Shown: in pieces, positions 1 to 49,173 of the stretch
Position numbering within the stretch: the stretch's first letter is position 1
Layout: each line of letters opens with the position of its first letter
Assembly (NCBI GenBank): GCA_947311115.1
Contig: CAMZKE010000036.1
Span: 1 to 49,173 of the forward strand
Direction of reading: 5' to 3'
Length of the DNA stretch: 49,173 bases
From: an uncultured Bacteroidales bacterium
GTDB taxonomy: Bacteria > Bacteroidota > Bacteroidia > Bacteroidales > JAFGXI01
Translations under genes and position numbers: made by a program
Notes under the pieces: model-generated
Told to the model about the DNA's origin: nothing
Databases searched by the model: none
Seen by the model: the letters and a program-made list of their open reading frames with translations, nothing else

Positions 1-68
1 AAAAAATAGCTAACTAAATTTTGATAAATACCATATTGGTGATATTCAGAATTTTACCAATTTAGTTA
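1..68 (-). terminator. Hairpin/terminator-like structure at window edge
   Basis: CTAACTAAATT (10-20) and AATTTAGTTAG (58-68) form a perfect 11-bp inverted repeat. On the minus strand the distal arm is followed by GCTATTTTTT, which suits a rho-independent terminator for the uvrA operon that ends at 297. A smaller TTGGT/ACCAA pair nests inside. The loop is long for a classical terminator, so the role is inferred. Confidence 0.45.
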
Positions 69-81
69 GATGGAATTATTC

Positions 82-177
82 ATGCTTTTTTCTTTTTCTG
101 AGACGAGGCGACAAACCATGTAGCTGTATATGAATACTGCAAATGGTTTGCAACGAAGTATCAGGAAAAGAAAAATG
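82..177. repeat. Long imperfect hairpin, non-coding
   Basis: Three nested stems are visible. The outer one pairs a T-rich arm ending CTGA (87-101) with TCAGGAAAAGAAAAA (161-175), with one mismatch that is a G-T wobble. The middle one is CAAACCAT (112-119) with ATGGTTTG (143-150). The inner one is GCTGTAT (123-129) with ATACTGC (134-140), with one mismatch. No open reading frame lies here. It could be a short mobile or REP-like element, or a structured 3' region of the uvrA operon transcript. The type is unknown. Confidence 0.5.
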
Positions 178-196
178 TATATTGAAAAATATAACC

Positions 197-219
197 ACCC
201 AAATCTGGGTGATTTGGGT
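197..219 (-). terminator. 9-bp perfect hairpin downstream of the dksA-like gene
   Basis: ACCCAAATC (197-205) and GATTTGGGT (211-219) are perfect inverted repeats around a 5-nt loop. Read on the minus strand, the hairpin lies about 80 nt after the stop codon of the DksA-like gene and is followed by GGTTATATTTTTC. It is therefore a candidate first terminator of the uvrA-macro-dksA operon. The T-run is interrupted, so efficiency is uncertain. Confidence 0.4.
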
Positions 220-296
220 TTTGCGATAACAAATTGTTTATAAGCAGGTTACACGTAATATTGTTGGATTTTATGAATAATGCGGGTTAACCACGG

Positions 297-632
297 TTAT
301 TTGCTTGCACAGTTCATACACTTATTACTTTCAGGAATAATTAAAATACGGCCAAGAGGTATTTCTTTTCCACAACTTATACATTTTCCAAAGTTATCGT
401 CGTAAATATGATTTATTATTGATTTTAAAGCAAGCAGTTTTTCTTTCTTTTTTGTGAGAGCTGCAATATTTACGCTTCTATTATTTATGGCATCCATTCG
501 GCTAACTCGCCCAATTGCACAATCAGGAGCAATAGGTTTTGTAAGCTCTTTAAGCTCATCTATTTCTTTTTTAAGATTAGATATTCGTTTTGCTACTTCT
601 GTTTTAAGCTCGCTTTTGTTTAAGTTAACCAT
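297..632 (-). CDS. DksA/TraR-family C4 zinc-finger protein
   Basis: A 111-residue protein whose C-terminus has the DksA/TraR zinc finger, with C84 and C87, then C105 and C108 (CX2C-X17-CX2C). Residues about 10-75 are charged and helical, as expected for the coiled coil that DksA proteins insert into the RNA polymerase secondary channel, with a GRVSRMDA segment near the tip. Family knowledge: such proteins bind RNA polymerase and modulate initiation, often with ppGpp. At 111 residues it is shorter than E. coli DksA (151) and closer to the small Bacteroidota members. It is the last gene of the uvrA-macro operon, 5 nt after the macrodomain gene. Its target promoters cannot be inferred. Confidence 0.85.
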   Translation of the reverse strand: MVNLNKSELKTEVAKRISNLKKEIDELKELTKPIAPDCAIGRVSRMDAINNRSVNIAALTKKKEKLLALKSIINHIYDDNFGKCISCGKEIPLGRILIIPESNKCMNCASK

Positions 633-637
633 AAAAA

Positions 638-1132
638 CTATAATTTTAATAACTTAGAATACAAATTATAATTCTCATCATCAAAAACACAAAAAATAAC
701 TTTTTCTATTCTGCTGTTTTTTAAATAATTGTTAACCGTATTTATTGCTATTTCAGCAGCCTTTTCTTTAGGAAAATTATAAACACCTGTACTAATATTA
801 GGAAATGCTATTGACTCAATATTATTTTTTTCAGCTAATTTTAAACTATTGAAATATGCATTTTGTAATAATTCAACCTCATTATTTTTTCCACCATACC
901 ATACCGGACCTACAGTATGTATTACATATTTTGCTGGTAAATTATATGCTTTTGTAATTTTCGCATTTCCTGTTTCGCAACCGTTAAGTAATCTACATTC
1001 AGCTAATAACTCTTTCCCAGCCGCACGGTGTATTGCTCCATCTACCCCACCACCAAGAAGTGTTTTGTTTGCAGCATTTACTATTACATCAACTTTAAGT
1101 TTTGTAATATCTCCTTTGTGTATTTCAATCAT
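638..1132 (-). CDS. Macrodomain protein (O-acetyl-ADP-ribose deacetylase / ADP-ribosyl hydrolase, YmdB/MacroD type)
   Basis: A 164-residue single macrodomain. The signature [20 protein letters not shown] (14-33) holds the conserved Asn residues and Asp of the ADP-ribose pocket, and [12 protein letters not shown] is the second phosphate-binding loop. Family knowledge: MacroD-type enzymes hydrolyse O-acetyl-ADP-ribose and remove mono-ADP-ribose from acidic residues, and relatives (DarG, TARG1) reverse ADP-ribose on DNA. Its start codon overlaps the uvrA stop by 4 nt, so it is probably translationally coupled to UvrA. The activity class is well supported. The physiological substrate, whether a metabolite, protein or DNA adduct, is not shown by the sequence. 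Confidence 0.9.
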
Positions 1133-3900
1133 AGTTTTTCTTTTAAATACTTACCGGTTAGCGATTCTTTACATTTTACAATTTCTTCCGGTGTACCTTC
1201 AAAAATTAATTTACCACCATTTACTCCTCCATAAGGCCCTAAATCAATAATATGGTCGGCACATTTTATTATATCCAAGTTGTGTTCAATTATTATAACT
1301 GTATTCCCATTTTCAACAAGACGGTTTATCGATTTTAATAGTTTTTTAATATCGTGAAAATGCAAACCGGTTGATGGCTCATCAAAAACAAAAATAATAG
1401 GTCGAGAAGTTTCTTTAGTTAAAAACGATGCTAATTTTATTCGTTGCGATTCGCCACCGGACAATGTTGATGATGATTGCCCAAGTTTAACATAGCCCAA
1501 ACCTACATCTGACAAAAGTTGTATTTTCTGAAGTATTTTTTTCTCAAGAGTACCTTTTGTTTGTGTAAAAAACTCTAAAGCCTCATCAACCGACATATTA
1601 AGTACATCGTAAATGCTTTTTTCGTTATAAAGCACATCAAGAACATCAGGTTTAAAACGTTTTCCTTTACACGATTCGCAAACAAGTGTAATGTCTGCCA
1701 TAAATTGCATTTCAATTTTAATTACACCATCACCTTGACACTCTTCGCATCTACCACCATCAACATTAAACGAAAAATGTGCGGGTTTATATCCGTTTAT
1801 TTTAGCAAACTGCTGATTTGCAAAAAGTTTACGAATATCGTCGTAAGCTTTAATATATGTTACAGGATTTGAACGAGATGAACGACCAATAGGGTTTTGG
1901 TCAACATACTCAATATCGGAAATTAAATTTATATCGTGTGTAATACTTTCGTGAGAGCCTGTTTTTTCGCCATAACCTTGATAAATCTTTTTTAACGCAG
2001 GAAACAAAACTTTTTTTATTAATGTTGATTTCCCTGAGCCACTTACTCCGGTTACAGCTGTAATAATATTTAACGGTATTTTAACATCAATATTTTGTAA
2101 ATTATGTTCGCTAGCTCCTTTTATTTCTATAAAATTATTCCACCTTCGCCTTAACTTAGGAACTTCAATTTCTTTTCTACCATTTAAGTAATCAGATGTT
2201 AAGCTGTTTTCAGATTTTATAAGCTGCTTATACTTACCTTTAAAAATTATTTCGCCACCGTTAATACCGGCACGTGGTCCAATATCTATAATATTATCGG
2301 CATTTTTCATTAAAGCTTCATCGTGTTCAACAACCAAAACGGTATTGCCCAAATCGCGCAATTTTTTCAAAATTTTAATTAAGCGTTCGTTGTCGTGCGA
2401 ATGCAAGCCAATACTTGGCTCATCTAATACATAAAGCGACCCAACTAATGAGCTACCAAGCGATGTAGTTAAATTTATTCGTTGAGTTTCGCCTCCTGAA
2501 AGTGTGCTCGATGTTCGATTAAGTGTTAAATAACTTAACCCTGTTTCTATTAAAAAGCCCAATCGCTCAATCACTTCGGTCAAAATACGTTCAGCAATTT
2601 GCGAGTCGTGTTGGTTTAATTTTATTGTTTTTAAATATGCATAAAGCTCATCAATAGGCATATTTACTAAATCAGTAATTGGCTTTCCGTTTATTTTTAT
2701 AAACTGTGTACTTATTTTAAGTCTGGTACCTTTACATTGAGGGCAAGTTGTTCTGCCCCGATACCTTGCTAACATAACTCTATATTGTATTTTATAAGCT
2801 TCGGCTTCGAGCATTATAAAAAATTTATTTAAACCCTTAAAGTATTTATTGCCGGTCCAAAGTAAATCTTTTTGTTTTTGAGTTAAATCGTAATATTTTT
2901 TATGAATTGGAAAATTGAATTTATCAGCAGAATAAACAAGTTCATCTTTCCATTTACTCATTTTTTCGCCACGCCAACAAACAACGGCATCTTCGTAAAT
3001 AGATAAATTTTTGTTAGGAATAACAAGGTCGGGGTCAATACCAATTGTATGACCAAAACCTTCGCATTTTTCACAAGCTCCAATAGGGTTATTAAAACTA
3101 AAAGTATTTACACTTGGCTGTTCAAATACAACTCCGTCAGCCTCAAACTTATCAGAAAAACTTGATTCTGTAATTTTATTATCAATATCAGCAATTATTA
3201 TACAAGAACCATTGCCTTCGTAAAACGCTGTTTGAACCGAATCGGCTATTCTACTCTCTTCAAAACTATCTTTTGATATTTTTAATCTGTCTATTAATAT
3301 TAAAATAGTATCATCATTCTTATCTAAAACATCAATAAATGCTTCGCTTATAGTTACTATTTCTGTTTTATAAAAAACCCGTGTAAAACCTTGTTGTAAA
3401 AGTAATTTTATTTGTTCCGATATATTTCGTTCTAGCTTTACAGACGATGTAATATAAATTTTAGAATTCTCAGGATGAGTTTTTATGAAATTAACAACAT
3501 CATCAACAGTATCTCGTTTTACTTCTTTACCCGATATTGGCGAATAAGTTTTTCCTATTCGTGCGTATAATAATTTAAGATAATCGTATATTTCAGTTAC
3601 AGTACCTACAGTTGAACGCGAATTTGATGTATTTACTTTCTGTTGAATTGCTATTGATGGCGGTATCCCATCAATAAAATCGACATCAGGCTTTTTTATT
3701 TTACCAAGAAACTGACGAGCATAGGACGATAAACTTTCTACATAACGCCTTTGACCTTCGGCATAAAGTGTATCGAATGCAAGCGATGACTTACCAGAGC
3801 CAGACAAACCTGTAACAACAGTTAATTCGCCTATTGGGACAGATACATCTATATTTTTTAAATTATGAACGCGAGCTCCTTTTATATTAATTTCCGACAT
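1129..3900 (-). CDS. uvrA: Excinuclease ABC subunit A
   Basis: The damage-recognition ATPase of nucleotide excision repair, 923 residues (E. coli UvrA is 940). It has two ABC ATPase halves. The first has Walker [10 protein letters not shown] near residue 32 and signature [11 protein letters not shown]. The second has Walker [10 protein letters not shown] near residue 620 and signature [11 protein letters not shown]. The C-terminal zinc module is intact ([16 protein letters not shown]), and [10 protein letters not shown] is present. The region between the first Walker A and [17 protein letters not shown] keeps the length expected of a UvrB-binding domain. The upstream CxxC pair of the N-terminal zinc module is missing: the segment reads [10 protein letters not shown]. 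It is first in the operon with the macrodomain and DksA-like genes, and a -7 box lies 23 nt upstream. Confidence 0.96.
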
Positions 3901-3923
3901 TATTTTTTTGCTTAAAATGTTTG

Positions 3924-3931
3924 CAAAGTTA
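3924..3931 (-). promoter_or_regulatory. uvrA promoter -7 box TAACTTTG
   Basis: A match to the Bacteroidota -7 consensus TAnnTTTG, 23 nt before the uvrA ATG, giving a short leader. No strong -33 TTTG is evident. Confidence 0.6.
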
Positions 3932-4085
3932 TAAAGATGAAAACAAAAAACTTACTTTTTAAATAATTATTAAAAATAATATGCAACCATTGAAACATAT
4001 TCTATGTCTAAGCCGTACAATAAAAGAATTAATTTTTCGTTGGTAATGTATAGTTAACAAATTTTAAGTTTTAATTAATAATTAT

Positions 4086-4093
4086 TACATTTG
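4086..4093 (+). promoter_or_regulatory. sigma factor gene promoter -7 box TACATTTG
   Basis: A TAnnTTTG match 65 nt before the sigma factor ATG. It lies in the divergent region shared with uvrA. Confidence 0.55.
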
Positions 4094-4158
4094 CCGACAC
4101 AATAAAACGGAGGATTGCATATAGAACAGAACTACTTTTAAATCAATACACTACAAAT

Positions 4159-4752
4159 ATGAGTTATACTGATTATTCAGACCAGGAATTAATTTCCGGT
4201 TTTATTGATGGTGAAAGTAGGCATTTTGAAGTTTTAATGAATCGATACAAAGATCGTGTTTACACATATATCTATCTCACAGTTAAAGATAAGGCAATTG
4301 CCGAAGATATTTTCCAAGATACTTTTATTAAAGTAATTCACTCGTTAAAAAAGGGAACTTATTCGCACGATAATAAATTTGTTTCATGGGTTATGCGAAT
4401 TGCACATAATTTGGCTATTGACTATTTCCGTAAAAAGAAACAGTTGCAAACCGTACCAAATAAACACGATGAAGGTCTCGATATTTTTAACAATCAACGA
4501 TTTTCTGAATCTACTATTGAAGATAAAATTGTAAAAGACCAAATTACTGATACCGTTAGGCTTTTAATAGAGGAATTACCTGACGACCAAAAAGAAGTAA
4601 TAATTCTTCGTCATTATGTTGATATGAGCTTTAAAGAAATTGCAGAAAAAACAGGTGTCAGTATAAATACTGCACTTGGCAGAATGAGATATGCAGTTTT
4701 AAACTTACGAAAACTTATTGAAGAAAAGAACCTTATACTAACATCGAAATAA
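4159..4752 (+). CDS. Sigma-70 family (ECF-type) RNA polymerase sigma factor
   Basis: 197 residues. Region 2 spans about residues 10-95 and contains VYTYIYLTVKDKAIAEDIFQ and the WVMRIAHNLAIDYFRK segment used for core binding and -10 recognition. Region 4 spans about 125-190, with ELPDDQKEVIILRHYVDMS, then FKEIAEKTGVSINTALGRMRYA as the helix-turn-helix for -35 recognition. There is no sigma 1.1 or region 3, as in ECF factors. No anti-sigma gene is adjacent, and it is monocistronic with its own promoter and a strong terminator. That fits the stand-alone ECF-like sigma factors common in Bacteroidota rather than the SusC/FecIR type. Its regulon cannot be deduced. Confidence 0.9.
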   Translation: MSYTDYSDQELISGFIDGESRHFEVLMNRYKDRVYTYIYLTVKDKAIAEDIFQDTFIKVIHSLKKGTYSHDNKFVSWVMRIAHNLAIDYFRKKKQLQTVPNKHDEGLDIFNNQRFSESTIEDKIVKDQITDTVRLLIEELPDDQKEVIILRHYVDMSFKEIAEKTGVSINTALGRMRYAVLNLRKLIEEKNLILTSK

Positions 4753-4760
4753 CATTCAAG

Positions 4761-4790
4761 AAAAGGTCGATTGTAATAATCGACCTTTTT
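4761..4790 (+). terminator. Rho-independent terminator after the sigma factor gene
   Basis: Perfect stem AAAAGGTCGATT / AATCGACCTTTT around the loop GTAAT, running into a T-tract. It ends the sigma factor transcript. Confidence 0.85.
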
Positions 4791-4895
4791 TACTAGCAAA
4801 TATGTTTAATAAAATATTATAATTATTTAAAAAATATTTATTCCGATAAAAATAAACCTTTATCTTTATGCCAAAATTTGATAAATATTTGATAG

Positions 4896-6449
4896 ATGAA
4901 AGATATTAATATTCAAGAAGTTCTAAAAACATTAGGTATTGAAGAACTAAACAAAGGTGTTTCTACAGGAGCCGAATGGTTTGAAACACAAGGAGCTGTT
5001 ACAGAGTCGTATTCTCCTATTGACGGAAAGCTTATTGCTAAAGTGCAAAATGCTACAATGGATGACTACGAAATGGTAATGCAAAAAGCACAATCAGCTT
5101 TTAAAGTATGGAAACAAGTTCCTGCACCGGAAAGAGGCGAAATTGTTCGTAAAATTGGTTTAGCATTGCGTGAATATAAGCACGAATTGGGTGCTTTAGT
5201 AACCCTTGAAATGGGTAAAATTTATCAAGAAGGTCTTGGCGAAGTTCAAGAAATGATTGATATTTGTGATTTCGCTGTAGGACAATCACGTTTAATTAAT
5301 GGTGTTAACTTACAGTCAGAACGACCACAACACAGATTATCAGAGCAGTATCACCCATTAGGAATTTGTGGTATAGTTACTTCTTATAACTTCCCTGTTG
5401 CCGTTTGGGCATGGAATACAGCTTTAGCTGCTATTGCCGGCGATGTTGTAGTTTGGAAACCATCATCAAAAACTCCAATTACAGCTATTGCAACTCAAAA
5501 AATTATTAACAACGTACTTAAAGAAAATAACATTCCTGAAGGCGTATTCAACCTAGTTGTTGCAAAATCATCAGTAATGGGCGATAACTTCTTAGCTGAT
5601 AACAGAATTCCATTAATGTCTGTAACAGGTTCTACTGCTGTTGGAAAACGTGTTGGTGGAATTGTAGGCAAACGTTTAGGTAAAACTATTCTTGAATTAG
5701 GTGGAAATAATGCAGTAATTATTACACCAAGTGCCGATATTCAAATGGCAGTTATGTCAACAGTATTTGGAACCGTTGGCACAGCCGGTCAGCGTTGTAC
5801 AAGTACACGTAGAGTAATTATTCACGAAAGTATTTTTGATGAGGTAAAAGATAAATTTGTTAATGCATACAAAGGCATTCAAACAAAAATAGGTAACCCT
5901 CTTAACGAAGACTATTTAGTTGGTCCATTAATCGACGAACATTCAGTAACACTTTTCAAAAATGCTTGCGAAAAAGTTGTTGAAGAAGGTGGCGAATTAG
6001 TTTTTGGAGGTGATATTCTTGAAGGAGAAGGTTACGAATCAGGTAATTATGTTGTTCCTGCAATTGCAACAGCAGAAAACCATTACCAAATTGTACAAGA
6101 AGAAACTTTTGCCCCAATAGTTTATTTAATTAAATATACCGGCGACATTAACAATGCTATTGCAATAAATAACAATGTGCCTCAAGGTTTATCATCAGCT
6201 TGCTTTACATTAAATGTTCGCGAAGCAGAAACTTTCCTTTCAGGTGTTGGTTCTGATTGTGGTATTGCTAATGTAAACTTAGGTACTTCAGGTGCTGAAA
6301 TTGGTGGTGCTTTTGGTGGCGAAAAAGATACAGGAGGAGGACGTGAGTCTGGTTCTGATGCATGGAAAATATATATGCGTCGTCAAACTAATACTATTAA
6401 CTATGGCGATGATTTACCATTAGCCCAAGGTATTACTTTTGACATTTAA
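4896..6449 (+). CDS. Aldehyde dehydrogenase, ALDH7 (antiquitin / alpha-aminoadipic semialdehyde dehydrogenase-like)
   Basis: 517 residues, full length for NAD(P)-dependent aldehyde dehydrogenases. The general-base Glu is in LELGGNN near residue 267, and the catalytic Cys is in GTAGQRCTSTRR near residue 300. The cofactor-binding SYNFPVAVWAWNTALAAIAG and WKPSSKTP are visible, and the C-terminal GGAFGGEKDTGGGRESGSDAW is characteristic of ALDH7. Family knowledge: ALDH7 enzymes oxidise L-2-aminoadipate 6-semialdehyde (in equilibrium with piperideine-6-carboxylate) in lysine breakdown and can act on other aldehydes. No other lysine-degradation gene is nearby, so the substrate is inferred. A near-consensus TATCTTTA lies 28 nt upstream, and a terminator follows. 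Confidence 0.88.
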   Translation: MKDINIQEVLKTLGIEELNKGVSTGAEWFETQGAVTESYSPIDGKLIAKVQNATMDDYEMVMQKAQSAFKVWKQVPAPERGEIVRKIGLALREYKHELGALVTLEMGKIYQEGLGEVQEMIDICDFAVGQSRLINGVNLQSERPQHRLSEQYHPLGICGIVTSYNFPVAVWAWNTALAAIAGDVVVWKPSSKTPITAIATQKIINNVLKENNIPEGVFNLVVAKSSVMGDNFLADNRIPLMSVTGSTAVGKRVGGIVGKRLGKTILELGGNNAVIITPSADIQMAVMSTVFGTVGTAGQRCTSTRRVIIHESIFDEVKDKFVNAYKGIQTKIGNPLNEDYLVGPLIDEHSVTLFKNACEKVVEEGGELVFGGDILEGEGYESGNYVVPAIATAENHYQIVQEETFAPIVYLIKYTGDINNAIAINNNVPQGLSSACFTLNVREAETFLSGVGSDCGIANVNLGTSGAEIGGAFGGEKDTGGGRESGSDAWKIYMRRQTNTINYGDDLPLAQGITFDI

Positions 6450-6468
6450 CGAATAATATAGATACATT

Positions 6469-6497
6469 AAAAGCTGCTTTTATAGGCAGCTTTTTTT
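6469..6497 (+). terminator. Rho-independent terminator after the ALDH gene
   Basis: AAAGCTGC / GCAGCTTT stem with an 8-nt loop followed by TTTTTTT. Confidence 0.85.
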
Positions 6498-6524
6498 ATT
6501 TAAGTCCTTTTCTTAAATTTAATT

Positions 6525-6532
6525 TACCTTTG
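6525..6532 (+). promoter_or_regulatory. -7 box TACCTTTG of the thioesterase operon
   Basis: A consensus TAnnTTTG 16 nt before the thioesterase ATG. It implies a 5' leader of only about a dozen nucleotides. Confidence 0.65.
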
Positions 6533-6548
6533 CAAAATAAATAAACAA

Positions 6549-6965
6549 ATGAAAAAATTAATTAACGAAACAAAAATACGAGTACGGTTTAGCGAAGTAG
6601 ATTCGGTTGGATTTGTTTGGCACGGTCATTACGTAAAATATATTGAAGATGGTCGTGAAGCTTGGGGAAAACAGTTTGGTTTTTCGTATATGGATATGTA
6701 TCACAATAAATTTATTGCACCAATTGTTAAAGTAGATATTGATTATAAATCGCCTTTAAAAACAGAAGATGAAGCAATAATTACCACAGAATATATTTAT
6801 ACAAAAGCTGCAAAACTTACATTTAATTTTACAATAACAAATGCAAGAACAGGAAAAATAGTAATAAAGGCAAAAACAATTCAAATTTTTATGGATTTAA
6901 AAGAAAATTTAATGCTTTCAAACCCCGAATTTATTGATAAATGGCAACAAAAATATTTATTTTAG
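6549..6965 (+). CDS. Acyl-CoA thioesterase, 4HBT/hotdog fold (YbgC/FadM-like)
   Basis: A 138-residue single hotdog domain. FSEVDSVGFVWHGHYVKYIED (about 16-36) matches the 4-hydroxybenzoyl-CoA thioesterase signature: the catalytic Asp, then GFVWHGHY lining the acyl pocket on the long helix. Family knowledge: these enzymes hydrolyse acyl-CoA or acyl-ACP thioesters. The substrate is unknown. It is the first gene of a tight three-gene unit (3 nt to the deacetylase gene) with a polysaccharide deacetylase and LolA, a grouping that recurs in Bacteroidota aryl-polyene/flexirubin-type clusters, although no ketosynthase is present here. Confidence 0.87.
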   Translation: MKKLINETKIRVRFSEVDSVGFVWHGHYVKYIEDGREAWGKQFGFSYMDMYHNKFIAPIVKVDIDYKSPLKTEDEAIITTEYIYTKAAKLTFNFTITNARTGKIVIKAKTIQIFMDLKENLMLSNPEFIDKWQQKYLF

Positions 6966-6968
6966 TTA

Positions 6969-7787
6969 ATGAGATTTAATTATAAAAATATAACATACAA
7001 ATTTCTATTAATTGTTAGTTTTCTAATAATTATTGGAATAAATAAAGGATTTAATTACCTATTAATTAATGGATTTAGCAATCCAATTTATGGCACCATT
7101 ACATCTTTATTAATAATATCCACAATAGTTTACCTGACAACATTATTTTTTGGCTCATATCTTATTCAACTAAACTTTCATATAAAATCGTTAAATAAAG
7201 CTGATAGAACAATTAACAAAATTGCAATTACTTTTGATGATGGACCAACTCCACAAATAACAGAAAACCTGTTAAATGTTTTAGAAAAGCACAATGTTAA
7301 AGCCACTTTTTTTATGATTGGCAAAAACATAGAAAATAATAAAAATATTGTAAAAAAAGTTGATGCACAAGGGCATATTATAGGAAACCACAGTTATTAT
7401 CATGCAAATATGTTTGATATGCAATCCTCTAAAAAAATGTTAGCCGAAATTACAAAAACAAACAAGCTTATAAAATCAATAATTAATAAAGAACCAACAA
7501 TATTTCGACCTCCTTTTGGCATTACTAACCCTATGTTAGCAAAAGCAGTAAGAAAAAGCAAAATGCACTCAATAGGCTGGAGTTTGCGTTCATTAGATAC
7601 AATTAAAACAAAAAATCAAACCCTAAAGAAAATAAAATCAAAAGTCAAAAATGGCGATATAATTTTACTTCACGATAACAATAATAATATTATTGAAATT
7701 ACTGAAGAGTTTATAAATTACACAAAAAATATTGGCATTGAAATTGTTAGTTTAGAACATCTTTTAAAAATTAAAGCATATAAATAA
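6969..7787 (+). CDS. Membrane-anchored polysaccharide deacetylase (NodB domain, CE4)
   Basis: 272 residues. Two hydrophobic segments lie in about residues 10-70, followed by a NodB homology domain. Its motifs are TFDDG (D90, D91; base and metal ligand), HSYYH (H141, H145; metal ligands), RPPFG near 180 and DIILLHD near 230. Family knowledge: CE4 enzymes are metal-dependent de-N- or de-O-acetylases of glycans, peptidoglycan or related acyl substrates, acting outside the cytoplasmic membrane. Its stop codon overlaps the lolA start (ATAAATAATG, sharing one base). The substrate is not evident, and the operon partners suggest envelope or lipid work rather than chitin or xylan use. Confidence 0.88.
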   Translation: MRFNYKNITYKFLLIVSFLIIIGINKGFNYLLINGFSNPIYGTITSLLIISTIVYLTTLFFGSYLIQLNFHIKSLNKADRTINKIAITFDDGPTPQITENLLNVLEKHNVKATFFMIGKNIENNKNIVKKVDAQGHIIGNHSYYHANMFDMQSSKKMLAEITKTNKLIKSIINKEPTIFRPPFGITNPMLAKAVRKSKMHSIGWSLRSLDTIKTKNQTLKKIKSKVKNGDIILLHDNNNNIIEITEEFINYTKNIGIEIVSLEHLLKIKAYK

Positions 7788-8425
7788 TGAATTTTTTAAA
7801 AATAATAATTTTAGTTGTTTCATTTGGAGTTACAACATTAATAGCTCAAGATAAATCGTTTAAAGAAATTACAAACATCGAGCAAGTAAAAACAAAAATT
7901 GCAGAATATTCAAGCAAAACAAATTCGATAAAAAGCGATTTTGTACAAGAAAAACATTTAGAAATTTTAGAAACACCATTAATTAGTAAAGGCAAGTTTT
8001 ATTATAAAAAGCAAAACAATATTCGTTGGGAATACACAGAACCACTTAAATATATTATTGTAATACACAATGGTAAATTTACAATAAAAGACGAAACAAA
8101 AGTTAGTGAATACGATATTGAATCTAACAAAATGTTTAAAGAAATAAATAATATGATTATAACATCAATGAAAGGCGAAATAATTAACAATAAAGATTTT
8201 AACGCAAGCTTTTATGAAAACAACACTTATTATTTAGCAAAGCTAAAACCAAATAAAAAAGAAATTGCAGACTTTATCAGCACAATAAAAATATTTTTCG
8301 ATAAAAAGGATTTTTCCGTCTCGAAAGTAATTATGGTTGAAAGCGAACAAGATTACACACAAATAATTTTTAAAAATAAGAGTATAAATATTATTTTAAA
8401 CGAAAGTATTTTTAATATAAAATAA
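7787..8425 (+). CDS. Outer-membrane lipoprotein carrier LolA-like protein
   Basis: 212 residues with a signal peptide (MNFLKIIILVVSFGVTTLIA), so periplasmic. The LolA/LolB-like half-barrel features are present: an early SDFVQEKHLEIL strand, then SKGKFYYKKQNNIRWEYTEP, the typical W-x-Y-x-x-P segment. Family knowledge: LolA shuttles lipoproteins from the LolCDE transporter to the outer membrane. Some LolA-like proteins in pigment-lipid clusters are thought to carry other lipids. It is the third gene of the thioesterase-deacetylase unit, so it may be a dedicated paralogue rather than the housekeeping LolA. Confidence 0.8.
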   Translation: MNFLKIIILVVSFGVTTLIAQDKSFKEITNIEQVKTKIAEYSSKTNSIKSDFVQEKHLEILETPLISKGKFYYKKQNNIRWEYTEPLKYIIVIHNGKFTIKDETKVSEYDIESNKMFKEINNMIITSMKGEIINNKDFNASFYENNTYYLAKLKPNKKEIADFISTIKIFFDKKDFSVSKVIMVESEQDYTQIIFKNKSINIILNESIFNIK

Positions 8426-8470
8426 TGCTCAATAACAATAAAAAATTACAATATATTAAATCAAAAAAAT

Positions 8471-8478
8471 TACTTTTG
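8471..8478 (+). promoter_or_regulatory. -7 box TACTTTTG of the M16 protease gene
   Basis: A TAnnTTTG match 50 nt upstream of the M16 peptidase ATG. Confidence 0.55.
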
Positions 8479-8528
8479 TAACAAATCATAAATAAACACG
8501 TCATAAGACAAAATTAAAATTTTATTAA

Positions 8529-11342
8529 ATGAAATCATTAAGATTATTTTTAGCAAGTGCTTTTATCTTGTTTATGAGCATCGGATTTGCTCAAACAGAT
8601 TTAAAGCAAGAACTTCCAAAAGACCCAAATACAATTTATGGTGTATTGGAAAATGGTATGACATACTATATACGTCATAACGAAACCCCAAAAAATAGAG
8701 CTGAATTAACAATCGCGATTCGTTCAGGTTCTATTCAAGAAGATGAAGACCAACGAGGTTTAGCTCACTTATGCGAGCATATGGCTTTTAACGGTACAAA
8801 AAACTTTCCAAAGCACGAGTTAGTTAATTTTCTTGAAAAAACAGGAATGAAATTTGGTGCCGAAGTAAACGCTTACACAATTTTCGATGAAACTGTTTAT
8901 GGCATTACTGTTCCTTTAGACAGTGCTAATTTTCTAGATAAAGGTTTATTAGTACTTCACGATTGGGCACATTATGTTACTTACGACCCAAAAGAAATTG
9001 ATGCTGAACGTGGTGTAGTTCACGAAGAGTGGAGAATGCATCAAGGTGCTCAATTTAGAATGCAAGACGAATTATTTAAAGCTATTTTTCATGGCTCAAA
9101 ATATGCTGAACGTAGCACTATTGGTTTAATGTCGGTTATTGACAGTTGTAAATATTCTGCATTAACAAGATTTTATAACGATTGGTACAGACCAGATAGA
9201 CAAGCATTGATGATTGTTGGTGATTTTGATGCAAAAGAAGTTGAAAAGAAAGTTAAAGAACTTTTTAGCAAAATACCAAACCCTGAGAACGAAAGAAAAT
9301 ATGTGCAAGAAGATATGCCAGGTAATAAAGAACCAATTGTTGCAATATTAAGCGACAAAGAAAACCCTTCTACAGCGGTTCAAATTTTTATTAAGCACAA
9401 TAAATTTTTCCAAAAAACTGTTGGCGACTACCGTAAATCAATAGCTCATCAATTATACAACGACATGATTACCCAACGATTAACAGAGCTAACACAAACC
9501 GAAAACCCTCCTTATTTAATGGGTGGTGCAGGTTATGGTGAGTTTATTGGACCTAAAGATATTTATTTCATGATGGCTGCTACCAAAGAAGATGGTATTA
9601 TGCGCGGAATGGAAACAGTATTAAGAGAAAATTATCGTGTAAAACAACATGGCTTTACAGCAACTGAATTAGAGAGAACAAAAAAATCCTTAATGAAAAA
9701 AGTTGAAAAAGCTTATAACGATAGAGATAAACAAAAATCTGCATCTTATATTCAAGAATATAAAGGAAACTTTTTAATGAATAAAACACCATTTCCAGGA
9801 ATGGAGAATGAATATAAGTATTACAAAGAATTTTTAGATGGTATAACCCTAGAAGAAGTTAGTGCTTTAGCTAAAGATTGGATTACTGATGAAAATATGG
9901 TAATTCTTGTTATGGCTCCTAAAAAAGATGGTTTAGTTTTACCTACTAAAGATGAGATTTTAGCTGACCTTGCCAAAGTAAAAGCAGAAAAATTAGAGCC
10001 TTATGTTGACAAAGTTGCAACACGTCCTTTATTTGAAGCAAAAAAATTAGGAGTTGTTCCCGGTTCTGTTAAGAAAAAATCTAAAGTAAAAGATTTTGGT
10101 GCAGAAAAATGGGTGCTAAGCAATGGCATTACTGTATATCTAAAGAAAACCGATTTTAAAGATGACGAAATTAAAATGACAGCGTACAGCAACGGTGGCT
10201 ATTCAGTTTATGGACAAGAAGACGATATTTCCGCAAAAATTGCTACCGATGTTATTGCCGAATCTGGCTTAAATGGTTTCGATAAAACAGAATTAGAAAA
10301 ACTACTATCTGATAAAACTGCAAGTGTTTCTCCATATATAAATGAACTTTCTGAAGGTTTTACAGGAGCATCATCTGTAAACGATTTTGAAACAATGCTA
10401 CAGCTAATATATCTTAATTTCGAAAAACCACGTTACGATAAAACAGCATATGCTTCATTTATGTCAAGAATGAAAGACGCATTAAAAAATCAAAGTGTAA
10501 GTCCTGAAACTGCATTTAGAGATTCTATTAAAGCTACTTTAGCACAACATAACAAACGTGCTCGCCCTATGAGTGTTGAGCTTTTAGATGAAGCTAACTA
10601 TAGAAGAGTTCATCAAATATTTAGAGATAGATTTAGCGACCCATCTAGCTTTACATTCTTCTTTGTAGGAAATATTGATATGGAAAAAGCTAAACCACTT
10701 ATCGAAAAATATTTAGGTAGCTTATCTGCCGATAAAAGAGAAGAAACTTGGAAAGATTTAGGTATTGAATATCCTAAAGGAAAAGTTGACGTAACAGCTT
10801 ATAAAGGAACAGAGCCAAAAAGTATAGTTCTAATGCAAATTAATCACGATTTTGATTACAATCAGAAAGATCGAATAGCATTAAAAGCTCTAAGTAAAGT
10901 TTTATCAATTGATTTAATTAATGAAATTCGTGAAAACATGAGCGTTGTATACTCTATTGGTGCTTATCCAGGATACGAAAAACTTCCAAAAGCATCAGCA
11001 AAAATGACAGTATATTTCCCTTGTGCCCCTGACAATATTGATAAAGCTACAAATGGTACACTTAAAATATTTGAAAAAATTACAAACGAAGGACCAACCG
11101 AAGTTAACTTAAACAAAGCTAAACAACAATTGCTTAAAGAGCACGAAACAAATTTAAGAGAAAACGGTTATTGGTTAAATTCAATGAAATCGTATTATTT
11201 TAAAAATATACCAACAAAAGAATTTAATAAAATTGATGATATAATTAACAGTTTAACAAAAAAAGATATACAAGAAACTGCAAAGAAATATCTTAAAACC
11301 GATAATTATGTTAGAGTTTCTTTAAGACCTGAAAAAAAATAA
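8529..11342 (+). CDS. M16 family zinc metalloprotease (pitrilysin/insulinase-like, two-domain)
   Basis: 937 residues with a signal peptide (MKSLRLFLASAFILFMSIGF, then AQ), so exported. The inverted zinc motif HLCEH is at H80, E83 and H84, and the distal glutamate lies in ERGVVHEEW near residue 160. The N-terminal half carries the active M16 domain plus an inactive partner. The second half (from about residue 500) repeats the fold without HxxEH, as usual for pitrilysin-type monomers. Family knowledge: M16 enzymes degrade peptides or small unfolded proteins inside a closed chamber. It is monocistronic, with its own promoter and a perfect terminator. The substrate is unknown. Confidence 0.93.
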   Translation: MKSLRLFLASAFILFMSIGFAQTDLKQELPKDPNTIYGVLENGMTYYIRHNETPKNRAELTIAIRSGSIQEDEDQRGLAHLCEHMAFNGTKNFPKHELVNFLEKTGMKFGAEVNAYTIFDETVYGITVPLDSANFLDKGLLVLHDWAHYVTYDPKEIDAERGVVHEEWRMHQGAQFRMQDELFKAIFHGSKYAERSTIGLMSVIDSCKYSALTRFYNDWYRPDRQALMIVGDFDAKEVEKKVKELFSKIPNPENERKYVQEDMPGNKEPIVAILSDKENPSTAVQIFIKHNKFFQKTVGDYRKSIAHQLYNDMITQRLTELTQTENPPYLMGGAGYGEFIGPKDIYFMMAATKEDGIMRGMETVLRENYRVKQHGFTATELERTKKSLMKKVEKAYNDRDKQKSASYIQEYKGNFLMNKTPFPGMENEYKYYKEFLDGITLEEVSALAKDWITDENMVILVMAPKKDGLVLPTKDEILADLAKVKAEKLEPYVDKVATRPLFEAKKLGVVPGSVKKKSKVKDFGAEKWVLSNGITVYLKKTDFKDDEIKMTAYSNGGYSVYGQEDDISAKIATDVIAESGLNGFDKTELEKLLSDKTASVSPYINELSEGFTGASSVNDFETMLQLIYLNFEKPRYDKTAYASFMSRMKDALKNQSVSPETAFRDSIKATLAQHNKRARPMSVELLDEANYRRVHQIFRDRFSDPSSFTFFFVGNIDMEKAKPLIEKYLGSLSADKREETWKDLGIEYPKGKVDVTAYKGTEPKSIVLMQINHDFDYNQKDRIALKALSKVLSIDLINEIRENMSVVYSIGAYPGYEKLPKASAKMTVYFPCAPDNIDKATNGTLKIFEKITNEGPTEVNLNKAKQQLLKEHETNLRENGYWLNSMKSYYFKNIPTKEFNKIDDIINSLTKKDIQETAKKYLKTDNYVRVSLRPEKK

Positions 11343-11366
11343 TTTTTCAAGTTTATTAACATATTT

Positions 11367-11404
11367 AAGATGCTATCTTTTTAAAAAGATAGCATCTTTT
11401 TTTT
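11367..11404 (+). terminator. Rho-independent terminator after the M16 gene
   Basis: A 32-nt perfect palindrome (arms 11367-11382 and 11383-11398; GATGCTATC / GATAGCATC core) followed by a T-run. The next gene's -7 box starts 10 nt later. Confidence 0.85.
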
Positions 11405-11414
11405 ATAAAAACTT

Positions 11415-11422
11415 TACCTTTG
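11415..11422 (+). promoter_or_regulatory. -7 box TACCTTTG immediately before the C45 gene
   Basis: A consensus -7 box whose last base is only 5 nt from the ATG at 11428. With usual Bacteroidota spacing the transcript would start at or within a few bases of the initiation codon, predicting a leaderless or nearly leaderless mRNA. Confidence 0.6.
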
Positions 11423-11427
11423 TCATA

Positions 11428-13110
11428 ATGAAAATAATAAAAAGAATATTTTTAAGTCTATTTGTGGTATTAATTATTTCAATAATTTATATTGTAATCG
11501 ATGCACAAATATCGCCGCCAAAAATCAAAGATTTAAGCTCTTTAAACGATAAAAGAATACATCCAACAAATAACTTTTATAAAATAAAAAACAATTGGCT
11601 TCAAAAAAACAAATATGGCATTTGGGAAATGTATGTAGAAGGTTCGCCTTTTGAAATGGGCATTTACGAAGGTAAACTATCAAAAGAACTTATAAAAATA
11701 CAAGAAGAAGCTTTTGTTGAACAAATTAGCATATTAATCCCTTCAAAATCGTATCAAAAATTCTTAAAATATTTTATTGGCATTTTCAATAGAGATATTG
11801 ATGAGTATATACCTAAAGAGTATTTAGAAGAAATTTATGGTATGTCAAAATCGACCTCTGATGAGTTTAATTATATAGCCCCAAATTATCAGCGAATGCT
11901 AAATTATCATGGAGCTCACGATATTGGTCACGCACTAAAAGACCTAGCAATGGTTGGTTGCACCTCGTTTGGTGTAAACATAAACAAAAACGATAGTAAT
12001 ATGCTTATTGGCAGAAACTTCGATTTTTATGTTAACGACGATTTTGCAAAAAACAAACTCGTTTGTTTTGCCAAACCAGATAGTGGATATAAATTTATGT
12101 ATTATACTTGGGCAAGTTTTATTGGCGTAGTTTCAGGCATGAACGAAAAAGGTTTAACTGTTACAATAAATGCTGCAAAATCAGATATCCCTACAAAAGC
12201 AGCAATGCCAATTTCCATTTTAGCAAGACAAATATTACAATACGCACAAAATATTGAAGAGGCGAAACAAATAGCAAAAAAAGCACAAATATTTGTTTCT
12301 GAATCAATATTAGTAGGTTCGGCTCAAGATGATAATGTAGCAATTATTGAAAAATCGCCTACAAAACAAGGTTTTTATTCAACAACAGAAAGCAGTATTG
12401 TTTGCCCAAATCATTTTCAGAGCAAAACATTTAAAAACGATAAAAATAATATAACTAATATAAGAGAATCTGCATCAAAATATAGATTTGATAGATGTTG
12501 GCAATTAATTAACAAATATGATATAATTGATTACCCGCAAGTTGCCGAAATATTAAGAAATACAAAAGGTATTGATGATGTAAATATTGGAATAGGAAAC
12601 GAAAAAGCAATGAATCAATTAATATCACATCATAGTATAATTTTTAAACCCAAAGAGCTTAAAGTTTGGGTTTCTACCCCTCCATACCAGCTTGGTAAAT
12701 ACATAATGTACGACTTAAATAAAATATTTAATTTAGGCGATTCAATTAATGAAAACACACTGATAAACGATACATCTTATACAATTCCTATTGATAGTTT
12801 TTTGTATTCGCAAGATTATAAAAACCGCATAAAATTTGTGAAATTAAGGCACAAAATATGGCTTAGTTTATGGAACGACAAACCAATTGAAAATGCTGAT
12901 GAAATTATGAATGAAATAGTTGAGAGTAACCCTGAATATTATTTATCATACTACGAAGCAGGCGATTATTACTTTCATTTTAAGCAATACAAAAAAGCAA
13001 AAGAAAACTATGAAATTTGCTTAACTAAACTTTTTGAGAATGAAAGTCAACACAGGCATGTATTAGAAAATTTGATAAAAATTAATGAATGGGTTATTGA
13101 CACTGATTAA
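11428..13110 (+). CDS. C45-type Ntn hydrolase/acyltransferase with C-terminal TPR-like region
   Basis: 560 residues. An N-terminal hydrophobic anchor (about 5-26) suggests a periplasmic, membrane-tethered protein. VGCTSFGVN places the presumed nucleophile at Cys178, followed by LIGRNFDFY, as in the acyl-CoA:6-aminopenicillanate acyltransferase (peptidase C45) / choloylglycine-hydrolase-like family. Family knowledge: such proteins self-cleave before the Cys and hydrolyse or transfer acyl groups through an amide. Residues about 485-550 look like a TPR pair (YYLSYYEAGDYYFHFKQYKK). The true substrate is unknown. The last codons lie inside the first copy of a 72-nt repeat. C45-like proteins recur beside aryl-polyene/flexirubin genes in Bacteroidota, which may link it to the 6549-8425 operon. 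Confidence 0.83.
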   Translation: MKIIKRIFLSLFVVLIISIIYIVIDAQISPPKIKDLSSLNDKRIHPTNNFYKIKNNWLQKNKYGIWEMYVEGSPFEMGIYEGKLSKELIKIQEEAFVEQISILIPSKSYQKFLKYFIGIFNRDIDEYIPKEYLEEIYGMSKSTSDEFNYIAPNYQRMLNYHGAHDIGHALKDLAMVGCTSFGVNINKNDSNMLIGRNFDFYVNDDFAKNKLVCFAKPDSGYKFMYYTWASFIGVVSGMNEKGLTVTINAAKSDIPTKAAMPISILARQILQYAQNIEEAKQIAKKAQIFVSESILVGSAQDDNVAIIEKSPTKQGFYSTTESSIVCPNHFQSKTFKNDKNNITNIRESASKYRFDRCWQLINKYDIIDYPQVAEILRNTKGIDDVNIGIGNEKAMNQLISHHSIIFKPKELKVWVSTPPYQLGKYIMYDLNKIFNLGDSINENTLINDTSYTIPIDSFLYSQDYKNRIKFVKLRHKIWLSLWNDKPIENADEIMNEIVESNPEYYLSYYEAGDYYFHFKQYKKAKENYEICLTKLFENESQHRHVLENLIKINEWVIDTD

Positions 13111-13256
13111 TTATGATTGTTATGATTTTGATAACAATTAACATAATAATCTTATAAAATCTGCGTCATTAATAATGAAATATTTTGACTCTGAATAATT
13201 ATGATTGTTATGATTTTGATAATATTTAGCATAATAATATTATAAAATCTGCATCA
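13097..13256. repeat. Tandem 72-nt direct repeat upstream of the GxxExxY gene
   Basis: Unit 1 (13097-13168) and unit 2 (13185-13256) align without gaps at an offset of 88 nt. They share a core, TTATGATTGTTATGATTTTG, identical in both, and a tail TATAAAATCTGC. Unit 1 covers the last codons and stop of the C45 gene. Unit 2 ends 31 nt before the GxxExxY ATG. I infer that the repeat travels with, or controls, the GxxExxY gene. No protein is encoded in the units themselves. Confidence 0.8.
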
Positions 13257-13287
13257 AATAAAAAATATACATCTTAATAAATAAAAT

Positions 13288-13674
13288 ATGTATGATAATT
13301 ACAAACACACAGAAATAACAGAGAAAATTATAAAGGCTTTTTATAATGTTTACAACGAGTTAGGTTCTGGATTTCTTGAAAAAGTTTATGAAAATGCTAT
13401 GCTAATAGAATTAAAGAAATTTGAATTGTTTTATGAAAATCAAGAAAAAATAAACGTTTACTACGATAAAAAACTAATTGGAGATTATTATGCTGATATT
13501 GTCGTAGATAATAAAGTTATTATAGAATTAAAGGCTATTAAACAGATTGCACCTATTCATGAAGTACAATTAGTTAATTATTTAAAAGCTACAGAAATAG
13601 AAGTTGGATTGTTATTAAATTTTGGTGAAAAGCCTCAAATTATCAGAAAAGTATTATTAAATGATGTAAAATAA
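13288..13674 (+). CDS. GxxExxY protein (PD-(D/E)XK nuclease-fold, unknown function)
   Basis: 128 residues, full length for this small family. The name-giving GFLEKVY lies near residues 33-39. The nuclease-fold catalytic pattern is visible as ADIVVDNKVIIELKA (Asp, then E-x-K near residues 70-86), followed by the QLVNYLKAT helix (Q-x3-Y near 99). Family knowledge: GxxExxY proteins belong to the PD-(D/E)XK superfamily, occur in many copies in Bacteroidota and other environmental bacteria, and have no firmly established role. DNA binding or cleavage is inferred only from the fold. It is a single gene preceded by two 72-nt direct repeats, and may have been acquired as a unit with them. Confidence 0.9.
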   Translation: MYDNYKHTEITEKIIKAFYNVYNELGSGFLEKVYENAMLIELKKFELFYENQEKINVYYDKKLIGDYYADIVVDNKVIIELKAIKQIAPIHEVQLVNYLKATEIEVGLLLNFGEKPQIIRKVLLNDVK

Positions 13675-13731
13675 CTCAAAAAAAACCTATATTCGTTTAT
13701 CATATAAAATCAAGAAAAAAAATTAAACAAA

Positions 13732-15018
13732 ATGATACCCAAAATAGAAACAAAATCGAGACAAGAAATAAAAGATTCACAAGAAAAAAAGCTTGTTAAA
13801 TTATTAAAATATGTAAATACAAACTCTAAGTTTTATAAAAACTTGTTTACAAAAAATAACATCGATATATCAACCATTAAAACATTAGACGATTTAACAA
13901 AAATACCTGTTACTACAAAAGACGATTTACAGAAGCAATTTGATGATTTTTTATGCGTTGACAAACAAAAAATTATCGATTTTGTTACAACCTCCGGTAC
14001 AATGGGAAACCCTGTTACCTTTGGAATGACAGATAAAGATTTAGACAGATTAGCTTATAACGAATATTTATCATTTTCATGTGCAAATACCACTACCGAC
14101 GATATTTTCCAGCTCATGGTAACACTCGACAAGCGATTTATGGCAGGTATGGCTTATTTCTTAGGCATTAGAAAACTTGGAGCAGGAATTATTAGAGTTG
14201 GACCGGGTTCGCCTGAATTACAATTTGAATCAATCAACAGATACAAACCTACCGGTTTAATTACAGTACCTTCATTTATCCCAAAACTTATAGAATATGC
14301 CGAGAAAAACGGCATAGATTATAAAAATTCATCAATAAAAAAGGCAGTGTGTATTGGCGAACCTATTCGAACATCAAATTTTGAATTAAACCGCTTAGGT
14401 AAGAAAATAAAAGAAAAATGGGATATTGAATTATACTCAACATACGCATCAACCGAAATGGGAACTGCTTTTACCGAGTGTAGTGCAGGCAAAGGCGGGC
14501 ATCATCACCCTGAAATGATTATTGTTGAGTTTTTAGACGACAATAATATGCCTGTTCTTGACAATGAAATGGGAGAAGTTACAATTACAACTCTTGGCGT
14601 TGAAGGCATGCCTCTTTTAAGATTTAAAACAGGTGATATTTGTTACCATTATACTGAAAAATGCGAGTGTGGTCGCACAACAATGCGACTAGGACCGGTT
14701 ATTGGGCGTAAACAACAAATGATAAAATTTAAAGGTACAACTATTTACCCTCCTGCCCTTTTCGATGTACTAAACGATATAGATTGTGTTGAAAACTACA
14801 TAGTTGAAGTAAGCACAAATAATCTTGGAACCGATGAAGTATTAATAAAAATAGGATGTACAAACCCTGAAAAAAATATTGATAAAAAACTTAAAGATAA
14901 CTTTAGAGCAAAACTAAGAGTTGCTCCTGAATTTGAGTTTTACTCACAAAAAGAAATACAAAAAATGCAGTTTCCTGAACATGTTCGTAAACCTATAACT
15001 TTTATTGACAGGCGATAA
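13732..15018 (+). CDS. Phenylacetate--CoA ligase family protein (PaaK-like)
   Basis: 428 residues, the usual PaaK length. The adenylate-forming P-loop is TTSGTMGNPVTFGMT (about 87-101). STYASTEMG and the TGDICYHYTEKCECGRT segment (with paired Cys) match the family, and the C-terminal domain keeps RAKLRVAPEFEFY. Family knowledge: PaaK enzymes activate phenylacetate and other aryl acids to CoA thioesters with ATP. In anaerobic Bacteroidota they often sit beside indolepyruvate:ferredoxin oxidoreductase genes, which are absent here. The substrate could be phenylacetate, indoleacetate or another aryl acid. It starts 57 nt after the GxxExxY stop, with no clear promoter of its own. Confidence 0.88.
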   Translation: MIPKIETKSRQEIKDSQEKKLVKLLKYVNTNSKFYKNLFTKNNIDISTIKTLDDLTKIPVTTKDDLQKQFDDFLCVDKQKIIDFVTTSGTMGNPVTFGMTDKDLDRLAYNEYLSFSCANTTTDDIFQLMVTLDKRFMAGMAYFLGIRKLGAGIIRVGPGSPELQFESINRYKPTGLITVPSFIPKLIEYAEKNGIDYKNSSIKKAVCIGEPIRTSNFELNRLGKKIKEKWDIELYSTYASTEMGTAFTECSAGKGGHHHPEMIIVEFLDDNNMPVLDNEMGEVTITTLGVEGMPLLRFKTGDICYHYTEKCECGRTTMRLGPVIGRKQQMIKFKGTTIYPPALFDVLNDIDCVENYIVEVSTNNLGTDEVLIKIGCTNPEKNIDKKLKDNFRAKLRVAPEFEFYSQKEIQKMQFPEHVRKPITFIDRR

Positions 15019-15086
15019 TATAAGGGGTATTAAAAAATTATTAATAACTTTTCTAAAACGCTCTTTTTACTTGCATAAGTTTAATT

Positions 15087-15094
15087 TATATTTG
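15087..15094 (+). promoter_or_regulatory. -7 box TATATTTG of the bcp-recA operon
   Basis: A TAnnTTTG match 93 nt before the bcp ATG. The predicted transcript starts just before the repeat-derived leader at 15106. Confidence 0.6.
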
Positions 15095-15105
15095 TACAAA
15101 ATAAA

Positions 15106-15187
15106 ATGAATTTCCTCGTCGCAAACAAAGAATGTATAATTATTTTACATTCATAAATAGGCGAGTAGTAACTCAAACAAATTAAAA
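15106..15187 (+). repeat. bcp-recA leader, diverged copy of the dispersed palindromic element
   Basis: This leader begins ATGAATTTCCTCGTCGCAA and ends CTCAAACAAATTAAAA, the same ends as the elements at 22338, 22501 and 49050. Inside is a 7-bp hairpin, GAATGTA / TACATTC (15130-15152). An in-frame mini-ORF, ATG at 15106 to TAA at 15156 (16 residues, MNFLVANKECIIILHS), could be a leader peptide or chance. It was apparently captured as the 5' untranslated region. Confidence 0.6.
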
Positions 15188-15652
15188 ATGGCAGAACTTA
15201 AAGAAGGCGATAAAGCACCAAATTTTAAAGGTATTTCGCAAGATGGTAAAGAAATAAAATTAGACGATTATAAAGGAGAAAAGCTTGTCTTATATTTTTA
15301 CCCTAAAGACAATACGGCCGGTTGTAATGCTGAGGCATGCAACTTACGTGATAACAACAACGAGTTTACAAACTTAGGTTATAAAATATTAGGCGTAAGC
15401 CCTGATGATGAAAAAAAACATCAAAAATTTAAAGAAAAATTTAATTTACCATTCGATTTAATTGCCGATACCGAAAAAGAAATATTAACAGCTTATGGTG
15501 TTTGGGGAGAAAAAAAGATGTATGGCAAAACATTTATGGGAGTTAAACGAACCACTTTTTTAATTGATGAAAATGGTAAAATTGAGAAAATATTCAAGAA
15601 AGTAAAAACAAAAGAACACAGCGAACAAATTTTTAAAGAAATTAAATTATAA
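15188..15652 (+). CDS. bcp: Thioredoxin-dependent thiol peroxidase, peroxiredoxin Q/Bcp
   Basis: 154 residues, standard Bcp length. The peroxiredoxin motif P-x3-T-x2-C reads PKDNTAGC, with peroxidatic Cys46 and the partner Cys51 five residues on, the arrangement of atypical two-Cys Bcp/PrxQ. The usual Pro before the Gly is Ala here. Family knowledge: it reduces hydrogen peroxide and organic hydroperoxides using thioredoxin, in the cytoplasm. It lies 12 nt upstream of recA and is probably cotranscribed, so oxidant defence and recombinational repair share a promoter. The leader contains a repeat-derived hairpin. Confidence 0.94.
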   Translation: MAELKEGDKAPNFKGISQDGKEIKLDDYKGEKLVLYFYPKDNTAGCNAEACNLRDNNNEFTNLGYKILGVSPDDEKKHQKFKEKFNLPFDLIADTEKEILTAYGVWGEKKMYGKTFMGVKRTTFLIDENGKIEKIFKKVKTKEHSEQIFKEIKL

Positions 15653-15664
15653 AATAGAAATAAG

Positions 15665-16684
15665 ATGGCAAAAAAAGATATTAACTTAGATAAATTAAAA
15701 GTTTTAGAAGCTACTCTAAGTAAAATAGACAAAGAGTACGGAAAAGGTACTATAATGAAACTAGGCGATACTAAGGTTATTGATATCCCTTCAATTTCAA
15801 CAGGTTCATTAGGCTTAGATTTAGCTCTTGGTGTTGGAGGTCTTCCTCGTGGACGAATCATTGAAATTTATGGACCTGAATCATCAGGTAAAACAACACT
15901 TGCAATTCATGCAATAGCCGAAGCTCAAAAGCAAGGTGGTATTGCTGCTATTGTTGATGCGGAGCATGCTTTCGATAAATCTTACGCTGAAGCTCTAGGT
16001 GTTGATACCGAAAACCTTTTTATTTCTCAACCAGATAATGGTGAGCAAGCCCTTGAAATTACCGACCATTTAATTCGCTCGGGAGCAATTGATATATTAG
16101 TTGTTGACTCGGTTGCAGCACTTACTCCAAAAGCTGAAATTGAAGGTGATATGGGTGATTCACGTATGGGATTACAAGCTAGACTAATGTCTCAAGCTCT
16201 TCGTAAACTAACTGCAACAGTTAGTCGTACTAACACTACTTTGATTTTTATTAATCAGTTGCGTGAAAAAATTGGCGTTATGTTTGGCAACCCGGAAACA
16301 ACAACCGGAGGTAATGCGCTTAAATTTTACGCTTCTGTTCGTTTAGATATTCGTCGTATTGGTCAAATAAAAGTTGGCGATGAGGTTGTTGGCAACAAAA
16401 CACGTGTTAAAGTTGTTAAAAACAAAGTAGCACCACCCTTCCGTAAAGCAGAATTTGATATTCAATATGGCTTAGGTATATCTAAAGTTGGCGAAATTAT
16501 TGATATGGGTGTTGATTTTGACATAATTAACAAAAGCGGTTCGTGGTTTAGTTATGGTGAAACTAAATTAGGACAAGGCAGAGACGCTGTTAAAAATCTA
16601 TTTTTAGATAATCCGGAATTAATGGAAGAAATTGAAATGAAAATTCTCGACCATTTAAAAGCTGATAACGAAGAAAATAAATAA
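15665..16684 (+). CDS. recA: Recombinase RecA
   Basis: 339 residues, normal length. Walker A GPESSGKT is at 70-77. [20 protein letters not shown] contains Walker B and loop 1, and [22 protein letters not shown] is the conserved loop 2 region. The acidic C-terminal tail is present ([10 protein letters not shown]). It forms ATP-dependent filaments on single-stranded DNA for strand exchange and, in some bacteria, LexA cleavage. No lexA or SOS box can be recognised nearby. It is second in an operon with bcp, so its expression should follow the -7 box at 15087. Confidence 0.98.
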
Positions 16685-16693
16685 TATAAATAA

Positions 16694-16738
16694 CCTAACA
16701 GTTTTGCTTATTAATTTATTTTAATCAAAATTGTTAGG
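16694..16738 (+). terminator. Weak terminator after recA
   Basis: CCTAACA (16694-16700) pairs with TGTTAGG near 16732-16738. An inner TTTTG / CAAAA pair strengthens the stem. The T-tract is poor (CTTCTT), so it may be leaky. Confidence 0.5.
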
Positions 16739-16776
16739 CTTCTTAATTAATTTATATAAAACCAACAAAATAATCA

Positions 16777-17790
16777 ATGAACAAAATAGTATTATCAATA
16801 ATATCTGTATTAATTATTTTTGCTTCGTGTAATAACAACAAAAAAGTAACAATTTCTGATAAAGAAATTTCAACAAAAGTTGATACCGGCATTATAGCTA
16901 AAATAACGCAAAAAATAAAACAAACCCCTAACAATGCTGTTTTATTTAAAGATAGGGCAGTAATGTATTTTACATATCATGATATTAATAATGCTATTAA
17001 AGATTTAGAAACAGCAATAAAGTTAGACTCAACAAATACAGATTATTACAATTTAATTGCCGATTACTGGATAATAAACGGAAACTCAAAACCTACAAAA
17101 AAATACTTAGATAAAAGTTTAACAATAAATCCGGAAAATACAGGTACTCTCATACGATTAGCTAAATTATATTTATATATAGAAAAACACCAAGAAGCTT
17201 TTAATTATATAAACGAAGCTATAAAAATAAATTCAGGATTAGCTATTCCATATTTTGTTAAAGGTTTAATTTACGATGATATGGGAGACACTTTGCGTGC
17301 TATTAAACAATACCAAACTGCAATAGAACGTAATCCCGAATTTTATGATGTATATATTCTTTTAGGATTAAAACATTCTCAATTAAAAGATTCGCTTGCT
17401 ATTACATATTACAACGATGCAATCAGAATAAAACCACAAAGTATTGAGGCTCATTATAATTTAGCAATGTATTACCAAGATAACGGAATGTTTGATAAAG
17501 CTATTGAAGAGTACAATAATATTTTAGAAAATATTGATTCATTAAATTATCAAGCAACATATAATAAAGGATATTTATATTTAGAATATTCTGTAAATTA
17601 CAAAAAAGCACTAAAATATTTTACAAAAGCATACCAAATAAATCCAAACAGCCCTAATGGAATATACAATTTAGGTCTGACTTACGAGAAACTTGGAAAC
17701 AAAGAAAAAGCAAAAGAATTTTATAATAAAGTTCTTCGAATATTACCGAGTTACCAATTAGCTATTGATAGATTAAATAAGTTAAAATAA
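16777..17790 (+). CDS. TPR-repeat lipoprotein
   Basis: 337 residues. The signal peptide ends in the lipobox FASC with Cys18, so it is a lipoprotein of the inner or outer membrane. From about residue 45 to the end there are roughly eight tetratricopeptide repeats of the A-x3-Y-x2-A-[IL]-x2-[NDP] type (NNAIKDLETAIKLDST, EAFNYINEAIKINSG, RAIKQYQTAIERNPE, KALKYFTKAYQINPN). TPRs are protein-interaction scaffolds, and no enzymatic domain is present. It stands alone after recA and converges with the Crp/Fnr gene. The partner is unknown. Confidence 0.85.
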   Translation: MNKIVLSIISVLIIFASCNNNKKVTISDKEISTKVDTGIIAKITQKIKQTPNNAVLFKDRAVMYFTYHDINNAIKDLETAIKLDSTNTDYYNLIADYWIINGNSKPTKKYLDKSLTINPENTGTLIRLAKLYLYIEKHQEAFNYINEAIKINSGLAIPYFVKGLIYDDMGDTLRAIKQYQTAIERNPEFYDVYILLGLKHSQLKDSLAITYYNDAIRIKPQSIEAHYNLAMYYQDNGMFDKAIEEYNNILENIDSLNYQATYNKGYLYLEYSVNYKKALKYFTKAYQINPNSPNGIYNLGLTYEKLGNKEKAKEFYNKVLRILPSYQLAIDRLNKLK

Positions 17791-17800
17791 AAGCTAATGA

Positions 17801-18508
17801 CTAATTAAAAACATTACCTAACCTTTTTAATTTAGCTTCTTCAAGAATTTTGATTTTTCTACCATTAAGTTCAATATACTTATCATCTTTAAACTCCGAA
17901 AGTAGCCTAATAACAGATTCTGTAGCTGTACCAACAATATTTGCAAATTCCTCTCTTGTTAAGGAAATTTGCAAAACATTATCATCATCAACTCCAAACT
18001 CACGTTTTAAATAAATTAATATCTCAGCAAGACGTTCACGAACAGTTTTTTGAGCTATCCCTGTAATAAATGAATTTGCCACACCAAGCTCAGTACAAGC
18101 TATTTGCATAAGCTCTAACGAAAAATCAGAATTATTTTTCATAAAACTAATCATAGTAGATGATGGAATAAAACATATAGTTGCGTCTTCAATTACCTTT
18201 GCAGTAGTGCAAGATAGCTCACCACTAAGTACCGAGCGATACCCAATAATATCACCTTTTTTGGCAAATTTTATTATTTGGTCTTTTCCCTCAACACCAG
18301 TTTTAAACAACTTTACTATTCCTTTACTTATGCAATACGAACCATTTGGTCTGTTCCCCTCATGATAAATAATATCGCCTCTTTTATAAAAAGCACAACC
18401 TTTTTCAAATGTTAACTCATTAACTTCTTCATCGGTTAATTTTTTAAAAATAGACCTTATATTTTTTTCACATTCATCACAAATAGGTGTCACTTGCTTT
18501 ATTTTCAT
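17801..18508 (-). CDS. Crp/Fnr family transcriptional regulator
   Basis: 235 residues. A cyclic-nucleotide-binding-type beta-roll spans about 35-150 (HEGNRPNGSYCISKGIVKLF), then a dimerisation helix, then a winged helix-turn-helix near 180-225 with SLTREEFANIVGTATESVIRLLSEF. The N-terminus carries C10-x2-C13, with further Cys at 38 and 58. The classical FNR spacing for a 4Fe-4S cluster is not exactly reproduced, so redox or oxygen sensing is only a possibility. Bacteroidota members of this subfamily often share these N-terminal cysteines. It is divergent from the osmC-like gene, whose control region it may bind. Confidence 0.9.
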   Translation of the reverse strand: MKIKQVTPICDECEKNIRSIFKKLTDEEVNELTFEKGCAFYKRGDIIYHEGNRPNGSYCISKGIVKLFKTGVEGKDQIIKFAKKGDIIGYRSVLSGELSCTTAKVIEDATICFIPSSTMISFMKNNSDFSLELMQIACTELGVANSFITGIAQKTVRERLAEILIYLKREFGVDDDNVLQISLTREEFANIVGTATESVIRLLSEFKDDKYIELNGRKIKILEEAKLKRLGNVFN

Positions 18509-18534
18509 TAGTATAGTGTTTACAAATCTTAATA

Positions 18535-18574
18535 TATGCTAATTAACAACAAAATCGTTTATTAATTATGCTAA
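18535..18574. promoter_or_regulatory. Direct repeat TATGCTAA x2 in the crp/osmC divergent region
   Basis: TATGCTAA occurs at 18535-18542 and 18567-18574, 32 nt apart (about three helical turns), between the Crp/Fnr start and the osmC -7 box. It is a candidate operator for the divergent regulator. It is not the palindromic site usual for Crp/Fnr, so the assignment is tentative. Confidence 0.35.
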
Positions 18575-18580
18575 ATAATT

Positions 18581-18588
18581 TATCTTTG
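18581..18588 (+). promoter_or_regulatory. -7 box TATCTTTG of the osmC-like gene
   Basis: A consensus TAnnTTTG 32 nt before the OsmC ATG. Confidence 0.6.
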
Positions 18589-18620
18589 TAAAGATAAAAA
18601 TATTTTATAAAACAAACAGA

Positions 18621-19037
18621 ATGAAAGAGACAATAAATGTAAATTGGAAAGAAAATATGTGTTTTGAGGCCGAAGTTAACGGTCATAAAATTGTTTTAGA
18701 TGCTGTTGATGCTGTTGGAGGCGAAAACAAAGGACCTAGACCAAAGCCATTTATGATGGTTGCATTAGCAGGTTGCACAGGTATGGATGTAATATCAATT
18801 CTAAAAAAAATGCGTGTAGATGTTGATAATTTCAATGTTAAAGTTGATGGAGAATTAACAGAAGAACATCCAAAACAATTTAATAAAATGCATGTAACAT
18901 ACGAATTTTGGGGCAAAGACCTTCCAATGGCTAAATTAGAAAAAGCTGTAAATTTATCTGAGGAAAGATATTGTGGCGTTAGTGCAACATATAAAAAAGT
19001 TATAGGATTAACTTCTGAGATTATTGTGCACGAATAA
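18621..19037 (+). CDS. OsmC/Ohr family peroxidase-like protein
   Basis: 138 residues, typical length. The two reactive cysteines are in place: C52 in ALAGCTGMDV, at the start of the long central helix, and C118 in ERYCGVSATYKK. Family knowledge: OsmC/Ohr proteins reduce organic hydroperoxides with this cysteine pair. This compact version with GGENKGPRPKPFMMVALAGC is the YhfA/OsmC-like subgroup, whose substrates are less certain. It is expressed from its own promoter divergently from the Crp/Fnr regulator, which suggests redox-linked control. A hairpin lies between it and hemW. Confidence 0.88.
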   Translation: MKETINVNWKENMCFEAEVNGHKIVLDAVDAVGGENKGPRPKPFMMVALAGCTGMDVISILKKMRVDVDNFNVKVDGELTEEHPKQFNKMHVTYEFWGKDLPMAKLEKAVNLSEERYCGVSATYKKVIGLTSEIIVHE

Positions 19038-19063
19038 CAATTAACCTTAACAATAAATTTTGG

Positions 19064-19087
19064 GCTTGCTTAAACATTTAAGCAAGC
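19064..19087 (+). terminator. Hairpin between osmC and hemW
   Basis: GCTTGCTTAA / TTAAGCAAGC, a perfect 10-bp stem, is followed by TCATTTTCTTT. It lies only 13 nt before the hemW ATG, so it could terminate osmC transcripts weakly or modulate hemW expression. Confidence 0.55.
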
Positions 19088-19100
19088 TCATTTTCTTTAA

Positions 19101-20234
19101 ATGGCAGGTATTTATATACATATCCCTTTTTGCAAATCAAAATGTTATTATTGCGATTTTTATTCATCACAAGATATTAGTAAGACTGAACAGTTTATTT
19201 CATCACTTTTAATAGAAATAGAACAAAAAAAGAATTATTTAATTGACAATGAAACCATAGAAACAATATATTTTGGAGGAGGAACTCCTTCGGTATTAAA
19301 TCCAAAACAAATACAAGAAATATTATCTAAAATATATACAACATACAATTTTAGTTCGAAAACAGAAATTACATTTGAGTTAAATCCTGATGATATTACA
19401 GAAGAATATTTAATGCTGTTAAAAAAAGCAGGAATTAACAGACTAAGCATTGGTTTACAATCTTTTAACAACAACATGTTAAAATTAATGAACAGACGAC
19501 ATGATGTAAAACAAGCCATCAATTCTGTTAAAATTGCAAAAAATATTGGCTTTAATAATATAAGTGTTGACCTAATTTATGGCTTACCTAATACAAATTT
19601 AGATTTTTTAAAAGATGAATTAGATAAGATTATAAAACTTGATATCCAACATATTTCGGCATATCATTTAACATACGAAGATAAAACAGTATTTAAAAAC
19701 TATTTAGAAAAAGGGAAATTACGTGAATTACCCGATACCGAAAGCCAAAAACAATTTGTATATTTGACAAAGTTCTTTGAAGACAATGGTTTTGAACAAT
19801 ATGAGATTTCAAATTTTGCAAAAAACAATTTGTATTCTAAGCATAATTCAAATTATTGGTTTGGTGTAGAATATATTGGCTTAGGACCGTCAGCTCACTC
19901 GTACAATAAACAATCACGACAGTGGAATATTGCTAACGTAAAAAAATATATTGCAGAAATTGAAAACAATAATATTTTCTATGAAAAAGAAAATTTAACT
20001 GTTAACGATAAATATAACGAATATTTATTAACAAGGCTAAGAACCAAATGGGGCATAGATTTAAACTATATTGAAAAAAATTTTGGCAATATGTATTTAA
20101 GACATCTAATAAGTTATGTTGATAAATATTTGAACTTAGAATATATTTACAAACAGAAAAATATTGTACATTTGCATAAAAATTATTGGTTCTTATCAGA
20201 CAAAATTATATCTGAATTAATGAAAACTATATGA
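19101..20234 (+). CDS. hemW: Radical SAM protein HemW (heme chaperone, formerly coproporphyrinogen III oxidase-like)
   Basis: 377 residues. The radical-SAM cluster motif CKSKCYYC is at C11, C15 and C18. FGGGTPS and the ELNPDD segment match the HemN/HemW family. HNSNYW near residue 250 is the HNxxYW heme-binding motif that separates HemW from true HemN. Family knowledge: HemW binds heme and delivers it to respiratory enzymes; it does not make protoporphyrin. It overlaps the rhodanese-like gene by 4 nt (ATGA), so the two are probably translationally coupled. Confidence 0.92.
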   Translation: MAGIYIHIPFCKSKCYYCDFYSSQDISKTEQFISSLLIEIEQKKNYLIDNETIETIYFGGGTPSVLNPKQIQEILSKIYTTYNFSSKTEITFELNPDDITEEYLMLLKKAGINRLSIGLQSFNNNMLKLMNRRHDVKQAINSVKIAKNIGFNNISVDLIYGLPNTNLDFLKDELDKIIKLDIQHISAYHLTYEDKTVFKNYLEKGKLRELPDTESQKQFVYLTKFFEDNGFEQYEISNFAKNNLYSKHNSNYWFGVEYIGLGPSAHSYNKQSRQWNIANVKKYIAEIENNNIFYEKENLTVNDKYNEYLLTRLRTKWGIDLNYIEKNFGNMYLRHLISYVDKYLNLEYIYKQKNIVHLHKNYWFLSDKIISELMKTI

Positions 20235-20659
20235 TAAAAAAGATTTTAACATACACATTTTTACTAGTAAGTTTATTTTCGTTAGCCCAACAAAACGAAA
20301 GCACTTTATTTTTTAAAGACTGTACAGCAGAAACATTTAAAGAAAACCTTGAAGCTCTTGCAGATAGTTCAATACTAATTGATGCTCGTGCAAAAAGAGA
20401 TTACAAAAGAAGTCGTATAAAAGGAGCTATACTTGGCGAAGAAATTAATTCAATATTTAATATAGTAAAAAATTACCCGAAAAACAAACCTATTTTTGTG
20501 TATTCTGAATCTGGCGATGAGAGCTTAACCGTATCTGCATTACTTATGCGTAAAGGCTATAGCAAAATATACAACCTTAAAAATGGCTTAGACGATTGGT
20601 GGCGAGCCGGTTTCAAATTAGATAAATCAAAAGTTAAAATTGGAATAGTCAGTTTATAG
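20231..20659 (+). CDS. Exported rhodanese-fold protein lacking the catalytic cysteine
   Basis: 142 residues with a signal peptide (MIKKILTYTFLLVSLFSLAQ). It has a single rhodanese domain: ILIDARAKRDYKRSRIKGAI, then FVYSESGDESLTVSALLMRKGYSKIYNLKNGLDDW (about 88-123), of which only the first part is the active-site loop. The usual loop C-R-x-G-x-R-S reads S92-E-S-G-D-E-S98, so the sulfur-carrying Cys and both phosphate-like-binding Arg are replaced. Sulfurtransferase activity is therefore unlikely, and a binding or regulatory role is inferred. It is coupled to hemW by a 4-nt overlap, but no functional link is known to me. Confidence 0.85.
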   Translation: MIKKILTYTFLLVSLFSLAQQNESTLFFKDCTAETFKENLEALADSSILIDARAKRDYKRSRIKGAILGEEINSIFNIVKNYPKNKPIFVYSESGDESLTVSALLMRKGYSKIYNLKNGLDDWWRAGFKLDKSKVKIGIVSL

Positions 20660-20725
20660 CCATACAAATAGTTAATATTTCTTCATTTTTTTTACCAAAA
20701 CACTATAATTTTTCTTTAATATTAT

Positions 20726-20733
20726 TATATTTG
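20726..20733 (+). promoter_or_regulatory. -7 box TATATTTG of the 20762 lipoprotein gene
   Basis: A TAnnTTTG match 28 nt before the ATG. Confidence 0.55.
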
Positions 20734-20761
20734 TTAATTAAATTTAACAAATAATAGATAT

Positions 20762-21592
20762 ATGAGAAAATTCATAAAATTTAGTGCATTCGCTGTATTA
20801 GCATCTTTACTGTTTAGTTCATGCGGTAACGAGCCTGTTGTTATTGAAGACAACATAAGTGACTCTACTTCGGTAAATATTAATGAAGAACCAATTGTTA
20901 AAGTTTATTCAAAATATAAATTCCCTTCACCACTTGAAATATTTATTGTATTAAAAGATGAAGGTGTGAAATTTAATAGTTCAGTAATAAACGACTTAGA
21001 AAAAGCCAGCACATATACAACAACAGACAGGTTGGCTATAGGCATGGGAATATATAGTGCTGATTTATCATATTGCAGTATGTACGAAAAAAGCCAACTA
21101 ACAATGAATTATTTTGCAGTAAACAAATCTATTGCAGATAAGCTTGGTCTATCATCCGGGTTTAATAAAGATTTAATGGATAGAATTGATAAAAATATTA
21201 ACAATGCCGATTCGTTAATTAAACTAACATCAAACTCATATAACCAAGCAGTTGCTTTTTTAGAAGAGCAAGGACAAACAAAAATTCTACCTTATATTAT
21301 TTTTGGAGAGTGGATTGAAAGTGCATACATTACAGTTAACTCAACTAAAAAGTTTTCTTCTGATGATATAGGTGTTAACATTATATCAGAGCAAAGTTTG
21401 TTATTTGAAAACATTTATGATTATTTTAACAAAGCAAATATAAAAGAAAGTAACGAGGCTTTATATAATGACGTTCAAGATTTATATGAATTATATATTG
21501 AGTTGTACAACAACGAAGACGAAGATATTACTGAAACTCAGTTCAACAATATAAAAGCAAAAATTACAGAAATAAGAAATAATTGGATTTAA
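20762..21592 (+). CDS. Lipoprotein of unknown function
   Basis: 276 residues. The signal peptide ends at lipobox FSSC with Cys21, so it is a lipoprotein. The mature part is mostly predicted helical and acidic, with several N/D-rich stretches such as NINNADSLIKL and a highly acidic YNNEDEDITE near the C-terminus. I do not recognise the family and see no catalytic motif. It has its own promoter and is followed 20 nt later by another exported unknown protein, so the two may be one envelope unit. Confidence 0.8.
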   Translation: MRKFIKFSAFAVLASLLFSSCGNEPVVIEDNISDSTSVNINEEPIVKVYSKYKFPSPLEIFIVLKDEGVKFNSSVINDLEKASTYTTTDRLAIGMGIYSADLSYCSMYEKSQLTMNYFAVNKSIADKLGLSSGFNKDLMDRIDKNINNADSLIKLTSNSYNQAVAFLEEQGQTKILPYIIFGEWIESAYITVNSTKKFSSDDIGVNIISEQSLLFENIYDYFNKANIKESNEALYNDVQDLYELYIELYNNEDEDITETQFNNIKAKITEIRNNWI

Positions 21593-21612
21593 TTTCTATT
21601 AAAAAAAACATC

Positions 21613-22302
21613 ATGAAAATAAATAAATTAATATTAATACTGCTTAGTTTCGTTTTTATATCGAACACAAATGTATTTTCGCAAAACTGTTATCGAGAAG
21701 ATTATGGTTTCGATGAAGCTGCAGAAGATGGAGACAATTACTATGAGTTTGAAGATGGTAGTTACTATGGATATGCCGAAGGTGGCGATACTATTTTAAT
21801 AAAAACCGTACTTTATGGCAGACGCAAATACAAAGTATTAGTAAGTACTTTAGATAATTTACAAATAGCAAGTTGGAAAATTATACAAAACAAAAAAAGT
21901 ACTAAGCTTACCAAAAAAACAAGAAACGAGAAGTATGAATACACATACAAAACAAACGACAAAGGCGAATATATTGCTGAAGACGGTAAAGTTCTTGACG
22001 ATTTTGGAAGAAAAACTGATAAAAACGGTGAAGTTATTAAAAATAACGGAAGAGCTGTTGATTTTAGAGTTGTAACAAACAGAGCTGTTGTTTCTGCCGA
22101 TACAATTTATTCTCGAGAGGTTGTAAACGAAGAAATTGAAATATACAGCGGAAGTGATGGTAGCGAAATGGTTAAAAAGAATAAGAAAGCTAAAAGTGTT
22201 ATAATTAAACTAATTTTTGCTCCGGGCGAAGATGGTGGATGTTATGGTGTATTTATTGGCAACCAACGTTCAAAAAGCAAAAAAGCCGGTAAAAATTGGT
22301 AG
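21613..22302 (+). CDS. Exported protein of unknown function
   Basis: I place the start at 21613, where MKINKLILILLSFVFISNTN gives a clean signal peptide. An in-frame ATG at 21583 would overlap the upstream gene and add ten non-signal residues. The mature protein is about 205 residues, rich in Asp, Glu, Lys and Tyr. The centre has a repetitive DKNGEVIKNNGRAVDF-like section, and the C-terminus holds GEDGGCYGVFIGNQRSKS. No known domain is recognised. It is probably cotranscribed with the 20762 lipoprotein. It ends just before a terminator disrupted by a repeat element. Confidence 0.75.
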   Translation: MKINKLILILLSFVFISNTNVFSQNCYREDYGFDEAAEDGDNYYEFEDGSYYGYAEGGDTILIKTVLYGRRKYKVLVSTLDNLQIASWKIIQNKKSTKLTKKTRNEKYEYTYKTNDKGEYIAEDGKVLDDFGRKTDKNGEVIKNNGRAVDFRVVTNRAVVSADTIYSREVVNEEIEIYSGSDGSEMVKKNKKAKSVIIKLIFAPGEDGGCYGVFIGNQRSKSKKAGKNW

Positions 22303-22320
22303 ATTTGCCTCGTAAAGCAA

Positions 22321-22450
22321 AATAAAAAAGCCATTTTCAAATGAATCTCCTCGCCACAAGCTGACGAGGTATCGTTTTGGAATACTATTCTTTTATACGT
22401 CCCAAGGGACGGGGAATTAAACCCAAACAGATTAAAATGGCTTTTTTATT
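22321..22450. terminator. Bidirectional terminator split by a repeat element
   Basis: The arms AATAAAAAAGCCATTTT (22321-22337) and AAAATGGCTTTTTTATT (22434-22450) are perfect 17-bp inverted repeats with A/T tracts on both sides, exactly the form of a bidirectional terminator between convergent genes. The loop is 96 nt long and consists of the dispersed palindromic element. Confidence 0.7.
22338..22433 (+). repeat. Dispersed palindromic element, copy A
   Basis: 96 nt, from CAAATGAATCTCCTCGCC to AAACCCAAACAGATT. It contains the stems CCTCG / CGAGG and the perfect palindrome CGTCCCAAGGGACG (22399-22412). The reverse complement matches 49050-49144 almost base for base. No protein is encoded. It may be a REP-like or MITE-like non-autonomous element. 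Confidence 0.8.
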
Positions 22451-22460
22451 TCTTTCTTTT

Positions 22461-22480
22461 TTGCGATAATATCATCGCAA
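22461..22480. other. Small hairpin between two repeat copies
   Basis: TTGCGAT / ATCGCAA forms a perfect 7-bp stem with a 6-nt loop in the 276-nt gap between convergent genes. Its role is unknown; it could serve the minus-strand DUF4159 transcript. Confidence 0.4.
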
Positions 22481-22500
22481 ATCACCCTTTATTTCCCATA

Positions 22501-22575
22501 ATGAATATCCTCACCGCAAGCGAACAAAGTTATGAAAACCAATATTAATAGCCCCAAGGTAACCAAACAGATTAA
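22501..22575 (+). repeat. Dispersed palindromic element, degenerate copy B
   Basis: It keeps the left end ATGAATATCCTCACCGCAAG and the right end AACCAAACAGATTAAAAT in the same order as copy A, but the middle is shortened and the CGTCCC palindrome has decayed to GCCCCAAGG. It lies directly against the DUF4159 stop codon and is oriented like copy A. Confidence 0.65.
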
Positions 22576-22578
22576 AAT

Positions 22579-23238
22579 CTATTTATCTCTACTAAACACA
22601 AAAGAAATAATATTAGCTCCCATCTGTAAAGCTTTTGTACGTTTTTCGAGACTATCATTATGCACATCAGCATCTTCCCAACCATCGCCTAAATCACACT
22701 GATAATCGTAAAAAACCAGCACCCTACCTTGATAAATAATAGCAAAACCTTGAGCCGGTTTTCCATCATGCTTATGAATTTTTGGCAATCCATTATCAAA
22801 ATTATATTTTTGATGATATATTGGATGACTAAATGGTAATTCTACAAATTCACTTTCAGGAAATACTTTTTTCATCTCGGTTCTTATGTATTTATCTAAT
22901 CCGTAATTATCTGATATATGCAAAAAGCCTCCTGCCAATAAATAATTTCTTAAATTTTGAGCTTCGGCATCAGAAAAAATAATATTTCCATGTCCTGTTA
23001 CATGCACAAAAGGATAGTTAAATATTTCAGCACTTCCCACTTCAACTGTTGCAATATTTTCATCAATATTTGTATGTAAATTTTTATTACAGAATTTAAC
23101 TAAATTAGGCAACGAGGTTGGATTTGCGTACCAGTCTCCTCCCCCATTATATTTTACCAATGCAATTTTAACACTTGTATTTTGCGAAAAACTAATTATT
23201 GAAAAACTAATTAAAATTATTAACAGTAAATTTCTCAT
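22579..23238 (-). CDS. DUF4159 domain protein
   Basis: 219 residues with a signal peptide (MRNLLLIILISFSIISFSQ). Recognisable DUF4159 features are VKYNGGGDWYANPTSLPNL near the start, HVTGHGNIIFSDAEAQNLRN, LAGGFLHISDNYG and PIYHQKYNFDNGLPKIHKHDG. The fold resembles a class-I glutamine-amidotransferase-like sandwich, but no catalytic triad is obvious, so it may bind a ligand outside the cytoplasm. Function is unknown. It overlaps the GGGP synthase gene by 4 nt and is the last gene of the mgtE operon. Confidence 0.85.
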   Translation of the reverse strand: MRNLLLIILISFSIISFSQNTSVKIALVKYNGGGDWYANPTSLPNLVKFCNKNLHTNIDENIATVEVGSAEIFNYPFVHVTGHGNIIFSDAEAQNLRNYLLAGGFLHISDNYGLDKYIRTEMKKVFPESEFVELPFSHPIYHQKYNFDNGLPKIHKHDGKPAQGFAIIYQGRVLVFYDYQCDLGDGWEDADVHNDSLEKRTKALQMGANIISFVFSRDK

Positions 23239-23954
23239 AAATTAAAAGTATTTCGTGCCTCAACAAAACTTTCAAGTAATTCAGGCTGCGTCTCTATTGA
23301 TGTTCCAATTACTGCAATGTTTGCTCCTGATTTATATATGTCGGCTAGTTGTTTAACAGACCGTATTCCGCCACCAACAATAAGCGTAGAATTAATATTA
23401 TTTTTTACCATTTTAACAGTTTTTAGTGGCACAGACTCTGTTGCCCCACTCCCCGCTTCAAGATAAATACTAGTCATTCCCAAAAGTTCGCCTGCAACAG
23501 CGGTTGAAACTGCTATTTCAGGTTTGTTTCTCGGTATTGGCGAGGTATTACTTATATACTCAACCGAAGTTGTATGCCCATTTTCAATTAATATATAACC
23601 TGTTGGTATAACTTTTAGCCCACTATTTTTTATTCTTATTGCTGATATTACTTGATTAGAAATTAAGTATTCAGGATTTCTTCCGGATATAAGTGATAAA
23701 AATAATATCGCATCAGCTTTATCAGTAAACTGATTAGGGTTACCGGGAAAAAGTATTACAGGTATATTCGAGTTTTTCTTTATTGCTGTAACTATTGTAT
23801 CTACCGAATTATTTACTAAACTTCCACCTACAAAAAAATAATCAATTTTTAATTTATTAGAATTTTCTATTAGCAATAATAACGACTTATTATTGACATT
23901 ATCAGGGTCTATTAAAACAGCTATTTTTTTTGTATTGTTATTAAACTTTTCCAT
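23235..23954 (-). CDS. Geranylgeranylglyceryl/heptaprenylglyceryl phosphate synthase family protein
   Basis: A 239-residue TIM-barrel prenyltransferase. Landmarks are IAVLIDPDN at the N-terminus, FFVGGSLV, GYILIENGHTTSVEYI, YLEAGSGATESVP and the phosphate-binding IVGGGIRSVKQ near 193-203. Family knowledge: these enzymes attach a polyprenyl chain (C20 in archaea and some Bacteroidota, C35 in Firmicutes PcrB) to sn-glycerol-1-phosphate by an ether bond. The chain length cannot be read by eye. No sn-glycerol-1-phosphate dehydrogenase gene is present in the window. It lies between mgtE (5-nt gap) and DUF4159 (4-nt overlap). Confidence 0.9.
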   Translation of the reverse strand: MEKFNNNTKKIAVLIDPDNVNNKSLLLLIENSNKLKIDYFFVGGSLVNNSVDTIVTAIKKNSNIPVILFPGNPNQFTDKADAILFLSLISGRNPEYLISNQVISAIRIKNSGLKVIPTGYILIENGHTTSVEYISNTSPIPRNKPEIAVSTAVAGELLGMTSIYLEAGSGATESVPLKTVKMVKNNINSTLIVGGGIRSVKQLADIYKSGANIAVIGTSIETQPELLESFVEARNTFNL

Positions 23955-23959
23955 TCTAA

Positions 23960-25342
23960 CTATCCGTAAATTGAAAATATTATACGTGCAGTATAAAAGT
24001 AAATTAAAAAGCCAAGTATATCGTTTGATGTTGTAATAAAAGGACCTGTTGCTACAGCAGGATCTACTTTAAATTTATTTAAAACCAATGGTACAATTGT
24101 TCCAAAAAGAGAAGCAAAAATAACAACCATTATCAATGCAATACTTATTGAAACAGTGATTAAATACGACCCATGAAATAATAATGTAAACGCAAAAACT
24201 ATTGTTGCAAGTATAAAACCATTAATTATTGCTATTAAAAATTCTTTACCAATTTTTTTTGTTATACTCTCTATTCCTAAATTACCCGAGGCTAATCCCT
24301 GTACTATAATTGATGATGATTGAACACCTGCGTTACCACCCATAGCTGCAATTAATGGCATAAATAAAGCAAGTGTAGCGTATTTAACAATATCGCCTTC
24401 AAATATACCAATAACCTGAGAACCTATAAGCTCACCAATTAAACCAATTATCAACCAAGGAATACGAGCTCTTGTAAGTTTAAAAACACTGTCAGACGAT
24501 TCTACATCTTCAGTAATACCCGATGCTAATTGGTAATCTTTTTCTGCTTCTTCTTTAATTACATCAACAACATCATCAATAGTAATTTTACCAACTAAGC
24601 GACCAATACCATCAACAACCGGCAAAGCAATTAAATTATATTTGTGCATTAAATTTGCAACATCTTCGTCATCCTCACCTGTATGAACGGTAATAACATC
24701 AGTATTACATATATCATATATTACTTGATTAGATTGTGCTAAAAGCAATTTTTTTAATGAAAGTGTTCCTACAATTTTTTCATCATCATCAATAACATAT
24801 ATATAGTATATATTCTTTACCTTTTCTGCTTGTTGCCTCAACTCAACCAAACAAGCACGAACTGTTAAATTTTTATTTACTGCCAATAACTCTTTAGCCA
24901 TCAAACCACCGGCAGTATCTTCATCGTAATTTAACAGCTCAACAATATCGCCGGCTTGCTCAATATCTTCAATATTAGATAGTACTTTGGCTTTCTTTTC
25001 TTCCGGTAAATCAGCAATAACATCAGCAGCATCGTCCGATTCCATGTTTTTAATTACATTTTCGGCAATTATTTCGCCGGGCAATGCATGTAAAAACTTA
25101 TCTCTAACATCATCTTCAAGTTCCGATATTATTTCTGATGCAGTTTCCTCATCTAATAAAAGATGAATAAATTTTGCTTCTTCAATATTTAATTCATCAT
25201 AAATTTCGGCAATATCAGCAACATGTAAACCTGCCACAAGCTCTTGTGCCTTTTCTACATCGTTATTATGTATAAGCTCTTTAAGATTAACAATAAATTC
25301 TTTTGTTAATTCAAATTGTGAATATTTAACATTATCAGACAT
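23960..25342 (-). CDS. mgtE: Magnesium transporter MgtE
   Basis: 460 residues. An N-terminal superhelical acidic domain (about 10-130) is followed by two CBS domains (about 135-255, including HTGEDDEDVANLMHKYNLIALPVVDGIGRLVGKITIDDV, where only short parts are diagnostic). The channel has five membrane helices (about 285-460), with PLIAAMGGNAGVQSSSIIVQ containing the NAG pore motif. Family knowledge: a homodimeric Mg2+ channel gated by Mg2+ binding to the cytoplasmic N and CBS domains. It is the first gene of an operon with the GGGP synthase and DUF4159 genes, with a -7 box 24 nt upstream. I see no Mg2+ riboswitch in the short leader. Confidence 0.95.
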   Translation of the reverse strand: MSDNVKYSQFELTKEFIVNLKELIHNNDVEKAQELVAGLHVADIAEIYDELNIEEAKFIHLLLDEETASEIISELEDDVRDKFLHALPGEIIAENVIKNMESDDAADVIADLPEEKKAKVLSNIEDIEQAGDIVELLNYDEDTAGGLMAKELLAVNKNLTVRACLVELRQQAEKVKNIYYIYVIDDDEKIVGTLSLKKLLLAQSNQVIYDICNTDVITVHTGEDDEDVANLMHKYNLIALPVVDGIGRLVGKITIDDVVDVIKEEAEKDYQLASGITEDVESSDSVFKLTRARIPWLIIGLIGELIGSQVIGIFEGDIVKYATLALFMPLIAAMGGNAGVQSSSIIVQGLASGNLGIESITKKIGKEFLIAIINGFILATIVFAFTLLFHGSYLITVSISIALIMVVIFASLFGTIVPLVLNKFKVDPAVATGPFITTSNDILGFLIYFYTARIIFSIYG

Positions 25343-25366
25343 ATACTAATTGAGATATTTTCAGTT

Positions 25367-25374
25367 CAAAGATA
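25367..25374 (-). promoter_or_regulatory. -7 box TATCTTTG of the mgtE operon
   Basis: A consensus TAnnTTTG 24 nt before the mgtE ATG. Confidence 0.6.
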
Positions 25375-25489
25375 TAGTAATTTAACATATAATACCAATA
25401 ATATATTTAAACTACTGATAAATTTTTAACCTTTTCTATTGCGTTGTAGGTTTTATTTACACAATTACATACGGCAATATAAAACAAAA

Positions 25490-25512
25490 AAAGCCTCCCA
25501 AAAGGAGGCTTT
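25490..25512 (-). terminator. Terminator of the rpsF-rpsR-rplI operon
   Basis: AAAGCCTCC / GGAGGCTTT stem with a 5-nt loop, followed on the minus strand by TTTTTTTGTTTT. Confidence 0.9.
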
Positions 25513-25533
25513 AAATATTATAAAAAACTGTAA

Positions 25534-25980
25534 TTATTCAGCTACAACTTCAAATTTAAATTCAGCTGTAACTTCTTTATGAAGCTTAACAACAGCGTTA
25601 TAGAATCCAACTTCCTTAACTGCTTCTTCAACAATTTTTATATTTCTTCTATCAACTTCTACACCTTGCTCTTTTAACATTTCAGCAATCTGAATTGTAT
25701 TAACCGAACCAAATATTTTACCCGTAGAACTTGTTTTAGCACCAATTTTAATTGTAGAACCACCAAGTTTTTCAGCTAAAGCTAAAGCTTCGTTCTTGAT
25801 TTTTTCTTCTTTATGTGCTCTTTGTCGCATATTTTCTTCATGCACCTTAATAGCCGGTTTAGTAGCTAAAGTTGCAATTCCTTGAGGAATTAAATAATTT
25901 CTTCCGTAACCATTTTTAACAGTTACAATGTCGTTTTTAAAACCTAAGTTTGGTATATCTTGTTTAAGTATTACTTCCAT
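25534..25980 (-). CDS. rplI: 50S ribosomal protein L9
   Basis: 148 residues. The N-terminal RNA-binding domain begins MEVILKQDIPNLGFKNDIVTVKNGYGRNYLIPQGIA (only its first and last parts are diagnostic), with GYGRNYLIP as the L9 signature. A long helix follows, and the C-terminal domain starts near residue 80. It binds 23S rRNA. It is last in the rpsF-rpsR-rplI operon, 13 nt after rpsR, followed by a strong terminator. Confidence 0.98.
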   Translation of the reverse strand: MEVILKQDIPNLGFKNDIVTVKNGYGRNYLIPQGIATLATKPAIKVHEENMRQRAHKEEKIKNEALALAEKLGGSTIKIGAKTSSTGKIFGSVNTIQIAEMLKEQGVEVDRRNIKIVEEAVKEVGFYNAVVKLHKEVTAEFKFEVVAE

Positions 25981-25993
25981 CTATAGTTCCTCC

Positions 25994-26260
25994 TTATTTC
26001 ATTAAATCTGTTACGTATGGTAATAAGGCTATATGTCTAGCTCTTTTTACAGCCTGAGCCACTTTTCTTTGATACTTTAAAGATGTTCCTGTTACTCTAC
26101 GAGGTAAAATCTTACCTTGTTCATTAAGAAATTTCTTTAAAAACGAAGCATCTTTATAATCAATAAATTTGATTCTACTTTTCTTAAAACGACAGTATTT
26201 TTTCTTCTTTAGATCAACTGCAACAGGTGTTAAATACCTGATTTCTCCTTGTTGTGCCAT
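25994..26260 (-). CDS. rpsR: 30S ribosomal protein S18
   Basis: 88 residues. [20 protein letters not shown] and [20 protein letters not shown] are the conserved S18 core that binds 16S rRNA and S6. The gene sits 3 nt after rpsF, the universal order. The single Cys in KKYCRF is insufficient for a zinc site, so this is a C-minus S18. Confidence 0.98.
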
Positions 26261-26263
26261 TTC

Positions 26264-26614
26264 TTACGCCTCCTTTTTTGAATCAGTTAAACGAATTTTC
26301 CTTTTTACGCTATATTCTAATGCGTATTTATCCATTCTAAAAGATAAGAAACGAATAATTCTTTCGTCACGACGATATTCTAATTCTAACTTTTCGATTA
26401 CAGAACCTTCTGCTTCGAATTGGAATAAAGTGTAAAATCCTGTAGATTTCTTTTGGATTGGGTATGCTAATTTTTTCAAGCCCCAATGCTCTTCATTTTC
26501 AATTTTTGCTCCTGCATCAGTAAGAATGTCTTTAAACTTCTTTACTGCTTCCTTTACCTGAACATCAGATAAAACGGGAGTTAAAATGAAAACAGTTTCA
26601 TAATGTCTTACCAT
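26264..26614 (-). CDS. rpsF: 30S ribosomal protein S6
   Basis: I choose the ATG at 26614 ([13 protein letters not shown], the normal S6 start), which gives 116 residues. A longer in-frame start at 26647 would add eleven residues and run into the -7 box. The ferredoxin-like fold segments [26 protein letters not shown] and [14 protein letters not shown] are clear. It is first in the operon with rpsR and rplI, and no ssb gene is interposed. Confidence 0.97.
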
Positions 26615-26644
26615 AATAATTTTATTAATTTTTATTAGAGCCTG

Positions 26645-26652
26645 CAAAAGTA
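26645..26652 (-). promoter_or_regulatory. -7 box TACTTTTG of the rpsF operon
   Basis: A TAnnTTTG match 30 nt before the rpsF ATG. It diverges from the first malic enzyme promoter. Confidence 0.6.
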
Positions 26653-26734
26653 ATTCATTTCATTTAATTATCATAATAAAACAAAATAAAAATAAAAAAT
26701 CACCTACATTTATTTATGTTTCGATTATCAATTA

Positions 26735-26761
26735 AATATGTTCACAAACATTGTTAAATAA
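26735..26761. promoter_or_regulatory. 27-bp element upstream of the first malic enzyme gene
   Basis: A 27-bp sequence, containing TGTTCACAAACATTGTTAAA, identical to 29182-29208. Its core has the imperfect dyads TGTT-CACA-AACA and AACA-T-TGTT. It ends 34 nt before the -7 box, a place suited to an activator. The binding protein is unknown. Confidence 0.65.
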
Positions 26762-26795
26762 GCAAAAAATAAAGATTGTGCTTTATGTTAATTTA

Positions 26796-26803
26796 TAACT
26801 TTG
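26796..26803 (+). promoter_or_regulatory. -7 box TAACTTTG of the first malic enzyme gene
   Basis: A TAnnTTTG match 20 nt before the ATG at 26824. Confidence 0.65.
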
Positions 26804-26823
26804 CAGCGTAAATAAATAACAAA

Positions 26824-29094
26824 ATGTCTAATATAACAAAAAAAGAAGCGTTAAATTATCACGCAAAAGGAAGACCCGGTAAAATTCAGGTTGTTCCTAC
26901 AAAACACCACAGAACACAGCGAGATTTATCTCTAGCATATACACCTGGTGTTGCAGATCCTTGTTTAGAAATTGAAAAAAAAGCTGACGATGCGTATAAA
27001 TATACGGCCAAAGGAAATTTAGTAGCCGTAATATCTAATGGTACAGCTGTATTAGGGCTAGGAGATATTGGAGCTGTTGCCGGCAAACCCGTAATGGAAG
27101 GAAAAGGTTTGCTTTTTAAAATATTTTCAGATATCGATGTTTTTGATATTGAAGTTGACGAAAAAAATATTGATGAATTTGTTAAAATAGTAAAAGCTAT
27201 TTCTCCAACTTTTGGCGGAATAAATTTAGAGGATATAAAAGCTCCTGAATGTTTTGAAATTGAAAATAAATTGAAAGCCGCTTTAGATATTCCTGTAATG
27301 CACGATGACCAACACGGAACAGCAATAATAACCGGAGCAGGATTAATTAACGCATTAGAAATAACAGGTAAAAATATTGAAGAAATTAAATTATTTGTTA
27401 GCGGTGCAGGTGCTGCAGCCTGTGCATGTACTAGAATGTATGTTCAGTTAGGAGTAAAAAAAGAAAACATAATAATGTGCGACGTAAATGGCATACTTAC
27501 AAAAGACAGAACCGATTTAAGCATTGTAAATAAAGATTTTGCAACTGATAAAAATATTAAAACAATGGCTGAAGGCATCAAAAATACAGATGTGTTTTTA
27601 GGTCTTTCAGCTGGAGGAGTTTTGAAGCCTGAAATGTTAAAATCTATGGCAAAAGAGCCTATTGTATTTGCAATGGCGAACCCAACTCCTGAAATATCAT
27701 ACGAAGAAGCAATGGCTACACGCAAAGATTTAATTTTTGCTACCGGACGTTCTGATTACCCTAACCAAATAAATAATGTTTTAGGCTTTCCTTACATATT
27801 TAGAGGTGCATTAGATGTTAGAGCCACTGCCATTAACGAAGAAATGAAAATGGCAGCCGTATACGCAATTGCAGCTCTTGCAAAAGAACCTGTTCCCGAT
27901 ATTGTAAAAAAAGCATACAATAATGTAGATATGTCGTTTGGCAAAGAATATATAGTGCCAATTCCTTTAGACCCTCGATTAATAGAATTTGTACCACCTG
28001 CAATTGCTAAAGCGGCTATGGATACTGGCGTAGCAAGAAAACAAATTACAGATTGGGATGCTTACAAAGAAGAATTACTCGAACGCATGGGCATTGACCA
28101 TAGAATAATGAGAGCAATGACTATAAAAGCAAAAGCAAATCCTAAAAAAATTGTTTTTAGTGATGCAAATAATATAAACATTTTAAATGCTGCACGATTA
28201 GTTAAAGACGAAGGAATAGCAATTCCTATTTTAGTTGGTACAGAAAATAAAATTAAGACATTAGCATTAGATCATAATATTGATATTACCGATATAGAAA
28301 TAATTGATAATACAAGCGACCATGTAAATGAACAAAGACTTAAATACGCTGATTTATTTTTCAAAAAACGCTCAAGAAGTGGTATCTCTATGGTAGGTGC
28401 CGAACGTTTAATGTTTGATAAAAATTATTTTGGAGTTGCAATGGTTGAATCTGGCGATGTTGATGCTATGATTTCCGGAGTAAGCTCTCCTTATGCAGAT
28501 GTTATTCGTCCGGCTTTGCAAATTGTTGGAAAACGAGACGATGTAAATAAAATTGCAGGCATGTATATGTTACGTACTAAAAAAGGTCCTTATTTCTTTG
28601 CAGATACAACTATAAATGTACAACCTTCAACCGAAGACTTAGTTGACATATCTTTACTAACAAAAGAAAAAGTAGAAGAGTTTGGGGTAGAACCTATTAT
28701 GGCAATGTTATCATATTCAAATTTCGGTTCATCTAAAGGAGAAACATCAAAAATGGTAAAAAAAGCCATTTCTATACTACATAAAAAACATCCTAAAATA
28801 CTTATTGATGGCGAAATGCAAGCCAATTTTGCCTTAAATAAAGATTTACGCAATGAAAGATATCCTTTTTCTAAACTTAAAGATAAAGATGTAAATACTT
28901 TAATATTTCCAAATTTAAGTTCTGGAAACATTACATATAAAGTAATGCAAGAAATAGGTTCATCAGAAGCAATTGGTCCTATTGTTATGGGATTAAAAAA
29001 ACCAATACACGTGCTACAACTGTCAAGTTCGGTTAGAGAAATAGTGGACATGGCTACAATTGCAGTTGTCGATTCTCAATTATTAGAAAAATAG
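26824..29094 (+). CDS. maeB: NADP-type malic enzyme with C-terminal phosphotransacetylase-like domain (first paralogue)
   Basis: 756 residues. The malic enzyme part is about 1-425, with LAYTPGVADPC holding the catalytic Tyr and KGNLVAVISNGTAVLGLGDI with the catalytic Lys region. The metal and substrate motif is EDIKAPECFEIE, and the cofactor loop is VSGAGAAACACTRMY. The remaining 330 residues resemble phosphate acetyltransferase, which in MaeB is regulatory rather than catalytic. The reaction is malate to pyruvate, CO2 and NAD(P)H. A close second copy follows. The 27-bp upstream element and -7 box suggest shared regulation. Confidence 0.94.
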   Translation: MSNITKKEALNYHAKGRPGKIQVVPTKHHRTQRDLSLAYTPGVADPCLEIEKKADDAYKYTAKGNLVAVISNGTAVLGLGDIGAVAGKPVMEGKGLLFKIFSDIDVFDIEVDEKNIDEFVKIVKAISPTFGGINLEDIKAPECFEIENKLKAALDIPVMHDDQHGTAIITGAGLINALEITGKNIEEIKLFVSGAGAAACACTRMYVQLGVKKENIIMCDVNGILTKDRTDLSIVNKDFATDKNIKTMAEGIKNTDVFLGLSAGGVLKPEMLKSMAKEPIVFAMANPTPEISYEEAMATRKDLIFATGRSDYPNQINNVLGFPYIFRGALDVRATAINEEMKMAAVYAIAALAKEPVPDIVKKAYNNVDMSFGKEYIVPIPLDPRLIEFVPPAIAKAAMDTGVARKQITDWDAYKEELLERMGIDHRIMRAMTIKAKANPKKIVFSDANNINILNAARLVKDEGIAIPILVGTENKIKTLALDHNIDITDIEIIDNTSDHVNEQRLKYADLFFKKRSRSGISMVGAERLMFDKNYFGVAMVESGDVDAMISGVSSPYADVIRPALQIVGKRDDVNKIAGMYMLRTKKGPYFFADTTINVQPSTEDLVDISLLTKEKVEEFGVEPIMAMLSYSNFGSSKGETSKMVKKAISILHKKHPKILIDGEMQANFALNKDLRNERYPFSKLKDKDVNTLIFPNLSSGNITYKVMQEIGSSEAIGPIVMGLKKPIHVLQLSSSVREIVDMATIAVVDSQLLEK

Positions 29095-29123
29095 TTTAGT
29101 ACCTGCTAAAAACTTCAAACACA

Positions 29124-29157
29124 AACTGTACAGAACTTGTTTCTGTACAGTTTTTTA
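29124..29157 (+). terminator. Terminator after the first malic enzyme gene
   Basis: AACTGTACAGAA / TTCTGTACAGTT stem with a 5-nt loop, followed by TTTT. The two malic enzyme genes are therefore separate transcription units. Confidence 0.85.
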
Positions 29158-29181
29158 CATTTTTCACAAATATTTCTTAAG

Positions 29182-29208
29182 AATATGTTCACAAACATTG
29201 TTAAATAA
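29182..29208. promoter_or_regulatory. 27-bp element upstream of the second malic enzyme gene
   Basis: It is identical over 27 bp to 26735-26761 and ends 35 nt before the -7 box. A shorter related word, TTCACAAATATT, lies at 29164-29175, so this promoter may hold a second, weaker site. Confidence 0.65.
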
Positions 29209-29243
29209 CCTAAAAAAGAAACATAATTAATTATTTAAATTTG

Positions 29244-29251
29244 TAGCTTTG
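29244..29251 (+). promoter_or_regulatory. -7 box TAGCTTTG of the second malic enzyme gene
   Basis: A TAnnTTTG match 32 nt before the ATG at 29284. Confidence 0.65.
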
Positions 29252-29283
29252 TACTACTAATATCATAATTAAAAAAGATATAA

Positions 29284-31548
29284 ATGGCTAACTTTACAAA
29301 ACAAGATGCGTTAGATTATCACGCACAAGGTAGACCTGGTAAGATTCAGGTAATACCAACAAAACCTTACAGCACTCAACGAGATTTATCTCTTGCATAC
29401 TCTCCCGGCGTAGCAGAACCTTGCTTAGAGATTGAGAAAAATCCGGAAGACGCATACAAATATACCGCAAAAGGAAACTTAGTAGCAGTAATTTCTAACG
29501 GAACTGCTGTTCTTGGCTTAGGCAATTTAGGTGCTATTGCCGGTAAACCGGTAATGGAAGGAAAAGGCTTATTATTTAAAATATTTGCCGATGTCGATGT
29601 TTTCGATATAGAAGTAGATACAACAGATATTGACAAATTTGTTGAAACAGTTATAGAAATAGCTCCAACTTTTGGAGGTATTAATCTTGAAGATATTAAA
29701 GCTCCGGAGTGTTTCGAAATTGAAAGACGAGTTAAAGAAGCTTTAGATATACCAGTAATGCATGATGACCAACATGGTACTGCAATTATTTCTGCTGCTG
29801 GACTAGTTAGTGCATTAGACATTACAGGTAAAAAAATTGAAGAGTGTAGATTAGTTGTTAGTGGAGCAGGTGCATCAGCCTCAGCTTGTACTAACTTATA
29901 TATGGCATTAGGTATTAAAAAAGAAAATATTATAATGTGCGATAGTAAAGGTACACTTAACCCAAGAAGAACCGACCTTAACGAAGCTAAAAAGGCTTTT
30001 GTTGGAGAAACAGATGCTGATACATTAGCTGAAGCATTAGATGGTGCAGATATTTTCTTAGGTTTATCAGCCAAAGGTGCTATGACAAAAGAAATGCTTG
30101 CTTCAATGGCTCCTAACCCAATTGTTTTTGCAATGGCAAATCCTGACCCTGAAATTTCGTACGAAGATGCTATTGCTACTCGCGACGATTTAATTTTTGC
30201 AACAGGTCGCTCAGACCATCCTAACCAAATTAACAATGTGTTAGGTTTCCCTTTTATTTTTAGAGGTGCTTTAGATGTTAGAGCTACTGCCATTAATGAA
30301 GAAATGAAATTGGCTGCTGTTTATGCTCTTGCAGAATTAGCAAAAGAACCGGTTCCTGACGTTGTGAAAAAAGCTTATAACAAAACAGATATGGCTTATG
30401 GTCGTGAATACGTTGTGCCAACGCCATTAGACCCTCGTTTAATTGAATTTGTGCCTCCTGCAGTTGCAAAAGCAGCCATAGATTCCGGAGTTTCTCGTGT
30501 TAAAGAAATGGATTGGGATAAATACAAAGAAGAATTACGCGAGCGAATGGGCATAGACCATGCTATTATGCGTACTATGACTGCAAAAGCTAAAGCAAAT
30601 CCAAAACGCGTTGTCTTTAGCGATGCTAACAATTTAAAAGTATTACAAGCTGCACGTATAGTTAAAGATGAAGGTATTGCAATACCTATATTAATTGGTA
30701 AAACAGAACGTATTAACTCGTTAGCAAAAGAAAATGCAATTGACATATCTGATTTGGAGCTAGTTGATAGCACTAATCCAAATAATGATAAGCAAAGAAT
30801 TAAATACGCAGAATTACTTTTCGAAAAAAGGCAACGAAGAGGTATTTCTAAAATAGAAGCTCAGCGATTAATGTACGACCGTAACTATTACGGAGTTGCA
30901 ATGGTTGAATCAGGCGAAGTTGACGCAATGATTTCCGGAGCAACAACACGTTATGCTGATGTTATTCGCCCTGCTCTTCAAATTGTAGGTAAGCGTGATG
31001 ATGTTAGAAAAATTGCAGGAATGTACATTATGAATACTAAAAAAGGACCTTACTTTTTTGCTGATACAACTGTTAATATGCAACCAACTGCTGAAGATTT
31101 AGTTGATATTGCCGTATTAACAAACGAAAAAGTAAAAGAATTTGGTGTCGACTCAGTAATGGCAATGCTTGCATATTCTAATTTTGGTTCTTCCGAAGGT
31201 AATTCGTCAATAAGAATTTCAAAAGCAATATCATTATTACACGAAAAATATCCTGAGATACTAATTGACGGTGAAATGCAAGCTAACTTTGCTTTAAACA
31301 AAGATTTACGTACGGAGCGTTACCCTTTTTCAAAATTAGGAAATAGAGATGTAAACACTCTAATATTCCCTAATTTAAGCTCAGGAAATATTGCATATAA
31401 AATGATGCAAGAAATTGGCTCTTCTGAAGCAATTGGACCTGTACTTATGGGACTTAAAAAACCTATTCATGTATTACAACTAGCAAGTTCGGTTAGAGAA
31501 ATTGTTGATATGGCAACTATTGCAGTTGTTGATGCTCAAGAGGTATAA
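29284..31548 (+). CDS. maeB: NADP-type malic enzyme with C-terminal phosphotransacetylase-like domain (second paralogue)
   Basis: 754 residues, collinear with the preceding gene: about four in five residues are identical over the first hundred, with very similar lengths and domains. Catalytic motifs are intact (LAYSPGVAEPC, ISNGTAVLGLGNLGA, EDIKAPECFEIE), and the cofactor loop reads VSGAGASASACTNLY. The nearest differences to the first copy are around residues 225-260 and in the PTA-like half. It is a tandem duplication with both copies apparently functional, so they may differ in allosteric control or in NAD/NADP preference. Which one is main cannot be told. It has a separate promoter and terminator. 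Confidence 0.94.
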   Translation: MANFTKQDALDYHAQGRPGKIQVIPTKPYSTQRDLSLAYSPGVAEPCLEIEKNPEDAYKYTAKGNLVAVISNGTAVLGLGNLGAIAGKPVMEGKGLLFKIFADVDVFDIEVDTTDIDKFVETVIEIAPTFGGINLEDIKAPECFEIERRVKEALDIPVMHDDQHGTAIISAAGLVSALDITGKKIEECRLVVSGAGASASACTNLYMALGIKKENIIMCDSKGTLNPRRTDLNEAKKAFVGETDADTLAEALDGADIFLGLSAKGAMTKEMLASMAPNPIVFAMANPDPEISYEDAIATRDDLIFATGRSDHPNQINNVLGFPFIFRGALDVRATAINEEMKLAAVYALAELAKEPVPDVVKKAYNKTDMAYGREYVVPTPLDPRLIEFVPPAVAKAAIDSGVSRVKEMDWDKYKEELRERMGIDHAIMRTMTAKAKANPKRVVFSDANNLKVLQAARIVKDEGIAIPILIGKTERINSLAKENAIDISDLELVDSTNPNNDKQRIKYAELLFEKRQRRGISKIEAQRLMYDRNYYGVAMVESGEVDAMISGATTRYADVIRPALQIVGKRDDVRKIAGMYIMNTKKGPYFFADTTVNMQPTAEDLVDIAVLTNEKVKEFGVDSVMAMLAYSNFGSSEGNSSIRISKAISLLHEKYPEILIDGEMQANFALNKDLRTERYPFSKLGNRDVNTLIFPNLSSGNIAYKMMQEIGSSEAIGPVLMGLKKPIHVLQLASSVREIVDMATIAVVDAQEV

Positions 31549-31564
31549 TTTTGTCAAAATAAAT

Positions 31565-31606
31565 AAAAAAGCTCTTTAACTAAAGTTAAGGAGCTTTTTA
31601 TTTTTT
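31565..31606 (+). terminator. Terminator after the second malic enzyme gene
   Basis: AAAAAGCTC...GAGCTTTTT, with an inner TTAAC / GTTAA stem and a TAAA loop, followed by a T-rich tract. Confidence 0.8.
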
Positions 31607-31656
31607 GTAACATTTACACTTATTTATAAGTATAAGTTTAGAATAACGATATTAAA

Positions 31657-32748
31657 ATGAGAACAATATTACTATTAGCATTAATTATTTTTTTTACAAA
31701 TATTATTAATGCACAAATATTAAGCAGTACTAATACTGTAAAAGCAAGTATAAACGATGCTAAACTTTTAACAAAAGCTTATTTAACGCCTTTTGAAAGA
31801 GGAGTTAGCTCAGCAGGAGCAAACGGTTTTGTTAATTTCACAAAAACAGATAAAAAAATATCATTTAATATTGGAGTTAATTTTGTTGGTGCAATAACTC
31901 CTTTGAATGAGAGAACCTACGATGTAAATAGTTTAGGATTAGAGGAGGTAAAAGCAAGCGACCCAAACAACAGTATTGCACAAACTTTTTCCGGCGATGA
32001 AACATCAATACAATTAGAAACAACCGAGACTTATAAAGCTTTAGAAAGTGGTGGTTTTTTGGAGCAACCAACCCTTGTTGATAAACCTATTGCAACATTT
32101 ACCAGCCCTGAAGGTACTGGGCTTCATTTTGTAGCATTACCCATGATTACAGCCGGAATATATACTTTTGGCACACATATAAATTTTAGAATTTTGCCTA
32201 AATTACATTTGGCTGATAATCAGGCTGATGTTTTTTCTTTTGGAGGTAATATTCAACATAATTTAAAACAATTTATAAAACCTTTAAAAGATTTCCCTGT
32301 TGAATTTAGCTTTTTAGTTGGTTTTCAACAAACATATTTTAATTACTTTTTAGATGTGAAACCTGACGAAACCCGTTACGAAATTAAGCTACAAGATAAT
32401 GGGCCTTATGATAATCAAGTACTAAAAATAAGTACTACATCTATACCATTACAATTTATTATTTCAAAAAATTACAAAGGTTTCGATACCTATGTTAGTT
32501 TAGGATATAATATAACAAACTCAAATGTTGCATTAGTTGGAAGATACCCCGTTTACAAGGCTGACCCAACAAACACAATGCAAATTTTAGTTGAAGATTT
32601 TGTTGACCCTTTTGCTTATAGGCAAACACACAACGAGTTTAGATTTGATGTAGGAATGCAATATCAGATATGGGTTGTGAAAATATATGCAAATTATACT
32701 TTTGCAAAATATAATGCTTTTAATTTTGGTTTAGGTATTAATTTTTAA
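31657..32748 (+). CDS. Outer-membrane beta-barrel-like protein, DUF6588 type
   Basis: 363 residues with a signal peptide (MRTILLLALIIFFTNIINAQ). The opening INDAKLLTKAYLTPFERGVSSAGANG and the later THINFRILPKL are what I associate with Bacteroidota DUF6588 proteins. The alternating hydrophobic strands and aromatic C-terminus (NAFNFGLGINF, ending in Phe) fit an outer-membrane barrel. Function is unknown. It is a single gene with a near-consensus TAAGTTTA at 31633-31640. It ends 28 nt before ksgA. Confidence 0.72.
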   Translation: MRTILLLALIIFFTNIINAQILSSTNTVKASINDAKLLTKAYLTPFERGVSSAGANGFVNFTKTDKKISFNIGVNFVGAITPLNERTYDVNSLGLEEVKASDPNNSIAQTFSGDETSIQLETTETYKALESGGFLEQPTLVDKPIATFTSPEGTGLHFVALPMITAGIYTFGTHINFRILPKLHLADNQADVFSFGGNIQHNLKQFIKPLKDFPVEFSFLVGFQQTYFNYFLDVKPDETRYEIKLQDNGPYDNQVLKISTTSIPLQFIISKNYKGFDTYVSLGYNITNSNVALVGRYPVYKADPTNTMQILVEDFVDPFAYRQTHNEFRFDVGMQYQIWVVKIYANYTFAKYNAFNFGLGINF

Positions 32749-32753
32749 AGCAC

Positions 32754-32761
32754 TACCTTTG
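32754..32761 (+). promoter_or_regulatory. -7 box TACCTTTG of rsmA/ksgA
   Basis: A consensus -7 box 15 nt before the ATG at 32777, implying a leader of about a dozen nucleotides. Confidence 0.6.
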
Positions 32762-32776
32762 CAAAAAAAATAATTG

Positions 32777-33535
32777 ATGGTTACACCAAAAAAAAGACTC
32801 GGACAACACTTCTTAACCGATTTAAATATTGCAAAAAAAATAGCAGACTCGTTAAACAACAGAAATAATATTATTGAAGTTGGACCCGGCACCGGTGTTT
32901 TAACAGAATATTTTATTCACGATAAAACCGTTAATTTTAAAGCAATAGAAACTGACCCTGAAGCATACGAATTTTTACAAGAAAAATATAAAGAGTTTAA
33001 TAATAAACTTATTTTAGACGATTTTTTAAAATATGATATAATTTCTTTATTTGATATAAATTTTTCAATTGTAGGTAATTTCCCTTATAACATTTCTAGT
33101 CAAATATTTTTTAAAGTTATAGAAAACAAAGACCATATAACCGAAGTTGTGGGTATGATACAAAAAGAAGTTGCCGAAAGAATTGCATCTAAAGAAGGAA
33201 ATAAAACTTATGGCATTTTAAGTGTTTTACTACAAGCATACTACAATATAGAATACCTTTTTACTGTAAACGAAAATGTTTTTAATCCACCACCTAAAGT
33301 AAAATCAGCAGTTATTAGATTAACTCGTAACAATGTAAAAGAATTAAATTGCGACGAAAAGTTTTTTAAACAAATTATAAAAGTATCGTTTAATCAACGC
33401 AGAAAAATGTTACGAGGTTCCTTAAAACAATTTACTAAAAATATTTGTGTAGCCGATCACGATATTTTCACTAAACGACCTGAACAATTATCTGTTTCTC
33501 AGTTTATAGAATTAACGAATTTACTAACTAAATAA
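32777..33535 (+). CDS. rsmA: 16S rRNA (adenine(1518)-N(6)/adenine(1519)-N(6))-dimethyltransferase
   Basis: KsgA/RsmA, 252 residues from the ATG at 32777 (an in-frame TTG at 32774 precedes it but is unnecessary). KKRLGQHFLTD is the family N-terminus, EVGPGTGVLTEY is the SAM-binding motif I, and NFPYNIS is the catalytic N-[FL]-P-[FY] motif IV. It dimethylates two adjacent adenines near the 3' end of 16S rRNA in late 30S assembly, and its absence gives kasugamycin resistance. It is convergent with the REC-PAS gene, with a 4-nt gap. Confidence 0.97.
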   Translation: MVTPKKRLGQHFLTDLNIAKKIADSLNNRNNIIEVGPGTGVLTEYFIHDKTVNFKAIETDPEAYEFLQEKYKEFNNKLILDDFLKYDIISLFDINFSIVGNFPYNISSQIFFKVIENKDHITEVVGMIQKEVAERIASKEGNKTYGILSVLLQAYYNIEYLFTVNENVFNPPPKVKSAVIRLTRNNVKELNCDEKFFKQIIKVSFNQRRKMLRGSLKQFTKNICVADHDIFTKRPEQLSVSQFIELTNLLTK

Positions 33536-33539
33536 TAAA

Positions 33540-36500
33540 CTAATCGTCAGTAATATCCCTAACAATAGACAATACTGAAGTTTCATTAATTCTTGAAATT
33601 CTAGACTCAAAATCTCTAACTCCAATTTGAGAATCAAGGGTGTAATTCAATGTTTCAATCTTCCCTGTTTCAATAACTTTAGCAATTTTCATCAATATTT
33701 CACTCTGATTAACTTCATCAAAGAAATCTGATAAATTTTTCCCAACTATTGTATCTTTATTTGTTTCAAGTCTTTTTTCTGCATCTGGTTTATAATCCAA
33801 ATATTTACCGTCTTTATCAATAATAAAAACTAAGTCAGGAATAGCCTCATAAATACTATGCAATTTTGCTTGACTTTCTTGTAGCGAGTTTTCAATTATT
33901 TTTCTTGTTGTTATATCTCTAATAAATGTGTGTATATACTGTTCTTCACCCATATTAACTATCGATAATGTAACTTCAGATTCAAATGTACTCCCGTCTT
34001 TTCTTTTATAAAGCCAATAGTAAGGCTCTGAATTACCATCAATAGCTTCTTTTATTTTTCTATTAAATTTTTCAACTGAACCTGTCCCACTCGGCTGAGT
34101 TTCCGGACACAACGATTCAATATTTAGGTTCTTGAATTCGTTATCATCATATTTAAAGAACTTTTTTGCGGATTCGTTATAATCTACTATTTCACAACCT
34201 TTAACAATAAGTATTGCATCGTTTGCTTTATTAAATATACTTGAGTATTTATTTTTATTTTCCTCAATTTCTCTTTCTAAATCTTTATATTTTGTTACAT
34301 CAATATAGTAACCCAACATTTCTTGCGTACCATCTTTATTATCTATTATTGTAGTAAAATCTCTTACCCATATAATTTCACCATTTTCTTTTTTTATTCT
34401 GTAATCACTATATTTAATATGCTTTTTACCTTCTTTTATTGCATCTTCCCGCTCTTTATTATGAGCTAATATATCATCAAGATAAATAAAATCTGAAAAC
34501 TTTACTTTACCTGAAATTAAATCATCTGCACTATATCCTAATACGTATTTTGAATTTTCAGATGCATAAGTAATACTATAATTCTTATCATATTTTGCAC
34601 GTAAAACAACAACATCTCCATTATTAAACAACTCACGTTCCTCTAATAGGTATTTATTAGCATATGAAATATCCTCAATAAGCTGCTTTCTTTCTGTAAT
34701 ATCTGTTATTGAGCCGGCCATTCTAATAGGTACACCATTAGTATCTTTTAAAACTTTACCACGTTCTAATATCCACCTATATTCTCCATTTTTATGTCTC
34801 AACCGTATTTCATTTTCAAATATTTCTGCTTGACCAGTTAAATAATCTTCTAAAGTTTGTTTGCTTCGCTGATAATCATCAGGATGAATAAGACTATCTC
34901 TTATTCCAAATTTATTTTCTATTTCATGGTCTTCAAAACCTAACACAGCTTTCCATCGTGGCGATAAATAAATTTCGTTTGATACAATATCCCAATCCCA
35001 TATACCATCATTTCCTCCATTAGCAACAAGTTCATACCGTTCCTGACTTTTACCAAGTTCAATAATATTTTGTTGACTTTCTGTAATATCAAGCGTCCAT
35101 AGAAGTATTCTGTAAATTTCACCTTTATCATTTATAACTGGATCAAGATGAGATTCGTTCCATACATATACACCATGCTCATTTTTAAGCCTTTCTTTGT
35201 ACGATATATGATTACCCATTTTTGCTTGTTCAAAGTTTTCTTTAAAATTTTCTTGACCTATTTCATCAGGTACAAAATCGAGAATTGAATCACCTTTTTT
35301 TAGATTATGCCTGAACTCTCGTTGAATTACTTCAAAAGCTTTATCATTAAACGAAACTAATTTATAGTCTAAATCTAATAAATAAAAACGCTGAATGCTT
35401 GATTGAAAAATAGGTGTCAAGTCACTTTTAACATTATTCAATTCATTTTCAATTGCTTTTATCGAGCTTATATCAGTAAGCGACAAACAATATTTATTAA
35501 CTTTATTATCAATTTCGATTGGTATTAATGATATCCTGAAGCTATAACCTACTTCATTTATTTCACATCGTCTTTCCAAATAATGAGATATACCATCTAA
35601 TACATTCGAAATAAGACTTTTTAATTCGTGTTTAGGAATAAAACTCAATATATCGTAAATATTTGCGTTAAAAATATCATCACTTTCAATTAATTTATCT
35701 GAATACCTATTAGCTAAATTATTAGTTTCAATAAGCTTACTATCTTTATTAAAAAAGAATAGGGCTTCATTAATACTATTTTTAATGGTTTCGTACTCTA
35801 TTTTATAATTTAATGAATTTTCTGAAACAACTTTCCTATTTTTATTTTCCTTAATTAAAAAAGCTATCTCTTTAGGTTTGTTCGGTAATTCTATAGGGTA
35901 ACAAGACAAAAAATAGCTTTTTGTAGTATTATTTAGATTAATTTCTACAATATCCTCAAACTTTTGTTCTGTTTCTATTGATTTATGTATGGTATTTTCA
36001 AAATATAATGTACCTAAATTTGGTAATAGTGTACTAAAATTTGTTAAATTGTCTTGACTAATGTTATTTTTTACAAAATTATTCGCCCATAAAATATCGC
36101 CGGTAGTATTCGTTGTGAAACACAAAAATGGCAAGCTTGTAACAATATTTGAAGTAAGTTCAAGCGACTGTTCGTAGCTAAATTTATTTAGTGCCATTTC
36201 AATAGCAATTTGCATTGAAAACTTATCAATTGGCTTCACTAGATAACCATAAGCATTTGAATCCACAGCACTTCCAATAATATCGTCATCAGTACTACTA
36301 GATATAAAAACAACAGGAATATTATATTTTTCTTTTATTAAATTGGCAGCAACAATGCCATTAATATCACCTTTTAGAATAATATCCATTAAAACAATAT
36401 CGGGTTTATTATCATCTATAACTTCTAACGCTTCTTTTGCCGACATAAAAAAACCTATCAATTCGTGTCCCATTTGTGCCAAAAACATACGAAAGACAGT

Positions 36501-36548
36501 CGATAACATTTTGTCATCTTCAATTATTATAACTTTCTTTGTTGCCAT
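33540..36548 (-). CDS. Response regulator receiver protein with multiple PAS domains and no output domain
   Basis: 1002 residues. A receiver domain (1-120) has phospho-acceptor D55, acidic E10/D11/D12, and K105 in VKPID. Then come about seven PAS/PAC segments at roughly 130-240, 245-370, 372-490, 495-620, 630-750, 757-870 and 880-1002. Clear PAC ends include MAGSITDITERKQ, LLWTLDITESQ, YYIDVTKYKD and HTFIRDITTRK. The protein stops right after the last PAC (SIVRDITDD). I see no histidine kinase, GGDEF/EAL or helix-turn-helix. The signalling role is unclear: it may relay by protein contact or be a sensory platform for a partner. No partner kinase gene is adjacent. Confidence 0.88.
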   Translation of the reverse strand: MATKKVIIIEDDKMLSTVFRMFLAQMGHELIGFFMSAKEALEVIDDNKPDIVLMDIILKGDINGIVAANLIKEKYNIPVVFISSSTDDDIIGSAVDSNAYGYLVKPIDKFSMQIAIEMALNKFSYEQSLELTSNIVTSLPFLCFTTNTTGDILWANNFVKNNISQDNLTNFSTLLPNLGTLYFENTIHKSIETEQKFEDIVEINLNNTTKSYFLSCYPIELPNKPKEIAFLIKENKNRKVVSENSLNYKIEYETIKNSINEALFFFNKDSKLIETNNLANRYSDKLIESDDIFNANIYDILSFIPKHELKSLISNVLDGISHYLERRCEINEVGYSFRISLIPIEIDNKVNKYCLSLTDISSIKAIENELNNVKSDLTPIFQSSIQRFYLLDLDYKLVSFNDKAFEVIQREFRHNLKKGDSILDFVPDEIGQENFKENFEQAKMGNHISYKERLKNEHGVYVWNESHLDPVINDKGEIYRILLWTLDITESQQNIIELGKSQERYELVANGGNDGIWDWDIVSNEIYLSPRWKAVLGFEDHEIENKFGIRDSLIHPDDYQRSKQTLEDYLTGQAEIFENEIRLRHKNGEYRWILERGKVLKDTNGVPIRMAGSITDITERKQLIEDISYANKYLLEERELFNNGDVVVLRAKYDKNYSITYASENSKYVLGYSADDLISGKVKFSDFIYLDDILAHNKEREDAIKEGKKHIKYSDYRIKKENGEIIWVRDFTTIIDNKDGTQEMLGYYIDVTKYKDLEREIEENKNKYSSIFNKANDAILIVKGCEIVDYNESAKKFFKYDDNEFKNLNIESLCPETQPSGTGSVEKFNRKIKEAIDGNSEPYYWLYKRKDGSTFESEVTLSIVNMGEEQYIHTFIRDITTRKIIENSLQESQAKLHSIYEAIPDLVFIIDKDGKYLDYKPDAEKRLETNKDTIVGKNLSDFFDEVNQSEILMKIAKVIETGKIETLNYTLDSQIGVRDFESRISRINETSVLSIVRDITDD

Positions 36549-36627
36549 AAATTTTTATTAATATTAATATTGAAAATAGCTTGTTAAGGTATGAAAAATA
36601 TTATAAAATTAAAAATATTCGTTTAGT

Positions 36628-37350
36628 ATGAGATTAATTGTAGATATTGGCAATACTTTCACTAAGTTAGGAGTTTCTGATAAGACTAATAAGATTACTA
36701 ATTTAGTTAGTTTTACAAACAATAATCAACAGATTTATGATTATATTGTTTCTTATTCTATAAAAAATGCTATTATTTCTAATGTTGGAAGTAATAATTT
36801 CAAGTTAATTGAACTTTTAAAAAATTTAGAAATACCAAGTATATTTTTCAATCATAAAACACCAATACCAATAAAAAATTTATATAGCACGCCCGAAACT
36901 CTGGGTGTTGATAGATTAGCAGCAATAGTTGGTGCATTTTCATTATTTAAAAACAAAAATATATTAATTATTGATGCAGGTACAGCATTAACAATAGATT
37001 TTATTAATGAAAAAGCTGAATATTTAGGAGGAAATATTTCACCGGGCATAGAAATGCGTTTTAAAGCCTTAAATAAATTCACCAGTAAATTACCTTTAGT
37101 TTCCAAAAGCAACAATTTTAATTATATTGGCAATTCAACTAAAAATGCAATAATATCAGGTGTTCAGCAAGGAATGATTAACGAGATAGAAGGATATATA
37201 AATAATTTTTCTAAAAAGTATAAAAACCTAAAAGTAATACTAACCGGTGGTGATAGTTTTTTCTTTGAAAAGAACATAAAAAATACCATCTTTGCAAATT
37301 CTGAACTCGTACTTTACGGGTTGAACTATATTTTACAATATAATGATTAA
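36628..37350 (+). CDS. coaX: Type III pantothenate kinase
   Basis: 240 residues. It starts with DIGNTFTKLGV, the ATP-binding motif of the ASKHA fold. ETLGVDRLAAIVGA and IIDAGTALTIDFIN are the next family motifs, and YLGGNISPGIEMR completes the site. It phosphorylates pantothenate in the first step of CoA synthesis, is usually insensitive to CoA feedback and needs a monovalent cation. It overlaps the next gene by 8 nt and heads a four-gene run to lptC. Confidence 0.95.
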   Translation: MRLIVDIGNTFTKLGVSDKTNKITNLVSFTNNNQQIYDYIVSYSIKNAIISNVGSNNFKLIELLKNLEIPSIFFNHKTPIPIKNLYSTPETLGVDRLAAIVGAFSLFKNKNILIIDAGTALTIDFINEKAEYLGGNISPGIEMRFKALNKFTSKLPLVSKSNNFNYIGNSTKNAIISGVQQGMINEIEGYINNFSKKYKNLKVILTGGDSFFFEKNIKNTIFANSELVLYGLNYILQYND

Positions 37351-38611
37351 AAAAATAACTTTTATAATATTAATTTTGATTTTTTCTAATTCTTTTTCAC
37401 AAAAGAATTACTCATCAATATATTCGCGTTATGGAATAGGAGAACTATCACCAAAAGGTTATAGCAATAATTTTGCTATGGGGTTTACAGGTATTGCTTT
37501 TAGAGATAAAAATTATTTGAATGAAAAAAACGTAGCTTCATATACTGCTTTCGATACAATGACAGTTATTTTTAATTTTGGAGTTAACGGTAAATATTCT
37601 AATGTAAAAACAGGTAACGCAAACGAAGACCATTATTATGCAAATTTATCAAATATTTCTATTGGGTTTCCGATAACTAGATGGTACTATGCCGGATTAG
37701 GTATGCGACCATATAGTGCTACTAATTATAGCATCACTAATACCACAGAATTAAATGATGATGCCGGTAATTTAATAACAGAAACAACTCAAAATTACAC
37801 CGGTAAAGGAAGCGTAAATCAATTTTACATATCTCAAGCATTTAAAATAACTAAAAATCTTTCGTTAGGTGCCCATATATCATATTTATACGGTAACATT
37901 AAAAACACAACAACATTATCATTTCCGGCTGACTACGGTGCAAGTAATATGTTTGAAGAAAACTCTACTTATATAAACGACTTTTATTTCGATTTTGCGG
38001 CACAATATTATACAAAAATATCTGATGATTATAGAATAACATTAGGTTTAACTTACGATTTACAAAAAAACATTGCATCACAAACATCTACAACAGTACA
38101 AAGTTACAAAGGCTCATCAGGTGCATACAACGACACTTTACAAACCGGAAACACCGGAAAAAATAATTTAACTCTGCCAATGGCAATAGGAGGTGGATTT
38201 GGTATCCAATACAAAAAGAAGTATAACTTTATGGTTGATTACACCTTTACTAATTGGAAGTCTGCAAAATTTTTCGAAGATGTCGATGTTAGTAATAGTT
38301 CAAAAATTAATATAGGATTGGAAATAACACCCTCTTATAATTCATTAAAATACTTTAACAGAGTAAAATACCGCTTAGGTGGATTTTATAAAAAATCTTA
38401 TATTGTTATTAATGAAAACCAGATACAGAATTTTGGCATAACTTTTGGTTTTGGTATGCCAATAAAAAAAACAGGCACATCGTTTAACTTTGCTTTTATT
38501 TTAGGGCAAACAGGGGCTCCTAACAATAGTTTAGTAACCGAGCAATATGTTGGTTTTAATTTAACTTTATCTTTTATGGATAAATGGTTTTATAAACGAA
38601 AATTTGATTAA
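37343..38611 (+). CDS. Outer-membrane beta-barrel protein of the coaX-lptC cluster
   Basis: 422 residues with a signal peptide (MIKKITFIILILIFSNSFSQ). The N-terminal YSSIYSRYGIGELSPKGYSN, then a long series of alternating beta strands with aromatic girdles, fits a FadL-like or otherwise transport-type outer-membrane barrel. No specific ligand motif is seen. It overlaps coaX by 8 nt and is followed 12 nt later by a TPR protein and then lptC, a gene order I recognise as recurrent in Bacteroidota. That supports an envelope-biogenesis role without proving it. Confidence 0.8.
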   Translation: MIKKITFIILILIFSNSFSQKNYSSIYSRYGIGELSPKGYSNNFAMGFTGIAFRDKNYLNEKNVASYTAFDTMTVIFNFGVNGKYSNVKTGNANEDHYYANLSNISIGFPITRWYYAGLGMRPYSATNYSITNTTELNDDAGNLITETTQNYTGKGSVNQFYISQAFKITKNLSLGAHISYLYGNIKNTTTLSFPADYGASNMFEENSTYINDFYFDFAAQYYTKISDDYRITLGLTYDLQKNIASQTSTTVQSYKGSSGAYNDTLQTGNTGKNNLTLPMAIGGGFGIQYKKKYNFMVDYTFTNWKSAKFFEDVDVSNSSKINIGLEITPSYNSLKYFNRVKYRLGGFYKKSYIVINENQIQNFGITFGFGMPIKKTGTSFNFAFILGQTGAPNNSLVTEQYVGFNLTLSFMDKWFYKRKFD

Positions 38612-38623
38612 ATAAATTATAAA

Positions 38624-39940
38624 ATGAAAAAGTTAGTATTATTAATTTTTACAGTAATAATGTTAGTGCCATTTGCACAAGCACAAGATGGTAAATTCGG
38701 TAGCGACTCTGCAAAATGTGTAATGAATTCATCATTATACAGAGAATTTGTGAAACAAAAAAATTATACTGACGCCGTACAAGGTTGGCGAATAGCGTAT
38801 AGTATTTGTCCTAAATCGACAAAACAGCTATATAAAGACGGTGAAAAAATTTACAAGTTCTTTATAAAAAGTGCTAAAAAGAAAAAAGATAAAGATGCTG
38901 TAGATAAATATCTTGATACGTTAATGCAAATTTATGATAAAAGAATTGAGATATATAAAGATAAAGAAATTGTTAGCGGTAGAGCCGGCTATAACTTGTA
39001 CAAATATAGAAAATCAGCTTACGAAGAAGCTTACAATAAAATACTTTTTTCTGTAAATGCAAATAAAGTAAGTGCTGCATATATTCAAAGTTTTATGTAT
39101 GTTACGTCTAAAATGTACAAATCTAAAAAAATAGATGCAGGCACAGTAGTTGAAAACTTCTCAAAAGCAACCGATATTTTAGATAAAGAAATAACAGAAC
39201 AAAAAGATACAACAAAACGAGCCAAACTTATAAAAGTAAAAGAAAATATAAGTGGTATTTTTGCTAAAAGTGGGGCAGCTTCTTGCGATGTATTAACAAC
39301 ATACTACACTCCAAAATTTGAGGCTACACCTGCAGATTTAGAGTTATTAAAAACAATAACAAAGTTTTTGGAAATGAACAAATGTACTGATAGTCAACTG
39401 TTTTTTGATGCATCAGAAGCATTATACAAAATTGAACCATCAGGACGTGCGGCATATAATATAGCAATATTATCGGTTAAAGCCAATAATTTAACAAAAG
39501 CGGCTGAATATTATAAAAAAGCTATTGAATTAATCGATGAAAGAGATACAAAGGCTAAGTATTATTTAGATTTAGCCAAAATATATGCTAAACAAGGACA
39601 ATATGCAGTAGCAAGAACAAATGCTATTAATGCAATAAAAAACAAAGCAAACTGGGGAGAACCATATATTTTTATCGGTAAAATTTACGCTTCAGCCTCC
39701 TCAACATGCGGAAGTAAAAAGATTGAAAAATCGGCTGTTTACTGGGCTGTTGTAGATAAATTTATTAAAGCTAAGTCTGTTGATTCAAGCGTAGCAGCAC
39801 AAGCTAACAAGTTAATTGGTCAATACAGTGCATACTTCCCTACAAAAGAAGATGCATTTTTTGAAGGCATAACAGAAGGTGCTTCATATACTGTTGGTTG
39901 TTGGATTAACGAAACTACAAAAGCTCGTTTTCATAAGTAA
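38624..39940 (+). CDS. Exported TPR-repeat protein
   Basis: 438 residues with a signal peptide (MKKLVLLIFTVIMLVPFAQA). The helical repeats become recognisable as TPRs at the C-terminal half: AAYNIAILSVKANNLTKAAEYYKKAIEL (only short parts are diagnostic), KAKYYLDLAKIYAKQGQYAVARTNAINAI, then WGEPYIFIGKIYA. The N-terminal half has weaker repeats. It is a probable scaffold in the periplasm. It lies between the barrel protein and lptC (3-nt gap), so it may assist outer-membrane assembly. Confidence 0.85.
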   Translation: MKKLVLLIFTVIMLVPFAQAQDGKFGSDSAKCVMNSSLYREFVKQKNYTDAVQGWRIAYSICPKSTKQLYKDGEKIYKFFIKSAKKKKDKDAVDKYLDTLMQIYDKRIEIYKDKEIVSGRAGYNLYKYRKSAYEEAYNKILFSVNANKVSAAYIQSFMYVTSKMYKSKKIDAGTVVENFSKATDILDKEITEQKDTTKRAKLIKVKENISGIFAKSGAASCDVLTTYYTPKFEATPADLELLKTITKFLEMNKCTDSQLFFDASEALYKIEPSGRAAYNIAILSVKANNLTKAAEYYKKAIELIDERDTKAKYYLDLAKIYAKQGQYAVARTNAINAIKNKANWGEPYIFIGKIYASASSTCGSKKIEKSAVYWAVVDKFIKAKSVDSSVAAQANKLIGQYSAYFPTKEDAFFEGITEGASYTVGCWINETTKARFHK

Positions 39941-39943
39941 TTT

Positions 39944-40495
39944 ATGAATAACATAGAAAATATAATCTTAAAAAGCATTACTTCCATTGTTGTTGTAATG
40001 CTTTTATTTTCTTGCGAAAATAGTATTGAAAAAATAAATTCATTAACAAACAAAACACCTCATAGCGATGCAAAAAATATTACCATAATTAAAACCGATT
40101 CGGCTAAAATTGTAGGTATTATATTTGCCAAAGAGCTTATTCAAGTTGAAGACGAAGAAAACCCTTACACAGAATTCCCTCAAGGACTAGAAGTTAAAAC
40201 GTATAAAAACTATCCAAAATTAGAATCAAGTATATTTTGTAATTACGCCAAACATTTTGAAAAAGATAAGATTTGGCTAGCTCAAAACAATGTTATTGTA
40301 ATTAATTCTGATGGAGTTACTCTAAACACTGAAGAACTTTATTGGGATTTAAATACAAAAAAAATACACACAGATAAAGATGTAAAAATAACCACAAAAG
40401 ACGAACTTATTTTAGGAAAAGGCCTGGTTGCTGATCAAGATTTTCAAGACTACGAATTATCCAATACTAAAGGTATTTTTAATATAGAAGAATAA
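39944..40495 (+). CDS. lptC: LPS export ABC transporter periplasmic protein LptC
   Basis: 183 residues. The N-terminus is hydrophobic and ends in FSCEN (Cys24), so in this lineage LptC is probably a lipoprotein rather than a bitopic membrane protein. The beta-jellyroll features SIFCNYAKHFEKDKIWLAQNNVIVINSDG and LNTEELYWDLNTKKIHTDKDVKI match the LptC/OstA fold. It links LptB2FG to LptA in moving lipopolysaccharide to the outer membrane. It is the last gene of the coaX-barrel-TPR unit. Confidence 0.88.
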   Translation: MNNIENIILKSITSIVVVMLLFSCENSIEKINSLTNKTPHSDAKNITIIKTDSAKIVGIIFAKELIQVEDEENPYTEFPQGLEVKTYKNYPKLESSIFCNYAKHFEKDKIWLAQNNVIVINSDGVTLNTEELYWDLNTKKIHTDKDVKITTKDELILGKGLVADQDFQDYELSNTKGIFNIEE

Positions 40496-40563
40496 AAATG
40501 TACTTACATCAAAAAACCAACTAAACAATTTCCAAATTATTAATAATTGAGAATATTAAATTG

Positions 40564-40571
40564 TACCTTTG
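40564..40571 (+). promoter_or_regulatory. -7 box TACCTTTG of the ribBA-pheS operon
   Basis: A consensus TAnnTTTG 29 nt before the ribBA ATG at 40601. No FMN riboswitch is present in this short leader. Confidence 0.65.
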
Positions 40572-40600
40572 CATTTTAATTTGAATTGAGTATAATTTCG

Positions 40601-41848
40601 ATGGAAAATTCTAATAAATCAAGCTTTACTTTCAATACAATTGATGAAGCTTTAGAAGATATTAAGGCAGGTAAAGTAATTATTGTAGTTGACGACGAAG
40701 ACCGTGAAAACGAAGGCGATTTCATTACAGCTGCTGAAACAATTACAACAGAAACAGTTAATTTCATGGCAACTCATGGCAGAGGACTTATTTGTTCGGC
40801 CATACCAGAGGAAACATGCAACAAACTTGACTTGGAGTTAATGGTTGGTAAAAATAATGCTTTACACGAAACACCATTTACTATTTCGGTTGATTTAATT
40901 GGTAAAGGTTGTACCACAGGTATTTCTGCATACGACAGAGCTGAAACAATAAAAGCTTTGGTTGACCCAAATACTAAACCAACAGATTTAGCACGACCAG
41001 GACATATTTTTCCATTAAAAGCAAAAAACAGAGGTGTATTACGCCGTGCAGGACATACCGAAGCAACTGTTGATTTAACTAGGCTTGCCGGATTAAAACA
41101 AGGTGGTGCTTTAGTCGAAATTATGAACGAAGACGGAACAATGGCTCGTTTACCTGAGCTAATTAAAGTTGCAGAGCGATTCAAATTGAAAATAATATCC
41201 ATAGAAGACTTAATAAAATACCGTTTACAAAATGAAAGCTTAATTATTAGAGGTGAGCGTGTTAGCATGCCTACAGAATATGGCAATTTCGACTTAATTC
41301 CTTTTAAACAAAAATCGAACGGATTAGAACATGTTGCCCTAATTAAAGGCGAATGGAAAGAAGATGAACCAGTTTTAGTTCGTGTTCATTCATCATGTGT
41401 TACCGGCGATATATTTGGTTCGTTACGCTGCGATTGTGGCGACCAACTCCATAAAGCCATGCAAATGATTGAAAAAGAAGGTAAAGGTATTATCGTTTAT
41501 ATGAATCAAGAAGGTAGAGGAATTGGTTTAATGAATAAAATTGCAGCATATAAACTTCAAGAAGAAGGAATTGACACTGTTGATGCAAACATAAAACTAG
41601 GTTTTAAAGATGATGAACGTGATTATGGCGTAGGAGCTCAAATATTACGTTCACTTGGCGCTAAAAAATTAAGATTAATAACAAATAACCCTATAAAAAG
41701 AGCAGGCTTAGAAGGTTATGGTTTAGAAATTGTTGAAAGTGTACCAAATATAATTACACCAAACAAATACAACAAAAAATATTTAGAAACTAAGCAAACC
41801 CGTATGGGACATTTCTTAGATTTAGTAGTTTATAATCCTGAAAAATAA
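40601..41848 (+). CDS. ribBA: Bifunctional 3,4-dihydroxy-2-butanone-4-phosphate synthase / GTP cyclohydrolase II
   Basis: 415 residues from the ATG at 40601 (an in-frame TTG at 40586 is less likely). The RibB half (about 1-205) shows [16 protein letters not shown] and [17 protein letters not shown], which form DHBP from ribulose-5-phosphate. The RibA half has the zinc-binding [20 protein letters not shown] and [13 protein letters not shown], which open GTP. Both reactions begin riboflavin synthesis. It is followed 5 nt later by pheS. Confidence 0.97.
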
Positions 41849-41853
41849 AAACT

Positions 41854-42873
41854 ATGTTAAATAAAATTGACAACTTACTAAAAGAAACCGAAGGTTTTCT
41901 TGCTGATAAGATAGATGATGTAGAAAACTTCAGAATTTCTATGTTAGGTAAAAAAGGAAAAATTACATCTTTATTTAATGAGTTTAAAAATGTCCCAAAC
42001 GAACAAAAACGCGAATTTGGACAAAAAATCAATCAACTAAAAACAAAAGCATTAGATAAAGTAAACGAACTCAAAAGTAAACTCGAATCTGATATAGAGT
42101 TTAGCTCAGGAATGGATTTAACAGCTCCTGCAGCAAACCTTAATTTAGGTAGCCGTCACCCCTTGTCAATAGTAAGAAACGAAATAATTGAAATATTTAC
42201 ACGTCTTGGTTTTACAGTATCCGAAGGTCCTGAAATAGAAGATGATTGGCATGTTTTTTCCGCATTAAATTTCCCTGAAGAACATCCTGCTCGTGATATG
42301 CAAGACACTTTTTTCATTGAAAAAAATCCTGATATTTTATTGCGTACTCATACCTCATCTGTACAAACAAGAGTAATGGAATCGCAAGAGCCGCCCATCA
42401 GAACAATATCTCCGGGTAGAGTTTTCCGTAACGAAGCTATTTCTGCACGTGCTCATTGTATTTTTCATCAAATAGAGGGTTTGTATATTGATAAAGATGT
42501 ATCATTTGCCGACTTAAAGCAAACACTTTTATATTTTGCACAAGAACTTTTTGGACACGAAACAAAAATAAGATTACGCCCATCGTATTTCCCTTTTACT
42601 GAGCCATCTGCTGAGGTAGATGTTACATGTTCGCTTTGTGGTGGAAAAGGTTGTAACGTATGCAAATATACAGGTTGGTTAGAAATTTTAGGTTGTGGAA
42701 TGGTTGACCCGAATGTTTTAGACAGCAACAATATTGATAGTAAAAAATATACCGGTTTTGCTTTTGGAATGGGTATAGAACGTATAACTATGCTTAAATA
42801 TGGCATTAAAGATTTACGTTTATTTTTTGAAAGTGATGTTAGGTTTTTAAAACAATTCAAAGGTTCGTATTAA
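41854..42873 (+). CDS. pheS: Phenylalanine--tRNA ligase alpha subunit
   Basis: 339 residues. An N-terminal coiled-coil arm (1-80) binds tRNA. Class II motif 2 and motif 3 are FRNEAISARAHCIFHQIEGL and AFGMGIERITMLKYGI. A short Cys-rich CSLCGGKGCNVCKYTGW insert, as in many bacterial PheS, could bind zinc. It charges tRNA-Phe with PheT, which is not in this window, so the subunits are encoded apart. It is 1 nt before the deaminase gene. Confidence 0.97.
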   Translation: MLNKIDNLLKETEGFLADKIDDVENFRISMLGKKGKITSLFNEFKNVPNEQKREFGQKINQLKTKALDKVNELKSKLESDIEFSSGMDLTAPAANLNLGSRHPLSIVRNEIIEIFTRLGFTVSEGPEIEDDWHVFSALNFPEEHPARDMQDTFFIEKNPDILLRTHTSSVQTRVMESQEPPIRTISPGRVFRNEAISARAHCIFHQIEGLYIDKDVSFADLKQTLLYFAQELFGHETKIRLRPSYFPFTEPSAEVDVTCSLCGGKGCNVCKYTGWLEILGCGMVDPNVLDSNNIDSKKYTGFAFGMGIERITMLKYGIKDLRLFFESDVRFLKQFKGSY

Positions 42874-42874
42874 A

Positions 42875-43291
42875 ATGAATGACAAACAGTTAAAACTAGA
42901 TAAACGATATTTAGAAATGGCTACAATATGGGCACAAAACTCGTATTGTAAACGTAGAAAAGTTGGTGCTTTAATTGTTAAAAATAAAATGATAATTTCT
43001 GATGGATACAACGGTACACCATCAGGATTTGAAAATATTTGTGAGGACGATAATGAAAAAACAAAACCTTATGTTCTTCATGCCGAAGCTAATGCCATTA
43101 CTAAAGTAGCAAAATCGGGTAATAGTAGCGACGGTGCTACTTTATACGTTACTACATCGCCCTGTATTGAGTGCTCTAAATTAATAATTCAGTCGGGCAT
43201 TAAACGTGTTGTGTTTGTTGAAAAATACCGCAGAACAGATGGTATTGATTTGCTTGAGAGGGTTGGTGTTGAAATTGTTCATTTAGAATAA
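42875..43291 (+). CDS. Deoxycytidylate (dCMP) deaminase family protein
   Basis: 138 residues of the cytidine/deoxycytidylate deaminase fold. The zinc site is HAEANAI (His with the catalytic Glu) and SPCIECSKLI (two Cys). RKVGALIVKNKMIISDGYNGTPSGF is the usual N-terminal core. Family knowledge: dCMP deaminase converts dCMP to dUMP, feeding thymidylate synthesis. The ComE operon protein in Firmicutes is similar. It is the last gene of the ribBA-pheS operon and has no obvious terminator. Confidence 0.9.
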   Translation: MNDKQLKLDKRYLEMATIWAQNSYCKRRKVGALIVKNKMIISDGYNGTPSGFENICEDDNEKTKPYVLHAEANAITKVAKSGNSSDGATLYVTTSPCIECSKLIIQSGIKRVVFVEKYRRTDGIDLLERVGVEIVHLE

Positions 43292-43344
43292 ATTTTAATT
43301 TGCTCTAATGTTTGGCTAGCCTATTTTATATTTAATAATAGTTT

Positions 43345-44325
43345 TTGAAAAAAATACTGATAATACAAACTGCTTTTATTGGAGATGTTATTTTAGCAAC
43401 ACCTCTCATCGAAAAATTATACGATAAATTCCCTAACAGTAAAATAGATTTTGTATTAAGAAAATCTAACGAAAAACTTTTTACAAATCACCCTAAACTA
43501 AATACAATTTTTGTTTGGGATAAAAAATATAATAAATACCAAAATTTACTCAATATATTAAAGCAAATACGAAACAATAACTACGACTATGTGATTAATT
43601 TACAACGATTTGCAACATCCGGATTTTTAACATTTTTATCAAAAGGAAAAATAAAAATTGGTTTTGACAAAAACCCTTTTTCATTTTCATACAATATAAA
43701 AACAAAACATATAATTGGAAATGGCACTCACGAAATAGAGAGAAACTTGTCGTTAATTGAAAGTATTACCGATAATACTAAATACTTGCCAAAACTTTAT
43801 CCCGAAATATCAAATTTTGAAAAGATAAAACAATATACTACAAAAAAATATATTTGCATAGCCCCTGCATCAGTTTGGCACACAAAACAATACCCAAAAC
43901 ATAAATGGGTAGAACTAATAAATGCATTGCAAGAATATAAAATTTATTTAATTGGGGCTCCCTCAGATAATAATTTATGTAACGATATTATTACTTCATC
44001 AATACACAAAAACATAACAAATTTAAGTACTAAACTTTCATTTTTAGATTCAGCTGCATTAATGAAAACAGCAGAAATGTGTTATGTAAACGATTCTGCA
44101 CCTATGCATATTGCATCTGCTATAAATGCAAATGTTACTGCTGTATATTGTTCAACAGTTCCTAGTTTTGGCTTTGGACCTTTATCAGATAACTCAAGAA
44201 TAGTTGAAGTGTCTGAAAAGTTAGCTTGTCGCCCTTGTGGATTACATGGCAAAAAAAAATGCCCGGAAAATCATTTTAATTGTGCCGAAAACATTCAACT
44301 TAAGCAATTGATTAATTCATTATAA
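43345..44325 (+). CDS. GT9 family glycosyltransferase (LPS heptosyltransferase-like)
   Basis: 326 residues starting with a TTG codon (KKILIIQTAFIGDVILATPL is the family N-terminus and no ATG lies suitably upstream). GT9 features are IAPASVWHTKQYPKHKWVEL, the sugar-nucleotide site, and NDSAPMHIASAINA with the conserved D-S-x-x-x-H. The C-terminal LACRPCGLHGKKKCPENHFN carries four Cys, as in several heptosyltransferases. It adds a sugar to the inner core of lipopolysaccharide on the cytoplasmic face. It is 59 nt before anmK. Confidence 0.88.
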   Translation: MKKILIIQTAFIGDVILATPLIEKLYDKFPNSKIDFVLRKSNEKLFTNHPKLNTIFVWDKKYNKYQNLLNILKQIRNNNYDYVINLQRFATSGFLTFLSKGKIKIGFDKNPFSFSYNIKTKHIIGNGTHEIERNLSLIESITDNTKYLPKLYPEISNFEKIKQYTTKKYICIAPASVWHTKQYPKHKWVELINALQEYKIYLIGAPSDNNLCNDIITSSIHKNITNLSTKLSFLDSAALMKTAEMCYVNDSAPMHIASAINANVTAVYCSTVPSFGFGPLSDNSRIVEVSEKLACRPCGLHGKKKCPENHFNCAENIQLKQLINSL

Positions 44326-44384
44326 TTACCTGCTATTTTTTTGTATCTTTACCTTATGATATTAAATTAAAAAACATAATTATA

Positions 44385-45443
44385 ATGGAAACTTATTATT
44401 CAGTTGGCGTAATGTCAGGTACTTCGCTCGATGGTTTAGATATAGCATATATTAAATTCACTGTTGACCAGTCTATTAATTTTGAAATATTACATACTGA
44501 CACTTATAAATATACCGATGCAGTTAAAGAAGTATTGAAACAAGCCGATAAATTTGAAACTGTTCGCTTTTTACGTTTTCATAATAGAGTTGGAGAATAC
44601 ATTGGTGAAGAAGTTAACCGATTTATTAATGCAAATAATATAACAAAAGTTGATTTTATAGCATCACACGGACATACCATTTTTCATCAACCGGAAAATA
44701 AATTTACATTTCAAGTCGGTAGTCCTGCATATATTACAGCTATAACCGGAATAACAACTATTGCCGATTTTCGCACATTAGACATTGCTCTAAAAGGTCA
44801 AGGAGCACCTTTAGTGCCTATTGGCGATAAAATTCTTTTTAAGGAGTATGATTATTGCTTAAACTTAGGCGGTTTTGCAAATATTTCTACCGATATAAAT
44901 ACCATTAGAATTGCATACGATATTTGCCCTGTAAATATTGTTATTAATGAGTTTGCCAAGCAAAAAAATAAAGATTACGATAACGAAGGCAATATGGGTA
45001 GAGCAGGTCATACTAACGATATGCTTTTAGCAAAATTAAACTCAATTAATTATTATCATCAAACTTGGCCAAAATCGCTTGGTAAAGAATGGGTAACAAA
45101 AGAATTTAATAAAATTTTAAACTCAACAAATATAGATTTTAATGACAAATTAAGAACTGTATATGAGCATTTTGCAATGCAAATATCGAGTGCAATAAAT
45201 GAAGGTGAAGGAAAAAGCGTTTTAATTACAGGAGGTGGAGCTTATAATAAATTTTTAATCGATTTAATTCAACAAAAAACTAATAAAAAACTAATTATTC
45301 CTGATTCTGAGATTATTGAATTTAAAGAAGCATTAATATTTGGCTTATTAGGTTTGTTACGTTATTTAGGTAAAGAAAATACATTAGCAAGCGTTACCGG
45401 AGCAATAAAAAATAGCTCAGGGGGCGGTGTATATAAAGTATAA
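44385..45443 (+). CDS. anmK: Anhydro-N-acetylmuramic acid kinase
   Basis: 352 residues. VGVMSGTSLDGLDIAYIKF is the ATP-binding N-terminus of AnmK, SHGHTIFHQPE and IADFRTLDIALKGQGAPLVP are further signatures, and LITGGGAYNKFLID is the C-terminal phosphate motif. It cleaves and phosphorylates anhydroMurNAc, released from the cell wall, to MurNAc-6-phosphate for recycling. MurQ is not in the window. It is a single gene with a near-consensus TATCTTTA upstream. Confidence 0.94.
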   Translation: METYYSVGVMSGTSLDGLDIAYIKFTVDQSINFEILHTDTYKYTDAVKEVLKQADKFETVRFLRFHNRVGEYIGEEVNRFINANNITKVDFIASHGHTIFHQPENKFTFQVGSPAYITAITGITTIADFRTLDIALKGQGAPLVPIGDKILFKEYDYCLNLGGFANISTDINTIRIAYDICPVNIVINEFAKQKNKDYDNEGNMGRAGHTNDMLLAKLNSINYYHQTWPKSLGKEWVTKEFNKILNSTNIDFNDKLRTVYEHFAMQISSAINEGEGKSVLITGGGAYNKFLIDLIQQKTNKKLIIPDSEIIEFKEALIFGLLGLLRYLGKENTLASVTGAIKNSSGGGVYKV

Positions 45444-45493
45444 ATTTATTTATCTTATTTTATTTATTTTTATATATTTTTATAAACTTAAAT

Positions 45494-45515
45494 TAGCTTT
45501 GATGTGCTAATTTTG
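45494..45515 (+). promoter_or_regulatory. Two overlapping-region -7 candidates before the acyltransferase gene
   Basis: TAGCTTTG (45494-45501) and TAATTTTG (45508-45515) both fit TAnnTTTG, 35 and 21 nt before the ATG. They may be alternative starts. Confidence 0.5.
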
Positions 45516-45536
45516 TAACTGTAAAAAAATTGAACA

Positions 45537-46466
45537 ATGAAACAGATAATTCAACCGGTAGATCCCGAAATTTTATTAGAAGAGTTACAAAAAAATGGTC
45601 GTGTAAGAATGACTAATAATGCAAACAATGAGATTTATTGCATAAATAATCATACCGCACCAAATGTAATGCTAGAAATTGGAAGATTGCGCGAATTGTC
45701 GTTTCGTTATGCAGGCGGTGGTACAGGAAAAGAAGCCGATATAGATATTTATGATACTGCAGATGAACCATATCAGCAGTTAATTGTTTGGGATCCTGAA
45801 CGAAGTGAAATTATTGGCGGTTACCGATATATATTAGGGAACAAAGCTCCAAAAGACGGACATGGTAAACTTTTAATTGCAACTCGTGGTTTGTTTGAGT
45901 TTTCTGATACTTTTAAAACCGATTATTTCCCTTACACAATTGAGCTGGGTCGTAGTTTTGTTCAACCCGATTATCAAAGCACAAAAATGGGTAGAAAATC
46001 ATTATTTGCCCTCGACAATCTATGGGACGGATTAGGATATTTGGTTGTGAAAAATCCTGAAATGAAATATTTCTTTGGGAAAGTTACTATGTACACCAAT
46101 TTTAATAAAAAAGCACGTGATTTAATTCTTTATTTTATGAATAAACATTTTGGCGATAAAGATGATTTAGTATATCCCCGTGAACCCCTTCCATATCACA
46201 CAAATGAGGAATATATGAAAGACATTCTTGTGTCAAATAATTATAAAGATGATTATAAAATTTTATCAAAAAAAGTACGAGAACTTGACGAAAACATTCC
46301 TCCTTTAATAAATTCATATATGAATTTATCACCTACAATGAAATCATTTGGCACTGCTATGAATTATAAGTTTGGAGAAGTGGAGGAAACAGGTATTCAA
46401 GTTACTATTGCCGATATTTACGATGCGAAAAAAGAACGTCATATCGACTCATTAAAAAACAAATAA
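45537..46466 (+). CDS. GNAT-type N-acyltransferase, GlsB/OlsB-like
   Basis: 309 residues. The core YAGGGTGKEADIDIYD, QLIVWDPERSEIIGGYRYI and FPYTIELGRSFVQPDYQ resembles the hemolysin/OlsB group of acyl-ACP N-acyltransferases. In Bacteroidota this family includes GlsB, which acylates glycine as the first step of glycine-lipid synthesis. No GlsA (O-acyltransferase) gene is adjacent, and the acceptor (glycine, ornithine or other) is not readable. It is followed 1 nt later by lpxB, so it is probably cotranscribed with lipid A synthesis. Confidence 0.75.
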   Translation: MKQIIQPVDPEILLEELQKNGRVRMTNNANNEIYCINNHTAPNVMLEIGRLRELSFRYAGGGTGKEADIDIYDTADEPYQQLIVWDPERSEIIGGYRYILGNKAPKDGHGKLLIATRGLFEFSDTFKTDYFPYTIELGRSFVQPDYQSTKMGRKSLFALDNLWDGLGYLVVKNPEMKYFFGKVTMYTNFNKKARDLILYFMNKHFGDKDDLVYPREPLPYHTNEEYMKDILVSNNYKDDYKILSKKVRELDENIPPLINSYMNLSPTMKSFGTAMNYKFGEVEETGIQVTIADIYDAKKERHIDSLKNK

Positions 46467-46467
46467 A

Positions 46468-47589
46468 TTGAAATATTATATAATTTCAGGAGAAGCTTCA
46501 GGCGATTTGCATGGTGCTAATTTAATGAAAGAAATATTTAAATTAGATACAAATGCTAATATTCGTTTTTGGGGAGGTGATTTAATGAGTAAACAAGGTG
46601 GAACACTTGTAAAACACTACAAAGACTTAGCTTTTATGGGTTTTCTGGAAGTTATTTTAAACCTACGTACCATTATGCGAAATATGAAATTTTGCAAACA
46701 AGATATATTAAACTTTAACCCTGACCTTATTATTTTTATCGATTATCCCGGTTTTAATTTACGAATTGCAGAATTTGCCAAAAACAATAATTTTAAAACA
46801 TTTTATTATATTTCGCCTCAAATTTGGGCTTGGAAAGAAGGACGAATAAAATCTATTAAAAAATATATAGATAAAATGTTTGTTATCCTTCCTTTTGAAA
46901 AAGATTTTTATAAAAAGCATAATTTTAATGTTGATTTTGTAGGGCATCCACTTTTAGATGCTATTGAAAACGATTATAAAACTAAGTTTACACCCCAACA
47001 ATTTATTTCAGAAAACAAACTTTTAACAAAACCAATAATATCGCTATTGCCGGGAAGCAGAACTCAAGAAATAAAAGCGAAACTACCAATAATGCTTTCT
47101 GTTGTTAAATATTATCCCGATTATCAATTTGTAATTGCTGGAGCACCATCACTAAACGAAGAGTATTATAAGCAATTTATTACTGACAAAAATGTGAAAA
47201 TTGTTTACAATAAAACATACGATTTACTTAAATCGTCGGTTGCAGCACTTGTAACTTCAGGCACAGCTACTCTTGAAACTGCACTTTTTGAAGTCCCTGA
47301 GGTTGTGTGCTATAAATCAAGCGAAATTTCATACCAAATTGCTAAACGAGTTATAAATATTAAATATATTTCACTTGTTAATTTAATTATGGATAAAGAA
47401 ATTGTTAAAGAATTAATTCAGCACGATTTAACTACACAAAACCTTAAAACAGAGCTAGATAAAATATTAACGGAAGGTGAATACCTTAATAATCTACGTG
47501 AAAATTACAAACAACTTAAACTAAAATTAGGCGGTGGTGGAGCATCTAAAAAAGCAGCAGAATTAATGATTGAGTATATGAATATATAA
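46468..47589 (+). CDS. lpxB: Lipid-A-disaccharide synthase
   Basis: 373 residues starting with TTG one base after the acyltransferase stop (KYYIISGEASGDLHGANLM is the standard N-terminus, and the first ATG in frame would cut it). IDYPGFNLRIA, YYISPQIWAWKEGRIKSIKK and LLPGSRTQEI are LpxB signatures. It joins UDP-2,3-diacylglucosamine and lipid X to make the lipid A disaccharide on the inner membrane. Its 3' end is followed by a hairpin shared with the opposing tRNA gene. Confidence 0.95.
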   Translation: MKYYIISGEASGDLHGANLMKEIFKLDTNANIRFWGGDLMSKQGGTLVKHYKDLAFMGFLEVILNLRTIMRNMKFCKQDILNFNPDLIIFIDYPGFNLRIAEFAKNNNFKTFYYISPQIWAWKEGRIKSIKKYIDKMFVILPFEKDFYKKHNFNVDFVGHPLLDAIENDYKTKFTPQQFISENKLLTKPIISLLPGSRTQEIKAKLPIMLSVVKYYPDYQFVIAGAPSLNEEYYKQFITDKNVKIVYNKTYDLLKSSVAALVTSGTATLETALFEVPEVVCYKSSEISYQIAKRVINIKYISLVNLIMDKEIVKELIQHDLTTQNLKTELDKILTEGEYLNNLRENYKQLKLKLGGGGASKKAAELMIEYMNI

Positions 47590-47596
47590 AACAAAA

Positions 47597-47633
47597 AAAG
47601 CGAAAAACCTGTATAAAACAAGCTTTCCGCTTT
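47597..47633 (-). terminator. Terminator of tRNA-Leu (possibly bidirectional)
   Basis: AAAGCG...CGCTTT stem with an inner AAA/TTT, followed on the minus strand by a T-tract. It sits 2 nt from the tRNA 3' end and 7 nt after the lpxB stop. Confidence 0.65.
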
Positions 47634-47635
47634 AG

Positions 47636-47717
47636 TACCCAAGGCCGGGATCGAACCGGCACTCCCGAAAGAACTGGTGTTTGAGACCAGCGCGTCTACC
47701 AATTCCGCCACTTGGGC
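47636..47717 (-). tRNA. tRNA-Leu (anticodon CAA)
   Basis: 82 nt on the minus strand. The acceptor arm GCCCAAG pairs with CTTGGGT (G-T at the end pair), and the anticodon stem CTGGT / ACCAG encloses the loop CTCAAAC with anticodon CAA for UUG. A long variable arm (TTCTTTCGGGA region) is typical of Leu, and the T-arm GCCGGTTCGATCCCGGC is intact. The discriminator is A, and the 3' CCA is not encoded, so it is added after transcription. A -7 box lies 19 nt upstream. Confidence 0.95.
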
Positions 47718-47736
47718 AAATAACAAATTGGGAATG

Positions 47737-47744
47737 CAAAATTA
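47737..47744 (-). promoter_or_regulatory. -7 box TAATTTTG of tRNA-Leu
   Basis: A TAnnTTTG match 19 nt upstream of the mature tRNA 5' end. Confidence 0.55.
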
Positions 47745-47862
47745 ATTGTTTTTATTCATAAAACAAATAAATAGTAAATTTTTGATAAAAATTAAATTTT
47801 AAAAAGTCAACAAAAATAAGTAATTTAGACGCGAAATTTAAAATAACAAAAAAAGATATAAT

Positions 47863-49005
47863 ATGGTTAATTTTTCGGTAGAACCACATCAGCAGGAGAT
47901 TATAGAAAAGTATAAAGACTTTACTGCTAAATATATTATTCCTAACGCTAGAAAGAATGATGAGTTAGCAGTGTTTCCTTGGGATATTGTAAAGAAAGCT
48001 TATGATGAAGGCATAATGAACGGACTTATGCCTAAAAAATATGGTGGAAATGGCTTTAACTTATTTGAAGGTCAATTAGCATCAGAAGAATTGGGTTTTG
48101 GTTGTATTGGTACAGGTATTAGTATTGATGCAAGTACACTTGCATTAACACCTTTATATGTTGCCGCAAAAGAAGAACAAAAAAAGAAATGGTTTGGCTT
48201 ATTAACAGAGCAAAAAGCAGTTGCAGGTTATTGTTTAACAGAACCTAACGCAGGTTCTGATGTACAGGGTATTAAAACTACTGCTATAAAAAAAGGAGAC
48301 AAATATATTATTAATGGTCATAAAAGATTTATTACTAATGCTGAAGTGTCTTCTGTTTTAACAGTATTTGCTTTAGTTGACCCTGAAAGGGGTTCTAGAA
48401 GTTTAAGTGCTATATTAGTACCAACTAACACTCCGGGTATTGAAATAAAGCCTCGTATGCAAAAAATGGGACAAAAAGCATCTGTACAAAATGAAATTAT
48501 ATTTACTGATGTAGAAGTTCCGGTTGAAAATTTAATTGGTGGAGAAGGTTATGGTTTTATTATTGCAATGAAAACTTTTGACAGAACAAGAACCGGCGTT
48601 GCTGCTCTAGCAGTTGGTGCTGCTCGTAGAGCCTTCGAAACAGCAAGAGACTGGTCAAAACAACGTATTCAGTTTGGAAAACCTATTTCTGCACAACAAG
48701 CAATTGCATTTATGTTGGCCGAAATGGCTACAAAAGTAGAATCAGCAAGGTTAATGACATGGAAGGCTGCTTGGGAATACGATGCTGGTGTAAAAAACCC
48801 TGGATTAAGTTCTGCAATGTCTAAATATTGGGCAACAGATATGGCTATGGAAGTTGCTGTTGATGCAGTTCAAGTAATGGCTGGAGATGGCTATTCTTAT
48901 GATTATGATGTAGAAAAAATAATGCGTGACGTTAAGTTAACTCAAATTTATGAGGGAACAAATCAAGTACAGCGTTTAGTTATCTCTAAGAATATTTTAA
49001 AATAA
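47863..49005 (+). CDS. Acyl-CoA dehydrogenase
   Basis: 380 residues, full length for the soluble flavoprotein family. GYCLTEPNAGSDVQGIKTTA and HKRFITNAEVSSV surround the FAD and acyl-CoA site. FDRTRTGVAALAVGAARRAF starts the C-terminal helical domain, and the catalytic base is the Glu of QIYEGTNQVQR near residue 366. It oxidises acyl-CoA to trans-2-enoyl-CoA with electrons going to electron-transfer flavoprotein. Chain-length specificity (short/butyryl type looks likely) is inferred. No etfAB or thiolase gene is adjacent. A strong terminator follows. Confidence 0.94.
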   Translation: MVNFSVEPHQQEIIEKYKDFTAKYIIPNARKNDELAVFPWDIVKKAYDEGIMNGLMPKKYGGNGFNLFEGQLASEELGFGCIGTGISIDASTLALTPLYVAAKEEQKKKWFGLLTEQKAVAGYCLTEPNAGSDVQGIKTTAIKKGDKYIINGHKRFITNAEVSSVLTVFALVDPERGSRSLSAILVPTNTPGIEIKPRMQKMGQKASVQNEIIFTDVEVPVENLIGGEGYGFIIAMKTFDRTRTGVAALAVGAARRAFETARDWSKQRIQFGKPISAQQAIAFMLAEMATKVESARLMTWKAAWEYDAGVKNPGLSSAMSKYWATDMAMEVAVDAVQVMAGDGYSYDYDVEKIMRDVKLTQIYEGTNQVQRLVISKNILK

Positions 49006-49010
49006 GCAAC

Positions 49011-49049
49011 AAAAAAGCTCAAACTATATAAATAGTTTGAGCTTTTTTT
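49011..49049 (+). terminator. Terminator after the acyl-CoA dehydrogenase gene
   Basis: AAAAAAGCTCAAACTAT / ATAGTTTGAGCTTTTTT stem with a 4-nt loop and a T-tract, abutting the repeat element at 49050. Confidence 0.9.
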
Positions 49050-49144
49050 AATCTGTTTGGGTTTAATTCCCCGTCCCTTGGGACGTATAAAAGAATAGTA
49101 TTCCAAAACTATACCTCGTCCGCTTGCGGCGAAGAGATTCATTT
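49050..49144 (-). repeat. Dispersed palindromic element, copy D (reverse orientation)
   Basis: 95 nt, near-identical to the reverse complement of 22338-22433. CGTCCCTTGGGACG is the same palindrome. Here the other hairpin is better paired (CCGCTTGCGG). Read on the minus strand it begins ATGAATCTCTTCGCCGCAAG. It starts directly at the T-tract of the preceding terminator. The sequence after 49144 is unlike copy A, so the element ends there. Confidence 0.8.
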
Positions 49145-49173
49145 CAGAAAAGTCAATTCTACAACAAACTAGA

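Follow-up and report, generated by a model that had tools for sequence, protein, structure and literature searches.

Does the small GxxExxY protein encoded in a 49,173-nt stretch of an uncultured Bacteroidales genome (the window, which is the whole stretch analysed) belong functionally with the two 72-nt repeats that precede its gene? GxxExxY proteins have, to our knowledge, no known function. In the literature we met them as a passing mention beside a reverse transcriptase, and a search that covered few subscription journals returned no paper tying GxxExxY to repeats. The original prediction, made from the window, held that this protein with a nuclease fold and the repeats before its gene make up a unit that may be mobile or related to defence, the protein recognising the repeat.

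Palindromic mini-elements beside the GxxExxY gene

The two units align without gaps at an offset of 88 nt and are identical at 65 of 72 positions. Since the runner-up 72-nt self-match in the 49-kb window (offsets 72–200) reaches 43/72, chance is excluded for this pair. The predicted distance of 31 nt between the end of the second unit and the GxxExxY ATG agrees with our coordinates. The description of the units as direct repeats was right in that both are real and incomplete in that each is a palindromic mini-element, an imperfect palindrome with GATT-type words every ~9–10 nt. Mini-element 1 reads CTGATT-AATTATGATT-GTTATGATT, with the reverse-complement words ACGCAGATT-TTATAAGATT; both units read TGACnCtGATT-AATTATGATT-GTTATGATT and, taken from the opposite end, TGACGCAGATT-TTATAAGATT-ATTATG. 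Folded as single-stranded DNA, mini-element 1 beats 200 of 200 shuffles (z −3.1), and the decayed mini-element 2 gives a z of −0.7. The window holds two gene-less mini-elements in tandem upstream of a GxxExxY gene (Table 1). The candidate right-end remnant 3′ of the gene is a 15-nt match in AT-rich DNA, which is moderate evidence. An initial degenerate search pattern for the window's repeat matched 39 times against 37 times for its control, which is chance level, and Rfam returned no match. Elsewhere in the same genome (L003–L007), a window-type right end, GACGCAGATTTTATATGATTTTTATGATAATTG, is joined to another dispersed repeat, TTGAGCGAACGGCGTCAGTCGAAGCG.

Table 1. Positions of the features discussed, in the window unless a locus is named.
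Feature	Position	Strand	Remarks
C45 acyltransferase (host gene)	11428..13110	+	Last codons and stop within mini-element 1
Mini-element 1, gene-less, 72 nt, imperfect palindrome	13097..13168	+	C45 stop inside; self-comparison and ssDNA fold
Mini-element 2, gene-less, decayed palindrome	13185..13256	+	65/72 identical to mini-element 1; 16-nt spacer from it
GxxExxY gene, 128 aa, predicted PD-(D/E)XK fold	13288..13674	+	Profile matches, conserved residues, model
Putative decayed right-end remnant, reverse complement GATTTTATATGATAA	13697..13711	-	Resembles closely the core of the genome's other, solo copies
FlxY-type acyl-CoA ligase (host gene)	13732..15018	+	Profile match; C45 neighbour in relatives
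Four-helix-bundle genes in fetched loci	L484 9573-9944, 10550-10903, 15815-16141; L458, L455, L130, L115, L103, L101, L095, L090, L133, L056

The stop codon of the C45 gene was said to lie in the first unit, and the final codons of this reading frame, which ends at 13110 (GAC ACT GAT TAA), are indeed unit sequence. In a genome of the same genus (G001), the C45 orthologue is 74% identical, lacks the repeat and stops a few codons sooner after ...KLKEIAE, so the C-terminal ...VIDTD of the window protein is probably derived from the element. These alignments make the arrival of the repeat at the 3′ end of C45 plausible. The relatives offered no clean empty site for the window element: C45 and FlxY are adjacent with no GxxExxY gene between them only in two more distant genomes (G025 and G026), and the same-genus genome is rearranged.

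The family assignment and the conserved D, ExK and Q-x3-Y named by the original prediction are borne out. The window protein matches TIGR04256 at 135 bits (cut-off 35) and Pfam PF13366 at 138 bits (cut-off 22), and among the protein families searched its matches are restricted to PDDEXK_3/GxxExxY. The G28-E31-Y34 motif is invariant, as are E31, D70, E80, K82 and Q94, and Y98 is near-invariant, giving an E..D..ExK..QxxxY signature. The AlphaFold2 model (pLDDT 92, pTM 0.85) combines an alpha-beta core with the conserved D70, E80-x-K82 and Q94-x3-Y98 of PD-(D/E)XK proteins. Its closest structure is Cas4 SSO0001 (PDB 4ic1; VIA Z 10.0, rmsd 4.2 over 99 residues; Foldseek 1.7e-4), followed by Hjc resolvases, lambda-type exonucleases, AddAB/RecB-type nucleases and restriction nucleases, with middling Z values that speak for a common fold only. 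A sequence search for relatives with a solved structure found none. The protein is predicted to be a minimal Cas4/RecB-like PD-(D/E)XK nuclease. About one in two of the Bacteroidota genomes sampled carries GxxExxY genes, and many further phyla have them as well.

Inverted word arrays at GxxExxY genes and across genomes

All three GxxExxY genes of the window's own genome lie inside arrays, and no two share a word: the type is GATT in the window, TTAAG on contig C93 and CGCTAAG on contig C45. A scan of public genomes yielded 80 named loci, all from the largest GxxExxY subfamily, in Bacteroidota, Planctomycetota, Ignavibacteriota, Chlorobiota, Chloroflexota, Pseudomonadota, Omnitrophota, Verrucomicrobiota, Hydrogenedentota and one archaeal MAG. 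A typical locus consists of a word array upstream, the gene, and the reverse-complement array downstream, for example AACCACAGAG-n3-CACAGAG ... gene ... CTCTGTG-n3-CTCTGTGGTT. Flank statistics were computed for 73 of the named gene loci and 1,033 control windows from the same loci. Repeats had been predicted near other GxxExxY genes, and at least eight shared inverted 7-mers were found at 45% of the loci versus 1.0% of the controls; a word with at least two copies upstream and at least two complements downstream occurs at 38% versus 0.2%. Inverted word arrays are 40–200 times commoner at the GxxExxY loci than in these controls, and long direct repeats are present at 27% versus 2.4%.

The words form chains mainly of three to four. 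The 5-mer autocorrelation peaks at a lag of 9–11 nt, at 3–11 times the control and with a harmonic at 20–22, a period that corresponds to one helical turn. The spacers of the two arms share an identity of 0.52 in register versus 0.33 across registers, which is consistent with a hairpin or an inverted-duplicate intermediate. The outer ends read T..AACC (TTAACC-type) in the class with AG words and ATGG/TAG-AAC (ATGG/TAGAAC-type) in the class with GAT words. In better-preserved genomes of the window subfamily, the mini-element measures ~85 nt and has four words per arm, e.g. AATAGAACACAGATAACGCGGATCGGACTGATTTACACAGAT..., inverted on the opposite side. GxxExxY genes are flanked by inverted arrays of helically phased words.

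The word class tracks the protein subfamily. This was seen among 262 non-redundant proteins, with the sample balanced by loci taken from whole genomes: RCNNAG (AG) words occur at 152 loci of the main subfamily (..GPGLLESAYE..) and CNGAT (GAT) words at 9, and in the window subfamily (..VYN.LG.GFLEKVYENA..) the counts are 31 loci for CNGAT and 3 for AG (Fisher 1e-24). CGAATT words are favoured in a third subfamily, and GTCTGAAC ends occur with GATT words in a fourth. Over the protein tree, we count 19 changes of word label versus 51 after shuffling (shuffled minimum 45). Flank-word similarity follows protein identity, and that of distal flanks does not. Linkage alone could produce this match, with the gene and its flanking arrays co-diverging and no recognition involved, which calls for a test in trans.

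Across 296 genomes of Bacteroidota, matches to the AG array pattern numbered 506, versus 2 for a reversed control pattern, and AG arrays were present in 73 of 148 gene-positive versus 5 of 147 gene-negative genomes. At least three GAT arrays were found in 32 of 47 genomes carrying the window subfamily; the corresponding counts are 16 of 102 where all GxxExxY genes belong to other subfamilies and 3 of 147 where there are none. The contrast persists inside four families (OR 14, p=1e-6) and after subtraction of two arrays per cognate gene (25/46, 16/102 and 3/147); G106, with 183 GAT matches, was left out of this subtraction, since a larger repeat carries its array along. The dispersed arrays depend on the cognate gene. 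Two observations are less tidy. The AG pattern fails to split window-subfamily genomes from those with other GxxExxY genes (14/47 versus 27/102), and the GAT arrays in 16 of 102 genomes that hold only other subfamilies count against a strict pairing of protein and word. Rather than being widespread where the gene is missing, an outcome that the original prediction had named as contrary to it, the arrays are dispersed nearly always in gene-carrying genomes.

Arrays lie inside long ORFs in 30% of cases versus 79% of random positions. Solo arrays are more numerous than genes (G243 has 27 array matches and one gene), and many are short clean palindromes with no gene remnants; canonical palindromic mini-elements were seen in G106 and other genomes. 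In G106 itself, the GAT mini-element lies inside a longer repeated unit whose ends read GAGACCTCTGAAAAATTAAGAATAG (L435, L436, L446, L447, L449), and the cognate gene is only partial, the 183 matches being inflated by the larger repeat. Three genomes (G168, G196 and G073) hold 3–9 GAT arrays with no GxxExxY gene detected, for which gene loss, an assembly gap or another driver may account. At L373 (G265:C1:237437-237455), an AG-class mini-element sits within the start of a lipoprotein gene, where its right arm, CTTTGCGTATTCTTAGCGCTCTTTGCGGTTACC, codes for the signal peptide core LCVFLALFAVT, in frame ahead of a lipobox-like SQSC.

The pairing of the nuclease-fold protein with its own repeats, as originally predicted, is strongly supported: the flanking is systematic, the words are subfamily-specific, and dispersed arrays depend on the presence of the cognate gene. 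The best inference from these patterns is that the GxxExxY protein recognises its repeat. The data suggest that GxxExxY genes and their arrays form an unrecognised family of repeat-plus-nuclease genetic elements, and this link accounts for a type of intergenic repeat that is common in environmental genomes and had lacked an explanation.

Candidate mechanism and competing explanations

The reading that we favour, and judge somewhat probable, is that the window element belongs to a widespread compact chromosomal family in which a PD-(D/E)XK enzyme is accompanied by cognate palindromic arrays, resembling REPIN-RAYT with a different enzyme, and in which recognition and dispersal in trans would occur. 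Such an element consists of a GxxExxY gene between two inverted arrays of a 6–8 nt word, typically with three to four copies per arm about one helical turn apart. Its gene-less form is the 70–90 nt palindromic mini-element, located beside the gene and scattered in intergenic DNA. A GxxExxY oligomer on one face of the helix may recognise the phased words of both inverted arms, either in duplex DNA or as a hairpin on single-stranded DNA, and may nick or cut at the element ends. Mini-elements would occasionally be copied or moved in trans, as is thought for RAYT transposases with REPINs, and one of the two tandem mini-elements of the window would have landed on the 3′ end of C45.

No copies at least 95% identical were found at different sites; alignments between copies at different sites are confined to the gene, and none is recent, so movement is slow or past. 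GxxExxY relatives were found on 8 of 72,556 plasmids, in 0 of 50,697 phages and at 3 loci in viral contigs. Within one genus, a single junction was seen empty, carrying the gene, with the gene deleted and in a gene-less state, the words being different and the flanks too diverged for exact boundaries. The rarity on plasmids and phages, the lack of recent copies and this multi-state junction point to chromosomal residents with slow turnover, as known for RAYTs and REPINs (PMC3116915, PMC8266576).

The main rival is a unit that spread long ago, gene and inverted arrays together in a transposon-like manner, and left solo arrays mostly as leftovers of gene deletion, the protein now being inactive on dispersed copies. 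Near-identical copies are absent, several copies are broken, and one mini-element keeps an orthologous place in diverged genomes; in L207, compared with L126 (flanking gene 97% identical), the GxxExxY gene has been lost except for its 3′ end, and each of the two arrays survives in part. We consider this explanation unlikely, since many solos are clean short palindromes that bear no gene remnants and outnumber the genes (27 to 1 in G243), and genome-wide arrays follow the cognate subfamily.

A role in RNA, by which the arms would form a transcript hairpin as in 23S rRNA intervening sequences and GxxExxY would act on RNA, or the hairpin would merely shield or process mRNA, seems quite improbable. 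The in-register relation of the arms (0.52 versus 0.33), the strong folding of mini-elements and the precedent of intervening-sequence ORFs between terminal inverted repeats that are cut by RNase III (PMC4990558) all fit it; against it, the words recur at the helical phase, a property of DNA, the most conserved feature is the word rather than the pairing, and the solos are genome-wide and gene-dependent.

GxxExxY is not the only gene found in such surroundings. Thirteen genes for four-helix-bundle proteins (TIGR02436; S23-like, with a weak Avd match) in the fetched loci lie between inverted phased-word arrays with other words, e.g. AGTGTTCAGTGTTCAGT, GGTATAGGGTTTAGGG, GTTAGTGATTAGTGG and AAACGTGAAATGTCAAACG, and at least eight inverted 7-mers are present at 69% of these loci versus 3.1% of controls. 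They are a second, unrelated family with a GxxExxY-like architecture. The same intergenic spot holds a GAT mini-element at L476 15888-15944 (G199:C10:91889-91944) and a four-helix-bundle gene with its own arrays at L484 (G353:C1:86518-86945). The two families may belong to one class in which the core gene can be exchanged. We put forward only tentatively the wider proposal that phased-word inverted arrays form a large unrecognised class in bacteria and some archaea, with either GxxExxY (AG, GAT, AATT or GATT words) or an S23/Avd-like protein as the core gene, the protein reading the word, the arrays spreading in trans and the 23S rRNA intervening sequence being a special case.

That a core gene with no nuclease fold can occupy the same kind of array also lends something to the idea of another mover, in which a transposase acting in trans moves the arrays and GxxExxY is cargo or a regulator binding them as operators. 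This is very doubtful, as the array class tracks the GxxExxY subfamily and the catalytic residues stay invariant. The defence part of the original prediction did not hold up: despite the Cas4-like PD-(D/E)XK fold, a small defence or nuclease-immunity unit with arrays marking self is extremely improbable, given weak PADLOC matches with none that is real (best E 0.005, to AbiEii, on which anti-phage defence membership was rejected; Cas4 0.011), near-absence from plasmids, phages and viral contigs, and ordinary metabolic genes as neighbours.

With GxxExxY genes tied, at their loci and across genomes, to helically phased words specific to each subfamily, the question of function becomes a direct experiment, namely binding or cutting of its own-word array by each GxxExxY subfamily, and the natural protein–word pairs would be useful material on how a very small nuclease recognises specific sequences.

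Comparison with known systems

In enzyme class and repeat architecture, the element fits none of the families that we tested. With Cas4 (SSO0001, PDB 4ic1) and RecB-type nucleases, the window protein shares the predicted fold and the E..D..ExK..QxxxY motif; unlike Cas4, it has only 128 aa and no cysteines for an Fe-S cluster. A part in Cas4/CRISPR adaptation was rejected on this ground and because no cas1/cas2 or CRISPR array lies nearby, the neighbours being C45 and FlxY. IS elements and MITEs also have a gene between inverted ends and gene-less derivatives, but here there is no known transposase, no recent identical copy and near-absence from plasmids; this assignment was rejected for want of a transposase family match, though inverted ends are present.

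The intervening sequences of 23S rRNA, in which an S23 ORF lies between terminal inverted repeats and whose origin is debated (PMC4990558), are likewise units of ~400–600 nt with one small ORF between such repeats. In contrast, the window element lies between ordinary genes (C45 and FlxY) and not in 23S rRNA, GxxExxY takes the place of S23, and GxxExxY elements have phased word arrays and dispersed gene-less copies.

By analogy, the logic of the element resembles REPIN-RAYT (the REPtron), which joins an HUH transposase, TnpA-REP, to dispersed REP palindromes (PMC3116915, PMC8266576), despite the new combination of enzyme and repeat. In both, short palindromic repeats lie on either side of a chromosomal enzyme gene and recur dispersed in intergenic DNA, the repeat class tracks the enzyme lineage, repeat abundance depends on the gene, and the gene is rarely amplified and rare on plasmids. 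The differences are that the window enzyme is of the PD-(D/E)XK (Cas4/RecB-like) type by prediction, that the GxxExxY arms consist of three to four helically phased words, and that several distinct GxxExxY paralogue–word pairs per genome are common; membership in REPIN-RAYT was rejected, as there is neither an HUH/Y1 transposase nor a GTAG tag. Beside RAYTs, the GxxExxY system would be another, independent way of combining an enzyme with dispersed palindromes.
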